Shown here piece by piece: positions 1-64,000 of a DNA stretch of 64,000 nt (positions are counted from its first letter, which is position 1; every line of letters begins with the position of its first letter). The translations under genes were made by a program, and so were the position numbers. The DNA is taken from positions 53,981 through 117,980 of the forward strand of contig NZ_LSJY01000001.1 in NCBI RefSeq assembly GCF_001556865.1. The letters run 5' to 3'. The DNA comes from Sphingobium sp. CCH11-B1. Its GTDB lineage: Bacteria; Pseudomonadota; Alphaproteobacteria; Sphingomonadales; Sphingomonadaceae. Under the pieces are notes generated by a model that saw only the letters and a program-made list of their open reading frames with translations, ran no database searches and was not told the DNA's origin.

Positions 1-1171
1 ACCCGCTGCGCTCCCACGCCTCCCGCGCCACGCCAAGCATCGCGCTCTTGCCGGTCCCGGCATAGCCGACGACGACGCTCAAGCCGCGCTCGCCGGTCAC
101 ATGCTCGAACGCCGCGCGCTGCTCGCCCGTCAACAAAAGCCCGCGCTGCTCGGCCTGCGCCAATGCGGCAGCGCGGTCCTTCTCGTCCACGCGATGCCGC
201 TCGCGCTCGGCCATCAATTCGCTGGCGCGCTGCAACCGTTGCTCGGTCTCGATCATGTCGCGACTGGTGAAACGATCTTCGCCGCGTCCGTCCTTGCCCA
301 AGGCGACAAGATCGGGAGACGCACGAACGGCGCTCATCGCCCGGTCATATTGCTCCTTGCCGTCCGTGTGGCGATGCACGAACATCGCCACGTCGCGCTT
401 GGTGAACGTGGCTTGCTGATGGGTAATCGCATCGAGCGCCAAGGATGGATTGGCAATGATGCGTTCGCCGTTGCGCTGCGCGATGGCGCGGTGATCCTCG
501 ATGCGCTCGGACTCAAGCCCGCGCTCGCCCATGCGCGAAGCTGCGGGACCGATCTTGTCTTGCGGCTCAAGCTCGATGCCCTGCGCCTCCAAGGATCGGT
601 GATCTATGCGGGCATCAATATCCAGTTCGGCAAGGCGCGCGTTGACGTGATCGGCCCAACGCTCGCGCCACTGTTCCACCAACTCCGTGCGGTTCCAGTC
701 GCGTTCTTTCGCGCCGAAACCCTGCTCGTTCACCTCGCGCATGGTGAGCATGACATGGGCATGGGGTTTAGGTTGGCCGTCCGCGTCAATATCCCAATGC
801 ACATTCAGGTCCGCGATCATGCCGCGATCGACAAACTCGGCGCGCACGAAATCCTGTGCGAGCGCGACGCCCTGCTGCTGGTTCATCTCGCGCGGAATGG
901 AAAACTCCACCTCGCGGGATAGCTGCGCGTCTTTGCGCTTCTCGGTCGCCTCGACCTCGTTCCAGAGGGTGGCGCGATCCGTGAAGCGTTCGGGCGCACC
1001 TTCGGGCAAGAGGATTTCGCTATGCTCGACGCCCGCTTTGTTGGTGAAGTCATGCTCACGGTCCAGCCGCTCGTCGTGCAGGCGCTCGGCCGCGCGATAG
1101 GCCGCCGCCGCGACGGCGCTGCGCCCTTGCGCGCGGCCGATGACCTGAACGGAGAAATGGTAGATCGCCAT
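1..1171 (-). CDS. traA: Ti-type conjugative relaxase/helicase TraA (MobA/MobL family), partial
   Basis: This gene enters from the left edge, so only its first 390 codons are present. The start ATG at 1171 opens with MAIYHFSVQVIGRAQG, the usual beginning of TraA relaxases; an in-frame ATG three codons upstream (1180) is an alternative. Around residues 130-145 the PHAHVMLTMR stretch carries the paired metal-binding histidines of the HUH relaxase fold. Near residue 370 a Walker A motif (GYAGTGKS) begins the RecD-like helicase part, most of which lies outside the window. Proteins of this family nick oriT, stay attached to the 5' end, and unwind the plasmid or ICE during conjugation. The candidate oriT sits immediately upstream and traC/traD-like genes diverge from it, the layout found in Ti-type transfer regions. 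Confidence 0.93.
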   Translation of the reverse strand, partial: MAIYHFSVQVIGRAQGRSAVAAAAYRAAERLHDERLDREHDFTNKAGVEHSEILLPEGAPERFTDRATLWNEVEATEKRKDAQLSREVEFSIPREMNQQQGVALAQDFVRAEFVDRGMIADLNVHWDIDADGQPKPHAHVMLTMREVNEQGFGAKERDWNRTELVEQWRERWADHVNARLAELDIDARIDHRSLEAQGIELEPQDKIGPAASRMGERGLESERIEDHRAIAQRNGERIIANPSLALDAITHQQATFTKRDVAMFVHRHTDGKEQYDRAMSAVRASPDLVALGKDGRGEDRFTSRDMIETEQRLQRASELMAERERHRVDEKDRAAALAQAEQRGLLLTGEQRAAFEHVTGERGLSVVVGYAGTGKSAMLGVAREAWERSG

Positions 1172-1198
1172 AGCGATCATCCATTTACTGCCTTAAGC

Positions 1199-1230
1199 GC
1201 ACGTCGGCACGACGTATAAGCGCGCCCTCC
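1199..1230 (+). other. Candidate origin of transfer (oriT), Ti/RSF1010-like
   Basis: Seen in sequence: a perfect inverted repeat ACGTCG (1201-1206) / CGACGT (1210-1215) with a 3-base loop, followed directly by TATAAGCGCGCCCT (1215-1228). This matches the layout of the Ti plasmid and RSF1010 oriT, a short inverted repeat next to a nic core similar to TAAGTGCG/CCCT. By analogy the nick would fall between 1224 and 1225 on the plus strand. It lies between the divergent traA and traC-like genes, where oriT lies in Ti-type systems. The exact nick position is inference. Confidence 0.72.
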
Positions 1231-1342
1231 TCGAATAAAATCCGAGCAGGGACTAGGCGATGTCATTCCGTCCCGGCGACTCTACTACACTACGCAAAGC
1301 AATACTCTAGAATCACTCCATCAGACAAGAATGGAGACTGTG

Positions 1343-1648
1343 ATGCGTAAACCTCGCGATTTCGATACGGAACTGAAAGCCCTTGCCGATAAGGCCAAGG
1401 CGCTGAAGGAACGCCGCGTGCGCCAGCTTGGCGAGTTGGTTGCCGCTACGGGTGCTGATGCGCTCGACACCGATCTGCTCGCGGGCGCGCTACTCGATGC
1501 CGTAGCCATGCAGGATGCCGCGACAAGGGAGGGCTGGCGCAAGGCGGGCGCGGCCTTCTTTCGCAGCAAGCAACGCAAGCCTGCGCCGCGATCTGAACGC
1601 CACGCGGAAGGCGCTCTACCGCTCGAAGGCGGCGCGGCATCGCATTGA
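1343..1648 (+). CDS. traC: TraC-like conjugal transfer accessory protein
   Basis: A 101-residue basic protein. ATG at 1343 (MRKPRDFDTEL) is preferred over the in-frame ATG at 1331 because GGAGA lies six bases upstream and relatives begin MRKPRD. The N-terminal half is rich in Lys and Arg and probably helical (about residues 5-30). It is followed by a segment of the type QLGELVAATGADAL with a short acidic helix, as in small TraC/TraD proteins of Ti-type systems. Such proteins are thought to assist the relaxase at oriT. It diverges from traA across the candidate oriT and is followed by a traD-like gene. The name TraC rather than TraD rests on gene order and pattern only. Confidence 0.7.
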   Translation: MRKPRDFDTELKALADKAKALKERRVRQLGELVAATGADALDTDLLAGALLDAVAMQDAATREGWRKAGAAFFRSKQRKPAPRSERHAEGALPLEGGAASH

Positions 1649-1685
1649 GGCAAGCAAGGCGCGAACCGACACGCGGAAATGGGTC

Positions 1686-1907
1686 ATGAAACGGCGGGAG
1701 AGAACGCGGACCTTGATCGAGCTTGGCGGCCTCGTCGTCAAGGCCGGGCTGGTCGATTTGACCGACGATGATCGCGCCACAATCTACGGCGCGTTCCTCA
1801 CGGTCGCGGACAGGTTGCGAGGCGAGGAAGGCGATAACGTGCGCGCCCTATGGCGGCGCAAAGGCAAGCGCGCGTTCGAGGCGGAACAGGAAGCGCCAAG
1901 CCGATAA
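1686..1907 (+). CDS. traD: TraD-like conjugal transfer protein
   Basis: A 73-residue protein beginning MKRRERTRTLIELGGLVVKA. The ELGGLVxKAGL pattern followed by a DDDRATIYGAF segment is that of the small TraD proteins found beside traA/traC in Ti-type transfer regions; their exact role is not well defined. The frame is open upstream to an ATG at 1515, but that start would overlap the traC-like gene by more than 130 bases. The start at 1686 fits the family length better and has a weak GGA upstream. It is convergent with the next gene, separated by only three bases. The start is uncertain; the family assignment is fairly good. Confidence 0.68.
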   Translation: MKRRERTRTLIELGGLVVKAGLVDLTDDDRATIYGAFLTVADRLRGEEGDNVRALWRRKGKRAFEAEQEAPSR

Positions 1908-1910
1908 CAT

Positions 1911-2480
1911 CTATGCCACCAATACTGGCGGGGGCACAGGCTTGGACGGAGCGCAAACGGGAGGCTTCCATTCCTGCCGCACCAGCGGTTCGCTTGCCCT
2001 GCTCATGGGCGCTTCGCTATCATAGCAAGGGTGGATTCCGATCGTATCGCCCCAATCGACGGCGCATAGGCCAGCGTCTCCCGCAAGAAGCCGCACAGCG
2101 TCATAAGGCCGAAACCATCCATGCAGCGCGCGCGACGATTTGCCCTCCACAAAATCCGAAGCCAGCATCACGCCATAAAGGGACTGGCGCGTGACCTGTC
2201 GGATACGGTCGCCGACAGGTCCGGCCCTGATGTCGAACCGATACCATTCAGGGATCGCGCCGGGGTCGCATATCGCGTCGGGCGAATGATCCAGCGTGCG
2301 CGGCAATATGCGAAGCTCGTCAGCAATATCGACGGTGAAGGTCGATTGCTGTTTTTCGGTCTGCTGCGGTTGTTCGGCAGCATCGTCATCACCTGCCGTC
2401 GCGTTGGTGCAACCGGGAATGGAAAGCGGCACGATCAATGCCGTATGCATCAGCGTTGCAATCAGCAAGGGCAGAAGCAT
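1911..2480 (-). CDS. Secreted STN-domain protein (stand-alone secretin/TonB short N-terminal domain)
   Basis: A 189-residue protein starting at ATG 2480 (MLLPLLIATLMHTALIVPL), a hydrophobic signal sequence ending near IPGC, which could be a lipoprotein site. After a low-complexity Gln/Glu/Asp stretch, residues about 75-140 (YRFDIRAGPVGDRIRQVTRQSLYGVMLASD onward to LLAGDAGL) match the pattern of the STN domain. That domain sits at the N-terminus of secretins and FecA-type TonB receptors and there contacts partner proteins in the periplasm. Here the domain has no barrel attached, and no fecR or sigma gene is nearby. The tail is Pro-rich. It lies downstream of a Tat-exported protein on the same strand, so the two may be co-expressed. 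The domain call is by pattern; the function is unknown. Confidence 0.6.
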   Translation of the reverse strand: MLLPLLIATLMHTALIVPLSIPGCTNATAGDDDAAEQPQQTEKQQSTFTVDIADELRILPRTLDHSPDAICDPGAIPEWYRFDIRAGPVGDRIRQVTRQSLYGVMLASDFVEGKSSRALHGWFRPYDAVRLLAGDAGLCAVDWGDTIGIHPCYDSEAPMSRASEPLVRQEWKPPVCAPSKPVPPPVLVA

Positions 2481-2577
2481 TTCCCGCCTGTTGTGCCGTT
2501 CCCCGCTCAAGGCTGTGCCGCAAAGCGACAAGCGCCTTCGTCGGGAACGGGCAGATGATCGGCATCGGTGGGCAGCA

Positions 2578-3213
2578 TCATGACCGCACATTCCGAGGGA
2601 AGCCATCGCAGCCCTTTGGGCGCTGGTGTCCGGTCACATCCGCGATGCGGTTGAGCAAGGCGCGCATGAGCGTGCGAACCCGATCAGGGGTGAACCCGCC
2701 ATCATCCATCGGCGGGTCGCCGATCAGATGCGGATAGCCCCATTTCCAGTAGGGCGTGAGAATGACCGCAAGCCGTGCCATGTCGGGACAGTCATGCCCG
2801 AACCCGGTGGCGTTGGCATAAGCCAGCGCCTTCGCAATATCCTGCCGGATATGCGCTGCATTCCAGTCATCGGCGAACCCTATATCCAGAAGATGAGCGC
2901 ACAGCGCCAGCTTGGCGACTGCCCCTGCCGTGTGCAGCGTCACGCGGGTGGAATCGGCAAAGAAACCGGCCTCGATCGGGCAGAAGGAAATTTCGGCGCT
3001 TTTATAGCGGTCACGGCTCAACGATCGGCCTGCCTTGGTCCGAACGAGCGTTGCCGGTTCGTCCTCATAGCGTTGGTGAAGCAATGTCAGCGCCTTCGCC
3101 CAGGGCGAAGCGATGACTGATGCTGCGATCGGCGTAGCGGTCAGTCCCCGCAGCAGCGCCCGGCGTGAGGTGCCGCCTTTCGAATCACTGGATGGAGGAT
3201 CGAATGAAATCAT
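2578..3213 (-). CDS. Unknown Tat-exported protein
   Basis: A 211-residue protein of unrecognised family. The start at 3213 is well supported: AGGAGG lies eight bases upstream, and the N-terminus carries a twin-arginine signal (SRRALLRGL) followed by a hydrophobic Ala-rich stretch to about residue 40. The mature part has two Cys (near SFCPIEAG and GHDCPDM) and an aromatic segment PYWKWGYPHL, but no catalytic motif I can name. Export by the Tat pathway would mean a folded or cofactor-bearing protein in the periplasm. It is divergent from a ribbon-helix-helix gene across two palindromes and lies upstream of the STN protein. It may be cargo of the conjugative element. Confidence 0.6.
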   Translation of the reverse strand: MISFDPPSSDSKGGTSRRALLRGLTATPIAASVIASPWAKALTLLHQRYEDEPATLVRTKAGRSLSRDRYKSAEISFCPIEAGFFADSTRVTLHTAGAVAKLALCAHLLDIGFADDWNAAHIRQDIAKALAYANATGFGHDCPDMARLAVILTPYWKWGYPHLIGDPPMDDGGFTPDRVRTLMRALLNRIADVTGHQRPKGCDGFPRNVRS

Positions 3214-3270
3214 GTGCCTGCCTCCTAGGTTCGCCATCCCGGCAGCGTCGTCCGACGCGCAGGGAATATT

Positions 3271-3326
3271 AAGCGGCACCGCTTATAACCTGAAAAGCAG
3301 GAAATGTTCAATAACCGGCACCGCTT
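3271..3326. promoter_or_regulatory. Pair of palindromic operators between divergent genes
   Basis: AAGCGG-CA-CCGCTT (3271-3284) is a perfect palindrome. AACCGG-CA-CCGCTT (3313-3326) is the same site with one mismatched arm position. The two start 42 bases apart, about four helical turns, so both would face the same side of the DNA. They lie between the Tat-protein gene (minus strand) and a ribbon-helix-helix gene (plus strand). I infer that the RHH protein binds here and represses both promoters. Confidence 0.6.
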
Positions 3327-3352
3327 AATCTGGTTCCGGTTGAACAGGTGTC

Positions 3353-3541
3353 ATGCACGGCTACGACGCAATAATGGGAAGGCCGCCGCTCAACGTGAAA
3401 TCGACCAACATCCGCTTGCCCGAAGGTCTCGGCGAGCGGATTGACAAGCTCGTCGGACGGCAGCGCCGCGCAGCCTTCATTCGGGAAGTGCTGGAGCGGG
3501 AAGTCGAACGGCGCGAGAGCGAGCAAGGCAAGGCTGGATAA
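3353..3541 (+). CDS. Ribbon-helix-helix DNA-binding protein
   Basis: A 62-residue protein. After MGRPPLNVKS it contains a short beta strand TNIRLPEGL, then two helices (GERIDKLVG and RRAAFIREVLEREVERRE), the size and order of a CopG/Arc-type ribbon-helix-helix protein. Such proteins bind as dimers to paired palindromes and often control their own operon. ATG at 3353 has AGGTG five bases upstream; the second ATG at 3374 has no ribosome binding site. It faces the two operators at 3271-3326. No toxin-like gene follows it, so an antitoxin role is not supported. Confidence 0.72.
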   Translation: MHGYDAIMGRPPLNVKSTNIRLPEGLGERIDKLVGRQRRAAFIREVLEREVERRESEQGKAG

Positions 3542-3543
3542 CA

Positions 3544-3570
3544 GGGGTTTTCGCCCCTGACGGAAAACCC
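3544..3570. repeat. Nested inverted repeat downstream of the RHH gene
   Basis: Two overlapping hairpins can form. GGGG (3544-3547) pairs with CCCC (3554-3557), and the longer GGGTTTTC (3545-3552) pairs with GAAAACCC (3563-3570). It starts two bases after the RHH stop codon and has no T run, so it is not a classic terminator. The 220 bases from 3571 to the next gene at 3793 are AT-richer than the chromosome; I see no gene there. Confidence 0.4.
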
Positions 3571-3792
3571 TCAAAACGCGATTGTCGGCCACCTTATCAA
3601 TCCGACAGTGATATTCGGACAGTTCAGGCGGAAGCAGGACCGCGCAACGCCGGAATTTGCCTGATCAGAGCAGACGCGCGTGGCTCGTGGCCAGAATTGA
3701 TGTGTTTTTCGACGCTTCACGGCAATATGGCAATGGTCGCAATCCAATAACGATGCTACGTCACTTTGCCAGAATAATATTGGATCCAAACG

Positions 3793-4179
3793 CTAATTAG
3801 ACTTTTCACCCGGAACGTCTTGGCGCTGCTTTGCAAGCTCTTGTATTAAAATGACTCGTTTATCGGCGACGCAGGCTGAAAGATCGCGCTTAACGCTTTC
3901 CTTCATCGTTAAACGCACTTCTCTCGAAAGCGATTTTTCATCAGTTGCGGCGATTTGCGGTGCCAACTGATCCGCGCAGGCATCAAACGCTCTGCAACCA
4001 AGATCGTCGATATCCCGGTCGCCACTCGATGTTTTGGTAGAGCACCGTAGCTTGCTCCCTCGGATTGCGTATTTGCCCGACCAATGTGACAACCTTTGCC
4101 CGATAACCACGATTTCCGTTTGTTCGGGTTCGGCCATAGCTTGTTGCGCCACGAGCAAAGCGGTTATCAGGATCAGCAT
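3793..4179 (-). CDS. Small secreted protein of unknown function
   Basis: A 128-residue protein. ATG at 4179 is chosen because GGAGG stands four bases before it and the first residues (MLILITALLVAQQAMA) form a cleavable signal peptide ending at AMA. The mature protein starts with EPEQTEIVVIGQRLSHWSGKY, a strand-rich beginning seen in small exported proteins of sphingomonads. It contains four Cys that could make two disulfides (near KLRCST, LGCRAFDAC and SACVADK). The C-terminal half is charged and probably helical. I do not recognise a family. Codon use is AT-richer than in the genes right of the tRNA, in keeping with acquired DNA. Confidence 0.55.
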   Translation of the reverse strand: MLILITALLVAQQAMAEPEQTEIVVIGQRLSHWSGKYAIRGSKLRCSTKTSSGDRDIDDLGCRAFDACADQLAPQIAATDEKSLSREVRLTMKESVKRDLSACVADKRVILIQELAKQRQDVPGEKSN

Positions 4180-4305
4180 TTGTCCTCCGGCGTACAAAAA
4201 CAATACGGCGAATGATATCAAGCGTCGGATCAAAAACCAGCTTCCCGATATGGGCGGCGGAAATCAGGCGATAACCGCCGCGTGCCATATCTCTTCGGTG
4301 TGAGG

Positions 4306-5052
4306 CTATGAGGCTCGCGCTCGCTCTATCAGCGCATTAGCCAGCGGTATCTGTCCTGTCAGCGCGACAGGCTGATCTCGATTGAAATCATGCCAGCGTT
4401 CATCCTTCCAACTGAGCGCCAAAACCTTCACTAGCTCAATAAAGCCTATGTTTGAGGACCGGATAGCTTCGCGAAGTGTGTCAGGCATGGTCTGCCACGC
4501 CCGTTCTACCTCGGCTTCAAACTCGGTTTCGGCTAACTCATCTAGCGGCTGTCCCTTCTCATCCCAAAGGTGCGCCGCGACCATCACCGGCTTGACCATT
4601 ACAGTCCAGCGGAACCGGGAGCCGCTTTGTTCCGCATACCCGACAAGAGCGAGGTACTTCATCGCGACCTCCCATTTTTCAGGGCAGGTGAACCAATTGC
4701 CACGATCAGGTAGGCCGCCATATCCGCAGGCCACACGAACAAACGCTTCGAGAATCTCCGGCACCAAATTGCTCACGTCATGCGTGGCAAGGAAATCTGG
4801 CATTTGTTCCGCATCAACGATGAAAACATTTATGGTTCGGCCATCGGGGCACTTTCCAGGTGGAAAGACGCCGATCGCTTCAAGAGCCGCGTGGGCGAAC
4901 TCGAAATCAGTCATTGCGCTATGCCAAAAGGTATCCCCCTTACGGGCAGGGCCTGCCGAGCCTTCGGCCTTTACAAGATGATTAGCGAGGGCCGCAGCCA
5001 AATGGCCGCTTAGGCGACCTTCCAAAGTTCCGATGGCGATAGGCTTGTTCAT
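4306..5052 (-). CDS. Hypothetical protein of low-GC island DNA
   Basis: A 248-residue soluble-looking protein beginning MNKPIAIGTLEGRLSG. No signal peptide or membrane segment is visible. The centre has a WFTCPEKWEVAMKYLALVGYAEQSGSRFRWTV-type stretch that looks like a small helical DNA- or ligand-binding segment, but I cannot name a family. The C-terminal part includes two Trp-containing helices. Its base composition is clearly lower in GC than the chromosomal genes after 5.4 kb, like the gene before it. It is the last gene of the island before the tRNA. The gap from here to the tRNA (5053-5292) holds nothing I can support. Confidence 0.5.
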   Translation of the reverse strand: MNKPIAIGTLEGRLSGHLAAALANHLVKAEGSAGPARKGDTFWHSAMTDFEFAHAALEAIGVFPPGKCPDGRTINVFIVDAEQMPDFLATHDVSNLVPEILEAFVRVACGYGGLPDRGNWFTCPEKWEVAMKYLALVGYAEQSGSRFRWTVMVKPVMVAAHLWDEKGQPLDELAETEFEAEVERAWQTMPDTLREAIRSSNIGFIELVKVLALSWKDERWHDFNRDQPVALTGQIPLANALIERARAS

Positions 5053-5292
5053 CGCGCTCGAATATAGACTTTCGCTTAAGTTCGCGTTTCCATACCGACA
5101 ATCAGGTGATTTTCATACCCCATGCGCTGCACGGCTATTTTATGTGAAGCTGGTCGGGGGAGGGGCTGATTCCGTCCCGTTATGTTCCGAAAGATGCCAT
5201 CAGGCCCCACGAAAAATGTGGGAACGATTGTGGCCCAGATTTGGTCGGAAAAGAGATTCATCGTGCAAAAACAATGCGATAAGTCGCTTGAC

Positions 5293-5367
5293 TGGTGACC
5301 CCTACGGGAATCGAACCCGTGTTTCAGCCGTGAAAGGGCCGCGTCCTAACCGCTAGACGAAGGGGCC
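5293..5367 (-). tRNA. tRNA-Glu (TTC)
   Basis: On the minus strand the 75 bases fold as a standard tRNA. The acceptor stem pairs GGCCCCT with AGGGGTC (one G-T pair), the anticodon loop is CTTTCAC giving TTC, the T arm contains GGTTCGATTCC, and CCA is encoded. It sits exactly where the mobile-looking DNA ends and recJ begins, and the 3' end faces the island. The 3' ends of tRNA genes are common integration sites for tyrosine-recombinase elements. Confidence 0.95.
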
Positions 5368-5467
5368 GTTCGTCGCGCCGCCGGTGGCAGCGCGGTGAAG
5401 CGAGGGCGCAATTACGAGTAGACGGGAGCAGGGTCAAGCCCCGCTGGTAAGAAAATTGCGCGCCGGC

Positions 5468-7234
5468 TCAATCGGCCCAGGCCGCATCCTCCAGATGCAG
5501 TTCGGCGGCGGGACGGCTGCCCCAATCATCGATCTTCGCCTTGCCCGCGACCCAGAGCCGCCGGTCACGCGGCGCGCCGAGGATCGCCTGCCCAAGCTGG
5601 GTTTCAGCCTGGCGGAAAGCGATGGTCTTGATCGACCGGCCATCGTCGCCCGCCATCACTGCGCGCAAATGACCATTGCCCACGACATCGGCCTTCACGA
5701 CCCGCATCGGCCCGGCGGCGATCAACGGGGCGGGCCATCCCGCGCCATAGGGGCCGCCTTCGTCTATCGCGGCGACGAAATCCGGGTTCACGCCCGCCGG
5801 CGCGAGCACCGCATCGATCAGAAGCGCGCGGTCGTCCCGCGCCTTGGCCACCGCCGCCGAAAGCCGGTCGTCCAGATAATCGGCCAGCGCATCGATCCGG
5901 TCCGCCGCCACCGTCAGTCCCGCCGCCATCGCATGACCGCCGCCCGCGACCAGCAGGCCGCTGTCCTTCGCCGCCAGCACCGCCGCGCCCAGATCCACGC
6001 CCGATATCGACCGGCCCGAACCCTTGCCCACGCCTGCCTCGTCCAGCGCGATCACGATGGCGGGGCGACCCGCCTTTTCCTTGATGCGGCCCGCGACGAT
6101 GCCGATGACGCCGGGATGCCAGCCCGGGCCCGCAATCACCGCGACGGCGCGGTTTCCCTGCGCCGCGAGCATTTCTTCCGCCTGTTCCTGGACCGTCGCC
6201 TCGATCGCGCGGCGTTCCTCATTATAATGGTCGAGTTGCGCCGCTATGCGCGCGGCCTCCAGCGGATCGTCGGTCGTCAGCAACCGCACGCCAAGATCCG
6301 CCTGCCCCACCCGGCCGCCGGCGTTGATCCGGGGGCCCAGCGCGAAGCCCAGGTCGTGGCACAGCGGCGGACGGGTCAGGCGGCTGGCATCGATCAAAGC
6401 GGAAAGGCCGACATTGCGGCGACGGGCCATGACCTTGAGGCCCTGCGCCACGAAAGCGCGGTTGAGGCCCTTCAACTGCGCCACATCCGCCACCGTGCCC
6501 AGCGCGACGATGTCGAGCAGGTCCATCAGCGCGGGCTCCGACCGGTTCGCGAACCAGCCGCGCGTGCGCAGCACGCGCACCAGCGCGGCGCTGAGCAGGA
6601 AGGCGACGCCCACCGCAGCCAGATGGCCGTGACAGGCGGCATCGGGATGTTCGTCCAGCCGGTTGGGGTTCACCAGCGCGAAGGCATCGGGCAACTGGGT
6701 CGCGCATTTGTGATGATCGACCACCACGACGTCCACGCCCGTCGACCGCGCCATCGACAGCGCTTCGAACGCCTGCGCACCGCAATCGACCGTGACGATC
6801 AGCGTCGCCCCTTCGCCTGCCAGCCGTACCAGCGCCTCGCCCGACGGGCCATATCCTTCCATCAGACGGTCGGGGATATAGGGTCTGGCATGCAGGCCAA
6901 GATCGCGCAGCACGCGGATGAGCAGCGCCGCGCTGGTCGCGCCGTCCACGTCATAATCGCCGAAGATGCGCACATCCTCTTGCCCCTGCACCGCGTCGGC
7001 CAGCCGTTCGGCCGCGGCGTCCATGTCGCGGAACAGGCTGGGATCGGGCATGAACTGGCGGATCGTAGGGTTACGGTGCGCCTCCACCGCGTCGCGCGCG
7101 CAGCCCCGCGCCAGCAGCAATTGCGTCACCAGATCGTCGGGCCTGCTCGTCGGCACCCGGCCATCCGCCTGCGCCCCGCGCCAGCGCCAGGGCTGGCCGC
7201 TGATCGACCGCGATATGTTGAGGGCGAATGTCAT
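5468..7234 (-). CDS. recJ: Single-stranded-DNA-specific exonuclease RecJ
   Basis: A 588-residue protein, the usual RecJ length. The DHH phosphoesterase motifs are present: DYDVDG (about residue 95), VDCGAQ, and VDHHK (about residue 170). The C-terminal GGGHAMAAGLTV of the DHHA1 domain is also there. RecJ degrades single-stranded DNA 5' to 3' in the cytoplasm, in RecF-pathway recombination, mismatch repair and base excision repair. The start ATG at 7234 has AGGA close upstream. It diverges from tamA. A long plus-strand reading frame across this region is an artefact of high GC. Confidence 0.96.
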   Translation of the reverse strand: MTFALNISRSISGQPWRWRGAQADGRVPTSRPDDLVTQLLLARGCARDAVEAHRNPTIRQFMPDPSLFRDMDAAAERLADAVQGQEDVRIFGDYDVDGATSAALLIRVLRDLGLHARPYIPDRLMEGYGPSGEALVRLAGEGATLIVTVDCGAQAFEALSMARSTGVDVVVVDHHKCATQLPDAFALVNPNRLDEHPDAACHGHLAAVGVAFLLSAALVRVLRTRGWFANRSEPALMDLLDIVALGTVADVAQLKGLNRAFVAQGLKVMARRRNVGLSALIDASRLTRPPLCHDLGFALGPRINAGGRVGQADLGVRLLTTDDPLEAARIAAQLDHYNEERRAIEATVQEQAEEMLAAQGNRAVAVIAGPGWHPGVIGIVAGRIKEKAGRPAIVIALDEAGVGKGSGRSISGVDLGAAVLAAKDSGLLVAGGGHAMAAGLTVAADRIDALADYLDDRLSAAVAKARDDRALLIDAVLAPAGVNPDFVAAIDEGGPYGAGWPAPLIAAGPMRVVKADVVGNGHLRAVMAGDDGRSIKTIAFRQAETQLGQAILGAPRDRRLWVAGKAKIDDWGSRPAAELHLEDAAWAD

Positions 7235-7374
7235 GATCCTGCTTTAGCGGCCGGCGAGTCCGGTGGGAAGCCGGGCAAATCATGTCGGACACGGAACCAC
7301 GCCAACCGGTTCTGCGTATTGGCCCTTTACCGGGCTGTCACAACGTGCGCGGTACGGGAAAGGGGCAGCGCAGC

Positions 7375-9483
7375 GTGGGCAGGGAACGACAGGCACTTCA
7401 TGTCCGGCGAATGCTGGGTCTGCTGCTGCTTGGCGCGTCTCCCCTTCCGCTCGCAGCCCAGACCACCCCCTCTTCCCCTTCCGCCCCGAACCAGGCGGAA
7501 GAGCCAATCGTCCCCGACGATGAATTCGACGCGCGGATGCCCAAGGTGGAAGGGAGCGATCCGAAAGCCCAGCTTCCCTCGATCGACAGCTGGATCGACC
7601 AGCAAATGCCGTCCCAATCGACGGCGCCGGCCGCATTGCCCCCGGCAACCGAGCCCGCCGAGGATCAGGAACTGGCCCAGCCGCTCCCGCCGCTCGACAG
7701 CGTCACCGTCCCGGTCACCGTCGCGGCGGACAGCGATCCCAATGCCAAGCTGCCGGAAATCCGCTACGCCACGCAGATAGAAGGGTTCGGCAAGACCGGG
7801 CTGGAGGATGAGTTCCGTGGCGAATCCGCGTTGATCGATGGCAAGGGCCGCGCCGACACCGCCACCATGGTGCAGCAGCGCGCCCGCGAGGACGAAAAAC
7901 TGGCGGTGCGGCTGCTCTATTCAGAGGGCTTTTATGATGCCACCGCGCTTTCCAGCCTGGAGCAGGATGGCGACAATGCGCTGAAGGCGGTCGTGTCCGT
8001 GACGCCGGGCAAGCGCTACAAGATCGGCAATATCGTCATCACAGCCGATCCTACCGTCCCGCCCGATCTGGTGCGCGACAGCCTGCCGCTCAAGACCGGC
8101 GACTATATCGTGGCCGCCAATGTCGAAAGCGCGGAGGCCAATGTCGGCGTCCGGCTGCCTGAAAACGGCTATCCCTTCGCCAAGGTCGGGCAGCGCGACA
8201 TATTGCTCGACGCCGCCACCGTCACGGGCGACTATACCCTGCCGGTCGAAGTTGGGCCGCGCGGGTCCTTCCGCCGGATCGTAACCAGCGGCGACAAGCA
8301 GGCGTTCGGCGCCGATCATATGGAAGTCATCAAGCGCTATAAACCGGGCGAGCTGTACGACAGCCGCAAGGTCGATGATTTGCGCAAGGCGCTGGTGGCC
8401 ACCGGCCTCTTCTCCTCCGTGGCGGTGGAACCGGTGCGAACCGGCGAGCCCGGTCCCGACGGCACCGAATATGTCGACCTGTCCGTCGAACAGGAGGCAG
8501 GGCCGCCGCGCACGCTGGCGGGGGAAGCCGGTTACGGCACCGGACAGGGATTCCGCGCGGAAGGGACGTGGACGCACCGCAACCTCTTCCCACCCGAAGG
8601 CGCGCTGATCGCAGGCGTGGTCGCGGGCACCCAGGAACAGGGCGTGTCCGGCACCTTCCGCCGGTCGAACGCGGGAAAGCGCGACAAGACCTTCCAGGCG
8701 GGCGTCACGCTCAATCATCAGAATTACGATGCCTATGAAGCCTTCACCGCCGGCGTGAACATCGGCTGGTCGCGCCAGTCGACACCGATCTTCCAGAAAC
8801 GCTGGACCTACAGCTACGGCGCGGAAATCCTGGGCACCAACGAACAGGTGGTGGTCGACCCCGCGACAGGCGACAAGACGCGCCGCACCTATCTGATCGG
8901 CGGGCTGCCGGTCCAGATCGGCTACGACCGGTCGAACGATTTGCTGAACCCCACCAAGGGATTCCGCGCCAATCTGCGCGCCGAACCGGAAGGGTCGCTG
9001 CAGGGCAATTTCTCGCCCTATCTGCGCGCGACCTTCGACCTCAGCGGCTATTATCCCGTGTCGGACAGCCTGGTGATCGCCGGCCGCGCCCGTGTCGGCA
9101 CGATCAGCGGCGTGGCACGCGACGATGTCGCGCCTTCGCGCCGCATCTATGCCGGCGGCGGCGGATCGGTGCGCGGCTACGGCTATCAGGAACTGGGGCC
9201 CAAGGACGTGAACAACGATCCGATCGGCGGCCGTTCGGTCAACGAATTCGCGGTGGAGGGGCGCTATCGCTTCGGCAATTATGGCGTGGTCGCCTTCGTC
9301 GATGGCGGACAGGTGTATGAAAGCCAGATCCCCAAATTCAGCGACATGCGATATGGCGTGGGCATAGGGGGCCGCTTCTACACCAATTTCGGCCCCTTCC
9401 GCGCCGACATCGCCATGCCGATCGACCGGCAACCGGGCGAATCCAAATTCGCCATCTATATCGGCATTGGGCAGGCCTTCTGA
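7375..9483 (+). CDS. tamA: Outer-membrane translocation and assembly module TamA (BamA/Omp85 family)
   Basis: About 702 residues. The frame is open to an ATG at 7282, but GTG at 7375 with AAAGGGG upstream gives a good signal peptide (RRMLGLLLLGASPLPLAAQ); ATG 7411 is the other choice. After an acidic, Pro-rich stretch come POTRA-type repeats (about residues 170-400), then a C-terminal Omp85 barrel with the GGxxSVRGY-like motif GGGGSVRGYGYQELGP near residue 600 and a terminal Phe. TamA sits in the outer membrane and with TamB helps insert outer-membrane proteins or move phospholipid. The stop overlaps the tamB start (TGATG), so the two are co-translated. Confidence 0.9.
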   Translation: MGRERQALHVRRMLGLLLLGASPLPLAAQTTPSSPSAPNQAEEPIVPDDEFDARMPKVEGSDPKAQLPSIDSWIDQQMPSQSTAPAALPPATEPAEDQELAQPLPPLDSVTVPVTVAADSDPNAKLPEIRYATQIEGFGKTGLEDEFRGESALIDGKGRADTATMVQQRAREDEKLAVRLLYSEGFYDATALSSLEQDGDNALKAVVSVTPGKRYKIGNIVITADPTVPPDLVRDSLPLKTGDYIVAANVESAEANVGVRLPENGYPFAKVGQRDILLDAATVTGDYTLPVEVGPRGSFRRIVTSGDKQAFGADHMEVIKRYKPGELYDSRKVDDLRKALVATGLFSSVAVEPVRTGEPGPDGTEYVDLSVEQEAGPPRTLAGEAGYGTGQGFRAEGTWTHRNLFPPEGALIAGVVAGTQEQGVSGTFRRSNAGKRDKTFQAGVTLNHQNYDAYEAFTAGVNIGWSRQSTPIFQKRWTYSYGAEILGTNEQVVVDPATGDKTRRTYLIGGLPVQIGYDRSNDLLNPTKGFRANLRAEPEGSLQGNFSPYLRATFDLSGYYPVSDSLVIAGRARVGTISGVARDDVAPSRRIYAGGGGSVRGYGYQELGPKDVNNDPIGGRSVNEFAVEGRYRFGNYGVVAFVDGGQVYESQIPKFSDMRYGVGIGGRFYTNFGPFRADIAMPIDRQPGESKFAIYIGIGQAF

Positions 9484-12400
9484 TGGCGCAGGACGACACC
9501 CTCCCCCCTTCCGACGCCGTCGTGGTCCGCGAAAAGCGGCCGCTCTGGCAGAAGATCGCGATTGGCGTCATCGGCCTTGTGGTCGCGCTGTTGCTGCTGG
9601 TCGGCGGGTTGCTGCTCGGCCTCAACACGCAGCCGGGCAAGCGTTTCCTGATCGGCCAGATCGCCGCGCTGCAGATGGAATCGGGGATGAAGATCGAGGT
9701 CGGCCGGATCGAAGGGTCGATCTACAGCGACATGGTCATCCACGATCTGGTGCTGCGCGATCCCAAGGGCGTCTTTGCCGTATCCCCGCGCGTTCACGTG
9801 GTGTGGAAACCGTTCCGTTACGTGAACAACCATATCTCCGTCAGCCTGCTGGAAAGCCCGCTGATCGTGCTGGCGCGCAGTCCTCAGTTCAACGTGACGC
9901 AGAGCGACCCCAACGCGCCGATCCTGCCCGATCTCGACATCGACGTCGACCGGATGAAGATCGCGCGCTTCGTGCTGGCGCGGCCGGTGATCGGGCAGAA
10001 GCGCGAGATCGCGATCGACGGCGTCACTCACATCGCCGACGGCCGCGCGCAGTTGTCCGCCAGCGCCATCGTGGACAGCGGCGATCGGCTGCAGGCGAAG
10101 CTGGACGCCGTGCCGGCACAGAACCGCCTTGCCATGAGCGGCACGCTGACCGCGCCAAAGGATGGCATCATCGCCGCCATGTCCGGCCTGACCGACGGCA
10201 TGACCGCGACCCTGGACGGCCGGGGTAGCTGGCAGGCATGGGACGGACGGATCATCGCACGCACGCCCAAGGGCGAGTTGGCGAACATCGCGCTCGCGGC
10301 CCGCAACGGCAATTTCACGGCCAAGGGTCCGGTGCGCCCCGGCCTGGTTTTCGCCGGGGCGGTGGACCGGCTGACCGGCCCGCAGATGGACGTCGACCTG
10401 TTCGCCGGCCTGAACGAGCGCCGCGTGAACCTCAAGGGCACATTGCGTTCGCCTGCCCTGGCCGCCGACGCACAGGGGTTGATCGACCTTGGCCAAAGCC
10501 GTTTCAGTGCGTTGCGCATCAACGCCGCGCTGCTGACCCCCGGCGCGATCATGGCGAAGGTAAAAGGCCGCGACGTACGCGCCTCCGTCATTCTCGACGG
10601 GCCGATGGCGACCCCCTTCATCGATTATGACCTGAGCGCGAAATATGTCGCCTTCGACGCGACGGGGATCGAAAATCTGAAGGCCAGCGGGCGGGCGGTC
10701 ATCGATGCCGACCGCATCCGCATTCCCGTAAACGCCACCGCCAGCCGGGTGACGGGCCTCAATGCGGCGGCTGGCGGCCTGCTCAACAACCTGCGGGTGA
10801 AGGGCGATTTCGCCTATGCCGCGGGCAAGCTCATCAGCGACAATCTGAAGATCGACAGCGACCGGGTGGACGCGACCGCCATCGTTCTCGCCGATCTTCC
10901 GAACGCCATCTATCGTGGCGCGCTCAAAGGCCGGGTGAACGATTATCGGATCGACGGCGTCGGCATCGTCAACTTGACCACCGATGTCGATCTGGTTCCG
11001 GGGCCCAAGGGCGGCTTTGGCCTTTCGGGCCGTTTCGGCGTGCGGACGGCACGGTGGGAAAATGCCTCCGTCCGCGACTTCCTGGGCGGCAATGCGATCG
11101 CCAGCGGGCGTATCGGCATGACGCCGGAGGGCAAGTTCACCCTCGCCGGCCTCAAGGGCGCGGCACCCAATTTCACCATCCATTCGGGATCGGGCAGTTA
11201 CGATACGGACGGACGGGTCGCCTTCGACGCGCGCGCCTCTTCCAAGCAATATGGCCCGCTGGCGCTGACGGTGCGCGGCACCATGGAGCGGCCCCAGGCC
11301 GTGCTGCGCGCGGCGCGGCCCAATGTTGGCGTGCAACTGACCGATGTGGTGGCGAAGCTGAATGGCGAGGCGGCCGGATACCGGCTGGAGGCGACCGGCG
11401 GATCGCCCTATGGCCCCTTCTTCGCCAATGTGCTGATCCGCACGGCGCAAGGCCCCCTGACCATCGATGTCACCAAGGCGCGGTTCGCGGGCGTCGACAT
11501 GAACGGCCGCATCCAGCAAAGCGCGGCCGGGCCGTTCACCGGCCAGCTTGCCATGAACGGGTCGGGCATTACCGGCGCGGTGCGGCTGGGGGCTGTGGGC
11601 AAGGCGCAGTCGGTGAACCTCAATGCGACGGCCAGCAACGCCAAATTGCCGGGGGAGGCCGATGTCGTGATCGGCCGCGCCATCCTCACCGCATCCATGG
11701 TGCTGACCGATCAGCCACAGGTCCGGGCCGATGTGCAGATCGCCAATGCGGCCTATGGCGACTATATCCTCCGCAAGGCGCGCGGGCGGCTGGACTATAG
11801 CGGCGGACGCGGACGCGCGCAGCTGGTCGCGGACGGTTCCAGCGGCGTTCCCTTCTCGATCGCCGCCAACGCGGCGTTGCGGCCGGACCTTTATGCCGTG
11901 GCGTTGCAGGGACGCGCCGCGAACATCGATTTCCGCCTGGCGCAACCGGCCATCATCCGCAGCGAACAGGGCGGCTACCGGCTGGAACCCGCCACGCTCG
12001 TCCTGCCGCAGGGCCGGGTCGATCTCGCCGGGCGCTTTGGCGGCACGACCGCGATGCAGGCGCGGTTCAAGGATTTCGACCTTGCCATATTGAATATCGC
12101 CGCGCCGGGGCTGGGCGTGACCGGACGGGCGACCGGCGCGCTCGATTTCACGCAGGCAGGCAGCGCCTTCCCGACCGCCACCACGCGCCTGGCCATCAGC
12201 GACTTCCGCCGTTCCAGCCTGACCACTGTATCGAACCCGGTGTCGATGAACGTCGAGGGCAAGCTGTCGGCGGCGGGCGGCGACATGCGCGGGCTCATCC
12301 GCCGGGGCAACGCGACGCTGGGTCGCTTCGTCGCCACCCTTGCGCCCCCCGGAGCCGGCACAAGCTGGTCCGAGCAGTTGCAGAACGCGCCGCTTAGCGG

Positions 12401-13691
12401 CGGCATCCGCTATGCCGGGCCGGCGGACGTGCTCTTTTCCTTCGCGGGTCTTGCCGACCAGCAGTTGACCGGCGGCCTCGCCCTGGCGGCGGATTTCGGG
12501 GGCAGGCTGGGCGCGCCTCGCCTCAATGGCGTGGTCCGCGCCAACGCGCTGACTTATGAGAATGAGACGTTCGGAACGCGGGTCACCCAGATGCGGCTGG
12601 ACGGTCGCTTCACCAATGACCGGTTCGACATCCGTGATTTCTCCGGCCGCGCCGGCGACGGCACCGTGCAGGCATCCGGCACGGTCGGACTGGCGGCGGA
12701 CAGCGGATTTCCGATGAACATCGCGGTCAAGCTGGACCGTGCGAGGCTGGCGCGCAGCGAGGCGATCACCAGCGTCGTCAGCGGCACGATGGCCATTACC
12801 AACAGCGCGGCCGATGGCGGGCTCATAAAGGGCGACCTGACCCTGCCGGAAACACGCTACCGCGTCGCCTGGCAGGGCGGAGCCGACATCCGCCAGCTGA
12901 CCGGCGTCAGGCGCAAGGCCGACAATGCGGATCCCCTTGCCGCGCGCACGGCCGCACGCCGGGAGGCGACCGCGCCGGCCACCTGGAAGCTCGATATCCG
13001 GGTCCGCGCCGACAATGAAATCTACGTGACCGGCATGGGGCTGGATTCCGAATGGAAAACGGACATGCGCGTGACCGGCACGACCGCCGCGCCCCGCGTC
13101 ACCGGCCGGCTGGACGTGCTGCGCGGCCGCTACAGCTTTTCTGGCCACCAGTTCAATCTGGATGAAGGGGCCATCAGCTTCAACGGCCCAATGACCAACC
13201 CGACGCTGAACATCCAGGCGACCACGCGGATCGACACGGTCAGCGCCGGCATCCGGGTATCGGGCAGCGCGCAACAGCCCGACATCGCCTTCATCTCCAC
13301 GCCCACATTGCCGCAGGACGAAATATTGGCGCGCATCCTGTTCGGCGACAATGTTGCGAACCTGTCGGCGGTGCAGGCGGTGCAACTGGCAGCGGCGCTC
13401 AACAGCCTGCGCGGCGGCAGCGGCGGCCTGAACCCGATGGGCAAGCTGCAGGGCGCATCGGGCATCGACCGCATCGGCATCGTCAGCGGCGACGAGGGGA
13501 CCGGGCGTGGCACCTCACTCGCGGTCGGCCAGCATATCTCCAACAATATCTATGTGGAGGTCATCACCGACTCCAAGGGCTTTACCGCCACCCAGCTCGA
13601 AATCGCCCTGTCCCGCGCGTTGAGCCTGCTGTCGAGGACCGGCACCAACGCCGGATCGTCGGCGAACCTGCGATATTCGAAGGACTATTAG
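9483..13691 (+). CDS. tamB: Translocation and assembly module protein TamB
   Basis: A 1402-residue protein with one N-terminal membrane helix (IAIGVIGLVVALLLLVGGLLLGL, about residues 21-43), then a very long beta-rich region typical of AsmA/TamB bridge proteins. The C-terminal domain formerly called DUF490 ends with the conserved features around GRLDVLRGRYSFSGHQFNLDEG and the final aromatic-poor tail. TamB spans the periplasm as a hydrophobic groove anchored in the inner membrane and works with TamA. The ATG overlaps the tamA stop. It converges with the next gene with only nine bases between stops. Confidence 0.92.
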   Translation: MAQDDTLPPSDAVVVREKRPLWQKIAIGVIGLVVALLLLVGGLLLGLNTQPGKRFLIGQIAALQMESGMKIEVGRIEGSIYSDMVIHDLVLRDPKGVFAVSPRVHVVWKPFRYVNNHISVSLLESPLIVLARSPQFNVTQSDPNAPILPDLDIDVDRMKIARFVLARPVIGQKREIAIDGVTHIADGRAQLSASAIVDSGDRLQAKLDAVPAQNRLAMSGTLTAPKDGIIAAMSGLTDGMTATLDGRGSWQAWDGRIIARTPKGELANIALAARNGNFTAKGPVRPGLVFAGAVDRLTGPQMDVDLFAGLNERRVNLKGTLRSPALAADAQGLIDLGQSRFSALRINAALLTPGAIMAKVKGRDVRASVILDGPMATPFIDYDLSAKYVAFDATGIENLKASGRAVIDADRIRIPVNATASRVTGLNAAAGGLLNNLRVKGDFAYAAGKLISDNLKIDSDRVDATAIVLADLPNAIYRGALKGRVNDYRIDGVGIVNLTTDVDLVPGPKGGFGLSGRFGVRTARWENASVRDFLGGNAIASGRIGMTPEGKFTLAGLKGAAPNFTIHSGSGSYDTDGRVAFDARASSKQYGPLALTVRGTMERPQAVLRAARPNVGVQLTDVVAKLNGEAAGYRLEATGGSPYGPFFANVLIRTAQGPLTIDVTKARFAGVDMNGRIQQSAAGPFTGQLAMNGSGITGAVRLGAVGKAQSVNLNATASNAKLPGEADVVIGRAILTASMVLTDQPQVRADVQIANAAYGDYILRKARGRLDYSGGRGRAQLVADGSSGVPFSIAANAALRPDLYAVALQGRAANIDFRLAQPAIIRSEQGGYRLEPATLVLPQGRVDLAGRFGGTTAMQARFKDFDLAILNIAAPGLGVTGRATGALDFTQAGSAFPTATTRLAISDFRRSSLTTVSNPVSMNVEGKLSAAGGDMRGLIRRGNATLGRFVATLAPPGAGTSWSEQLQNAPLSGGIRYAGPADVLFSFAGLADQQLTGGLALAADFGGRLGAPRLNGVVRANALTYENETFGTRVTQMRLDGRFTNDRFDIRDFSGRAGDGTVQASGTVGLAADSGFPMNIAVKLDRARLARSEAITSVVSGTMAITNSAADGGLIKGDLTLPETRYRVAWQGGADIRQLTGVRRKADNADPLAARTAARREATAPATWKLDIRVRADNEIYVTGMGLDSEWKTDMRVTGTTAAPRVTGRLDVLRGRYSFSGHQFNLDEGAISFNGPMTNPTLNIQATTRIDTVSAGIRVSGSAQQPDIAFISTPTLPQDEILARILFGDNVANLSAVQAVQLAAALNSLRGGSGGLNPMGKLQGASGIDRIGIVSGDEGTGRGTSLAVGQHISNNIYVEVITDSKGFTATQLEIALSRALSLLSRTGTNAGSSANLRYSKDY

Positions 13692-13700
13692 GGCGGAGCG

Positions 13701-14483
13701 TCAGTCGGCCGCGGTCACGCGGATCGACTGCGCGTTCATTGTCGCGCCACCGAAGATGGTCATGAAGGCTATGTCGGTGGCGTCCCGCCCCACCGCGATG
13801 CGCACCATTTGATCGACGGGAGCCAGCCCCGTCGCATCGACGATGTGCCAGGCTCCGTCCAGCCAGACTTCCACCACCGCATGGAAATCCGGCGGGTCAA
13901 GGCCCAGGGCATAGACGGACACGAGCCGCGCGGGGATGTCGCGCGAACGGATCAGGGCGGCGGTCAGGTGCGCGAAGTCGCGGCAGACGCCCTGTTGCGC
14001 GACGAAGGTGTCGGCCGCGGTCGTGCTGATGTTCGAACTGCCCGGCTCATAGACGAGGTTGGCATGGACCCATTCGACCAGCGCCCTGACCAGCGGCCCG
14101 CCATCAAGATCGGGGAAATGCCCGCAGACGAAGCTGACGAAACGATCGGCTTCGCAATAGCGGCTGGGCCAGATGAAGGGCAGCACCTCTTCGGGCAGGC
14201 TGGGCAGCGGGCTCTTGGCCAGCGTCGCCAGATCGACGGCGGGCCGATCGACGTCCACGACGGCATGGTAGGTGCTGACCATCCGGCCCGTGCCGGTGCG
14301 GGTCCATGTCCAGCGGCCGACACCGCTGCCGCCCCGCTTGTTGGTGAGCGGCCCTGCATTGTCGATGATGTGTGACTGGATGACGATCTGCTGGTCGGGC
14401 AGCGACGCGGCCTCGACCGCGAGCAGCACGTCGGTGGGTTCGACGAAATCATAGTCGAGTATCGCTTCGATCGCGACGCGCAT
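13701..14483 (-). CDS. Transglutaminase-like family protein
   Basis: A 260-residue cytoplasmic-type protein. It has the N-terminal bacterial transglutaminase-like beta domain, then the core with the catalytic triad in order: Cys in QGVCRDFAHL, His in PPDFHAVVEVWL, and Asp in IVDATGLAP. These proteins are cysteine peptidases or transamidases of unknown substrate and are common in alphaproteobacteria. The start at 14483 (MRVAIEAILDYDFVEP) matches the usual beginning of the family; the frame stays open to 14972 without family-like sequence. There is no clear ribosome binding site, so the start is less sure than the identity. Confidence 0.85.
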   Translation of the reverse strand: MRVAIEAILDYDFVEPTDVLLAVEAASLPDQQIVIQSHIIDNAGPLTNKRGGSGVGRWTWTRTGTGRMVSTYHAVVDVDRPAVDLATLAKSPLPSLPEEVLPFIWPSRYCEADRFVSFVCGHFPDLDGGPLVRALVEWVHANLVYEPGSSNISTTAADTFVAQQGVCRDFAHLTAALIRSRDIPARLVSVYALGLDPPDFHAVVEVWLDGAWHIVDATGLAPVDQMVRIAVGRDATDIAFMTIFGGATMNAQSIRVTAAD

Positions 14484-14837
14484 GGGGTGATGTCCAAATG
14501 TCAGAGGAACGACCGATTCGAGCGGCGTTTGCAGCATCGGGGCGTCGCTGGGTGTTGGCAAGCGGCGTTTGCCTGCCAGGAGCATAAAGGCGTGGTATCG
14601 GTGGAGGCATCCAGCCGGCATCTTGCCGGCGGGCTGTCGCCTTTGCCTGGACGTCTGAACGGACGGATGCCTGAACGCGGCGGCGCCTGCGCCCTTATTC
14701 ACGCCCGCACATCGTCGTGCGCATGATCGCGAGATAGGATTTCCAGCGCTTAACTTCGCATATGTCCCGCAGAATTTGATCTTTCGTTGCGCGGCGGTGA
14801 TCCTATCGGAAAGCGGCTCTCGCCGGTCCCGAACGGT
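14484..14837. other. Gene-free stretch between the transglutaminase gene and the recA terminator
   Basis: I see no convincing gene or structured RNA here. Reading frames on both strands lack ribosome binding sites and family-like sequence. It must contain the promoter of the transglutaminase gene. Confidence 0.5.
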
Positions 14838-14875
14838 AAAAGGCCCGCTGCGCGGGGACACGCGGCGGGCCTTTT
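14838..14875 (-). terminator. Rho-independent terminator after recA
   Basis: AAAAGGCCCGC (14838-14848) and GCGGGCCTTTT (14865-14875) are perfect inverted repeats around a GC-rich loop. Read on the minus strand the stem ends in TTTT, as expected about 75 bases after the recA stop. It would also work on the plus strand. Confidence 0.85.
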
Positions 14876-14949
14876 CGGTGCGTGATGCGCAAGGCGGGCT
14901 CAAGTTCAGAAGCGCGACCGGATGATCCGTCCGGACGCTGCCGTTGAAC

Positions 14950-16023
14950 TTACTCGCCATCATCCTCCGCATCGGGTCCGGTCATCATGCCTTCCGCGAC
15001 AGCTTCGGTCCGGCCGCGAATCGCCTTTTCCAGCTTGTCCGCCATTTCGGGATGTTCGCGCAGGAAAGTCTTGGCGTTCTCCCGCCCCTGTCCGATGCGG
15101 ACGGAGTCGTAGGAGAACCAAGCGCCCGATTTTTCGACCAGCCCGGCCTTCACGCCGATGTCGAGCAGTTCGCCGATCTTGGAAATGCCTTCGCCATACA
15201 TGATGTCGAATTCGACCTGCTTGAAGGGCGGCGCGACCTTGTTCTTCACCACCTTCACGCGCGTCGCGTTGCCGACGATGTCGTCGCGATCCTTGATCTG
15301 GCCGGTGCGGCGAATGTCGAGCCGGACCGAGGCATAGAATTTGAGCGCGTTGCCGCCGGTCGTGGTTTCGGGATTGCCGTACATCACGCCGATCTTCATG
15401 CGCACCTGGTTGATGAAGATCACCATGCACTTGGACCGCGATATCGATCCGGTAAGCTTGCGCAGCGCCTGGCTCATGAGGCGCGCCTGCAGGCCGACAT
15501 GGCTGTCGCCCATCTCGCCCTCAATCTCCGCGCGGGGCACCAGCGCGGCGACCGAGTCCACCACCAGCACGTCGATGGCGTTGGAGCGGACCAGCGTATC
15601 GACGATCTCCAGCGCCTGCTCGCCGGTGTCGGGCTGCGACACGATCAGTTCGTCGATATCGACGCCCAGCTTCCTGGCATAAACGGGATCGAGCGCATGT
15701 TCGGCGTCCACGAACGCCGCCGTGCCGCCGCCCTTCTGCGCTTCGGCGATGGCGTGGAGCGCCAGCGTCGTCTTGCCCGAGCTTTCCGGGCCATAGACTT
15801 CGATGATCCGCCCCTTGGGCAGGCCGCCGATGCCAAGCGCGATGTCGAGACCGAGCGAACCGGTGGAGATCGCCTCGATCTCCAGCTTTTCGCGGCTGCC
15901 CAGCTTCATCGCGCTGCCCTTGCCGAAGGCGCGGTCGATCTGCGCCAGGGCCGCGTCCAATGCTTTCTGTCTGTCCATGTTTCCCGTCTTCTTGGAATCG
16001 ATGAGTGAGAGCAGTGCAGTCAT
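14950..16023 (-). CDS. recA: Recombinase RecA
   Basis: RecA forms filaments on single-stranded DNA, drives strand exchange, and stimulates LexA self-cleavage. The 357 residues include Walker A (GPESSGKT), the [11 protein letters not shown]alker B region, the [20 protein letters not shown]1 region and the [22 protein letters not shown]2 region, and an acidic C-terminus (DAEDDGE). ATG at 16023 has AAGGA about nine bases upstream; ATG 15978 ([11 protein letters not shown]) is the start used in many relatives and has a weaker site. A perfect SOS box lies 75 bases upstream of 16023, and a strong terminator follows. Confidence 0.98.
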
Positions 16024-16097
16024 CGGCCAGTCCTTCAGTCAAGCGGAGCGCGTGAGTCTCCGGCGCCTGGCGATGATGTATCCTGTTTGTTCCACCA

Positions 16098-16112
16098 GAA
16101 CAAGAGGGGAAC
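16098..16112 (-). promoter_or_regulatory. SOS box (LexA operator) of recA
   Basis: GAAC-AAGAGGG-GAAC on the plus strand (GTTC-N7-GTTC on the coding strand) is the direct-repeat LexA site known from alphaproteobacteria. It lies 75 bases before the recA start at 16023. Confidence 0.88.
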
Positions 16113-16145
16113 GGAAATTTCCTATCAAAGTGGCGAAATGCCGCC

Positions 16146-16502
16146 TCAGCCGCCCAGAACCTTGTCCAGCGCCCGTTCGACCGCGCCGATCGTGAAGGGC
16201 TTGGGCAGGGTCGGCCGGTCCGCATGGCTGGCGGGCAGGTCGTCGGCCATGCCCCCCGTCGCGAAGATGAAGGGGATGTCGGCCTGCGCCAATATGTCGG
16301 CGACGGGCCAGCTCTTTTCGCCCTGCAGATTGCAATCGACCAGCGCCGCGTCGAAGCCGCCCTCCCGCGCATGGGCGCAGGCTTCCTCGACCGTGGCCGC
16401 GACCGCGTGCAGGCGATAGCCGAGCGTGTCGAGATAATCTTCCAGCATCATGCCGATCATCGCTTCATCCTCGACGACCAAAATGCTCTTGCTGTCCGAC
16501 AT
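16146..16502 (-). CDS. Single-domain response regulator (receiver only)
   Basis: A 118-residue CheY-like receiver with no output domain. The acidic pair is in VVEDEAMIG, the phosphoacceptor Asp in AALVDCNLQG, the switch Thr in IFATGG, and the conserved Lys in PTLPKPF. ATG 16502 is used, with GGGGA upstream; the TTG at 16523 extends the frame. It lies between cckA and recA on the same strand, 160 bases after the cckA stop. It might act with CckA or another kinase, but the sequence alone cannot say which. Such single receivers often act in phosphorelays or by protein contact. Confidence 0.9.
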   Translation of the reverse strand: MSDSKSILVVEDEAMIGMMLEDYLDTLGYRLHAVAATVEEACAHAREGGFDAALVDCNLQGEKSWPVADILAQADIPFIFATGGMADDLPASHADRPTLPKPFTIGAVERALDKVLGG

Positions 16503-16666
16503 GATGCAAGTCCCCGTTTCCAATCCCGAATCGCTAGCCGATAGATGGTCCCTTGCCCAGTCAATTCATCTCGACCGAGATCGAGGGTCTGATCCAGGCG
16601 GCGCGGTCGAGGCGCGTCGAGGCAAAGCTGAAGGACGACGAAGGAAAAGTTTCGGGCGATTGAACG

Positions 16667-19081
16667 CTATTCCGCCGCCGATCGCTGCGCCATCGCCTCG
16701 CGCGCGGCCTGCGCCAGCTGGCTTACGGAGAAAGGCTTGGGCAGGAAGGCGACATTGGCGATGTCGATCGACTTGCGCAGCTGTTCCTCGGCATAGCCCG
16801 ACATGAACAATACCGGCAGGTCGGGATGGGTATGGCGGGCACGGGCGACCATCGCCGGGCCATCCATGTTGGGCATCACCACGTCGGAAATCAGCAGGTC
16901 GATCTCCTCCCCGCCCGCAAGCACCTCAAGGCCCTGCTCGCCGTCATTGGCGGTCAGCACCTTGTAGCCCTGCCGCGTGAGCGCGCGTTCGGCCACCGCG
17001 CGGACCATGTCCTCGTCCTCCACCAGCAAGATGGTGCCCGTGCCCCATGTGTCCGCCCGCGCGGAGATGGCGGACGGCGCGGCCGGCTGCTCCGCTTCCC
17101 CGCTGTGCACCGGCAGGTAGATGACGAAGCTGGCGCCCCGTCCCAGTTCGGATTCGGCGAAGATATAGCCGCCCGACTGCTTGACGATGCCATAGACGGT
17201 CGACAGGCCAAGGCCCGTGCCCTTGCCCAGTTCCTTGGTGGTGAAGAAGGGCTCGAAAATCTTGGCCAATATGTCCGGCGGAATGCCAAGGCCGGTGTCG
17301 GACACGCGCAGCGCACTATAATCGGCGGCGGGCAGGATCTGTTGCCGCATCTCCCGCACCCTGGCGGCGGGCACGGCATAGGTCTGGATGTGCAGCGTGC
17401 CGCCTTCGGGCATCGCATCGCGCGCGTTGACGGCAAGGTTGACGATCACCTGCTCCATCTGGCCGGGGTCTGCCCGGACCGCCCCCAGATTGCGGCCGTG
17501 GGTGACGTCCAGCTTCACATTCTCGCCCAGCAGGCGTTTCAGCAATGTGGACACGTCGGCGACGATGTCGGGCAGCTGCAAAATCTGCGGCCGCAAGGTT
17601 TGCTGGCGTGAAAAGGCGAGCAGCTGGCGGGTGAGCGCGGCGGCGCGGTTGCTGTTCGACTTCACCTGCTGGATGTCGTCATAATCGCTGTCGCCGGGGG
17701 TATGGCGCATCAGCATCAGGTCGCAATGACCGATGATCGCGGTCAGGATGTTGTTGAAATCATGCGCGACGCCGCCGGCGAGCTGGCCGATCGCCTGCAT
17801 CTTGGTCGCCTGCGCCACCTGGCGCTTCAGCATCGATTCCTCGCTATTGTCCTTGAGGCTGAGCAGCACCGCCGCTTCGCCCAGGCCGCGCACGCCCGCC
17901 AGACTGAGCGCCACCGGATCGTCGGGATTGTCGCGCATGCGCACGGCGATGTCGCCCGACATTTGCGGCCCCACGGCAAAGCGGCGCACGGCGTCGGCCA
18001 CCGCTGCCTGATCCTCCCGCACGACAAGGTCGCCGGGATAGCTGGGCTTGTCCCCCGTCTTGATGCCGGCGGCGCGGGCGAAGGCATGGTTGGCAAAGAG
18101 CATACGCCCGTCGCGGTCCGCCATGGCAAGGCCGAAGGGCAGCAGCGACAACAGGGTTTCGATATAGGACAGCGCCGACGTGCCGCCGCCGCCCGAAGGC
18201 TCGTCGATCAGCAGCAGCAGCATCGGTCCGTCCTGCGCCGACGCCTGGACGCCGTGCGGCTGGGCCGCGCGCTTCAGCGGCACCTGCAGCAGGTGGAGCG
18301 GCAAGCCGCCCTGCTCCTCCCGCGCCAGGAAAAGCCGGCCCTTGTCGTCCACGCGCATATGGGCGGCAAAGTCCCGGCCGGTGATATTGGCGTCGATGCG
18401 CCCCGCCGCGCGGAGCAGGAAGGCACCGTTGGCGGCGCGGATGCGTCCTTCCCCGCCGATCATCACCGCCATGATGCCTGCTTCGCCCAATTGCCGGCCA
18501 GCTTCCCCGGTCAGGAAGCGGTGTACGTCGTCCAGCGCGCTGGGCAGGCGGACGGGCGTGAAGCGCCAGAGCAGGTATTCCTCCGTCCGGCCGGTGCGCG
18601 TCACGTCAACGTCCAGCCGCAGCGCACCCTGCACCAGGCCCTCGTGCCGCGCCTCGCCATCGCGCCATGCCGCGCGCGCGACCGAAGCGAGACTGGAGGA
18701 CAGCGCCTCGTCGGCGGTGACGGCCGGCGGGGTGGGATAGCCGGGGAACCATTCGCCGAACAGGTCGCTGGCGCAGACCAGCTTTCCCGCCCGGTCCGTG
18801 ACCGCGATCGCCATGGTGGAAGCGTCGGCGGCGGCCCGCGCCACGGTCCAGTCGGGGGTGGCGTCGCGGCTGACCACATCGGGCGGATAGAGACGCTGAT
18901 ACCAGACCATCAGCGCGGCCGCGGTCAGGACGGCGGCGGCGAAGCCAGCGGCCAGAGGCAGGCTGCCGGCGGCGTAGAGCACGAGCAGGGCAGAGGCCAG
19001 GGCCGCAACGATCAGCAGCGGCATCGCCAAGCGCGAGCGCGGCTGGTTCAGCCAGGCATCTTCACCCCTTTTCAACCCCAT
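16667..19081 (-). CDS. cckA: Cell-cycle hybrid histidine kinase CckA
   Basis: An 804-residue membrane kinase. Two hydrophobic helices lie near the N-terminus ([20 protein letters not shown] and [18 protein letters not shown]), followed by PAS-like regions, a HisKA domain with the phosphorylated His in [24 protein letters not shown], an HATPase domain ([36 protein letters not shown]), and a C-terminal receiver ([28 protein letters not shown]). The H-box context [31 protein letters not shown] is characteristic of CckA. In Caulobacter CckA phosphorylates CtrA and CpdR through ChpT and so controls the cell cycle. ATG 19081 was chosen with GGGG upstream. No CtrA-type site was seen nearby. Confidence 0.93.
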
Positions 19082-19118
19082 ACCCCTGCAATCACCCGGA
19101 ACCGGCCGCGCCGCAATG

Positions 19119-19706
19119 TCAGACGCGCGCCTTCTCCAATGCGCTGCTTTGGTGGACCTTGCCAATCCTCAATTTACGGGCCCGCCATTTGCGGCCCATC
19201 CGGTGACGCCAGAACCAGTCCGCGACGACATAGCCGATCACCGCCGAGGCAAGCGAAATCAGGAACAGGCCAAGCAGCATCGCGGGTGCCGCTTCCGACA
19301 ACAGCCAGCCGGTCCATTGGCGCAGGCTGGCATGGCCGTCGACCAGCGCCATGAAACCCGACGCGTCGGCGCTGCGGCCCAATATCCAGTTGCCCAGCCA
19401 TACCGACGCCATCAGGATCAGCGGCGTGGTCGCGGGATTGGACAGGAATGTCATCGCGGCGGCGACGGGGATGTTGGCGCGGAAGGGCAGCGCCAACAGC
19501 GCCGCGCCGGCGATCTGAACGCCCGGGATCAGCAGGAAAATGCCGACGAACAGGCCCAGTGCAACGCCGCGCGGCACTGACCGACGGGTGAAGCGCCAGA
19601 GCGAGGGTTCCAGCACGCGATGCGCGACCGGGGCGAGGACGCGGCTTTGCTCCAGCGACTCGCGGGTCGGGCAATTGGCGTGCCACCAGCGGGTCAGCCG
19701 GCTCAT
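19119..19706 (-). CDS. DUF2062 family membrane protein
   Basis: A 195-residue protein with three predicted membrane segments: ALGLFVGIFLLIPGVQIAGAALLAL, MTFLSNPATTPLILMASVWLG, and a C-terminal AMLLGLFLISLASAVIGYVVADWFW. The motif around FLSNPATTPLI is the hallmark of the DUF2062 family, whose biochemical role is unknown. The ATG at 19706 overlaps the smpB stop as TGATG, so the two are co-translated. The smpB-DUF2062 pair upstream of cckA on one strand suggests one transcription unit reaching back to smpB. The function cannot be inferred from sequence. Confidence 0.85.
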   Translation of the reverse strand: MSRLTRWWHANCPTRESLEQSRVLAPVAHRVLEPSLWRFTRRSVPRGVALGLFVGIFLLIPGVQIAGAALLALPFRANIPVAAAMTFLSNPATTPLILMASVWLGNWILGRSADASGFMALVDGHASLRQWTGWLLSEAAPAMLLGLFLISLASAVIGYVVADWFWRHRMGRKWRARKLRIGKVHQSSALEKARV

Positions 19707-20188
19707 CAACCGTGCGCCTTCATGATGCGCTGCTGGTCGCGCTTCCAGTCGCGTTCCTTGATCGTCTCACGCTTGTCGTGGGTCTTCTTGCCCTTGGCCA
19801 GCGCCAGTTCCACCTTCACCTTGCCCCGGCTGTTGAAATAAAGCGCCAGCGGCACCAGCGTCATGCCCTTGCGCTCGACCGCGCCATGCATCCGGGCGAT
19901 CTCGCGCTCGTGCAGCAACAGCTTGCGGGGCCGCTTGGATTCGTGGTTGAAGCGGTTGCCGTGGCTGAATTCGGGGATGTTGCTGTTGACCAGCCACACC
20001 TGACTGCCCTTCACCTCGGCATAGCTTTCAGCGATGTTGCCCTCGCCGAAACGGAGCGACTTCACTTCCGTCCCCTGCAGGGCGATGCCCGCCTCGAACA
20101 CATCCTCCAGGAAATATTCGAACCGCGCGCGCCGGTTTTCGGCGACGATCTTCTTCTTGTCGAAGGTTTCGGGACGGGGGCGGGCCAT
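19706..20188 (-). CDS. smpB: SsrA-binding protein SmpB
   Basis: A 160-residue basic protein, the normal SmpB length. The core starts [33 protein letters not shown], followed by the conserved [30 protein letters not shown] segment, and the tail ends in a Lys/Arg-rich helix ([25 protein letters not shown]). SmpB binds tmRNA and brings it to stalled ribosomes for trans-translation. It sits downstream of dapA on the same strand, 181 bases away, and overlaps the DUF2062 gene. No tmRNA gene was found in this window. Confidence 0.97.
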
Positions 20189-20369
20189 GATGCTAGTGCG
20201 ATTCCGACTTTCTAATATGCGCTCGTGCCGAATAGCCGCCGAACGAAGGGGAAGCGGCGTATCGAAGCATCAGCATGCCATGATGTCCCTCGATATGGCA
20301 TTGCCAAAGCTCAATGCCTGCTCAGGACAAGATGTTAGATGGGCACGACGCCCCTGATTTCCAAATCCT

Positions 20370-21248
20370 TCAAACCAGTCCCGCAATCTCCAGCGCCCGG
20401 TCCACCGCCGCCCGGCTCGATTCCGACGGCCAGGTGATGGGCAGCCGGACGTCGCCGGGCATGTCGGGACGAACCCGCGTAAGCGCATATTTGACAGGTC
20501 CGGGTGAAGAATCGCTGAACAAGGCATCGTGCAGGGGATAGAGACGATCCTGCAGCGCCAATGCCCCATCCCAGTCGTTCGCGGCACAGGCGGCCTGGAA
20601 ATCCGCGCACAGGCGGGGAGCGACATTGGCGGTGACGCTGATGCATCCCTTGCCGCCCATCGCGTTGAAGCCCAGCGCCGTTTCGTCATTCCCCGAAAGC
20701 TGGCAGAAGTCGGCGCGGCAGGCCAGACGCTGCGCGGTGACCCGCCCGAGATTCCCGGTGGCGTCCTTGATGCCGACGACGCTCTGATATTCCTCCGACA
20801 GACGGTGGATCACCGGCACGCCGATGTCGGTGATGGTGCGCGTGGGCACATTGTAGAGGATGATCGGCAGGTCGCACCGCTCCGCCAGATAGGCGAAATG
20901 GCGATAGACGCCGTCCTGATTCGGCTTGTTGTAATAGGGGGCGACCACCAGCGCGGCGTCTGCGCCCGCCGCCTGCGCCGCGAACATATGTTCCAGCGCG
21001 ATGCGGGTGTCGTTGGATCCGCACCCGGCAATCACCGGCACCCGACCGGCCGCCTGATCGACGCAGATGGCGATGACGCGGTTATGCTCCTCCACCGTCA
21101 TGGTCGCGCTTTCCCCGGTCGTGCCGCAGGGCACCAGCCCGCTTGACCCTTCCGCGATCTGCCAGTCGACGAAGGCGCGAAATGCCGCCTCATCCACCCG
21201 TCCGTCGCGAAACGGGGTCACCAGAGCCGGAATCGAGCCCGAAAACAT
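20370..21248 (-). CDS. dapA: 4-hydroxy-tetrahydrodipicolinate synthase DapA
   Basis: A 292-residue TIM-barrel enzyme, standard DapA length. It condenses pyruvate with aspartate semialdehyde in the lysine and diaminopimelate pathway. The GTTGES substrate loop, the catalytic Tyr in IILYNVPTRT and the Schiff-base Lys in VVGIKDATGNL are all present. The ATG at 21248 has AAGGAG eight bases upstream; the ATG is preceded by an in-frame TTG, which is less likely. It diverges from the lytic transglycosylase gene. The 90-base gap contains the perfect palindrome GCGCTATAGCGC (21301-21312), which could be an operator or chance. Confidence 0.97.
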   Translation of the reverse strand: MFSGSIPALVTPFRDGRVDEAAFRAFVDWQIAEGSSGLVPCGTTGESATMTVEEHNRVIAICVDQAAGRVPVIAGCGSNDTRIALEHMFAAQAAGADAALVVAPYYNKPNQDGVYRHFAYLAERCDLPIILYNVPTRTITDIGVPVIHRLSEEYQSVVGIKDATGNLGRVTAQRLACRADFCQLSGNDETALGFNAMGGKGCISVTANVAPRLCADFQAACAANDWDGALALQDRLYPLHDALFSDSSPGPVKYALTRVRPDMPGDVRLPITWPSESSRAAVDRALEIAGLV

Positions 21249-21338
21249 CAATTTACTCCTTCATTTCTCCGGGCGGCCGGGGCATGATCGGTCAAGCGAG
21301 GCGCTATAGCGCGCCATTCAGGGCCTGATAAGGATGCA

Positions 21339-23438
21339 ATGGGGATAATGTCCAGCATGCGCGCCTCATCCCATGTTGAAAGTTACCTTATCCGCATGCC
21401 GATTATTGCCTTGCTGCTCATGACCGCCGGCGCTGGTGCCCAGACCGAGACGGTCCAGCCCGTCCCGCCCGAATATGGCCCGGCCGGACGCGCGATGGTC
21501 CAGCCCCTGCCGGCGCAGGACAGCCAGCCGTCGCCATGGCAACAGGCGCAAAGTCGCATCGGGATGGCGCAGGACGGCGGCATCGTCGGCACGATCAGCC
21601 AGTGGCGCGCGCTGCAACAGAGCGATGGCCTGGGCTTTTCCACCTATGCGAGCTTCCTGATCGCCAATCCCGGCTGGCCCGGCGAGGACCGGATGCGCCG
21701 GCTGGCGGAAACGGGCATCAATCCCGACAGCTTCGATCCCGCGCAGGTCGCCGCCTTCTTCGCCCGCTATCCCGCGCGCACCGCGACCGGGCATGCCCGC
21801 AACGCACTCGCGCTGATGCAGCTTGGACGCATGGCGGAGGCGAAGGTCGCCGCACGCAACGCCTGGATCGGCGGCACGCTGAGCCCGGCGGACGAAGCGC
21901 GGCTTTTGTCCCTGTTCGGGTCCGGCTTCACCCCCGCCGATCATGACCAGCGCGGCGACGCGCTCTTGTGGGCGAACGACCTTGCCGGCGCGGCGCGGAT
22001 GATCGCTTATGTCAGCCCGGCGCGCCGCGCGGCCTTCGAAACACGGATCGCCTTCCGCCGCAAGTCGCCGGACGCCGCCATGCTGATGCAGGCCGCGGAG
22101 GCGACGGGTGCAAGCGATGCAGGCTATGTCGCTGACAAGGCGCTGTGGATGCGCGACAGCGGCAACTGGGTGGGCGCGCGCCAATATCTGGCCAATCGCC
22201 CAGCCGCCACATACCGCCCCGGCAATCCCGAGAAATTCTACGAGGTGCTGCTGGGCCAGGCGCGCGCCGCCGCCAACGACAGCCAGTGGAGCTTCGCCTA
22301 CGGCATCGCCAGCAAGATCGACGACGCGGTCGCGCCGGGAACGGACGTGTCGGACCAGCCGATCGGTGTGCGGGACGATTATACCAGCCTTGCGTGGCTG
22401 GCGGGCAGCACTGCCTTCTACAATCTCAACCGCCCGGCGGACGCGATGGCGATGTTCCGCGCCTACGCCAACGCGGCCAAGTCGCCGCAGACCCGGTCCA
22501 AGGGCTTTTACTGGGCCGGCCGCGCGGCGCTGCTGTCCGGAGACACCGCCACCGCCACCGGCTATTTCACGCAGGCCGCCGCCTATCCCGATCAATTTTA
22601 CGGCCAACTGGCGCTGGAACGGCTGGGTCGCCCTGTCCCTGCCCCGGCCATCGTGGAGCGCCCGGTGCCCATTTCCGCCGCCGAACGGGCCGCCTTCGAC
22701 AATCGGTCGGTGGTGCGCGCGGTCAAGGCGCTGGGCCAGATGGGCTATTGGGAGGACCAGAGCAAATTCGCCCGCGCCATCGCCAACAATGCCGACAGCG
22801 ATGCCGACCATTATCTCGCCGCCGAACTGGCGCAGACGCTGGGCCGGCCCGACATGGGCGTGATGGTGGGCCGCCGCGCCGTCTCCAGCGGCCTGACCGG
22901 CTATGGCACCAGCGCCTTTCCGCGCGTCCCCGTCCCCAGCGAGGCGCAGTATAACTGGACCATGGTCCATGCGATCGCGCGGCAGGAAAGCCAGTTCGAC
23001 CGGCAGATCGTCAGCCATGCCGGCGCGCGCGGCCTGATGCAGTTGATGCCCGGCACCGCACGCGAGCAGGCCGGGAAGCTGGGCATGAGCTACAATCCCG
23101 CCTCGCTGAACGAGCCAAGCTATAACATCATGCTGGGTTCGGCCTATTTCCAGCGGATGCTCGACTATTATGGCGGCAGCTATCCGCTGGCCGTCGCCGC
23201 CTATAATGCCGGGCCGGGCAATGTGAACAAGTGGATCGCCGCCAATGGCGATCCGCGCATCGGCGGTGCGGACATGCTGCGCTGGATCGAGCAGATCCCG
23301 ATCTTCGAGACGCGCAACTATGTGCAGCGCGTGCTGGAAAACGCCGTCGTCTATGAAGCGATGAACCCGGAACGGGCGAAATTCCGCGGCACGACCGCCG
23401 TCCTCAGCCGCTATCTGGGCAAGCAGACGCCGGGTTGA
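21339..23438 (+). CDS. Soluble-type lytic murein transglycosylase
   Basis: About 699 residues. ATG 21339 has AAGGA upstream; the signal sequence is PIIALLLMTAGAGAQ, so the mature protein is periplasmic. A long alpha-helical superhelix domain (about residues 80-540, with many TPR-like helices) precedes a C-terminal SLT domain. There the catalytic Glu is in HAIARQESQFD, followed by GARGLMQLMPGTA and YNAGPGN. Such enzymes cleave the glycan strands of peptidoglycan to 1,6-anhydro-muropeptides. ATG 21357 or 21396 are other possible starts. A minus-strand frame covering the whole gene is an artefact of base composition. Confidence 0.93.
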   Translation: MGIMSSMRASSHVESYLIRMPIIALLLMTAGAGAQTETVQPVPPEYGPAGRAMVQPLPAQDSQPSPWQQAQSRIGMAQDGGIVGTISQWRALQQSDGLGFSTYASFLIANPGWPGEDRMRRLAETGINPDSFDPAQVAAFFARYPARTATGHARNALALMQLGRMAEAKVAARNAWIGGTLSPADEARLLSLFGSGFTPADHDQRGDALLWANDLAGAARMIAYVSPARRAAFETRIAFRRKSPDAAMLMQAAEATGASDAGYVADKALWMRDSGNWVGARQYLANRPAATYRPGNPEKFYEVLLGQARAAANDSQWSFAYGIASKIDDAVAPGTDVSDQPIGVRDDYTSLAWLAGSTAFYNLNRPADAMAMFRAYANAAKSPQTRSKGFYWAGRAALLSGDTATATGYFTQAAAYPDQFYGQLALERLGRPVPAPAIVERPVPISAAERAAFDNRSVVRAVKALGQMGYWEDQSKFARAIANNADSDADHYLAAELAQTLGRPDMGVMVGRRAVSSGLTGYGTSAFPRVPVPSEAQYNWTMVHAIARQESQFDRQIVSHAGARGLMQLMPGTAREQAGKLGMSYNPASLNEPSYNIMLGSAYFQRMLDYYGGSYPLAVAAYNAGPGNVNKWIAANGDPRIGGADMLRWIEQIPIFETRNYVQRVLENAVVYEAMNPERAKFRGTTAVLSRYLGKQTPG

Positions 23439-23477
23439 TCTTATCCTGTGCGGTCGCCACACGCTGATTGGTCCGGG

Positions 23478-23518
23478 TTCCGCTCGTGCCTTGGGCGGCC
23501 TTCGTCGCGAAAGCGGAA
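23478..23518. repeat. REP-like inverted repeat
   Basis: TTCCGCT (23478-23484) and AGCGGAA (23512-23518) flank a 27-base spacer between the transglycosylase gene and greB. The sequence after it (AATCCCGTGTCAGGCCGGGATGA-like, 23517-23540) resembles the intergenic palindromic repeats scattered in sphingomonad genomes. Only one full copy was seen here. Confidence 0.35.
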
Positions 23519-23570
23519 TCCCGTGTCAGGCCGGGATGACGACAAGGGAATTAGCCTTTAGGACGGCGGC

Positions 23571-24056
23571 ATGGCCACGCCCTACCCCAACTACATCACG
23601 CCTGAGGGCTTCGCGAAGCTGCGCGCCGACTATGATCATTTGCTGGGCGTCGAGCGGCCGAGGATCGTGGAGGTGGTGAGCTGGGCGGCGGGCAATGGCG
23701 ACCGCAGCGAAAATGGCGACTATCTCTATGGCCGCAAGCGGATGCGGGAGATTGACGGGCAATTGAAGCGCCTGTCGAAGAAGATGAAGGACGCAAAGGT
23801 CGTCGATCCGCGCCAGCAGCCCGACAAGGGGCGCGTCTATTTCGGCGCGACCGTCACCATCGCGGATGAGGATGACAACCAGCGAACCGTGACCATCGTC
23901 GGCAATGACGAGACCGATGTGGACGCCGGCCGCATCGGCTGGGGATCGCCCATCGCGCGCGCCCTGCGCGGCGCGGCGTTGGGCGACCTGCGCCGGGTCG
24001 TGCTGCCGGCGGGCGAAAAGGAATATGAGGTGATGGCGATCCGCTATCCCGAATAA
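23571..24056 (+). CDS. greB: Transcription elongation factor GreB
   Basis: A 161-residue protein. The N-terminal coiled coil carries the acidic tip motif around GNGDRSENGDYLYGRKRMREID, and the C-terminal FKBP-like domain runs from GATVTIADEDDN to the end. GreB enters the RNA polymerase secondary channel and stimulates cleavage of backtracked RNA. The DYLYGRKR wording points to GreB rather than GreA (which has EYHAAKE). AGGA lies eight bases before the ATG. Confidence 0.95.
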   Translation: MATPYPNYITPEGFAKLRADYDHLLGVERPRIVEVVSWAAGNGDRSENGDYLYGRKRMREIDGQLKRLSKKMKDAKVVDPRQQPDKGRVYFGATVTIADEDDNQRTVTIVGNDETDVDAGRIGWGSPIARALRGAALGDLRRVVLPAGEKEYEVMAIRYPE

Positions 24057-24067
24057 GCGAGGCGGCG

Positions 24068-24253
24068 CTATTCGTGCGGGCGTAGCGCGCGGTTGAGGCT
24101 GTCGAGCACGGCGTCGATCGGTTCGGTCACGGTCACGCTGCGTCCTTCGCCGAAGCGGATGCGGGTGCCGTCGCTGACCTGCGTGACGAAGGTTACCTGA
24201 GCGGGATTGATCGCGGTCTGGGTCCGGTCGGTGCCGACGAACATCACGAGCAT
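24068..24253 (-). CDS. Small conserved-looking protein, FlbD-like pattern
   Basis: A 61-residue protein with a strong ribosome binding site (AAGGAG, eight bases before the ATG at 24253). The pattern MLVMFVGTDRTQTAINPAQVTFV, then GTRIRFGEGRSVTVTEPIDAVLDSL, resembles the layout of small FlbD-like proteins (hydrophobic strands, NPxxI, a TxI strand, then V-E-x-hydrophobic). There are no flagellar genes in the window, so a flagellar role is not supported. It is convergent with greB, 11 bases away. The gene is probably real; the function is unknown. Confidence 0.6.
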   Translation of the reverse strand: MLVMFVGTDRTQTAINPAQVTFVTQVSDGTRIRFGEGRSVTVTEPIDAVLDSLNRALRPHE

Positions 24254-24340
24254 GGCGTCCTCTCCTTGTCTTTGGCCATCTTTTCTTCGGACAGCCAGCC
24301 TAGCGGCTTTCGGAGCGCGTGCCAGTGTTGATTTGATGAC

Positions 24341-25657
24341 TCAGACGGCACTGATCGCGGCGATGAATCCGCCGGCGCGCCGTTCCAGCCTATGGGCTTC
24401 CGCCGCCAGCCGGTCCGCCACCTGCCCCATGCCCCGAGCGGCCTCGACCCCGGCCTGCGCATTGTCGCCGATCTGGCGCGCACCGGCGCGGATATGGTCG
24501 CTCGACGCGCCCGCTTCGGCGACGCTTTGCGCCATCGCCCGGCTGAAGGCGCCCTGCCGTGTCACCGCGTCGAACACCGCCGCAGAGAGGCGATCGGCGC
24601 GCGACATGGTGGCATCCATATGAGCATGGCTGGCCGCCGCCTCGGCGATCGCCCCGCGTATATGGTCGATCCGGCCGGCAATCCCCGCCGCGGCGGCGCG
24701 CGTCTGCTGGGCCAGCAGCTTGACCTCGCGCGCCACGACGGCAAAGCCATGGCCCGCCTCCCCGGCGCGGGCGGCCTCTATTCCCGCATTCAGCGCCAGC
24801 ATGGAAGTGGCGGCGGCGATGTCGTCGATCAGCGCGATCACTTCCCCGATCCCGTCCGCCTCCACCCGCAGCGCCGCGCTGCGTTCAAGGCCCGCGCGGC
24901 TGTGCGCCGCCGCTTCGCTGATGGCATGGCCTGCATTGCGAGCCTCTTCTTCCATCGTCTGGAACAGCGCGCCAAGCTCCGCCCCGCTCGCCGATAGCTG
25001 CGTCAGCCGTTCGGCGGTCTGCGCCGCGGCCGCGGCCATCGCCACCGAATCGGCTCCGTCTCCGGCCGCCCGCTGCACCGCCTCGGCGGCAAGGTCGGAA
25101 AGATGATGGGCCATTGCAGTCAGATCAGCGATCATCGCCGCGACCTCATCGCGGAAGGCGGCGCTTTGGCGAGTTACATGTTCGACCTGTGCCGTCCGCG
25201 CCAGCGACGCCCGGGCGTCGCGCTCCGCCGTCAGCCGCAACAGCGACGGCCCGCCAAGCACGCCAACATAGAAGCCACCGTCAGTGACGATCAGCCCTTC
25301 GCAGCCCGCCCCTTGCGCGGCGAACAGGTCGACCAGCGCTTCGACGCTCGCGGTCCGCTCCACCGTCGCGCAGCGATGGACATGATCGTCCAGCCGCCCG
25401 CCGAAGCTGGGATTGCGCAGCAGCGCATGACCGAAGGGGTTGAACAGGATGCGCCGCATGTCGCGCTCGTAAATCGCGCCGACCGGCCGGCCGGAACCGT
25501 CCAGTACCGGCAGCAGCCGAAGCCCTGAATCCAGCTGGAAGAAATCCACCGCATCGCTCAGCGGTTGTCCCAGCCGCACGACCGCCGTTGCCTCCGCCAG
25601 GGGCAAAGAAGGCGTGGAAGCGGACGCTTCGGGCGCGATGCGGGCGGCGGAAACCAT
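24341..25657 (-). CDS. Soluble chemoreceptor-like protein with N-terminal CBS pair
   Basis: A 438-residue protein with no membrane segment. Residues about 20-165 form a CBS-type pair ([18 protein letters not shown] and [19 protein letters not shown] are the two typical ends). The C-terminal half is a chemoreceptor signalling domain with the hairpin-tip sequence [46 protein letters not shown] domains bind adenine nucleotides, so this could report energy state to a CheA kinase or another partner. The tip differs from the classic [21 protein letters not shown] in places (AATSM, NAGIE). No che genes are in the window. Confidence 0.88.
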
Positions 25658-25661
25658 GTCC

Positions 25662-25676
25662 GGGGACTAGCTCCCC
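25662..25676 (-). promoter_or_regulatory. Hairpin over the ribosome binding site of the CBS-chemoreceptor gene
   Basis: GGGGA (25662-25666) and TCCCC (25672-25676) are perfect inverted repeats four bases upstream of the start codon. The likely Shine-Dalgarno (GGGGAG on the minus strand) is one arm. Five base pairs with a 5-base loop is modest, so regulation is only possible. Confidence 0.35.
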
Positions 25677-25741
25677 AATGGTAAACGCAGGGTTAGGATT
25701 TGGTGACACTTTGATGACAAACAGCGATTTTCCGCCATTTT

Positions 25742-26530
25742 TCAGCTTTTGCCGGCCTGATAGCCAAAGGCGTCGCGCGCCAGCTTCACCACCGCCGGGT
25801 CGGCATCGGGAAAGTCCATCGGCACCAGTCGCTCCAGCCGGTCGGCGACATGCGTCAGCGCCGCGATCCGGCCCGCCTTGCGATTATTATTGTCGATCAC
25901 CGTCCAGGGCGCATGCTTGCTGTCGGTCTTCTTGAACATGGCGTGCATCGCATCGAGATAATCGGCGCGGCGGGCGCGATTGCGATAATCGTCCGCACCC
26001 GTCTTCCACCGTTTCCAGGGCGTGTCGAGCCGCTGCGCCAGTTGCTCGTCCTGCGTTTCCTGCGTGATGTGAACGAAGAGCTTCACCATGTTGGCGCCCG
26101 CATCGATCTGCTGCTTCTCGAACGCGTTGATTTCGTCATAGGCGCGCTTCCATTCCTTCCTGGAACAGAAGCCCTCCACCCGCTCCACCAGCACGCGCCC
26201 GTACCAGCTGCGGTCAAAGATCGCGATGTTGCGCCCGGCGGGCAGACGCGTCCAGAAGCGCCAGAGGAAATGATGGTCGCGTTCGATCTCGCTGGGCGCG
26301 GCAATGGGGTGGACCTGATAGTAGCGCGGATCCCAGTCGGCGGTCATGCGCTTGATGATGCCGCCCTTCCCCGCCGCGTCCCACCCTTCCAGCAGGACGA
26401 CGCTGCGCCGGTCGTGCAGGATATGCGCAACCTGTATCTTCGCCAGCCGATGCTGAAGCGCGGCGAGATCGGCATCATAGTCGCCCTTGTATTTCGCCCC
26501 GGTTTCATAATCGGCAAGGTCGATGGTCAT
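25742..26530 (-). CDS. ppk2: Polyphosphate kinase 2 family protein
   Basis: A 262-residue protein. It carries Walker A (LLEGWDAAGKGG, about residue 50), the DWDPRYYQVHPIAAPSEIERDHHFLWRFW segment, Walker B (IAIFDRSWYGRVLVERVEGF) and the lid region (RLDTPWKRWKTGADDYRNR). PPK2 enzymes move phosphate between polyphosphate and nucleoside mono- or diphosphates. A single domain of this size is the class I or III type; the sequence does not settle the preferred nucleotide. ATG 26530 has AAGGAG upstream, and that site is buried in a hairpin shared with the end of aspS. It lies 57 bases after the aspS stop. Confidence 0.93.
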   Translation of the reverse strand: MTIDLADYETGAKYKGDYDADLAALQHRLAKIQVAHILHDRRSVVLLEGWDAAGKGGIIKRMTADWDPRYYQVHPIAAPSEIERDHHFLWRFWTRLPAGRNIAIFDRSWYGRVLVERVEGFCSRKEWKRAYDEINAFEKQQIDAGANMVKLFVHITQETQDEQLAQRLDTPWKRWKTGADDYRNRARRADYLDAMHAMFKKTDSKHAPWTVIDNNNRKAGRIAALTHVADRLERLVPMDFPDADPAVVKLARDAFGYQAGKS

Positions 26531-26539
26531 GGGCGTGTC

Positions 26540-26582
26540 TCCTTTGCGCCATGCTGGAACAGTTCCGGCGCGGCGCAAAGGA
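26540..26582 (-). promoter_or_regulatory. Shine-Dalgarno-sequestering hairpin between aspS and ppk2
   Basis: TCCTTTGCGCC (26540-26550) and GGCGCAAAGGA (26572-26582) are perfect 11-base inverted repeats. GGAA/TTCC (26556-26559 and 26563-26566) can form an inner stem. On the mRNA the left arm begins five bases after the aspS stop codon and the right arm holds AAAGGA of the ppk2 ribosome binding site. There is no T run, so it is not a standard terminator. A ribosome finishing aspS would disrupt the stem. Confidence 0.7.
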
Positions 26583-26587
26583 ATAAC

Positions 26588-28372
26588 TTACGCCTTCGCT
26601 TGCGGCTCCACGACGCGGATGTGGAGTTCGCGAAGCTGCTTGAGTTCAGCCTGGCTGGGCGCGCCCATCAGAAGGTCTTCGGCGCGCTGGTTCATCGGGA
26701 ACAGCGTGATCTCGCGCAGATTCTGCGCGCCGCACAGCAGCATCACGATGCGATCGACGCCGGCCGCCATGCCGCCATGGGGCGGCGCGCCATATTGGAA
26801 CGCGCGGTAGAGGCCACCGAAGCGATCCTCCACATCCTGTTGGCTGAGGCCTGTCAGTTCGAACGCCTTGACCATGGTTTCGGGCGACTGGTTGCGGATC
26901 GATCCCGACGCGATCTCATAGCCGTTGCAGACCATGTCATATTGATAGGCCTTGAGGCTCAGCGGATCGCCCCCGTTCAGCGCATCCAGCCCGCCCTGCG
27001 GCATCGAGAAGGGATTGTGCGCGAAATCGATCTTCTTCTCGTCCTCGTCATATTCGTAGAAGGGGAAGTCGACGATCCAGCACAGATCGAACCGATCCCT
27101 GTCGATGAGGTCGAGCTGCTCGCCAACGCGGATGCGGGCGAGGCCGGCGAGCTTGGCCGCCTGGCTTTCCTTGCCGGCGGCAAAGAATACGCCGTCATTG
27201 GGGCCAAGGCCCAGCGCCGCGATCAGCTTCGCCGTCGCTTCCTCGCCATGGTTCTTGGCGATGGGGCCGCCGGGCACGCCATCCTTGATGTTGATGTAGC
27301 CAAGGCCCGAATAGCCCTCACCCCGCGCCCACAGGTTCATGTCGTCGAAGAATTTGCGGCTGCCCGCGCCCGCGCCCGGCGCGGGGATGGCGCGGATCAC
27401 GCTGCCGCTCTCCACCAGCGAAGCGAAGATGCCGAAGCCGCTCCCATGGAAATGCTCGGTCACATCCTGGATCAGGATGGGGTTGCGCAGGTCGGGCTTG
27501 TCGCTGCCATATTTCAGCATCGCTTCGGCATGCGGGATGCGCGGAAAGCTGCCCGCCGGGGTGACGGGCTTGCCGTCCGCGAACGCTTCGAAAACGCTCG
27601 CGATCACCGGCTCCATCGTGTTCCACACGTCTTCCTGCGTGACGAAGCTCATTTCCAGGTCGAGCTGGTAGAATTCGCCAGGCAGCCGGTCTGCGCGCGG
27701 GTCTTCATCGCGGAAGCAGGGGGCGATCTGGAAATAGCGGTCGAAGCCTGCGACCATCAGCAACTGCTTATATTGCTGCGGCGCCTGCGGCAGGGCGTAG
27801 AATTTGCCCGCATGGATGCGGCTCGGCACCAGGAAATCGCGCGCGCCCTCCGGGCTGGACGCGGTCAGGATAGGCGTCGAATATTCGGTGAAGCCAGCAT
27901 CCTCCATCCGGCGACGCATGTCGCGGATGATCGCCGTGCGCTTGACGATGTTGGCGTGCAGCGTCTCGCGCCGCAGATCGAGAAAGCGGTAGCGCAGGCG
28001 AATATCCTCGGGATAATCCTGTTCCCCCGCCACCGGCAGGGGAAGCTCGGCCGCCGTCGACAGCACGGTCACGTGGTCGGCCACGATCTCGATCTCGCCG
28101 GTCGCCATCCTGGGGTTGATCGCTTCCGCCGCGCGGGCGACGACCTTGCCCTCGATCGTCACCACCGACTCAAGGCGCAATGTCTCAAGCATCGCCAGCG
28201 GGTCGCTATCCGCCTTCGCCACGATCTGGGTGATGCCATAATGGTCGCGCAGATCGACGAACAGCACGCCGCCATGGTCGCGCTTGCGATGCACCCATCC
28301 CGACACGCGGACCTCGTTACCGACTTCCGCCGTGGTCAGGGCGCCGCAGGTGTGGGTGCGATAGGCGTGCAT
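26588..28372 (-). CDS. aspS: Aspartate--tRNA ligase
   Basis: A 594-residue bacterial-type class II aminoacyl-tRNA synthetase. The N-terminal OB fold binds the anticodon ([23 protein letters not shown]), motif 2 follows ([24 protein letters not shown]), then the GAD insertion (about residues 300-420), and motif 3 ([14 protein letters not shown]). It charges tRNA-Asp; whether it also charges tRNA-Asn cannot be read off here. It diverges from rnd across 130 bases and is followed by ppk2 on the same strand. Confidence 0.97.
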
Positions 28373-28456
28373 GGCGATTTGATCTTTCAGCTTCGTTTTA
28401 CGGAAATGACAAATTGTTGCAGTCCCGCTATGGCCCGTCTGTCGACGTTTCGACGA

Positions 28457-28474
28457 GCCCGCCGGGGAGCGGGC
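28457..28474. repeat. Intergenic hairpin upstream of rnd
   Basis: GCCCGC (28457-28462) and GCGGGC (28469-28474) pair around a 6-base loop in the gap between aspS and rnd, 26 bases before the rnd start. It may be a REP-like repeat or part of the rnd leader. Confidence 0.35.
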
Positions 28475-28500
28475 CAGCCCATAATAAGATCGAAGACCAT

Positions 28501-29667
28501 ATGCAAATCCATCCGCTGATTACCGACAGCAAGACGCTTTCCGATTTCTGCGCCCGCATCGCCAAATCGCCCTACATCGCCGTCGATACCGAGTTCATGC
28601 GGGAGAACAGCTATTGGCCGGAGCTGTGCCTCGTGCAGGTGGCCGACCCCAATGAAGCGGCGGCGATCGATCCCAAGGCGCCGGGCCTGGACTTAAAGCC
28701 CCTGCTCGACCTGCTGGTCGATAATGAGGATGTGCTCAAGGTCTTTCACGCCGGCGGGCAGGACATAGAAATCGTCCACAACCTGACCGGGCGGACGCCG
28801 CACCCCATGTTCGATACGCAGATCGCGGCCATGGCGTTGGGACTGGGCGAACAGATCGGCTACGGCAATCTGGTCGACGCCTGGATGGGCGTGCAGCTCG
28901 ACAAGGGGGCCCGCTTCACCGACTGGGCGCGCCGTCCCCTCGACAAGCGGCAGATCGACTATGCGATCGGCGACGTCACCTATCTGATCCAGATTTTCCC
29001 CCGCATGCTGGAGGAACTGCGCAAGACCGGGCGCGGCGACTGGCTCGATCAGGAAATGGAGCGGATCAGCGATCCCGCCAATTATGAGAACGACCCGCAG
29101 GAGGCATGGCAGCGCGTCCGCATCGCCAGCAAGAAGCCCGACGTGCTGGGTCGCCTTAAGGCGCTCGCTGCCTGGCGCGAGATGGAAGCGCGCGACAAGA
29201 ACCTGCCGCGCGGCCGCATCGTCAAGGACGAGACGCTGGCCGACATCGCCAGCCATCCGCCGCGGAGCCAGGAGGATCTGGGCAAGGTCCGGGGCCTGTC
29301 CGCCACATGGAAGAGCAACGACATCGGCGCGCGACTGATGAATGCGATCCGGAACGCGCAGCCGCTCAGCCGCGACGAGATGCCCGACCGCGAACCGCGA
29401 CGGCCGGGCCTGGGCAAGGATGGGGCGCTGGTCGCGGACCTCCTGAAGCTGCTGCTCAAGATCCGATCGCGCGACATCAACGTCGCCGCACGGCTGATCG
29501 CCCGTACCGACGACATCGACGCGCTGGCGGCGGGGGTGCGCGACGGCCTCTCGATCCTGGAGGGCTGGCGTTACGAGCAATTCGGCCGCGACGCCGTCGA
29601 TCTGGTGGAAGGGCGGATGGCTTTCGCGGTCAAGAACGGCCGGCTCAAGATGACGCGCACCGAATGA
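28501..29667 (+). CDS. rnd: Ribonuclease D
   Basis: A 388-residue 3'-5' exoribonuclease for tRNA 3' maturation. The DEDD catalytic residues are seen in [31 protein letters not shown] and the YAIGDVTYL segment. HRDC domains follow (about residues 210-290 and 300-385). ATG at 28501 ([10 protein letters not shown]) is used; the frame is open to 28414 but that part overlaps repeat-like DNA. A GAAGA stands upstream. It is directly followed by a small lipoprotein gene 11 bases away on the same strand. Confidence 0.95.
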
Positions 29668-29678
29668 GGAGAGCGGCG

Positions 29679-29975
29679 ATGCGAACGATGATGCTGCTGT
29701 GCCTGGCAACGCTGGGCGGCTGTGCGGGCGCGGACGGGCAAGGCCCCGCGACCCCGCCCGCCGTGGCGGATGGGCCGTGCCGCAATGACGGCCTGGATGC
29801 CTTCGTCGGGCAGAAGGCGAGCGCGCAGACGGGTGCGGCGCTGCTCAAGGCGTCGGGCGCGCGGACGCTGCGCTGGGGCGGTCCCGGCATGGCGATGACC
29901 ATGGACTATCGCGCCGATCGGCTGACCGTCAGCTATGACGCGGCGATGACGATCACGTCCGCGCGGTGCGGCTGA
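29679..29975 (+). CDS. Peptidase inhibitor I78-type lipoprotein
   Basis: A 98-residue lipoprotein. GAGGAGA precedes the ATG at 29679. The signal peptide ends at the lipobox LGGC (CLATLGGCAGA), so it should be lipid-anchored in the cell envelope. The mature part has the I78-family layout: a Cys near DGPCRNDGLDAFVGQ, GAALLKASGARTLRWGGPGMAMTMDYRADRLTVSYD, and a terminal Cys (ARCG), which would form a disulfide. The family is related to plant and Elafin-like small serine-protease inhibitors by name, and its targets in bacteria are mostly unknown. It follows rnd closely and may share its transcript. Confidence 0.75.
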   Translation: MRTMMLLCLATLGGCAGADGQGPATPPAVADGPCRNDGLDAFVGQKASAQTGAALLKASGARTLRWGGPGMAMTMDYRADRLTVSYDAAMTITSARCG

Positions 29976-30019
29976 CCGCCCCCTTCCATAGGCCTCGAAC
30001 TCGCGAGCCCGTCGAAGGG

Positions 30020-30046
30020 CGAGAAGCGGACAGCGCATCCTTCTCG
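30020..30046. repeat. REP-like inverted repeat after the I78 lipoprotein gene
   Basis: CGAGAAG (30020-30026) and CTTCTCG (30040-30046) surround a 13-base spacer. The flank (GAGCCCGTCGAAGGGCGAG) resembles the CGTCGAAGG-type palindromic repeats of sphingomonad intergenic DNA. It may act as a terminator for rnd and the lipoprotein gene, but there is no T run. Confidence 0.35.
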
Positions 30047-30092
30047 GTTCTCGACTTCACTCGCAACCAACGGCCGGCGGACTGATTCAGCG

Positions 30093-30476
30093 ATGACCGC
30101 CGCCGCCGAAATCCGCATCCGTATCGCTCGCGCCGCTTTCAACCGCGCGCTGGCGGAGGCCGATCTTGTCGCCATCGGTCCACTGCTCAGCCCCGACGTA
30201 GTGATGGTGACGGGCACCGACAGCGCGGTGATCGCCGGACGCAAGGCACAGCTTCTGGCCTGGAAGAGGGAATTCGCCGCGAAGGAGCGGATGATCTACA
30301 CCCGCACGCCCGAAACCATCATTCCCTCTCCGGTCGAGCCGGTCGCGATGGAGCTGGGCGTCTGGCAAGGCGTTGCCGGAGGTGTCACGCAGGCGTCCGG
30401 CACCTATAGCGCGAAGTGGCGCGAAACGGGCGGGGGATGGGTGATCGAGGCGGAAATCTACGTCACCCTCGCCTGA
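30093..30476 (+). CDS. NTF2-like (DUF4440/SnoaL-type) small protein
   Basis: A 127-residue cytoplasmic protein. The fold is suggested by the N-terminal helix RIRIARAAFNRALAEADLVAIGPLLSPDVVMVTGTDSAVIAGRKA and the later strands (ASGTYSAKWRETGGGWVIEAEIYVTLA), the usual cone-shaped NTF2 pattern. Such proteins can be enzymes or simple binding proteins; no catalytic residues can be named here. It is convergent with the next gene, with seven bases between stops. The ribosome binding site is weak. Confidence 0.65.
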   Translation: MTAAAEIRIRIARAAFNRALAEADLVAIGPLLSPDVVMVTGTDSAVIAGRKAQLLAWKREFAAKERMIYTRTPETIIPSPVEPVAMELGVWQGVAGGVTQASGTYSAKWRETGGGWVIEAEIYVTLA

Positions 30477-30483
30477 GCGCCGT

Positions 30484-31353
30484 TCAGCGCTTCCACCGCG
30501 CCCAGATGGCGGTGGGCAGCGCGATGCCCCGCGCTTCTTCCCGCACGGCAAGTTCCCCCGCCTCGACCGTCCCCGGCAGGCCGGCGAACGCCTGGGCCAG
30601 CAGTTCGCCGATGGCCAGCGCCGACATGCGCACGGCATAGACGGTCAGGAACAGGAAGCGGCTGTCGGCATCCAGCAGCGCGCGGCAATTGGCGATGAGG
30701 CCGGGCAGGTCTTCCTCCAGCCGCCAGACCTCGCCGTCCGGCCCGCGCCCATATTTGGGCGGGTCGAGCAGGATGCCGTCATAGCGGCGGTTGCGCCGGA
30801 CCTCCCGCGCGACGAACTTGGCGGCGTCCTCCACGATCCAGCGGACCGGCCGGTCCTCCATCTGCGACAGAGCGGCGTTGGCACGCGCCTGCGCCACCGA
30901 CTTTTTCGATGCGTCGACATGGACCATGCGCGCGCCGCCGGCAGACAGCGCCAGCGTGCCGACCCCGGTATAGCCGAACAGGTTCATCACCTCCGCATCG
31001 GGCTTGTCGGCGATGGCCGCGCGCAGGTCGTCCCAAACGGGGGCCATGTCGGGGAAGAAGCCCAGATGGCGGAAGGGCGTGCAGCTCGACTGGAAGGTCA
31101 CTTCCTTCCAATGCAGCGGCCAGCCTTCGGCCGGCACCGTATTCTCATAATACCAGCGGCCGCCGCCATCCTCGTCCGATCCGGGGATGAACTCGGCGTC
31201 CGCGCGCCAGTCGGCGGTCGCGGGTTTCCACATCGCCTGCGGCTCGGGGCGGATGAAGCGGAAGCGGCCATAGCGTTCCAGCTTCCGCCCGTCGCCCGAA
31301 TCGAGCAGGCCGTAGTCGGACCAGGGTTCGCCGATGAGGGTCTTGAGTTCCAA
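30484..31353 (-). CDS. Class I SAM-dependent methyltransferase (RlmI/RlmK-like)
   Basis: About 289 residues. The SAM-binding motif I is EVMNLFGYTGVGTLALSAGGARMVHVDASKKSV, and the catalytic-type motif is DGILLDPPKYGRGPDG, as in rRNA large-subunit cytosine or guanine methyltransferases of the RlmI/RlmK group. It lacks the N-terminal PUA domain of E. coli RlmI. TTG at 31353 (MELKTLIGEPW) is chosen because relatives begin this way and it follows the thrC stop; ATG 31395 would overlap thrC by 32 bases. It is the last gene of the long minus-strand run from ctaC. The exact substrate is unknown. Confidence 0.82.
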   Translation of the reverse strand: MELKTLIGEPWSDYGLLDSGDGRKLERYGRFRFIRPEPQAMWKPATADWRADAEFIPGSDEDGGGRWYYENTVPAEGWPLHWKEVTFQSSCTPFRHLGFFPDMAPVWDDLRAAIADKPDAEVMNLFGYTGVGTLALSAGGARMVHVDASKKSVAQARANAALSQMEDRPVRWIVEDAAKFVAREVRRNRRYDGILLDPPKYGRGPDGEVWRLEEDLPGLIANCRALLDADSRFLFLTVYAVRMSALAIGELLAQAFAGLPGTVEAGELAVREEARGIALPTAIWARWKR

Positions 31354-31363
31354 ATCGGCCCCG

Positions 31364-32764
31364 TCAGCCGCGAGGCGTCGCGCGTTCCGCCACATAGGCG
31401 GTCACGGCGTCGAACGTGCCCGGCAGCTTCGCATAGCTTTCCTCGCGCGCGAAAAGGTCGCCCACGCGTGCGGGGAGAGGCGGGCGCGTGCCGGTCGCGC
31501 GCTCCACCGCATCCCTGAACTTCGCGGGATGGGCGGTCGCCAGCGTCACCACCGGGATCGACGGATCAAGCGCCGCCTCCCGCGCGGCCGCCAGGCCAAT
31601 GGCGCTGTGCGGATCGAGGATCTGCCCCGCGCCGTCATAGGCCCAGCGCATCGCCATGGTCATGCCGTCGGCGTCGATCCGGGCGGAACCGAACAGGTGC
31701 GCCGCCCCTTCGCGCTGCGCATTGGTGAGGCGCATGGCACGGCTCGTCTCGAACCCGCGCATCTGGTCCGCAAGCGCCAGCCCGTTGCGACCGCCCGCGT
31801 CGAACAGCAGCCGTTCGAAATTGGAGCTGACCTGGATGTCCATGCTGGGCGTCGCGGTCGGCACCACCTGCCCCTGGCTGTAGTCGCCTTCCGACAGCGC
31901 CCGATGCAGGATGTCGTTGACATTGGTCGCGACGATCAGCTTCGCGACCGGCAGGCCCATCCTGGCCGCGACATAGCCCGCGAACACATCGCCGAAATTG
32001 CCGGTCGGGACCGAAAAGGCCACCTGCCGTTCCGGCGCGCCCAGGCGGACAGCGGCGTAGAAATAATAGACCACCTGCGCCATCAGCCGCGCCCAGTTGA
32101 TGCTGTTCACCGCCGACAGGTTGAAGCGGCTGGAAAAGTCCGCATCGTTGAACATCGCCTTCACCAGCGCCTGCGCATCATCGAAGCTGCCGTCGATCGC
32201 GATGTTATAGACGTTGGGCGCGCGGACCGTGGTCATTTGCCGCCGCTGCACGTCGGACACGCGGCCTTCCGGGTGCAGCATGAAGATGTCGATCTTCGCC
32301 CGGCCCGCAACCGCGTCGATGGCCGCAGAGCCCGTGTCGCCCGACGTCGCGCCGACGATGGTGAGGTGATCGTCGCGGCGCGACAGGAACCGCTCGAACA
32401 ATTGGCCGAGCAACTGAAGCGCCACGTCCTTGAACGCCAGCGTGGGTCCGTGGAACAGTTCCAGCAGCCAGTGCTGATGGTCAAGCTGCACCAGCGGCGT
32501 CACCGCGCCGTGGCTGAACCGCCCATAGGCGGCGGTGCAAAGCTCCCGCAATTCCTCTTCGCTGAGCGATCCGGCGACGAAAGGCGCCATCACCCGCACC
32601 GCGGTCTCCACATAGGAAAGGCCGGCGAGGGCGAGAATCTGATCGGACGTGAAGGCGGGCCAGCTTTCGGGAATATAGAGGCCGCCGTCGGACGCGAGTC
32701 CTGCCAGCGTCACATCCTCGAAACCGAGCGTCGGCGCGCTCCCCCTGGTGCTCTGATACTGCAT
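31364..32764 (-). CDS. thrC: Threonine synthase
   Basis: A 466-residue PLP enzyme that converts O-phosphohomoserine to threonine. The PLP Lys lies in HGPTLAFKDVALQLLG, followed by the phosphate-binding VGATSGDTGSAAI loop. The N-terminal segment QYQSTRGSAPTLGFEDV is the form found in the longer, alphaproteobacterial and yeast-type ThrC. ATG 32764 is used rather than the TTG nine bases upstream. It lies 44 bases after the SURF1 gene, on the same strand. Confidence 0.96.
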   Translation of the reverse strand: MQYQSTRGSAPTLGFEDVTLAGLASDGGLYIPESWPAFTSDQILALAGLSYVETAVRVMAPFVAGSLSEEELRELCTAAYGRFSHGAVTPLVQLDHQHWLLELFHGPTLAFKDVALQLLGQLFERFLSRRDDHLTIVGATSGDTGSAAIDAVAGRAKIDIFMLHPEGRVSDVQRRQMTTVRAPNVYNIAIDGSFDDAQALVKAMFNDADFSSRFNLSAVNSINWARLMAQVVYYFYAAVRLGAPERQVAFSVPTGNFGDVFAGYVAARMGLPVAKLIVATNVNDILHRALSEGDYSQGQVVPTATPSMDIQVSSNFERLLFDAGGRNGLALADQMRGFETSRAMRLTNAQREGAAHLFGSARIDADGMTMAMRWAYDGAGQILDPHSAIGLAAAREAALDPSIPVVTLATAHPAKFRDAVERATGTRPPLPARVGDLFAREESYAKLPGTFDAVTAYVAERATPRG

Positions 32765-32808
32765 GATGGGCAAGCGCGGTAACGCCGGGCGGCGCGGTGG
32801 GCAAGCAA

Positions 32809-33471
32809 TTAAGGCTTTTGCGTGCCCTTAGAGGAGATATTCCGCCGCCGCAGCGCCAGCGCATAGATGACGGCCGCGACGCCGGCGAAAAAGAACCATT
32901 GCACGGCATAGGCGAGATGATTGTTGGGGATGTCGGCGGCGCTGGGAGGCGCCATCGGCTTCAGCCCGTCCGGCGCGTGCTTGGCGATCAGCATCGGCCG
33001 CAGCGGCGGAGCCTTGCCGCCGATCCGGGTCAGCAGCGCGCGATGGTCCGGCTCCTCCCCGATCCAGCCTTCCACCTGGCCGCCCGACCAGCCCGGCTTC
33101 TGGTCCGGCCGCTGTCCGACCCCCACGGCCACCAGCACGCCCGGCCCTTCCGCGCCGGTCGAACATTGGGCGATGTGGCGGTATCCGCTGCTGCCGTCTG
33201 CGGCGCGTCCTGCCTCCACCTGCCAGCCGACGACGGACAGGCAGTGGACCGAGGATGGCCGGAACAGGAGAGCGGGATCGACCGGAGGCAGTTTGGGAAA
33301 GGCGACCGCAGGCTTGCCCGGATTGGCGGCCGCCAGGGCAAGCGCCTGCGCCTTTTCCCCTCGCCGCTGCAACTGCCAGATGCCAAGCCCGATCATGACG
33401 AGGATAGCGGCCGCGACGATGATCGTCGGGATCAGCGGGATACGCCGCGCGCCACTGCCTGCTTCAGGCAC
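32809..33471 (-). CDS. SURF1-family cytochrome oxidase assembly protein
   Basis: A 220-residue membrane protein, with one helix at each end: IPTIIVAAAILVMIGLGIWQLQRR near residue 20, and YAVQWFFFAGVAAVIYALALRR near the C-terminus. The GIWQLQRR after the first helix and the NNHLAYAVQWFFFA at the end are SURF1 signatures. SURF1 (Shy1) helps insert heme a into subunit I. The start is GTG 33471, overlapping the DUF3291 stop by eight bases; upstream ATGs fall in that gene. It sits in the cytochrome c oxidase cluster, which fits its role. Confidence 0.9.
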   Translation of the reverse strand: MPEAGSGARRIPLIPTIIVAAAILVMIGLGIWQLQRRGEKAQALALAAANPGKPAVAFPKLPPVDPALLFRPSSVHCLSVVGWQVEAGRAADGSSGYRHIAQCSTGAEGPGVLVAVGVGQRPDQKPGWSGGQVEGWIGEEPDHRALLTRIGGKAPPLRPMLIAKHAPDGLKPMAPPSAADIPNNHLAYAVQWFFFAGVAAVIYALALRRRNISSKGTQKP

Positions 33472-33973
33472 GACCCATGCACCAGGGATCGGGACGGTGA
33501 TCGACCGGTGGCCCGGCCTCCCCCGGCACGGGGAAGCGCGTCTTGAAGGTGAAGGCCTGCGCGGTCGGCCCAAGCCGGTCGAGCAGCCAGAGGCGCGAAA
33601 GCCCGTCATTGACCGTTGGAATGGCGCCCGCCTCGATCCACCAGAGCGCCTGATAGGCCCCTTCGAACCGTTCGAAATAGTCGCGCCGCCGCGCCATCAC
33701 CGGGGTATGCGCGCTGCGATAGACAAAATCGAACAAGGCGTCGGCGTCGGTCCACACCGACATGTTGGGGATCAGCAGCGGATCGCCGCCCAGCGCCATG
33801 TCGGTGGCGTTGCCGCCTTCATCCTTCAGCCGCCAGACGAAGCCCGGCGAGGCTTCGGCCAGCGCGTTGACGCGGTCCAGCGCGTCGAAGAAGGGCTGCA
33901 CCTGCGGATCGCCCTTGGGCGCGACAAGGCGACCGATGTTGATCTGCGCGAGATGCCAGACGGTCCCGCTCAT
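33464..33973 (-). CDS. DUF3291 domain protein
   Basis: A 169-residue soluble protein. The sequence HLAQINIGRLVAPKGDPQVQPFFDALDRVNALAEASPGFVWRL and the later SVWTDADALFDFVYRSAHTPVMARRRDYF match the DUF3291 (dimeric alpha-beta barrel-like) family. The family function is unknown; the fold is shared with heme- or substrate-binding monooxygenase-like proteins, so a link to heme is speculation. It lies between ctaE and the SURF1 gene and overlaps the latter, and so is probably co-expressed with the oxidase. Confidence 0.8.
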   Translation of the reverse strand: MSGTVWHLAQINIGRLVAPKGDPQVQPFFDALDRVNALAEASPGFVWRLKDEGGNATDMALGGDPLLIPNMSVWTDADALFDFVYRSAHTPVMARRRDYFERFEGAYQALWWIEAGAIPTVNDGLSRLWLLDRLGPTAQAFTFKTRFPVPGEAGPPVDHRPDPWCMGRA

Positions 33974-33988
33974 CGCCCGACGCCCGGA

Positions 33989-34819
33989 TCAGCCGCCATG
34001 GACCTCCGCGCCCCAGCCGCCCCAGACATAGACGGCGACGAACAGGAACAGCCACACCACGTCGACGAAGTGCCAGTACCACGCGGCGGCTTCGAAACCG
34101 AAATGCTGGCGCGGGGTGAAATGCCCCTTATAGGCGCGCACCAGATTGACGATCAGGAAGATGGTGCCGACCAGAACGTGGAAGCCGTGGAAGCCGGTCG
34201 CCATGTAGAAGGACGAGCTGTACGGGTTGCCGCCGAAGCCGAACGGCGCATGGGCATATTCATAAGCCTGGATGCAGCTGAAGATCGCGCCCAGGATGAT
34301 CGTGCACCAAAGCCCCTTGATGAGGCCGTCGCGGTCGCCGTGGATCAGGCTGTGATGCGCCCAGGTGACGGTGGTGCCGGAGCACAGCAGGATCAGCGTG
34401 TTGAGCAGCGGCAGCTCGAACGCGTTCATCACCTCCACGCCCTTGGACGGGAATGCGCCGTCTATCGGCGGCAGCGCGCTGGGGAAGAGCGAGAAGTCGA
34501 AGAAGGCCCAGAACCAGCCGACGAAGAACATGACTTCGGACGCGATGAACAGGATCATGCCGTAGCGCAGGTGGAGTTGCACCACCGGCGTATGGTCGCC
34601 CGCATGCGCTTCGGCGATGACGTTGCCCCACCAGCTGTACATGGTGAACAGCACGCCCGCCAAACCGATCAGGAACACCCAGCCGCCGCCGGCGCCCATC
34701 GCGTCGGGGTGCATGTACATGATCGCGCCAAACGCCATCACCAGCGCCGACATCGAGCCGAACAGCGGCCAGATGCTCGGCGGAAGAATATGATAATCGT
34801 GCGTCTTTGCGCCTGCCAT
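33989..34819 (-). CDS. ctaE: Cytochrome c oxidase subunit III
   Basis: A 276-residue integral membrane protein with seven predicted helices, including WPLFGSMSALVMAFGAIMYM, the GMILFIASEVMFFVGWFWAFF helix and FHGFHVLVGTIFLIVNLVRAY. The family motifs SEVMFFVGWFWAFF and GFHGFHVLVGT are exact. It is a core subunit of the aa3-type oxidase in the inner membrane. It starts 35 bases after the ctaG stop on the same strand. Confidence 0.97.
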   Translation of the reverse strand: MAGAKTHDYHILPPSIWPLFGSMSALVMAFGAIMYMHPDAMGAGGGWVFLIGLAGVLFTMYSWWGNVIAEAHAGDHTPVVQLHLRYGMILFIASEVMFFVGWFWAFFDFSLFPSALPPIDGAFPSKGVEVMNAFELPLLNTLILLCSGTTVTWAHHSLIHGDRDGLIKGLWCTIILGAIFSCIQAYEYAHAPFGFGGNPYSSSFYMATGFHGFHVLVGTIFLIVNLVRAYKGHFTPRQHFGFEAAAWYWHFVDVVWLFLFVAVYVWGGWGAEVHGG

Positions 34820-34854
34820 GATCGGGTCTTCCCTGCTCCTGTTACCGCTCGTCC

Positions 34855-35430
34855 TTAGCTTGCCTTCTTGCCCTGCTCAACAGGATAGAAAGTATAGCTG
34901 AGCGTGATTTGTTGCGTGTCCTTGTTGTCCGGGTCGTCGAGTATCTTGGGATCGACATAATAGAGGACGGGCATCCGCACCTCCTGCCCCGGCTGCAGCG
35001 TCTGCTCGGTGAAGCAGAAACACTGGATCTTGGTGAAATAGGCTCCCGCCTGCGTCGGCGTGACGTTGAAGGCGGCGGTGCCGGTCACGGGCTTGTCGGA
35101 CAGGTTCTTCGCGATGAAGATCGCCATGCTTTTGGCTCCCACCGTGACCGTCTGGGTCGGTCGTTCGGGGTGGAAGGCCCAGGGCATGCCGGGCGCGATG
35201 TTCGAATCGAAACGGATCGACATGCTGTGACCGGTCGCGACCGGCACGCCGGTCGCCGCTTCGGCGCGTTGCGTGGTGCCGCCAAACCCCGTCCGTTCGC
35301 AAAAGATGCGGTAGAGCGGGACCGAAGCGAAGCCGAGGCCCAGCATCGCGAACCCCACGCCCGCGGCCGCCAGCATCGTCCGCCGGTTGCGCCGGTCGCG
35401 ATCGAACGGAGATGGCGGCAAGCTGGCCAT
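34855..35430 (-). CDS. ctaG: Cytochrome c oxidase assembly protein CtaG (Cox11 family)
   Basis: A 191-residue protein with one N-terminal membrane helix (TMLAAAGVGFAMLGLGFASVPLY) and a periplasmic copper-binding domain. The copper-binding pair is in IQCFCFTEQTL, and the PLYRIFCERTGFGGTTQ after the helix is also conserved. CtaG delivers copper to the Cu-B centre of subunit I. Its ATG at 35430 overlaps the stop of the 45-residue gene before it (TGATG), so translation is coupled. Confidence 0.96.
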   Translation of the reverse strand: MASLPPSPFDRDRRNRRTMLAAAGVGFAMLGLGFASVPLYRIFCERTGFGGTTQRAEAATGVPVATGHSMSIRFDSNIAPGMPWAFHPERPTQTVTVGAKSMAIFIAKNLSDKPVTGTAAFNVTPTQAGAYFTKIQCFCFTEQTLQPGQEVRMPVLYYVDPKILDDPDNKDTQQITLSYTFYPVEQGKKAS

Positions 35431-35567
35431 CAGATAGTGTGGCTCGCGCCGATCTTGGCCAGCGTGATGGCGAAGAAGAGGATGACGAGGAAGCCGAGCA
35501 GCAGCCCGGTTACGACCGCACGGCTTTTCTGCCGGGCGCGGATGGCTTCCAGTTCCTCGGGCGTCAT
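35430..35567 (-). CDS. Small single-helix membrane protein of the oxidase cluster (CoxF-like)
   Basis: A 45-residue protein not long enough for most gene finders: [17 protein letters not shown], then one hydrophobic helix ([23 protein letters not shown]) and a short tail. It overlaps the ctaB stop (ATGA) and the ctaG start (TGATG), a tight three-gene translational chain. Small proteins in this position are common in alphaproteobacterial cox operons and have been called CoxF or simply hypothetical. A role in oxidase assembly is inferred from position. Confidence 0.8.
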
Positions 35568-36439
35568 GCCAGCAGCCAGCGGTCGACGACCACTGCCCCG
35601 AACAGGAGGAAGAGATAGAGGACGGAATATTTGAACAGCCGCTTTTCCGGGGCCATGCGCGCGGGATCGCTTTCGCGGCGGCGATAGACCTGAAAGGCGA
35701 GGACGGCGAACAGGCCGGTGCCAAGCAGGGCGGCGGTACCATAGATCACCCCCGTCAGCCGCAGCAGCACCGGCGCGAGCGCGGCCACCGCCATGATCGC
35801 GGTGTAGAACCAGATCTGTCGCCGCGTCGCCACCTCGCCCGACACGACCGGCAGCATCGGGATGCCGGCGGCGGCATAGTCCGTCTTCACGAACAGGGCG
35901 AGCGCCCAGAAATGCGGCGGTGTCCAGAAGAAGATCAGCATGAAGAGGGCGACGGGAAGCGCGCTGACATCCCCTGTCACCGCTGCCCAGCCGATGACCG
36001 GCGGGTGCGCCGTCCGGGGCTTGAGCCAGATGGTATAGACAAAGACGTAGAACAGGATCGAGACGGCCAGCACGGCGGCGGCGAGCCAGTTGGTCGCCAT
36101 GCCCATCAGGATGACCGAGAAGAAGGAGAGGCCGACGCCGAAATGCAGCGCGGCCTGCCGGTCCATGCGGCCTGCGGGCAGCGGGCGGGACGCGGTGCGC
36201 TTCATCTTGGCGTCGATGTCCGCTTCCCACCACTGGTTGAGCGCGGCGGCCGCGCCTGCGCCAAGCGCAATGCACAGGATCGCGGTGAAGGCCAGAACCG
36301 GATGGATCGTCCCCGGCGCGGCCAGCAGCCCGCACAGCCCCGTGAACACGACCAGAGTCATCACGCGCGGCTTGGTCAAAGCCACGAAATCCCGCCAGTC
36401 GGCGGGCATGGACACAGAGGCAAAGGTCGCGGTCGTCAT
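35564..36439 (-). CDS. ctaB: Protoheme IX farnesyltransferase (heme O synthase)
   Basis: A 291-residue polytopic membrane enzyme of the UbiA superfamily, with eight or nine helices. The substrate-binding Asp-rich motif is [23 protein letters not shown]. It adds a farnesyl group to heme B to make heme O, the precursor of heme A for this oxidase. ATG 36439 has GGAA upstream; the frame is open further (36517) but with no family sequence. It overlaps the small CoxF-like gene. Confidence 0.96.
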
Positions 36440-36521
36440 AATCGTTCCGGCCCGCGCACAGGCGGGCTTCATGCTGGACCGGGGAACGGATCGCGTCTGT
36501 CCCCCGGCAAAGGTCACTGCC

Positions 36522-38210
<1,689 letters not shown>

Positions 38211-38222
38211 CTACCCCTGGGA

Positions 38223-39257
38223 TCAAATCTTGGCCGGCGCGCCGGTGGGCGCGGCGTCGGCGGTCTTGGGCTGCGGCTTCACGGTGCCGCCCTGCGACAG
38301 CAGCCACTGTTCGAACTGGGCCGGCGGCAGCGCTTCAATCGCGATCGGCATGAAGCCGTGGCGTGCGCCGCACAGTTCGGAACACTGGCCGTAGTAGACG
38401 CCCGGCTTTTCGATGAAGACGCTCTTTTCATTGAGGCGGCCCGGCACGGCGTCCATCTTCAGCCAGAGCGATGGCACCGCGAAGCTGTGGATCACGTCCG
38501 CGCCGGTGATGATGAGCTTGATCGGGCGGCCGACCGGCAGCACCAGGCGATTGTCCGGCGCCAGCAGATAGGGTTCGCCATTCGCCTTCGCCTTGTCTTC
38601 GGGCAGCAGGTTGGAAACGAACTCGGGCACGCCGTTATCGGGATATTCATAGCCCCAATACCATTGATAGCCCGTCACCTTGACGGTCAGCGCATCCTTG
38701 GGCGCGGGCTTGTACTGGTCGGCCAGCAGGCTGATCGACGGGACCGCGATGGCGAGCAGGATGACGACCGGCACGACGGTCCAGATCACCTCGATCACCG
38801 TATTGTGCGACGTCTTGGACGGCACCGGATTGGCGCTGCGGCGATAGCGGAACATCACCCACAGCATCAGCCCCAGCACCAGCAGCGAGATGAGCGTGAT
38901 GATCGGCACCAGCATGACATCGTGCAGCCAGCGGGCAGTATGGCCGGTGGGGCTGAACTGTTCCTGCAGCGTGATTTCGCCGGGACGCGGCATGCCGATG
39001 CCTTCGGTCGGCTTCATGCGCGGCGGCGCTGCAACCTTGGCCGCGGGCGCGGCGGCACTGACGTTCGCGACATTGGCGTCGGCCGAATCGGCGGGCGCGC
39101 CAGGGTCGGAGGATTTGGGATCGGCGTCCACGGGCGTCGCCAGCGCCGGGGCGGCCGCAGCCGCCGCATTGCCCTGCGCCATTGCCGCGCCACTCAGCCC
39201 CAGACTGGGCGAGAAAGCGAGCAACCCTGCAAGAACGAGCGATTTCACCTTGTTCAT
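38223..39257 (-). CDS. ctaC: Cytochrome c oxidase subunit II
   Basis: A 344-residue protein. A signal peptide (VKSLVLAGLLAFSPSLGLSGAAMA) is followed by an Ala/Pro-rich stretch, two membrane helices (about residues 115-190), and a periplasmic cupredoxin domain. The Cu-A ligands are in YGQCSELCGARHGFMPI, with the aromatic cluster GYQWYWGYEYPDN before it. It passes electrons from cytochrome c to subunit I. It is the first gene of the minus-strand oxidase run. The 290-base gap to pyrE holds GC-rich palindromes near 39466-39485 but no gene I can support. Confidence 0.97.
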   Translation of the reverse strand: MNKVKSLVLAGLLAFSPSLGLSGAAMAQGNAAAAAAPALATPVDADPKSSDPGAPADSADANVANVSAAAPAAKVAAPPRMKPTEGIGMPRPGEITLQEQFSPTGHTARWLHDVMLVPIITLISLLVLGLMLWVMFRYRRSANPVPSKTSHNTVIEVIWTVVPVVILLAIAVPSISLLADQYKPAPKDALTVKVTGYQWYWGYEYPDNGVPEFVSNLLPEDKAKANGEPYLLAPDNRLVLPVGRPIKLIITGADVIHSFAVPSLWLKMDAVPGRLNEKSVFIEKPGVYYGQCSELCGARHGFMPIAIEALPPAQFEQWLLSQGGTVKPQPKTADAAPTGAPAKI

Positions 39258-39547
39258 AGCGTCTTCGTACCCCTAACCCCTGGCGCCGCTGCAACGAAGA
39301 CGCACAATGCGTGCGCACAGTCCCTCGCCCGTTCGGTTCTGCCGCGGCTTATAGGCAGGCTTTTCCCCCGCCTCAAGCATTGATGGAGCAGATTTTCTTC
39401 GCTGTTGCAACGCACCCCCTCCCCGCCTATTTCGCAGGTCCGCGCACAGGGGCGCGATCATGGCGTGCACGCGTGCGCGCCGTGCATCATTCAAGAAGGT
39501 GGATCGGCCAGACAGCGCCGGCCCGCCGGGCATGGACGTAAGGCGGC

Positions 39548-40129
39548 ATGACTGACGAGGACGTATTGGCGGAATTCCGGGCTGCAGGGGCGCTGCTCGA
39601 AGGGCACTTCATCCTCTCTTCGGGCCGGCGGAGCGCCAATTATCTGCAATGCGCCCGCGTGCTGATGAACGCCGAACGGGCCGGCCGCCTCGCGCGCGCC
39701 GTGGTGCAGAAGCTGCCGCGCGAACTGCGGCAGGACATCGACCTGGTCGTCTCGCCCGCCATGGGCGGCCTCATCATCGGGCATGAGGTTGGCCGCGCGC
39801 TGGACAAGGATGCGGTTTTCCTCGAACGGCCCGAGGGCGTGTTCGAGCTGCGGCGCGGCTTTGCCATCGCGCCGGGGCAGAAGGTGCTGATGGTGGAGGA
39901 TGTCGTCACCACCGGCCTCTCCTCCCGCCAGGCGATCGAGGCGGTGGAAAAGGACGGCGGCGTCGTCATCGCCGAAGCCGCCCTGGTCGACCGTTCGGCG
40001 GGCGAGGTGGAGCTTGGCGTCCCCTTCTACCCGCTCGTGTCGATCAACTTCCCGGTCTATGATGCCGATGCGCTCCCGCCCGAACTGGCGGCGATTCCGG
40101 CGATCAAGCCCGGCAGCCGGAAGCAGTAG
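39548..40129 (+). CDS. pyrE: Orotate phosphoribosyltransferase
   Basis: A 193-residue enzyme of pyrimidine biosynthesis. It has the PRPP-binding motif VLMVEDVVTTGLSSRQAIEA and an N-terminal hood (EGHFILSSGRRSANYLQ). The catalytic loop fits the PyrE family. It is the first gene of a plus-strand group pyrE-pdxJ-acpS-lepB, with six bases to pdxJ. Confidence 0.96.
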   Translation: MTDEDVLAEFRAAGALLEGHFILSSGRRSANYLQCARVLMNAERAGRLARAVVQKLPRELRQDIDLVVSPAMGGLIIGHEVGRALDKDAVFLERPEGVFELRRGFAIAPGQKVLMVEDVVTTGLSSRQAIEAVEKDGGVVIAEAALVDRSAGEVELGVPFYPLVSINFPVYDADALPPELAAIPAIKPGSRKQ

Positions 40130-40135
40130 CGCCTC

Positions 40136-40864
40136 ATGTCCACGCCGCTGCGCCTGGGGGTCAACATCGACCATGTCGCGACCATCCGCAACGCGCGCGG
40201 CGGGGCACATCCCGATCCGGTCAAGGCGGCGCTGCTGGCGGTGAAGGCGGGTGCGGACGGCATCACCGCGCATCTGCGCGAGGATCGCCGCCACATTCGC
40301 GACGAAGATATCGCTATGCTGATGGCCTCGCTCGACGTGCCGCTGAACCTGGAGATGGCGGCGACGGAAGAGATGCTGGAGATCGCGCTGCGGCATCGCC
40401 CCCACGCCGCCTGCATCGTCCCCGAAAAGCGGGAGGAGCGCACGACGGAGGGCGGGCTGGACGCTGCGGGGCAGATGGCGGCGCTGGAACCGATCGTCGG
40501 GAAGCTTAACGATGCGGGCATCCGCGTCAGCCTGTTCATCGAAGCGGACGCCGGGCAGATAGAGGCGGCGATCCGCCTGGGCGCGCCCGTGGTCGAATTC
40601 CACACCGGCGCCTATGCCCATCTGGACGGCGCCGCCCGCGCCGCCGAACTGCGTCGCATCGCCGACGCCGCCGCGCTCGCCGCGAAGAACGGGATCGAAC
40701 CGCATGCGGGCCACGGCCTGACCTTCGACAATGTGGCCCCCATCGCCGCCATCCCGCAGATCGCCGAACTCAATATCGGCCATTTCCTGATCGGCGAGGC
40801 GATCTTCGGCGGCCTTGAAGCCAGCATCCGCGAGATGCGCCGCCAGATGGACCTGGCCCGATGA
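40136..40864 (+). CDS. pdxJ: Pyridoxine 5'-phosphate synthase PdxJ
   Basis: A 242-residue TIM-barrel protein that joins 1-deoxyxylulose 5-phosphate to 3-amino-2-oxopropyl phosphate in vitamin B6 synthesis. Signatures present are [17 protein letters not shown] at the N-terminus, [16 protein letters not shown], and [13 protein letters not shown] and [17 protein letters not shown] at the phosphate-binding end. It precedes acpS, as in many proteobacteria. Confidence 0.97.
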
Positions 40865-40907
40865 ATATTGTCTTCCGTCACGCCAGCGAAAGCCTGGGGA
40901 CGCCGTC

Positions 40908-41309
40908 GTGATCATCGGCCTCGGTTCGGACCTCTGCAATATCGAGCGCATCGAGAATTCGCTCGATCGCTATGGCGAACGGTTCGAACGGCGCGTCTTC
41001 ACGGATGTCGAGCAGGCAAAGGCCGCCCGCCGCCCGCTCACCCGCGCTGGCACCTACGCCAAGCGATTCGCCGCCAAGGAAGCCTTCTCCAAGGCAGTGG
41101 GCACCGGTTTCAAGGCCGGCGTGTTCATGAAGGACATCGGGGTCGTCAACGCAGCCTCCGGCGCGCCCACGCTTGCGCTCACCGGCGGGGCGAAGGCGCG
41201 GCTGGACGCGATCACGCCCGCCGGCCACAAGGCGGTCGTTCACCTGACGCTCACCGACGATCATCCATGGGCGCAGGCCTTCGTCATTATCGAGGCGCTG
41301 CCGCTTTGA
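40908..41309 (+). CDS. acpS: Holo-[acyl-carrier-protein] synthase AcpS
   Basis: A 133-residue phosphopantetheinyl transferase. The start is GTG at 40908, giving the conserved N-terminus [30 protein letters not shown] lies upstream. The second motif, [15 protein letters not shown], carries the catalytic Glu and Lys. It attaches 4'-phosphopantetheine to acyl carrier protein. The stop overlaps a possible TTG start of lepB. Confidence 0.95.
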
Positions 41310-41341
41310 GCGAACCGCCGCCCCCCACCGAAAGCCAGCCC

Positions 41342-42223
41342 ATGACGGCCATCGACCTTCCCGAACAACCGCTCCAGGCAATCCCCGCGGCGGAGCCGGA
41401 GCGCAAGGCGCCCGTCAACTGGTGGCATGAGGCCCGGAGCATCCTGCTGCTGGTGCTGGCGGTGCTCGCCTTCCACAGCTTCGTGGCCAAGCCCTTCTAC
41501 ATCCCGTCCGAATCGATGATGCCCGGCCTGCTGACCGGCGACCGGCTGGTGGTGAGCAAATTCCCCTATGGCTGGTCCTATGTGTCGCCCAGCTTCCATC
41601 CCCTCCCCTTCCTCAAGGGCCGCCTGCTTGGCCGTCTGCCCGAGCGCGGCGACATCGTCATCGTCAGCCCGCAGAACCGGCGGGAGGATTATATCAAGCG
41701 CGTCATCGGCCTGCCCGGCGACATTGTCGAGGTGCGTGGCGGCCAGGTGATCCTGAACGGCGTCGCCGTGCCGCAGAAGATGCTGAAGCCGCTGCGCATC
41801 GCCGTCGATGGCAACGCGCCCTGCCCGCCGCTGCAATTCCCCGGTGCGCTGGTGACGGACAAGAATGGCAAGAGCTGGTGCGACCTGCCGGTGCGGCAGG
41901 AAATCCTGCCCAACGGCAAGACCTACACCATCATCGACATGGGGCCGAGCGCGCTCGACTGGTACGGGCCAGTGCGGGTGCCGGAAAACCACGTCTTCCT
42001 GATGGGCGACAATCGCGACAACAGCGCCGACAGCCGCGCGCCGCTGGAAGAAAACGGCCTGGGCGGCCCGGTGCCGTGGGAGGCGATCGGCGGCCGCGCC
42101 GAATTCATCACCTTCTCGCTTGACGGCGACGCGACCCTCAATCCGCTGACCTGGCTCCACGCCTTCCGCAGCGGGCGCGCGGGGAACAGCCTGCGCCCGG
42201 CGAGCGTTCCACCCCCGAAATAG
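41342..42223 (+). CDS. lepB: Signal peptidase I
   Basis: A 293-residue inner-membrane serine protease with one N-terminal helix (EARSILLLVLAVLAFHSFVA). The catalytic Ser is in IPSESMMPGLLTGD, the general-base Lys in REDYIKRVIGLPGD, and the family C-terminal motif is GDNRDNSADSR. It removes signal peptides of secreted proteins. ATG 41342 is used; TTG 41306, which overlaps the acpS stop, is an alternative. The usual next genes rnc and era do not follow. Confidence 0.96.
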   Translation: MTAIDLPEQPLQAIPAAEPERKAPVNWWHEARSILLLVLAVLAFHSFVAKPFYIPSESMMPGLLTGDRLVVSKFPYGWSYVSPSFHPLPFLKGRLLGRLPERGDIVIVSPQNRREDYIKRVIGLPGDIVEVRGGQVILNGVAVPQKMLKPLRIAVDGNAPCPPLQFPGALVTDKNGKSWCDLPVRQEILPNGKTYTIIDMGPSALDWYGPVRVPENHVFLMGDNRDNSADSRAPLEENGLGGPVPWEAIGGRAEFITFSLDGDATLNPLTWLHAFRSGRAGNSLRPASVPPPK

Positions 42224-42243
42224 CGCCTTCGGGGATCAGGGTC

Positions 42244-43320
42244 TTGAGCGAGCAGCAACGCCATATCGAGCAACCCGGTCCCAGCGAAGTCCGCAGCCCG
42301 ATCATCCGCCGGGAACTCGCCCGTGCCGGGGTGTGGATCGGTCTGGCCGTCGCCGTCGCGCTGCTCGCGTTGCTGGCCCAGCCCCTCATGCTCATCATGG
42401 GCGCGCTGGTATTCGCGACGATGCTGGACGGGGGCACCCGCCTTCTGGGCCGCGTCCTGCCGATCGGGCGTGGCTGGCGGCTGGCCATCGTGCTGTTCGG
42501 CATCGTCGCCTTCCTCGCCTATACCTTCTATCTGACGGGCGCTAGCCTCGCCGCGCAGGCGCAGGCGATGCGGGACATCGTGGAAGCGCAGGTGGGCCGT
42601 ATCGGCGGCTGGATGCAGCAGCTGGGAGTCACCACCACGCCCAATGATCTCAAGGGGCTGGCCCAGCAGGCGATGAGCAGCATGGGCCGGGTGACAGCGG
42701 CCGTGGGGACGGCGGTCGGCGCGATCACCAGCGCGGTCATGATGCTGGTGCTCGCCATCTTCATCGCCGTCGAACCCAAGCTCTATGAACGGGGCGTCGC
42801 GTGGATGCTGCCGATGGACCGGCGCGACGATTTCTATCGCACCGCCGACAAGATGGGCTGGACGCTGCGCCGGCTGATGTTCGGCCGGCTGATCGGCATG
42901 ACGGTGGAAGGTGTCGGCACCTGGCTGCTCCTGTGGGCGGGCGGCGTGCCGATGGCGGGGCTGCTTGGCATCTTGACCGGCCTGCTCGCCTTCCTTCCCA
43001 ATATCGGCGCGATCCTTTCGGGCGCGCTCATCATCCTGGTCGGCTTTTCCGGGGGCACCGATACCGGCCTTTACGCCCTGGGCGTCTATCTGGCGGTGCA
43101 GATCGTCGATGGCTATCTGATCGTGCCGATGGTGGCCAAGCGGGCGGTGGACCTCGCCCCCGCGCTGGTGCTGGCGGCGCAGATCCTGTTCGGCGCGCTG
43201 TTCGGCATATTGGGCCTGTTCCTGGCCGATCCGATCGTCGCGATGATCAAGGTGTGGCTGGAGGAACGGTCGCGCGCGATGGAAGAGCGCCGCCGCTCGG
43301 CCGGCGTCATCGCCACCTAG
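42244..43320 (+). CDS. AI-2E family transporter (PerM-like permease)
   Basis: A 358-residue membrane protein with seven or eight predicted helices. Family features include the large loop around QAQAMRDIVEAQVGRIGGWMQQ and the C-terminal helices with GLLAFLPNIGAILSGALIILVGF and GYLIVPMVAKRAVDLAPALVLAAQILFGALFGILGLFLADPIVAMI. Members export varied solutes, and the substrate here is unknown. The start is TTG 42244 (MSEQQRHIEQPG); no better start precedes the first helix. It is 20 bases after lepB on the same strand. Confidence 0.88.
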   Translation: MSEQQRHIEQPGPSEVRSPIIRRELARAGVWIGLAVAVALLALLAQPLMLIMGALVFATMLDGGTRLLGRVLPIGRGWRLAIVLFGIVAFLAYTFYLTGASLAAQAQAMRDIVEAQVGRIGGWMQQLGVTTTPNDLKGLAQQAMSSMGRVTAAVGTAVGAITSAVMMLVLAIFIAVEPKLYERGVAWMLPMDRRDDFYRTADKMGWTLRRLMFGRLIGMTVEGVGTWLLLWAGGVPMAGLLGILTGLLAFLPNIGAILSGALIILVGFSGGTDTGLYALGVYLAVQIVDGYLIVPMVAKRAVDLAPALVLAAQILFGALFGILGLFLADPIVAMIKVWLEERSRAMEERRRSAGVIAT

Positions 43321-43429
43321 GTCCGCCGGGTTCCCCAAGCCATGTTCCTGCGTCCCGGCACGGGAACGCGATGGCGCGCCGCGCGCTTCATGCTATGATA
43401 AGCAACGCGGAGAGGAAGGAGCGACGCCA

Positions 43430-43765
43430 ATGACGACCGGGCTCGACAAACAGAAGAAGCTGCATTTCGACCTGTCCAATGTGGGCCTGCGCGCGCATGC
43501 GACGGCGGCGGGCCTGCTGCAGCTGTGCCTGGAACTGCGCAACGCCGGCGTATTGGACGATGCGGCGGTAGGACGGATCAAGAATGCCATTGCCTGCGAC
43601 ATAGAAGTATCCGCGCCGCGGTCGGTCGCGACGGCCGATTTCCGTCGCGACGTCAAGACGCGGCTGGACCGCCTGTTCGCGGGCGAGGAAAAGGTCGGCA
43701 GCGCCAATGCGCTGGCGTTCGGCGCGTCCTTCGACGAAGACGGGGTTTGCCAGGGCCACGCCTGA
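43430..43765 (+). CDS. Hypothetical protein
   Basis: A 111-residue soluble protein with a strong ribosome binding site (GGAAGGAG) before the ATG at 43430. The first 60 residues (KKLHFDLSNVGLRAHATAAGLLQLCLELRNAGVLDDAAVGRIKNAIACDI) look helical and amphipathic; the rest is charged. I do not recognise a family. It is followed by a good terminator shared with the FKBP gene. It may be a small regulatory or scaffold protein, but nothing in the sequence shows this. Confidence 0.6.
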   Translation: MTTGLDKQKKLHFDLSNVGLRAHATAAGLLQLCLELRNAGVLDDAAVGRIKNAIACDIEVSAPRSVATADFRRDVKTRLDRLFAGEEKVGSANALAFGASFDEDGVCQGHA

Positions 43766-43775
43766 CCGGGGCATG

Positions 43776-43803
43776 AAAAAAGGGGCCGCGCAGCGGCCCC
43801 TTT
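43776..43803. terminator. Bidirectional rho-independent terminator
   Basis: GGGGCCGC (43782-43789) and GCGGCCCC (43793-43800) form a perfect stem with a 3-base loop, with AAAAAA before it and TTT after it. On the minus strand six T follow the stem, so it ends the FKBP transcript; on the plus strand it ends the hypothetical gene. Confidence 0.85.
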
Positions 43804-43827
43804 CAAAGGATCGAACTGGCGTGCAGC

Positions 43828-44382
43828 TCAGTTTCCGGCGTGCGGAACCACGCCCTGCTGCATCTGCTGCTGGAGCTGCATCAGTTCCGCCTTCGACTTG
43901 AAGTCATGCAGCGTGACGTCGAACACCAGCACCGAACCAGCCGGGATCGGGCCGGCGGCCTGATCGCCATAGCCAAGCTGCGGCGGGATCCACAGGCGGT
44001 ACTTGCCGCCCTTCTTCATCTTCTGCAGCCCTTCCGAAAAACCCGGGACCACGCCGTCGATCGGCATGGGCGCCTGCGGGTTCTCGTCAAAGACAGTGCC
44101 GTCGAGCAGCGTGCCCTTATAGCCTACCAGCGCAACGTCAGCGGTGGTCGGGCTTGCCCCGGTGCCTTCTTCCAGCACCTTGTACTGCAGGCCCGATTCG
44201 GTCGTCACGACACCGTCGGCATGCGCATTGCTGGACAGGAAGGCGGCCGGAGACGGCTCCACGCCCTGCTGCCCCGCCCATGCCAGGCCGCCCGCGGCCA
44301 GCGCGATCGCCGCGACGCCGATCCAGAGGCGCGTCAAAGACCCCTTGGCAATGGGACGAAGGGGAACGGCCGTCGTGGACAT
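43828..44382 (-). CDS. FKBP-type peptidyl-prolyl isomerase, membrane-anchored
   Basis: A 184-residue protein with one N-terminal membrane helix (LWIGVAAIALAAGGLAWAG), then an exported FKBP domain (TESGLQYKVLEEGTGASPTTADVALVGYKGTLLDGTVFD through GSVLVFDVTLHDF). Both active-site segments (GYKGTLLDGTVFD and GYGDQAAGPIPAGSVLVFDV) are present. It should catalyse proline isomerisation in the periplasm. ATG 44382 is used. It ends in a Gln-rich tail and the terminator follows. Confidence 0.93.
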   Translation of the reverse strand: MSTTAVPLRPIAKGSLTRLWIGVAAIALAAGGLAWAGQQGVEPSPAAFLSSNAHADGVVTTESGLQYKVLEEGTGASPTTADVALVGYKGTLLDGTVFDENPQAPMPIDGVVPGFSEGLQKMKKGGKYRLWIPPQLGYGDQAAGPIPAGSVLVFDVTLHDFKSKAELMQLQQQMQQGVVPHAGN

Positions 44383-44459
44383 GGGGCTTGCTCTCAAATT
44401 CTGGGGCAGGTCGAAACAGCGAAAACCGGAACGGTCATGCCGCCCCGGTCATGGGCATC

Positions 44460-44666
44460 TTAACGGACGCCGTCGCGTTCGGCGCGCTTGCGCTCCATCT
44501 TGCGGGCGCGGCGGACAGCGGCGGCCTTTTCGCGGGCGCGCTTTTCCGACGGCTTCTCGTAGTGACGGCGCAGCTTCATTTCGCGATACACGCCCTCGCG
44601 CTGCAGCTTCTTCTTAAGCGCGCGAAGAGCCTGGTCGACATTGTTGTCGCGAACGATGATCTGCAT
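44460..44666 (-). CDS. rpsU: 30S ribosomal protein S21
   Basis: A 68-residue strongly basic protein: [43 protein letters not shown], the standard S21 sequence. S21 helps the 30S subunit pair mRNA leader sequences with 16S rRNA. The ATG at 44666 has ACGGA upstream. It lies 77 bases upstream of the FKBP gene on the same strand. The 230 bases on its other side hold its promoter and that of the aldolase gene. Confidence 0.97.
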
Positions 44667-44896
44667 AAGTCCGTCAATCTCCAATCGAAAACGGGCGGTT
44701 CGCCGGGACCTCAATTGTCCTTCCCGACGGGCCGACCGAATAGCAAAGCCAGTGAGTCGTCGCAGGTCGCCCTGCGCCATGTGCGGCGCGCCCTACCAGC
44801 GCTCCCACGCAAATTCAACCCTCCTGGGTGAAATCTCGACATTCTTGGCGCGCGGGGCGATAGTGGCGGCATAAAAGATACAGGAGAAGGATCGCC

Positions 44897-45655
44897 ATGG
44901 CCACTGCCGCCAAACGCCCCGACATGACCCCCGCCGAATGGGAAGCCCGCCAGCAGCTCGCCGCCTGCTACCGCATCTTCGATCATATGGGCTGGTCCGA
45001 ACTCATCTACAATCACATCACCGTGCGCGTGCCGGGGGAAGATCACGCCTTTCTCATCAACCCCTTTGGCCTCAGCTATGCCGAAGTACGCGCGTCCAAC
45101 CTCGTCAAGATCGACGTTGACGGGCACGTGCTGGACGGCAGCCCCTATCCGGTCAACCGCGCCGGCTTCACCCAGCACAGCGTCTTCCACCGTCATCTGC
45201 CCGACGCGCATTGCATCATCCATACCCACACCACTGCGGGCATGGCGGTCAGCGCCTGTGCGGAAGGATTGCGTCCGATCAGCTTCTACGCCGCCGCCTT
45301 CATCGGCCGGATCGCGCACCATGATTTCGAGGGCGTGACGATCCGGCCGGAGGAAGGCGAAAGGCTGATCGCCAATCTGGGCGACAGGCGCGTCATGCTG
45401 CTGCGCAATCATGGCACGCTGGTGATGGCCCCAACCCTGCCCGAAGCCTTCCTGAAACATTGGCTGCTCCAGCGCGCTTGCGAGATTCAGGTGGCGGCCG
45501 GCGCCGCGGGAACGCCGATGAACATCCCGCCCGAGGTCATCGCCGTGCACCAGCGCGACCTCAGCGGCGTCCAGCTGCCGACCGGGCCCGGCGTTCCCGA
45601 CTTCCAGGCGATGGTGCGGACGATCGACCGCATCGATCCGAGCTGGAAGGACTAG
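44897..45655 (+). CDS. Class II aldolase/adducin family protein
   Basis: A 252-residue metal-dependent protein. The zinc-binding motif HCIIHTHTTAG carries the paired His, and a third ligand is the His in LRNHGTLVM. The N-terminal QLAACYRIFDHMGWSELIYNHITVRVPG is typical of the family, which includes fuculose and ribulose phosphate aldolases and many uncharacterised proteins. The ribosome binding site AGGAGAAGGA precedes the ATG. It converges with the 5-oxoprolinase gene with 22 bases between stops. The substrate is unknown. Confidence 0.9.
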   Translation: MATAAKRPDMTPAEWEARQQLAACYRIFDHMGWSELIYNHITVRVPGEDHAFLINPFGLSYAEVRASNLVKIDVDGHVLDGSPYPVNRAGFTQHSVFHRHLPDAHCIIHTHTTAGMAVSACAEGLRPISFYAAAFIGRIAHHDFEGVTIRPEEGERLIANLGDRRVMLLRNHGTLVMAPTLPEAFLKHWLLQRACEIQVAAGAAGTPMNIPPEVIAVHQRDLSGVQLPTGPGVPDFQAMVRTIDRIDPSWKD

Positions 45656-45677
45656 CGCATTTTCGAAGCGGGCGGCG

Positions 45678-49247
<3,570 letters not shown>

Positions 49248-49442
49248 GGCGGGGGTGATGGCCTCGCTTCGTCTGATTGACAAGGCATGTCGTCGCTGCA
49301 CCGCAGCAAAGCCAGACACGCCATTAACCACCGAAATGCCTGTAAATCCGCCGATTTTTCTGGTGCAGCCGGCGCAAATCTGATACGGACGTCGTACTTC
49401 GGGATAACTATTTGCATAAAAGTGTAAATTTAGGAGAGTTGA

Positions 49443-49598
49443 ATGGCTGTTCTGGGTCGCGCCGGTTCTGCACAAGGCGATTTCGATCATCGGTACGAAG
49501 ATATTTCCGGCGTGATGCGGGCACTGCCGCTTGCGTTGGCGTTTAGCGTCAGCCTTTGGGCCGCCAGCGCCGCCTGCTTGTTCGGCCTTATCGGCTGA
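49443..49598 (+). CDS. Small single-helix membrane protein
   Basis: A 51-residue protein that falls below the usual length cut-off. AGGAG lies six bases before the ATG at 49443. It has a soluble N-terminal half (MAVLGRAGSAQGDFDHRYEDISGVMR) and a C-terminal hydrophobic helix (ALPLALAFSVSLWAASAACLFGLIG). The upstream region (49380-49440) is AT-rich and looks like a strong promoter. It is unlike any family I know. It lies alone between the 5-oxoprolinase gene and the CHASE3 kinase. Confidence 0.65.
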   Translation: MAVLGRAGSAQGDFDHRYEDISGVMRALPLALAFSVSLWAASAACLFGLIG

Positions 49599-49681
49599 CG
49601 GCCGATCCAGCCGCCTTTTGGCTGGTAAATCAACGACAAGTCGCTTGCCCTTGGGCAGCGAATGACTCATGACGTTGCGCC

Positions 49682-51580
49682 ATGCCTGCCCTGCGTCCTG
49701 AACGGTCCGTCATTGTCCTGTTGCTTGCCCTCGCGGTCGTGATGATCGCGGTGGGCGGCACGTTTTGGCTCTACACCGGTCAGCAGACGGAAACGGCCTG
49801 GGTGCGCCACACCCTGCGGGTGGAAAATCGGCTGTCCATGCTGCTGTCCCGCGCGCAGGCGGCGGAAAGCGCGCAGCGCGGCTTCCTCCTGACGCGTAAG
49901 GACGATTTTCTCGGATCCTACGAGGAATTCCGCGCAACCTGGCGCGATGAGGTGCGCGATCTCCAGGAGGACATCAGCGACAATCCCGACCAACTCCGCT
50001 CGCTCGAAAAAGTGGCGGCGCTGATCGATCGGCGCGTGCAGCGGCTCCAGACCAACATAGAGGCTCGCCGTGCAGGGCGGCCACCCGATACCACCGTGCT
50101 GTTGCAGGGGCTGGTGCTGATGTCGGGCATCCGCGCCGAAATCGCACGGATGAAGGCGCGCGAGGAGCACCTGCTGCGCAACAGGTCCATGGAGGCGGGG
50201 CGGTTGAGCGCCATGGTCACGGCCGGCCTGCTGCTCAGCGCGGCCCTTGTCATCATCCTGGGGCTGATGGCGCTGCGCAACGCCCGGCGGCGCGTCATGG
50301 AGGCGGTGGAAAGCCGCGAGGCGCTCCAGGCCGCCAATGATCGACTGATTGCGGAAGCGGAAGAGCGCGAAGCCGCGCAGGCGCAACTCCGCCAGGTGCA
50401 GAAAATGGAATCCATCGGCCAGCTGACCGGCGGCATTGCGCATGATTTCAATAATATGCTCGCCATCGTCATCGGGTCGCTCGACATGGCGAAACGGCGG
50501 CTGGGCGAGGATGGCGATCCGCGCATCGCCCGCGGCATCGACAATGCGGCGGAGGGCGCGCAACGCGCCGCGCAGCTCACCGCGCGCCTGCTCGCCTTTT
50601 CCCGGCAGCAGCCGCTCGACCCGCAACCGACCGACGTCAACAAGCTGGTGGGCGGCATGTCCGAACTGCTGCGTCGCACGATCGGGGAGGATGTGCGCGT
50701 CGAATCCGTGCTCGCCGGCGGCCTCTGGCGCGCCAGCATCGATGCCAATCAGCTGGAAAGCGCGATCCTGAACCTGTGCGTCAACGCGCGGGACGCGATG
50801 CCCGGCGGCGGCCATCTGACGATCGAAACCGGTAACGCGCATCTCGACGATGCCTATGCCGCCGCCCATGCGGATGTTTCGCCCGGCCAATATGTGATGG
50901 TGTCCGTGACGGACACCGGCACCGGCATGCCGCCGCATGTCGTGGAGCGCGCTTTCGACCCTTTCTTCACGACCAAGGGGGTGGGCAAGGGTACCGGGCT
51001 GGGCCTCAGCCAGGTGTTCGGCTTCGTCAAGCAATCGCACGGGCATGTCAAAATCTATTCGGAGCCGGACGAAGGCACGACCATCAAAATCTACCTGCCC
51101 CGCCATTATGGCGCGGACCTTGGCGCCGGCTATGCCGCCCCTGCGTCCGACAGCCTGCCGCGGGCGCGCGACGAGGAAATCGTCCTGGTGGTGGAGGATG
51201 AGGAACGGGTTCGCCACATGTCCGTCGATTCGCTGCGCGAACTCGGCTATACCGTGGTGCAGGCGTCGGACGGTGAGCAGGCGCTGGAGATGCTGACGAT
51301 CCAGCCGCGCATCGACATGCTGTTCACCGACATCGTCATGCCCGGCATCAACGGCCGCCAGCTTGCCGACCGCGCGCAGGCGCAGCGGCCCGGCCTCAAA
51401 ATCCTCTACACGACCGGATATACCCGCAACGCCATCGTCCATAACGGCATGCTGGACCCCGGCCTCGCCTTCCTGCCCAAGCCGTTCACGCTGGACCAGC
51501 TGGCGATCAAGGTGCGGCAGGTCTTGGACGGGGACGCGGCGCAGGCCGACCCGCCCCAGCGGCCCATGGAAGGCGAATGA
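49682..51580 (+). CDS. CHASE3-domain hybrid histidine kinase
   Basis: A 632-residue membrane kinase. The first helix is SVIVLLLALAVVMIAVGGTFWLY, followed by a periplasmic CHASE3-type domain (about residues 35-180, with the helix SRAQAAESAQRGFLLTRKDDFL) and a second helix near residue 190. A coiled coil leads to HisKA (QLTGGIAHDFNNMLAIVIGSLD), HATPase ([28 protein letters not shown]), and a C-terminal receiver (VVEDEERV, MLFTDIVMPGINGRQ, PKPFT). The H-box resembles the CckA group. The signal and partner regulator are unknown. It ends 68 bases before the radical-SAM gene. Confidence 0.93.
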   Translation: MPALRPERSVIVLLLALAVVMIAVGGTFWLYTGQQTETAWVRHTLRVENRLSMLLSRAQAAESAQRGFLLTRKDDFLGSYEEFRATWRDEVRDLQEDISDNPDQLRSLEKVAALIDRRVQRLQTNIEARRAGRPPDTTVLLQGLVLMSGIRAEIARMKAREEHLLRNRSMEAGRLSAMVTAGLLLSAALVIILGLMALRNARRRVMEAVESREALQAANDRLIAEAEEREAAQAQLRQVQKMESIGQLTGGIAHDFNNMLAIVIGSLDMAKRRLGEDGDPRIARGIDNAAEGAQRAAQLTARLLAFSRQQPLDPQPTDVNKLVGGMSELLRRTIGEDVRVESVLAGGLWRASIDANQLESAILNLCVNARDAMPGGGHLTIETGNAHLDDAYAAAHADVSPGQYVMVSVTDTGTGMPPHVVERAFDPFFTTKGVGKGTGLGLSQVFGFVKQSHGHVKIYSEPDEGTTIKIYLPRHYGADLGAGYAAPASDSLPRARDEEIVLVVEDEERVRHMSVDSLRELGYTVVQASDGEQALEMLTIQPRIDMLFTDIVMPGINGRQLADRAQAQRPGLKILYTTGYTRNAIVHNGMLDPGLAFLPKPFTLDQLAIKVRQVLDGDAAQADPPQRPMEGE

Positions 51581-51630
51581 CCTGCCTCAAGAGTCAGGCT
51601 TGATGCAGATCATGGACAGCGGCGGAGATT

Positions 51631-51645
51631 GAACATATCAGGAAC
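51631..51645 (+). promoter_or_regulatory. SOS box (LexA operator) at the radical-SAM/UdgX cluster
   Basis: GAAC-ATATCAG-GAAC is a perfect match to the alphaproteobacterial direct-repeat SOS box, the same form as the one upstream of recA. It ends two bases before the ATG of the radical-SAM gene, so LexA bound here would cover the ribosome-binding region and block transcription or translation of the cluster. Confidence 0.8.
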
Positions 51646-51647
51646 GA

Positions 51648-52892
51648 ATGACGCAGCTGTCCACCCGGCAAAAGCTGGAAATCCTGGCCGACGCAGCCAA
51701 ATATGACGCGTCCTGCGCATCGTCGGGCACGGCAAAGCGCGACAGCAGGGGCGGCAAGGGCATCGGATCGACCGAAGGGATGGGCATCTGCCACGCCTAT
51801 GCGCCCGACGGTCGTTGCATCTCCCTGCTCAAGATCCTGCTGACCAACAGCTGCATCTTCGACTGCCATTATTGCATCAATCGCCGGTCGAGCGACGTGC
51901 GCCGCGCCCGCTTTACCGCAGGTGAAGTGGTGGACCTCACGCTCAACTTCTATCGCCGCAACTATATTGAGGGTCTGTTCCTTTCATCGGGGATCATCCG
52001 CTCCTCCGACTATACGATGGAACAGCTGGTCGAAGTGGCGCGATCGCTGCGGGAGGATAATGATTTCCGCGGCTATATCCACCTCAAGACCATACCGGAC
52101 GCCGACCCCCAACTGCTCAACCTTGCCGGCCTCTACGCCGACCGCCTCTCCATCAATGTCGAGCTGCCGACCGAAAGCGGGCTCAAGCGTCTCGCGCCGG
52201 AAAAGGATGGCGGCCGGATCGAGGGCGCGATGGGCCAGCTCAAGAGCGAGATCGAGGACAAGCGGGACGCCAAGCGCAAATATCGCCACGCCCCCCGCTT
52301 CGCCCCCGCCGGCCAGTCGACGCAGATGATCGTGGGGGCGGACGCGGCCGACGACCGCGCCATCATCGCGCGCGCCAGCACGCTCTACGACCGGCATCGC
52401 CTCCGCCGCGTCTATTACAGCGCCTTCTCGCCCATCCCTTCGCCCAGCGCCGTGCTGCCGCTCAAGCGCCCCCCGCTGATGCGCGAGCACCGGCTTTACC
52501 AGTCCGACTGGATGATCCGATTCTATGGCTATGACGCGGGCGAAATCGCGGCGGCGACGGACCAGGCGACCGGCTGCCTGCCGCTCGACATCGATCCCAA
52601 GCTTGCCTGGGCGCTGAACCACCGCGCGGCCTTCCCGGTCGACGTGAACCGCGCCCCGCGCGAAGCGCTGCTGCGCGTGCCCGGCCTTGGCGTCAAGGCG
52701 GTCGACCGCATCCTGCTGAGCCGGCGCCATCGCCGGTTGCGGCTGGACGACGTCGCGCGGCTCACGACCTCCATCCGCAAGCTGCGGCCCTTCCTGATCG
52801 CCGCCGACTGGCGTCCGCTGGCGCTGACCGACCGCGCCGACCTGCGCGCGCGGCTCGCGCCGCCCGCGCGCCAGCTCGACCTCTTCACATAA
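51648..52892 (+). CDS. Putative DNA modification/repair radical SAM protein
   Basis: A 414-residue protein. The iron-sulfur cluster ligands are Cys 69, 73 and 76 (SCIFDCHYCINRRSSD, CxxxCxxC). The family-specific N-terminus YDASCASSGTAKRDSRGGKGIGSTEGMGICHAYAPDG is present, and a helix-hairpin-helix near the C-terminus (EALLRVPGLGVKAVDRILLSRRHRRLRLDDV) suggests DNA binding. It belongs to the group named for linkage to UdgX-type proteins, whose chemical reaction is not known. The start overlaps the RBS-proximal SOS box. It is the first gene of the repair cluster. Confidence 0.9.
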   Translation: MTQLSTRQKLEILADAAKYDASCASSGTAKRDSRGGKGIGSTEGMGICHAYAPDGRCISLLKILLTNSCIFDCHYCINRRSSDVRRARFTAGEVVDLTLNFYRRNYIEGLFLSSGIIRSSDYTMEQLVEVARSLREDNDFRGYIHLKTIPDADPQLLNLAGLYADRLSINVELPTESGLKRLAPEKDGGRIEGAMGQLKSEIEDKRDAKRKYRHAPRFAPAGQSTQMIVGADAADDRAIIARASTLYDRHRLRRVYYSAFSPIPSPSAVLPLKRPPLMREHRLYQSDWMIRFYGYDAGEIAAATDQATGCLPLDIDPKLAWALNHRAAFPVDVNRAPREALLRVPGLGVKAVDRILLSRRHRRLRLDDVARLTTSIRKLRPFLIAADWRPLALTDRADLRARLAPPARQLDLFT

Positions 52893-52967
52893 ACGTCATT
52901 TTCGGGTTGATCGCCGCGCCGACTCGTGAAATTCTCTCCTCAGGGTCTTTTGAAGGAGGTTGGGGTC

Positions 52968-53318
52968 TTGGCGACCGCACTCGGCAACAGCGCGCATTCG
53001 CGCAAGAGCTTCGCCAAACGCATCAGTTCGCACCTTGCCGCTGCGCTGGTCGTCTTTTGCCTCCTGCAAATCGGCATCGTCGCGAAGATGGGCGGCTCGC
53101 TCGTCCTGCACCTGGGCATCATCATCGCGATCGCGGGCTTTGCCGTCGCCGCGCGCGGGCTGGAACATCGCTGGCAGATGCTGGAACAGGGCGGCCTGTC
53201 GCAGGGCGGACTGACCTTGCGCTTCCGCCGCGACGTCGTGCAGCTCTGGGCCGCCAGCCTGATAGGCGCGCTCCTCTGGATCCCCGTCGGCATTATCTAC
53301 CGCTTCCTCTTCGGGTAG
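52968..53318 (+). CDS. Membrane protein of unknown function in the repair cluster
   Basis: A 116-residue protein. TTG at 52968 is chosen because AAGGAGG lies eight bases upstream, a near-perfect ribosome binding site; the in-frame GTG at 52926 has none. Two or three hydrophobic helices are visible: HLAAALVVFCLLQIGIVA, LVLHLGIIIAIAGFAVAA, and LWAASLIGALLWIPVGIIYRF. I do not recognise a family. It lies between the radical-SAM and hemerythrin genes on the same strand, but 75 bases separate it from the former. Confidence 0.65.
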   Translation: MATALGNSAHSRKSFAKRISSHLAAALVVFCLLQIGIVAKMGGSLVLHLGIIIAIAGFAVAARGLEHRWQMLEQGGLSQGGLTLRFRRDVVQLWAASLIGALLWIPVGIIYRFLFG

Positions 53319-53376
53319 GCGCGGACCCAATTGCGCGCGCCCACGTTCTGCCTTGCTGGAACAAGGAGGAACCACC

Positions 53377-53841
53377 ATGGCCGACGCCACCATCTTCGAT
53401 CGCCTCAAGCAGGATCATGACAGCCACCGCCAGCTCTTCGCCAAGATGGACGAGGCGAAGGACGATGCCGACCGCCTGGAAAAGCTGTTCGACCAGTTCA
53501 AGGTCGAAGTGAAGGCGCATGCCGCCGCCGAGGAGGAAACGCTCTACGCCACCATGCTCGCCCGCCCCGACCTGCGCGAGGACGCCCAGCACAGCGTGTC
53601 CGAGCACAAGGAGATCGAGGATTATCTCGAGGAGATGGAGGAGCAGGCATTCAACGGCCAGGAATGGCGCGAAACCTTCGCCCAGCTCAAGAAGCGCTAC
53701 CTCCACCACATCGAGGAGGAGGAAGATGAAATGTTCCCCGATGCCGCCAAGGATCTGACCGGCGAGGAAGAGCGGACGCTGGGCGAACGCTTCGCCGAGC
53801 GCAAGCCTGCCGAACTGGAACGCGCGCAGGCGGAGGACTGA
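53377..53841 (+). CDS. Hemerythrin HHE domain protein
   Basis: A 154-residue four-helix protein. The iron-binding pattern includes His in LKQDHDSHRQLF, HAAAEEETLY, VSEHKEIED and YLHHIEEEEDEMFP. These proteins bind oxygen, nitric oxide or iron in the cytoplasm. AAGGAGG stands before the ATG at 53377. It is 21 bases ahead of the udgX gene, so the two are probably co-transcribed. A role in protecting an iron-sulfur or DNA-repair process is only a guess. Confidence 0.9.
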   Translation: MADATIFDRLKQDHDSHRQLFAKMDEAKDDADRLEKLFDQFKVEVKAHAAAEEETLYATMLARPDLREDAQHSVSEHKEIEDYLEEMEEQAFNGQEWRETFAQLKKRYLHHIEEEEDEMFPDAAKDLTGEEERTLGERFAERKPAELERAQAED

Positions 53842-53861
53842 CCTCCGCCCCGCCGGCCGCC

Positions 53862-55295
53862 ATGCACCGCGTCGCCCTCGCCGCCCCCGATGATTTCGAC
53901 GGATGGCGCGCGGCGGCGCGGCGGCTGGCGGTGGCGGGCGTCGATCCCGCCGACGTGCATTGGCAGGTGGGCGACGCGCCTGCAGACCTGTTCGGCGGCG
54001 ATACGCTGCCGCCCGAACCGCTGCGCGCCGCTTTCTCCGTCCCGCGCGCCTTCGTCGATCTTGCCGAAACCGCGATCCTCCACAGCGACCCCGAACGGTT
54101 CGCGCTGCTATATGCGCTGCTGGTGCAGGTGCGCGACCGTCCGGGCGCGATGGAGGACAAGGCGGATCCGCTTCTCCGCCGCGTCGACATATTGGCCAAG
54201 GCCGTGCGCCGCGACATCCACAAGATGCGCGCCTTCGTCCGCTTCCGCGAGGTGGAAGAGGAAGGCGACGCCCGGTTCGTCGCCTGGTTCGAGCCCGACC
54301 ATCATATCGTGCGCGCCAATGCCGGCTTCTTCGTCCGCCGTTTCGCGACGATGCGCTGGTCGATCCTGACCCCGGACATCAGCATCCATTGGGACGGCCA
54401 GACGTTGAGCGAAGGACCGGGCGCAAGCCGCGCCGACGCGCCGGAAGGCGATCCGGTCGAGGCTTTGTGGAAGGGCTATTATGCCGCGATCTTCAACCCG
54501 GCCAGGCTCAAGACCGGCGCGATGCTGTCGGAAATGCCCAGGAAATATTGGCGCAACCTGCCCGAAGCCGCGCTCATCCCCGACCTCATCGCCGGGGCGC
54601 AAGCGCGAGAGGCGGCCATGATCGCAAGCGCGCCCTTGCCGGAAAAGCCGCGCAAGCCAGCCAAGGCCGAAAAGCCGCCAGCCCGGTCGGACAATGCCGC
54701 TACCGTCTGGGCCGCGATCCGGGACGAGGCGATGGCATGCACCCGCTGCCCGCTCCACCGGGACGCGACCCAGACCGTGTTCGGCGAAGGTCCGATCGAC
54801 GCGCCCCTCTTCTTCATCGGCGAACAGCCCGGCGATCAGGAGGACGTGGCCGGCCGTCCCTTCGTCGGTCCCGCCGGCCAGTTGTTTGATCAGGCGCTGG
54901 CGGAAGCAGGCGTCGATCGCGCCGCCGCCTACGTCACCAATGCCGTCAAGCATTTCAAGTTCGAACGGCGCGGCAAGCGGCGGCTGCACCAGTCGCCCGA
55001 CGCTGGCGAGATTCAGGCTTGCCGCTGGTGGCTGGGGCAGGAAATCGACCTTGTCCGCCCCCGCCTCATCGTCGCGCTCGGCGCCTCCGCCGCTCGCGCG
55101 ATGCTGGGCAAGGCTGTGACCATCGGCCGCAGCCGGGGCGCAGCCATCCCATTGGAAAACGGCGCGGAAGGCTGGGTGACGGTGCACCCCAGCTATCTGC
55201 TCCGCCTGCCCGACGAAGCGCGGCGCGCCGAGGAACGCGACCGATTCGTGGAGGAATTGCGCCAGATCGGACAGAGGCTGTCGGCGCTGGCTTGA
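53862..55295 (+). CDS. udgX: UdgX-family uracil-DNA binding protein with N-terminal DUF4130-like domain
   Basis: A 477-residue fusion. Residues about 1-250 match the DUF4130-like protein (FVDLAETAILHSDPERFALLYALLVQVRDRPG, KAVRRDIHKMRAFVRFREV). The rest is a uracil-DNA glycosylase of the UdgX type: motif I IGEQPGDQEDVAGRPFVGPAGQLFD (about residue 318), and the family-specific loop GKRRLHQ (about 370), whose His forms the covalent DNA bond in characterised UdgX. UdgX binds uracil in DNA irreversibly. Here the loop reads KRRLH rather than KRRIH. It lies in the SOS-linked cluster downstream of the hemerythrin gene. Confidence 0.93.
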   Translation: MHRVALAAPDDFDGWRAAARRLAVAGVDPADVHWQVGDAPADLFGGDTLPPEPLRAAFSVPRAFVDLAETAILHSDPERFALLYALLVQVRDRPGAMEDKADPLLRRVDILAKAVRRDIHKMRAFVRFREVEEEGDARFVAWFEPDHHIVRANAGFFVRRFATMRWSILTPDISIHWDGQTLSEGPGASRADAPEGDPVEALWKGYYAAIFNPARLKTGAMLSEMPRKYWRNLPEAALIPDLIAGAQAREAAMIASAPLPEKPRKPAKAEKPPARSDNAATVWAAIRDEAMACTRCPLHRDATQTVFGEGPIDAPLFFIGEQPGDQEDVAGRPFVGPAGQLFDQALAEAGVDRAAAYVTNAVKHFKFERRGKRRLHQSPDAGEIQACRWWLGQEIDLVRPRLIVALGASAARAMLGKAVTIGRSRGAAIPLENGAEGWVTVHPSYLLRLPDEARRAEERDRFVEELRQIGQRLSALA

Positions 55296-55356
55296 CGCGG
55301 TGGAGGAAACCTCCGATCGGTCCATGCGTTATCATGTCGAAGCCAAGGCGATACAC

Positions 55357-55776
55357 ATGACGGACCGGCCCCCACGCCCCAAGAGATCGAGCGTTTTCAT
55401 CGACGCCGCGATGGACAGCCAGCAACCGAGCGCATCGATGCAGACGGTGCGCATCCGCGACCTGTCCGAAGGTGGCGCGAAGATCGAGGGCAAGGCGCCG
55501 CCTGTGGGCACGACCGTCCTGCTGTCCCGGGGCGGCATAGAGATCGGCGCGCGCGTCGCCTGGGTTTCCGATCGCTATTTCGGCGTCGCCTTCGATGAAC
55601 CGGTGGCGGTGGAACAACTGATGCGCGCGGTCGCGAAGCCCGGCACGCCCGAACGTCCGGTTTACGCCGCGGCGCTGACCGATGGCGTCGGCCGCTCCCA
55701 CCCCGACCTGCTTCGCCGCCGGGCGACGCCGCTTGACCGGGCGGTCTTTGGCCTGCGCGTCGCGCCGCGCTCCTGA
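55357..55776 (+). CDS. PilZ-domain protein
   Basis: A 139-residue protein. The PilZ pattern is seen as RIRDLSEGGAKIEG (DxSxxG motif) and GARVAWVSDRYFGVAFDEPV, the usual PilZ barrel end. PilZ domains bind c-di-GMP through an RxxxR motif at the start; I see only RPPRPKR-type spacing, not a clean RxxxR, so nucleotide binding is uncertain. ATG 55357 has AAGG eight bases upstream; ATG 55324 and GTG 55300 are alternatives. It is convergent with metW and follows udgX by about 60 bases. Confidence 0.78.
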   Translation: MTDRPPRPKRSSVFIDAAMDSQQPSASMQTVRIRDLSEGGAKIEGKAPPVGTTVLLSRGGIEIGARVAWVSDRYFGVAFDEPVAVEQLMRAVAKPGTPERPVYAAALTDGVGRSHPDLLRRRATPLDRAVFGLRVAPRS

Positions 55777-55782
55777 CGTTGC

Positions 55783-56376
55783 CTATTTCCGCAGCAGGAA
55801 CACCGCATGTTCGGCGAACAGGTTCGCGTTCGCATGGGTGGTCTCTCGGTCGCCCTTCAGGAACCACTGCCCGTCGATGTGCCAGCCCCGATCCTTCACC
55901 AGCGCGCGGAAATCGTCGACGGTGACATGGTGGATATTGAGCGTGTCATACCATGTGTCGGGCAGCAGCCGCGTCACCGGCATCCGCCCGCCCCACATCA
56001 GCGACAATCGCCCGCGCCAGTGCGCGAAATTGGGAAAGGACACGAACGCCTGCGCCCCGATGCGCAGCAATTCTTCCACCACCCGGTCCGGCCGCCGCGT
56101 CGTCTGGAGCGTCTGGCTCAATATCGCATAGTCGAAACTGGCGTCGGGATAATAGCCAAGGTCGGTGTCCGCGTCCCCCTGAACCACGGAAAGCCCGCGC
56201 GCCACGGCGGCCGCGACATTGGACCCGTCGATTTCCAGGCCGCGCGCGTCCGCCCCCGCATTGTCGCGCAGCGCCGCCATCAGCGCGCCGTCGCCACAAC
56301 CCACGTCCAGCACCCGCGCGCCCGGCCGTACGGTGCGGGCGATCAGCGCCAGGTCGGGACGCAGCCCCGCGCTCAT
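55783..56376 (-). CDS. metW: Methionine biosynthesis protein MetW
   Basis: A 197-residue methyltransferase-like protein. The motif [18 protein letters not shown] is SAM-binding, and the later [23 protein letters not shown] and the [18 protein letters not shown] segment are typical of MetW. It works with MetX in the sulfur-amino-acid pathway; its exact reaction is unclear. It overlaps the metX stop (ATGA) at 56373-56376, so translation is coupled. Confidence 0.95.
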
Positions 56377-57509
56377 GCCCGCCCGCCGCGCAGGAAGCCG
56401 TCCACCACGCGGTTCAGCTCCGGGCATTCCAGCAGGAAGGCGTCATGGCCGAACGGGCTGGACAGTTCGACGAAGCTCGCCTGCGCGCCGCTGGCGTTGA
56501 GCGCATGGACGATGATCCGCGATTCCGTGGTGGGATAGAGCCAGTCGGTATCGAAGCTGACGAGGCAGAAGCGCGCCTTCGTTGCCGTGAATGCCGTCGC
56601 CAGCGAGCCGCCATGATCGTCGGCAATGTCATAATAATCCATCGCGCGGGTAATATAGAGATAGGAGTTGGCGTCAAACCGGTCGGTGAAGCTCAACCCC
56701 TGATGGCGCAAATAGCTTTCCACCTGGAAATCCGCGTCAAATCCGAAGGTCTTGGCGTCGCGCGCCTGCAGGCGGCGGCCGAATTTCTCGGTAAGGCCGG
56801 CTTCGGACAGATAGGTGATGTGCGCCGCCATCCGCGCGACCGAAAGGCCCGCGACCGGCGCTTGTCCGTCCGCATAATAATCGCCGCCGCGCCAGTTGGG
56901 ATCGGCCATGATCGCCTGCCGTCCGACTTCGTGGAAGGCAATGTTCTGCGCGCTGTGCCGCGCGGTGGAGGCGATCACGACGCAGCTTTCCACGCGATCG
57001 GGAAACAGGGTGGGCCAGGTCAACGCCTGCATCCCGCCCATCGATCCGCCGATCACTGCCTTCAGCCTCTCGACCCCCAGATGATCGAGCAGCGCCGCCT
57101 GGGCGCGCACCATGTCGGCGATGGTCAGCACCGGGAAGCGCATGGCGAAGGGATCGCCCGTCACCGGGTCGATGCTGGCCGGGCCGGACGACCCCATGCA
57201 GCTGCCGATCACGTTGGAACAGATGATGAAATGGCGGGCGGGGTCGACCGGCTTGCCTTCTCCCACCAACCGCCACCACCAGCCGGGCTTGCCGGTGACG
57301 GGATGATCGGACGCGACATATTGGTCGCCGGTCAGTGCATGGCAGATCAGGATGACGTTGGATCTGTCCGCATTCATCGCCCCGTAGGTTTCATAGGCGA
57401 TATCGACCGGGCCAAGGGTCGCCCCGCTCGACAGCCGCAGCGGCGCGGTCAGGCGCGCCTGCCGGCGCAGGCCGAAACGGCTGTCTTCGCTTGAAGGGAG
57501 GCTCGCCAT
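56373..57509 (-). CDS. metX: Homoserine O-acyltransferase MetX
   Basis: A 378-residue alpha/beta-hydrolase enzyme that acylates homoserine in methionine synthesis. The nucleophilic Ser is in [14 protein letters not shown], and the acid and His are in FDTDWLYP and [11 protein letters not shown]. The oxyanion region [16 protein letters not shown] is also conserved. Whether it uses acetyl- or succinyl-CoA cannot be settled by eye. The ATG at 57509 has no clear Shine-Dalgarno and sits just after a GC-rich hairpin. Confidence 0.95.
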
Positions 57510-57513
57510 GATC

Positions 57514-57534
57514 GCGCGGGGCTAGGACCCGCGC
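57514..57534 (-). promoter_or_regulatory. GC-rich hairpin in the metX leader
   Basis: GCGCGGG (57514-57520) and CCCGCGC (57528-57534) pair perfectly around a 7-base loop, ending four bases before the metX start codon. It replaces the usual ribosome binding site. The gap to the divergent gene is only 75 bases, too short for most riboswitches. Confidence 0.45.
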
Positions 57535-57584
57535 GCGCGCCTGTCAATCTGGCATCATGAGGCGCCGGCGGCTACATCCACGCT

Positions 57585-58547
57585 ATGACCAACATCCCCC
57601 TGCCGACCCATAAGCCGCCCGTCCTCGGCTACGGCCATCTTAACCCCTATCTGGAAGGGGAACTGGCCCGCCGCTTCACGCTCCATCGCCTGCCGGCGGA
57701 CGCCGACCTGTCCGCCCTGCCAGACGATATGCTGCAATCGCGCGCGCTGGTCAGCTTCGGGTCGGTCGGCGCGCCCGCCGCGATCATGGACGCCCTGCCG
57801 AAGCTGGAAATGATCGCCCTCTTCTCGGTCGGCTATGACAAGGTGGACGTCGATCATGCCCGCGCGAAGGGCATCCGGGTCACCAACACGCCCGACGTGC
57901 TGACAGACGACACGGCCGACCTCGCCGTGGGGCTGCTCTACGCCACCGCACGCAATATCGCCGCCAACGACCGGCTGGTGCGATCGGGTGCCTGGGCGCG
58001 CGGCGAAACGCCTGCCCTGTCGGGCCGGGTGACAGGGTCGCGCATCGGCATATTGGGCCTCGGCCGCATCGGCCGCGCCATCGCAAAACGGCTGGAGCCC
58101 GTGGCCGGCGAGATCCTCTATCATAATCGCCGGGAAATGACGGACGCGCCCTATCGCTATGTCGCCGACCGCATCGACTTCGCCCGGCAGTGCGACGTCA
58201 TCATGGTCGCGACCTCGGGCGGGCCCGAAGCGGCGCAACTGGTGGACCGCGCGATGCTCGACGCGCTCGGGCCGGACGGCCTGCTGGTGAACATCAGCCG
58301 GGGCAGCGTGGTGGATGAGGCTGCGCTGGTCGCCGCGCTCGCGGACGGGCGCATCGCAGGCGCAGGGCTCGACGTTTTCGCCAACGAACCCCATGTGCCC
58401 GCCGCCCTGCTCGCCATGGACCAGGTGGTGGTGCAGCCGCATCAGGGCAGCGCCACCCGCCACACGCGCAAGGCGATGGCCGATCTCGTGCTTGCCAATC
58501 TCGAAGCGCATTTCGAAGGACGGCCGCTGCTGACGCCCGTCGTCTAG
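57585..58547 (+). CDS. D-isomer-specific 2-hydroxyacid dehydrogenase
   Basis: A 320-residue NAD(P)-dependent enzyme. The Rossmann motif is IGILGLGRIGRAIAKRL, followed by the family signature region VNISRGSVVDEAALVAAL and the catalytic His in VVVQPHQGSAT. The N-terminal domain has VGYDKVDVDHARAKGIRVTNTPDVLTDDTADLAVGLLYA. The type resembles glyoxylate or hydroxypyruvate reductase, but the substrate cannot be told. It is divergent from metX, 75 bases apart. Confidence 0.93.
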   Translation: MTNIPLPTHKPPVLGYGHLNPYLEGELARRFTLHRLPADADLSALPDDMLQSRALVSFGSVGAPAAIMDALPKLEMIALFSVGYDKVDVDHARAKGIRVTNTPDVLTDDTADLAVGLLYATARNIAANDRLVRSGAWARGETPALSGRVTGSRIGILGLGRIGRAIAKRLEPVAGEILYHNRREMTDAPYRYVADRIDFARQCDVIMVATSGGPEAAQLVDRAMLDALGPDGLLVNISRGSVVDEAALVAALADGRIAGAGLDVFANEPHVPAALLAMDQVVVQPHQGSATRHTRKAMADLVLANLEAHFEGRPLLTPVV

Positions 58548-58587
58548 GGAAGGCCCCTGATCGCCACGCCGACCGGCCATAGGAAGA

Positions 58588-58636
58588 GAAGCGTGGGGAA
58601 CGCTTCGGTGAGGCGTCGGGGAAGCGTGGGGAACGC
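58588..58636. repeat. Short direct repeat upstream of hisC
   Basis: GAAGCGTGGGGAACGC occurs at 58588-58603 and again at 58621-58636, 33 bases apart, in the gap between the dehydrogenase gene and hisC. It is probably the edge of an intergenic repeat element. It is not an SOS box (wrong spacing). Confidence 0.4.
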
Positions 58637-58757
58637 GTCGCGAGCGCGTCGCGGACGTTTTCGGCGGAAAAGCGTCGCCAACGGTGTGAACTTCGGCGGC
58701 GGTCCGCAATGCTCCGCCGACTTTGCCTTTTTCCCCGAACTCGCTAAAGCCCCGGCC

Positions 58758-59867
58758 ATGACAGATCTTGCTCTCAAACCCGCTCCCAAGGACTGGATTC
58801 TCGGCATTTCCCCCTATGTCCCCGGCAAGGCCGCCGCGGATGACGGCCGCCGGCTCATCAAGCTCAGCGCCAATGAGAATCCGCTCGGCACCGGACAGGC
58901 TGCGCGCGACGCCTTCCTTGCCGCGACTGCCGACATGGCCACCTATCCCGATCCGTCCGCCACGGCGTTGCGGGAAGCGATCGGCGCGGCGCACGGTCTC
59001 GATCCCGCGCGCGTCATCTACGGCACCGGCTCCGACGAACTGCTGCACCTCGCCGCCTCCGCCTATGCAGGGCCGGGGGATGAGATACTGTATGTCCGCT
59101 ACGGCTTTTCCGTTTACGACATTGCCGCCCGGCGCGTCGGCGCGACGCCGGTGATCGCGCCCGACCGCGACTATGCGACCGATGTCGACGCGCTGCTCGC
59201 CGCAGTGACCGACCGGACAAAGGTCGTATTCCTCGCCAATCCCAACAATCCGACCGGCACGATGACGTCGCGCGCCGAAATCGCGCGGCTCCACGCCGGG
59301 CTGCGCCCTGACATCCTGTTCGTGCTGGATCAGGCCTATGCCGAATATCTGGACGCTGACGAGGATGATGGCGGGCTGGAGCTGGCGCAGACCGCGTCCA
59401 ACGTCCTCGTCACGCGCACCTTCTCCAAAATCTACGGGCTGGCGGCCGAACGGATCGGCTGGGGCTACGGCCCGGCCCATGTCATCGACATGCTCCACCG
59501 CATCCGCGCGCCGTTCAACGTGACGACTGCCGGTCAGGCGGCAGCCATCGCAGCCATCGCCGACACGGCCTGGGTCGAACAGAGCCGCGCCCATAATGCG
59601 CGCTGGCGCGACTGGCTGGCGGGCGAGATCGCCTCCCTGTCCAACCATGGCCTGCGCGCCGTTCCCAGCAAGACCAACTTCCTGCTCATCCTGTTCGACG
59701 GCGCGCTGACCGCCGAAGCGGCGATGAAGGGGCTGTGGGACGAAGGCTTCGCCACCCGCTGGCTGCCGGGACAGGGCCTGCCCAACGGCCTGCGCATCAC
59801 CATCGGCACGGAGGATCAGACCCGCGCCGTCGCCGCGAAGCTGCGCGCCATGGCGGAGGCAGCCTGA
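58758..59867 (+). CDS. hisC: Histidinol-phosphate aminotransferase
   Basis: A 369-residue class II PLP aminotransferase. The PLP Lys is in [18 protein letters not shown], preceded by ANPNNPTGT and the LDQAYAEY segment, with [12 protein letters not shown] near the N-terminus. It acts in histidine synthesis and often also on phenylalanine or tyrosine precursors. ATG 58758 is used; the frame is open from 58593 through repeat DNA. It is followed four bases later by the prephenate dehydrogenase gene, so a role in tyrosine synthesis is likely. Confidence 0.94.
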
Positions 59868-59871
59868 CGCG

Positions 59872-60777
59872 ATGCTGCCATTTTCCCGCATCACCATCAT
59901 CGGCCTTGGGTTGATCGGCTCCTCGCTCTGCCGCGCGATCCGCGCCGAAATGCCGACGGTGCGGGTCACGGGTCATGACGCGGACCCGGCCGTGCGGGAC
60001 ATTGCGCGTCGCATAGACCTGTGCGACGACATCACCGACACGGCCGCCGCTTCCGTGACGGACGCTGACCTCGTCATCCTGTGCGTGCCCGTCCGCGCAA
60101 TGGGCGCGGCCGCCGCCGAGATCGCCGACGACCTGCCAGCCGACGCCATCGTCAGCGACGTCGGGTCCTGCAAGGCGGACGTGCTGGCACAGTTGAGCGC
60201 CGCGCTGCCGCACCACAGCATCGTCCCCGCGCACCCCGTCGCCGGCACGGAAAACAGCGGCCCCGAAGCCGGCTTCGCCACGTTGTTCAAGGGCCGCTGG
60301 TCGATCGTCACTCCGCCGCAGGATGCCGATCCGGCTGCGGTGGAACGGGTCGCCGAACTGTGGCGGCGGCTGGGCGCGCAGGTCGAGACGATGGAGCCGG
60401 CGCACCATGATCTGGTGCTGGCGGTGACCAGCCACCTGCCCCACCTTATCGCCTATACCATCGTCGGCACGGCCAGCGATCTGGAAGATGTGACCCGCAG
60501 CGAAGTCATCAAATATTCGGCCGGCGGCTTCCGCGATTTCACCCGCATCGCCGCGTCCGATCCCACCATGTGGCGCGACGTGTTCCTGGCGAACAAGGAT
60601 GCGGTACTCGAAATGCTGCAACGCTTCTCGGAGGATTTGTCGGCGCTTCAGCGGGCGATCCGCTGGAATGACGGCGACGCGCTCTTCTCGCTCTTCACCC
60701 GCACCCGCGCCATCCGTCGGTCGATCATCGAAGAGGGGCAGGACGACGCCAAGCCGGACTTCGGCCGATCGCACTGA
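59872..60777 (+). CDS. tyrC: Prephenate/arogenate (cyclohexadienyl) dehydrogenase
   Basis: A 301-residue NAD-dependent enzyme of tyrosine synthesis. The N-terminal Rossmann motif is ITIIGLGLIGSSLCRAI. The catalytic region has SDVGSCKADV and HPVAGTENSGPEAGF, and the helical dimer domain has HHDLVLAVTSHLPHLIAY and ATFTRI-type sequence. It follows hisC closely, as in Zymomonas, where a hisC-type aminotransferase and tyrC lie together. Specificity for prephenate or arogenate is open. Confidence 0.93.
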   Translation: MLPFSRITIIGLGLIGSSLCRAIRAEMPTVRVTGHDADPAVRDIARRIDLCDDITDTAAASVTDADLVILCVPVRAMGAAAAEIADDLPADAIVSDVGSCKADVLAQLSAALPHHSIVPAHPVAGTENSGPEAGFATLFKGRWSIVTPPQDADPAAVERVAELWRRLGAQVETMEPAHHDLVLAVTSHLPHLIAYTIVGTASDLEDVTRSEVIKYSAGGFRDFTRIAASDPTMWRDVFLANKDAVLEMLQRFSEDLSALQRAIRWNDGDALFSLFTRTRAIRRSIIEEGQDDAKPDFGRSH

Positions 60778-60790
60778 GCGCAAGGGGCGT

Positions 60791-61480
60791 TCAGGGGTTG
60801 AGGGCGTTGATGGCGGCGTGGACGCGCGTCTCCGCATCCTTGCGATCGAGGCCGGGGGGGATCATCTCGCCCACCTTGTAGGTGATGATGCCTGCGCGTT
60901 TCAGGAAGCGGCCTCGCGGCGAAACCCGGCCGCTGTCGATCGCGATCGGCACGACCGGCAGACGCAACAGGCTGTAGAGGCCGGCAAAGCCCGCCTTGAG
61001 CGGCGGGCATTCTCCGTGGGGGACGCGCGTCCCTTCCGGGAAAAGGCAGATGGCGCGCCCCTCCGCCGTCGCCTCCTTCGCCGCCGCGCGCAAGGCGCGC
61101 AGGGCGCTTGCCCCGGCCGTGCGCTCGATAGGGATCAGGCCGTATCGCCGCGCGATCCCGCCCCAGAGCGGAATGTCGAACAGTTCGCGCTTCGCGCCGA
61201 TCGCCGGGCGGTCGAACAGGCACAGCATATCGATCGTCTCGAACATCGATTCATGCTTGACGATGTAAAGATACGGCCCACGGGGCAGTTCGCCTTCCAC
61301 CACCACCTTCTGCCCCAGCAGCCAGCGGGCGCAGCCGCGATGAAAGCGGCTCCAGGCAGTGGCGATCCGCTGCACCGCCGTGGGCGCAACCCATCCAAAG
61401 AGCATCGCCGTCAGCACGAAGCTGAGGCTCCCTCCGTAGAATATCAGCATGAAAAGCAGGGAACGGAGCGCCGTGACCAT
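60791..61480 (-). CDS. plsC: 1-acyl-sn-glycerol-3-phosphate acyltransferase family protein
   Basis: A 229-residue membrane acyltransferase with an N-terminal helix (SLLFMLIFYGGSLSFVLTAMLFG). The block order is right: KHESMFETIDM (block I), RELFDIPLWGGIARRYGLIPIER (II), FPEGTR (III), and LPVVPIAIDSG (IV). Block I has HX4E (H-ESMF-E) instead of HX4D, a change worth checking. It makes phosphatidic acid in phospholipid synthesis. It lies downstream of ydcF in the ftsE-ftsX-ydcF-plsC group. Confidence 0.9.
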   Translation of the reverse strand: MVTALRSLLFMLIFYGGSLSFVLTAMLFGWVAPTAVQRIATAWSRFHRGCARWLLGQKVVVEGELPRGPYLYIVKHESMFETIDMLCLFDRPAIGAKRELFDIPLWGGIARRYGLIPIERTAGASALRALRAAAKEATAEGRAICLFPEGTRVPHGECPPLKAGFAGLYSLLRLPVVPIAIDSGRVSPRGRFLKRAGIITYKVGEMIPPGLDRKDAETRVHAAINALNP

Positions 61481-61493
61481 ATGCCAGATCCTG

Positions 61494-62024
61494 TCAGACG
61501 CCGATCAGCGCGGCAGCGCGGCGAAGCAGATATTTATTATATTCACGCAGCAGCACGGAAAAGCTGGGACGGCTTGGCACCGCGTCATAGACGATGGTGA
61601 CGCGTGCGGGCAGCGCCTGCCGCAGTTCGAGCGCGGCGCGACGCATGTGCCAGTCGGTGGTGATGAGGCGCACGGTGCGATAGGCGCGCCGGTCGAGCCA
61701 GCGGGCCGTCTCGATCGCGTTGGAACGGGTGTCGATCGCCTCCCGGCCCAGGGTGATGCAACAGGTAAAGAGCCGCTCGGGCGCCTTATATTCCGCAGCC
61801 AACTCGCCCGCACGCACCGAACGGTCGACGCCAGAAATCAGCATCCGCTTGGCCGCGCCGTCCTCCAGCAGGGAAAGGCCGCGATCGATCCGTCCCGCGC
61901 CGCCGGTCAGCACGACGATGGCGTCGGTCTCGCGCCCGTCGAGCGGCTGCGGCAGAAGAATCGCGAACCAGGCGAAGCCCAGCATCCAGGCGAGCAAGGC
62001 GACGGCGGCGAGACGGACGATCAC
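61494..62024 (-). CDS. YdcF family protein
   Basis: A 176-residue protein with one N-terminal helix (VRLAAVALLAWMLGFAWFAILL) and a DUF218-type domain: DAIVVLTGGAGRIDRGLSLLEDGAAKRMLISGVD, then EAIDTRSNAIETARWL and LITTDWHMRRAALELRQALP. The family binds or acts on envelope precursors in some bacteria (ElyC, SanA relatives), but this one is uncharacterised. The start is GTG 62024, overlapping the ftsX stop (GTGA); a longer start lies inside ftsX. Confidence 0.88.
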   Translation of the reverse strand: MIVRLAAVALLAWMLGFAWFAILLPQPLDGRETDAIVVLTGGAGRIDRGLSLLEDGAAKRMLISGVDRSVRAGELAAEYKAPERLFTCCITLGREAIDTRSNAIETARWLDRRAYRTVRLITTDWHMRRAALELRQALPARVTIVYDAVPSRPSFSVLLREYNKYLLRRAAALIGV

Positions 62025-62926
62025 AGAGCCCGCCCCAACGCCCGCAACACGGTCCAACGCGCAGTCAGCATCGCGAGGCAGACACCCAGCAGCGGCAACA
62101 GCGCGAGCAGCGCCCAGCCGCGCGTGTCGATCTCTACAGCGCCAAGCAGGTCGGAACCGGCGGCCGAAAGCCGCAGCCCGATGAGGATGATGACCAGCAC
62201 GGCGAAGGCGAAGCCCAGAGCGCTGCCGAAGAGGGCGTCGAGACCGATCCGCCGCTGGAACAGGCGCGCGATCTGGACGTCGGTCGATCCCATCAGGTGC
62301 AGCACGTCGATGGTCCCCCGATGGCTGTCATGCGCGCCGCGCGCCGCCAGCACGACCACCGCGCCCGTGGCCAGCGCCATCAGCGCGACAACGCCGACTG
62401 CAAGCCAGCCCAGGGCACTCAAAAGGCCCGCAAGCGGCGCGAGAAAGGCCGCATGCGGCTCGATCCGCAATTTGGGAGACAGGCCGCCCAGACGCCGCCG
62501 CAGGTCCGCGATCTTTCCCTCCGCGTCTTCGGGCGTCAGCGTCAGGTCGATCAGCGCAGGCACGGGCAAGTCGCCACTGGTCGCGGCATCGCCGAGCCAG
62601 GGACGCAACTGATCGGCCAGCGTCGCCGGATCGACCGGATCGGCGGACCGGACGTGCCGGTTGCTGCGCAACAGGCCCAGCGCCGCCGTCGCGAGGCGGG
62701 TTCGTGCTTGCGCGTCCGCCTCCACCACCTGGACGCTGGCGCGGCCAGCGAGGTCGGCGCTCATCGACCGCACCGCAGCCCCCATGGCCAGTGCGGCGGC
62801 CGCCGACAGGACGGTCAGGAACATCATGATGCCGATGATCCAGGGCATGGGGCCGGCCACGCGGCCTTCCGGAAGCAGACGATAGCGCGCGGCGGCGGCC
62901 GTCCTGCGACCGGCACGGCCGGTCAC
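62021..62926 (-). CDS. ftsX: Cell division protein FtsX
   Basis: A 301-residue membrane protein with four predicted helices: PWIIGIMMFLTVLSAAAALAMGAAV, and three C-terminal ones ending with GWALLALLPLLGVCLAMLTARWTVL. A large periplasmic domain lies between the first two. The GTIDVLHLMGSTDVQIARLFQRR loop is the FtsX hallmark facing FtsE. With FtsE it forms the complex that couples divisome to peptidoglycan hydrolysis. The GTG start at 62926 overlaps the ftsE stop. Confidence 0.93.
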   Translation of the reverse strand: MTGRAGRRTAAAARYRLLPEGRVAGPMPWIIGIMMFLTVLSAAAALAMGAAVRSMSADLAGRASVQVVEADAQARTRLATAALGLLRSNRHVRSADPVDPATLADQLRPWLGDAATSGDLPVPALIDLTLTPEDAEGKIADLRRRLGGLSPKLRIEPHAAFLAPLAGLLSALGWLAVGVVALMALATGAVVVLAARGAHDSHRGTIDVLHLMGSTDVQIARLFQRRIGLDALFGSALGFAFAVLVIILIGLRLSAAGSDLLGAVEIDTRGWALLALLPLLGVCLAMLTARWTVLRALGRAL

Positions 62927-63636
62927 GATCCACGCTCCTGCGAGCGCGGCGGATAGCGCAGCGTCCCTGTGGGATCGGCCAGTCTGCCCTTGTCGAGCCG
63001 CATCATCTGCGCGCCGGACACCTGCGCGATCAGGGGCAGATCGTGGGTGGCGACGACGATGGTAGTGCCAAGGCGGTTGAGCGCCTCGAACAAGGTCAGC
63101 AGCCGCCTGGCCATTTCTGCGTCGACATTCCCGGTCGGCTCGTCCGCCACCAATATCTCGGGCCGGCCGATCACCGCCCGGGCGATGGCGACGCGCTGCT
63201 GCTCCCCGCCCGACAGCGTCGCGGGCCGCGCCTGCCCCCGGTCCCCCAAGCCGACCCAGTTCAGCATTTCCGCGACAGGAGCGTCGATTTCCCCTTCTTC
63301 CATGCCGGCGACGCGCAGCGGCAAGGCGATATTGTCATAAGCGGACAGATGGGGGACGAGCCGGAAGTCCTGGAAAACCACGCCGATGCGGCGGCGGAAG
63401 CCCGGCAAGCGCTTGCGCGGCAGCGTCACCACATCCTCGCCGAACAGGCGGATGACGCCGCGGCTGGGCCGCTGCGCCAGATAGAGCAGTTTCAGGAGCG
63501 ATGTCTTGCCCGCGCCGGATGCGCCGGTCAGGAAGTAGAAGCCGCCGCTGGCGAGCGAGAAGCTGACGTCGGAGAGCGTTTCGCTATCGAGGCCATAGCG
63601 CAGGCCGACATTTTCGAACTGGACGATGGCCGACAT
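62923..63636 (-). CDS. ftsE: Cell division ATP-binding protein FtsE
   Basis: A 237-residue ABC ATPase: Walker A GASGAGKTSLLK, Q loop FQDFRLVPHLS, signature LSGGEQQRVAIARA, Walker B ILVADEPTGNVD, and H loop VVATHDLPL. It pairs with FtsX. The start at 63636 (MSAIVQFENVGLRYG) is used; the frame is open upstream to the window end but without family sequence. It is divergent from the zinc-ribbon gene. Confidence 0.96.
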   Translation of the reverse strand: MSAIVQFENVGLRYGLDSETLSDVSFSLASGGFYFLTGASGAGKTSLLKLLYLAQRPSRGVIRLFGEDVVTLPRKRLPGFRRRIGVVFQDFRLVPHLSAYDNIALPLRVAGMEEGEIDAPVAEMLNWVGLGDRGQARPATLSGGEQQRVAIARAVIGRPEILVADEPTGNVDAEMARRLLTLFEALNRLGTTIVVATHDLPLIAQVSGAQMMRLDKGRLADPTGTLRYPPRSQERGS

Positions 63637-63803
63637 AGACTGAAAAATCGCGCCGCCGCGCTCCCTGCGTCCCCGATATCCAAGCCATGGCACAGCGGGC
63701 GGGCCGTCGTAAAGCCCGCCCGCGCAAAGCCGCGAGTCGCAGGATGTCGCCGTGCCGCTTGTTGCCGCTTGCGCGCGAGTCCCTGGCGTGATTATGAAGC
63801 GAA

Positions 63804-64000
63804 ATGATACTGGTGTGCCCCAATTGCGCGACGCGCTATGTCGTGCCGGACAGTGCGGTCGGCCCCAACGGTCGCCAGGTTCGCTGCGCGGCGTGCAAAC
63901 ATAGCTGGTTCCAGGAGCCGGCCCTGCTGGCGGAACGGGAAACGACCGTCGCGTCCGCGCCGGAGGCAGCCCCGGTCGCGCCACCTCCACCACCACCACC
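63804..64000 (+). CDS. Zinc-ribbon (MJ0042-type) protein, partial
   Basis: The gene runs off the right edge. It begins [39 protein letters not shown], with four Cys in two CxxC pairs, the MJ0042/zinc_ribbon_5 pattern. A Pro-rich linker begins before the edge. Sphingomonad proteins of this type often continue into a membrane helix and DUF3426-like domain, but that part is outside the window. It is divergent from ftsE. Confidence 0.85.

Follow-up and report, generated by a model that had tools for sequence, protein, structure and literature searches.

A conserved LexA-type operator adjoins the start codon of a radical-SAM gene paired with a DUF4130-UdgX fusion in Sphingobium

Results

Genes and SOS boxes of the locus

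The window, meaning the whole stretch of DNA that was analyzed, comprises 64,000 nucleotides from Sphingobium sp. CCH11-B1. An earlier note on this DNA had placed an SOS box immediately ahead of a radical-SAM gene, followed on the same strand by genes for a membrane protein, a hemerythrin, and a UdgX-type protein. Re-reading of the sequence confirms that the box, GAACATATCAGGAAC (GAAC-ATATCAG-GAAC), is present on the forward strand at 51631-51645 as an exact match to the alphaproteobacterial GAAC-N7-GAAC pattern, wherein only the two bases GA lie between position 51645 and the ATG at 51648. The four genes likewise were all found on the forward strand.

The first gene (51648-52892) encodes a member of TIGR03916 (rSAM_link_UDG; 562.5 bits, cut-off 343.5). 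Its protein carries a CxxxCxxC motif at residues 69 to 76, and C69, C73, and C76 are kept in all 39 sequences that were aligned out of the 81 at hand, that of the window included. The C-terminal part bears a weak likeness to helix-hairpin-helix domains (E 0.1). The structure model has a pLDDT of 64, and the top PDB matches, with E values of 0.002 and weaker, are HydE, with LIAS and viperin among unrelated barrels; these matches are too weak to name a substrate.

Two open reading frames follow. The first (52926-53318, 130 codons) was judged by eye to encode a small membrane protein and has no NCBIfam or Pfam match; its likelier start is a TTG at 52968, which lies behind AAGGAGG. The second (53377-53841) encodes a hemerythrin HHE-domain protein (PF01814, 69.4 bits, cut-off 25.3). 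Identity with the ribosome-binding persister protein PA2171 was rejected, as the score against NF053874 is 46.1 bits where 190 are needed.

The last gene (53862-55295) encodes a DUF4130 domain (TIGR03915; 214.9 bits, cut-off 112.25) fused to UdgX (TIGR03914; 346.4 bits, cut-off 189.95). The DUF4130 half spans residues 1-240. The model of the fusion has a pLDDT of 82.9, and its Foldseek and VIA matches are all taken up by the UDG half. This half carries the hallmarks of UdgX, namely GEQPG, an R-loop (KRRLH) with its histidine, and the HPS-R motif. A family 4 UDG (TIGR00758) also passes its cut-off (132 versus 125.3), but is contradicted by the GEQPG and KRRLH motifs, since family 4 lacks the R-loop and its motif A carries A or G where Q stands here. 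No cellular role is known to have been established for UdgX or for TIGR03916 proteins. MsmUdgX of Mycobacterium smegmatis (6ajo and others) shares GEQPG, the cross-linking histidine, and the HPS-R motif with the fusion, its R-loop reading KRRIH rather than KRRLH (PMC10359453), and the two are 45 to 49% identical over the UDG half. In contrast to the protein described here, which is fused and lies behind a radical-SAM gene, the solved MsmUdgX chains span 205 to 229 residues and have no DUF4130 half.

A second SOS box, GAACAAGAGGGGAAC, is located on the reverse strand at 16098-16112, about 120 bases upstream of recA (14950-15978, reverse strand; recognized by eye from its translation). The earlier note had reported this site as well, and it is indeed present, but it faces the other way from the 51631 box: in the direction of recA it reads GTTC-N7-GTTC. 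A lexA gene was found in six of six relative genomes, and in the five whose lexA start was located, a GTTC-N7-GTTC repeat begins 29 to 43 nt before the ATG. In six genomes, GAACRTANNNNGAAC gave 39 matches versus 6 for the reversed control.

The operator is conserved ahead of the radical-SAM gene

The bare GAAC-N7-GAAC pattern occurs four times in the window versus 1.16 expected, and five of 100 shuffled windows held at least four matches. Thus, the match at 51631-51645 is by itself weak evidence. In relatives, windows from -300 to +20 of the radical-SAM start were searched in 80 loci. An exact box lies no more than 70 nt from the start in 79 of the 80, always between -17 and -44 from the matched start; the sole exception, locus L037, has a site with one mismatch. 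Elsewhere in the same 968,755 bases the pattern recurs 44 times, a density that predicts about 1.2 matches in the 80 searched windows. Boxes are found ahead of only one of 71 UdgX starts and none of 19 hemerythrin starts. Absence of the site from close relatives that keep the genes, which the earlier note had named as a finding that would count against SOS control, is thus not what is seen.

Eighteen of 289 genomes in a sample of the class scored above the TIGR03916 cut-off, and 17 of these have the box (one being the genome of locus L001). In a sample of the phylum Pseudomonadota, 84 of 398 genomes were above the cut-off, and operators were counted in the 77 outside the class set. A LexA-type box precedes the radical-SAM gene in 72 of the 77 and was not seen there in the other five. 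The alphaproteobacterial repeat accounts for 48 (34 GAAC-N7-GAAC and 14 GTTC-N7-GTTC), and an unrelated operator type, CTGT-N8-ACAG, for 24 (19 exact and five with one mismatch). Outside the phylum, one Bacillota plasmid (L230) carries two GAAC-N4-GTTC boxes. Control windows from the middle of loci contained the alphaproteobacterial box in 0 of 5040 cases and exact CTGT-N8-ACAG in 1.7%. Random windows, which may include the boxes themselves, gave 4.1% and 2.5%, respectively, and CTGT-N8-ACAG with at most one mismatch occurs at 6.1% per 240 nt. Judged from the boxes, the operator in each phylum-sample genome would match the type of LexA encoded there. By this comparison, the operator type varies across Pseudomonadota while the predicted SOS control is retained, and the LexA-type switch ahead of the radical-SAM/UdgX pair is real and kept in most relatives examined.

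The operator overlaps a predicted promoter and a predicted leaderless start

The box encloses a predicted -10 hexamer, TATCAG (51636-51641), which lacks the final T, and a -35-like hexamer, TGGACA (51613-51618), is predicted 17 nt before it. A strict consensus scan found no promoter-like site in 51400-55800. In an alignment of 81 upstream sequences, one from the window and 80 from the relatives, box positions 5 and 6 (zero-based) are T and A in all 81. Because many other boxes in these genomes share this T-A, its invariance may reflect a preference of LexA. Relative to the box start, T at -18 (74/81), G at -16 (77/81), and C at -14 (59/81) stand out, with little information further upstream; among loci of less than 73% identity, every -35 column stays below 55%.

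Of the 80 loci, 62 have their first in-frame start codon exactly 2 nt beyond the box and four have it 3 nt beyond. It lies at least 10 nt away in five of the 34 phylum-sample loci with GAAC-N7-GAAC. Where the gap is at most 4 nt, Shine-Dalgarno matches are at background, with at least five bases matching in 6 of 68 loci versus 257 of 3000 random 17-mers. Measured from a conserved -35 element, the predicted transcription start coincides with the first base of the start codon (ATG, 51648-51650), such that the operator doubles as the -10 element and the mRNA should be leaderless. This leaderless start is a prediction from the spacing and the background level of Shine-Dalgarno matches.

Alternative explanations

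That the box is a chance match, as the shuffled windows might be taken to allow, can hardly be credited given its retention in 79 of 80 relatives and in nearly all of the class sample; by position and conservation it is not chance, and by comparison with relatives it is real and probably functional. The spacing admits another reading, wherein operator and promoter stay the same but transcription begins slightly upstream to give a short leader, and a Shine-Dalgarno sequence (AGGAAC) overlapping the box accounts for the 2-nt gap. The window does have AGGA at 51640-51643, and a leader in which at least four bases match a ribosome site occurs in 13 of the 81 sphingomonad-type loci. However, a G precedes the second GAAC in only 30 of 81 sequences and the 68 closely spaced loci resemble random sequence, whereas the hemerythrin genes show a match of at least four bases in 20 of 20 cases read. 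We consider this reading unlikely and favor the leaderless start.

LexA might govern the radical-SAM gene alone, with the membrane protein, hemerythrin, and UdgX served by their own promoter in this strain. Gaps of 75 and 58 nt ahead of the two inserted genes leave room for this arrangement, and gene content between the two members of the pair varies among loci. UdgX stands apart in a few species: an opposite-strand ORF intervenes in L011 and L042, and no UdgX was found within 6 kb in L015, L033, and L054. Yet the gaps hold no terminator-like or promoter-like signal (no terminator or strong RNA structure was found between the radical-SAM and membrane genes; fold z 0.22), UdgX begins at most 50 nt past the radical-SAM stop in 32 of 71 loci, and it has no box of its own in 70 of the 71. 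A separate promoter is thus unlikely, and read-through of the inserted genes is predicted. A working role for the hemerythrin in supplying iron or sensing oxygen for the radical-SAM Fe-S cluster under damage, akin to what the earlier note had suggested, is improbable. It is positioned between radical-SAM and UdgX wherever both are present, in 16 of 18 cases at most 60 nt separate its stop from the start of UdgX, and the loci that have it cluster on the best radical-SAM tree (79 rows), with 10 changes versus 18.8 with shuffled labels. Nevertheless, those 10 gains or losses, seven of them forced by well-supported branches, count against it, as do the failure to find a relative in 60 of the 80 loci (some of which are short contigs), the lack of a box of its own, and its absence from between the pair in five annotated plasmid operons. 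With relatives in 20 and five of 80 loci, respectively, the hemerythrin and the membrane protein are, by comparison, local insertions. An EcfG (general stress) promoter of the form GGAAC-N14-19-[CG]GTT precedes none of 20 hemerythrin genes. Elsewhere, this pattern occurs in 6 of 81 radical-SAM upstream regions, all six by overlap with the box, and in 1 of 72 UdgX upstream regions.

Discussion

We propose, with a probability of about 0.9 for the explanation as a whole, that an SOS operon is driven from a LexA-repressed promoter at 51613-51650. LexA bound at 51631-51645 would cover the -10 element and discriminator and thereby block RNA polymerase, and RecA on damaged DNA would trigger LexA self-cleavage and lift repression. 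Transcription would then begin at the A of the ATG or at a neighboring base, yielding a leaderless mRNA for the radical-SAM protein that continues across the membrane-protein and hemerythrin genes and into the gene for the DUF4130-UdgX fusion. UdgX would excise uracil, with a covalent bond to the abasic site possible through H376, and DUF4130 and the radical-SAM enzyme would act on the DNA by a further radical reaction, its likeliest targets being lesions or uracils encountered in error-prone (ImuB/DnaE2) synthesis.

A related operon joins COG1573 to COG4277, the latter presumably the TIGR03916 radical-SAM/HhH protein. It thus would place the same two gene families under LexA as here. In PMC8565304, this uracil-DNA glycosylase operon was called SOS-regulated in Bacteroidetes in 2021, with reports of such control cited from Verrucomicrobia and Caulobacter. 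The main inference of the earlier note, that the radical-SAM/UdgX pair belongs to the DNA-damage response, is supported by the conserved box, the two unrelated operator types, and the repeat before lexA. It is not new, since SOS control of this operon has been published for Alphaproteobacteria, Verrucomicrobia, and Bacteroidetes. Compared with the operon as described in that source, the glycosylase here is a DUF4130-UdgX fusion, two genes are inserted, the operator, predicted -10 element, and start codon coincide, and conservation has been counted over sphingomonads and extended to a second operator type. What may go beyond known SOS control, on our sequence comparisons, is the leaderless overlap of operator and -10 element, the variation in operator type, and the linkage to imu genes, although we do not claim that these are absent from print.

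In the open-licence literature, searches joining UdgX with radical SAM, SOS box with Sphingomonas and LexA, or LexA with SPO1 DNA polymerase-related returned nothing, and searches for leaderless starts with LexA, one of them in alphaproteobacteria, gave no paper on such a start, as judged from titles and from passages of PMC12131743. Passages of PMC1839093 give UDG-family genes of Caulobacter and do not name the radical-SAM/UdgX operon. Spore photoproduct lyase (SplB) is likewise a radical-SAM enzyme in the SOS response, and DUF4130 has been grouped with SplB-like enzymes and UDGs (PMC3765255). In contrast to SplB, the radical-SAM protein here belongs to TIGR03916, and its five PDB sequence matches (E ≤1) include no solved lyase.

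The genes of the imuA-imuB-dnaE2 mutagenesis cassette belong to the SOS response and have the type of box that precedes the radical-SAM/UdgX pair. Erythrobacteraceae-type loci have the order imuA-imuB-[rSAM-UdgX]-dnaE2, wherein the pair is nested in the cassette, and in seven other genomes the pair is divergent from it. These arrangements tie the pair to SOS mutagenesis in part of the relatives, whereas no imu gene was seen here within 48000-59000. A tentative and rather doubtful extension is that the pair serves as a working arm of the SOS mutasome at uracils or abasic sites met or made by ImuA-ImuB-DnaE2, wherein the abasic site would be captured by UdgX and repaired or released by the radical-SAM/DUF4130 pair, with expression set by one 15-bp repeat that acts as LexA operator, -10 element, and discriminator and with the next codon as transcription start. 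More generally, the two kinds of box across Pseudomonadota and the imu linkage in two sets of relatives point a search for phenotypes toward damage-induced mutagenesis and tolerance, and away from the housekeeping repair of uracil.

The predicted operator-overlapping leaderless start may also hold for some other SOS genes. Among four Erythrobacteraceae-type imuA-like genes that were read, the start codon lies 2 nt after the box in two and 17 and 34 nt after it in the others, and in two further imuA genes it lies 5 and 7 nt after the box.

A predicted LexA box precedes the radical-SAM/UdgX operon

The predicted LexA box GAACATATCAGGAAC spans positions 51631 to 51645 and is followed by the bases "ga" and the ATG of the radical-SAM gene at 51648, exactly where the earlier note had placed it. 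The product of this gene (51648–52892) belongs to family TIGR03916, scoring 562.5 bits against a cut-off of 343.5. Downstream on the same strand, as the note had described, are a small ORF that gave no family match, a gene for a hemerythrin-domain protein, and a gene for a DUF4130-UdgX fusion (53862–55295). The box reported for recA (14950–15978, minus strand) is likewise real, and lies ~120 nt upstream of that gene. Measured against chance, the frequency of the pattern is not impressive, wherein GAAC-N7-GAAC occurs four times in the window compared with a shuffle mean of 1.16, and four or more matches were reached by 5 of 100 shuffles. Two of the four matches (692–706 and 11836–11850) are apparently intragenic, as judged by eye.

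The note had tied its claim to retention of the site in close relatives, and the exact GAAC-N7-GAAC is kept directly ahead of the radical-SAM gene in 79 of the best 80 of at least 588 genome loci for this protein (74–93% identical). The exception, L037, carries a box with one mismatch. Only 44 other matches occur in the 968,755 bases of these loci, and a box lies within 70 nt of the start for 79/80 radical-SAM, 1/71 UdgX, and 0/19 hemerythrin genes. UdgX is present in 74, hemerythrin in 20, and the small ORF (a putative membrane protein) in 5 of the 80 loci, all of which are lower bounds because some contigs end early. Across a tree built from 79 radical-SAM sequences (21 rows with hemerythrin), the presence of hemerythrin requires 10 gains or losses, seven of them forced by well-supported branches, compared with 18.8 for shuffled labels. 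Its presence is clustered on the tree, yet it has been gained or lost many times. Thus, the core consists of the box, the radical-SAM gene, and DUF4130-UdgX. We consider LexA control of this operon highly probable (about 0.95) from these comparisons, and that part of the note's reading stands, whereas the inclusion of hemerythrin in the system is weak.

The central SOS inference is correct but already known, since the COG1573-COG4277 pair is described as an SOS operon in Bacteroidetes in a paper that, in the parts used here, also cites Verrucomicrobia and Alphaproteobacteria for such control (PMC8565304). Our counts, an additional type of putative operator in Pseudomonadota, the predicted fusion of promoter, operator, and start, and the nesting among imu genes go further than those parts.

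Cys 23, 48, and 57 of the radical-SAM protein are invariant besides CxxxCxxC in 39/39 sequences, and possibly serve an auxiliary iron-sulphur cluster. The UdgX of one relative (L069:7221–8681) has Asn in place of the cross-linking His, and might be an ordinary glycosylase or inactive. The radical-SAM gene of L060, on a contig titled as a Salinicola MAG, groups with Qipengyuania, which is probably a binning error. Positions 400 to 900 of the window (minus strand) resemble a conjugative relaxase by eye, presumably of the TraA/MobA type, which suggests that a mobile element lies at this end of the window.

Putative operator forms at lexA and in the class, the phylum, and plasmids

A lexA gene is present in all six relative genomes inspected, and GTTC-N7-GTTC begins 29 to 43 nt ahead of its ATG in the five for which the start was located. 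Upstream of lexA in L232 and L233, two such sites overlap to give three GTTC half-sites 11 nt apart. The extended form GAACRTANNNNGAAC has 39 matches in the six genomes versus 6 for a reversed control, and these include imuA (named by eye) among others.

The TIGR03916 cut-off was passed by 18 of 289 genomes in the class sample, and 17 of these (one being the genome of L001) carry the box; L082 has none ahead of its radical-SAM gene. In the phylum sample 84 of 398 passed, 77 of them outside the class set, wherein we found 34 GAAC-N7-GAAC and 14 GTTC-N7-GTTC boxes. Another 19 have an exact CTGT-N8-ACAG, which we take to be the E. coli-type LexA site, and five have it with one mismatch, although four of the latter (L223–L226) are hardly independent given their identical box sequence. 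Five loci (L145, L174, L178, L179, and L183) lack every box searched for; L178, L179, and L183 share an upstream CTCATCCAATGAG palindrome. The alphaproteobacterial box, in its GAAC/GTTC forms, occurred in 0/5040 mid-locus control windows and exact CTGT-N8-ACAG in 1.7%, compared with 4.1% and 2.5% in random windows that possibly include the boxes themselves. Allowing up to one mismatch, the CTGT-N8-ACAG control rate is 6.1% per 240 nt.

Among ten named plasmid loci, a GAAC/GTTC box is present in Azospirillum, Paracoccus, Shinella, Phaeobacter, Ensifer, and Methylobacterium, and CTGT-N8-ACAG in two of Caballeronia (beta); both are absent from the Bacteroides and Pusillibacter plasmids. In the latter (L230, Bacillota), the radical-SAM gene is followed by one for a DUF4130 protein without a UDG match. 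The small ORF leading into the radical-SAM gene there has a TTGACA...TAAAAT-like promoter flanked by two GAAC-N4-GTTC sites, presumably the Gram-positive LexA form. The Bacteroides locus (L229) has a radical-SAM and a DUF4130-family gene, no UdgX annotated beside them, and a TTAG-N6-CTAA-like match 180 nt upstream. DUF4130 may therefore be the steadier partner.

A predicted leaderless start next to the putative operator

Alignment of 81 upstream regions anchored on the box reveals a second conserved element, with T(-18) in 74, G(-16) in 77, and C(-14) in 59, and little information above it. If this element is read as a TTGACA-like -35 (here TGGACA, 51613–51618), it is separated by 17 nt from a hexamer (51636–51641) whose first two bases are the invariant T-A within the box, and canonical numbering would place +1 at the A of the ATG (51648). 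The gap from box to first in-frame start codon is exactly 2 nt in 62/80 loci and 3 nt in 4/80, and is at most 4 nt in 68/81 (66 ATG, 2 GTG); in the phylum sample, a 2-nt gap is found in 20 of the 34 GAAC-N7-GAAC loci. Shine-Dalgarno matches of at least 5 occur in 6 of these 68 short-gap loci versus 257/3000 in background, like random 17-mers, and matches of at least 4 occur in all 13 longer-gap loci and 20/20 hemerythrin genes. The numbering, the gap, and the background-level Shine-Dalgarno signal together predict a leaderless mRNA. Against this, a strict promoter scan of the region found no promoter-like site, ATA is also present in other SOS boxes, and loci below 73% identity have no -35 column as high as 55%. 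On balance, we regard a leaderless start as probable.

Eight leadered loci (L045, L052, L057, L066, L067, L070, L071, and L076) have by eye a palindrome-like GGAAC...GAAA...GTTCC upstream of the radical-SAM gene. It shares bases with the second half of the predicted LexA box, and could be a second regulator site or an RNA hairpin.

Linkage of the pair to imuA-imuB-dnaE2

In L019 (3059–12255), the gene order is imuA, imuB, radical-SAM, DUF4130-UdgX, dnaE2. The last scores 1380 bits against a cut-off of 939 for the NCBIfam error-prone DNA polymerase, whereas the ImuA label reflects a sub-cut-off match (31 versus 150 bits) and ImuB is our tentative assignment from position and a weak Pol IV match. 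Of the best 80 sphingomonad-type loci, 26 have one or more of these three genes within reach and 21 have the full set; where present, imuA and imuB precede the pair and dnaE2 follows it, always on the same strand, and the pair is nested in this way in Erythrobacteraceae-type genomes. In L079, dnaE2 follows the pair and no imuAB was found in the 6 kb upstream. No imu genes were found in the stretch of the window read (48000–59000).

The class and phylum samples without G001 comprise 94 genomes, of which 80 were taken in list order for a wide-flank sample with 7 kb per side where the contig allows. Twelve show a link, with five nested (in one, L272, only dnaE2 is visible close to the contig end) and seven divergent; 68 show none at E 1e-8, and distant ImuA or ImuB may have been missed because the queries came from one Erythrobacteraceae-type genome. 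In the divergent loci (L163–L166, L169, L170, and L173; wide flanks L273–L276, L279, L280, and L283), the radical-SAM protein is 63–64% identical to that of the window, imuA-imuB-dnaE2 runs opposite to the pair, and the box upstream of the pair, GTTCATGATATGTTC (GTTC-N7-GTTC), is sited between both operons. The occurrence of two different arrangements, in two sets of relatives, speaks for a functional link between the pair and SOS mutagenesis. In a 2013 paper, DUF4130 had already been described as a predicted mutagenesis-related enzyme that goes with SplB-like enzymes and UDGs (PMC3765255). Partnership of the pair with the mutasome itself is a tentative proposal that we judge less likely than not. 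The nested-type imuA has its own box; the distance from box to start is 2 nt in L019 and L071, 17 nt in L023, and 34 nt in L077.
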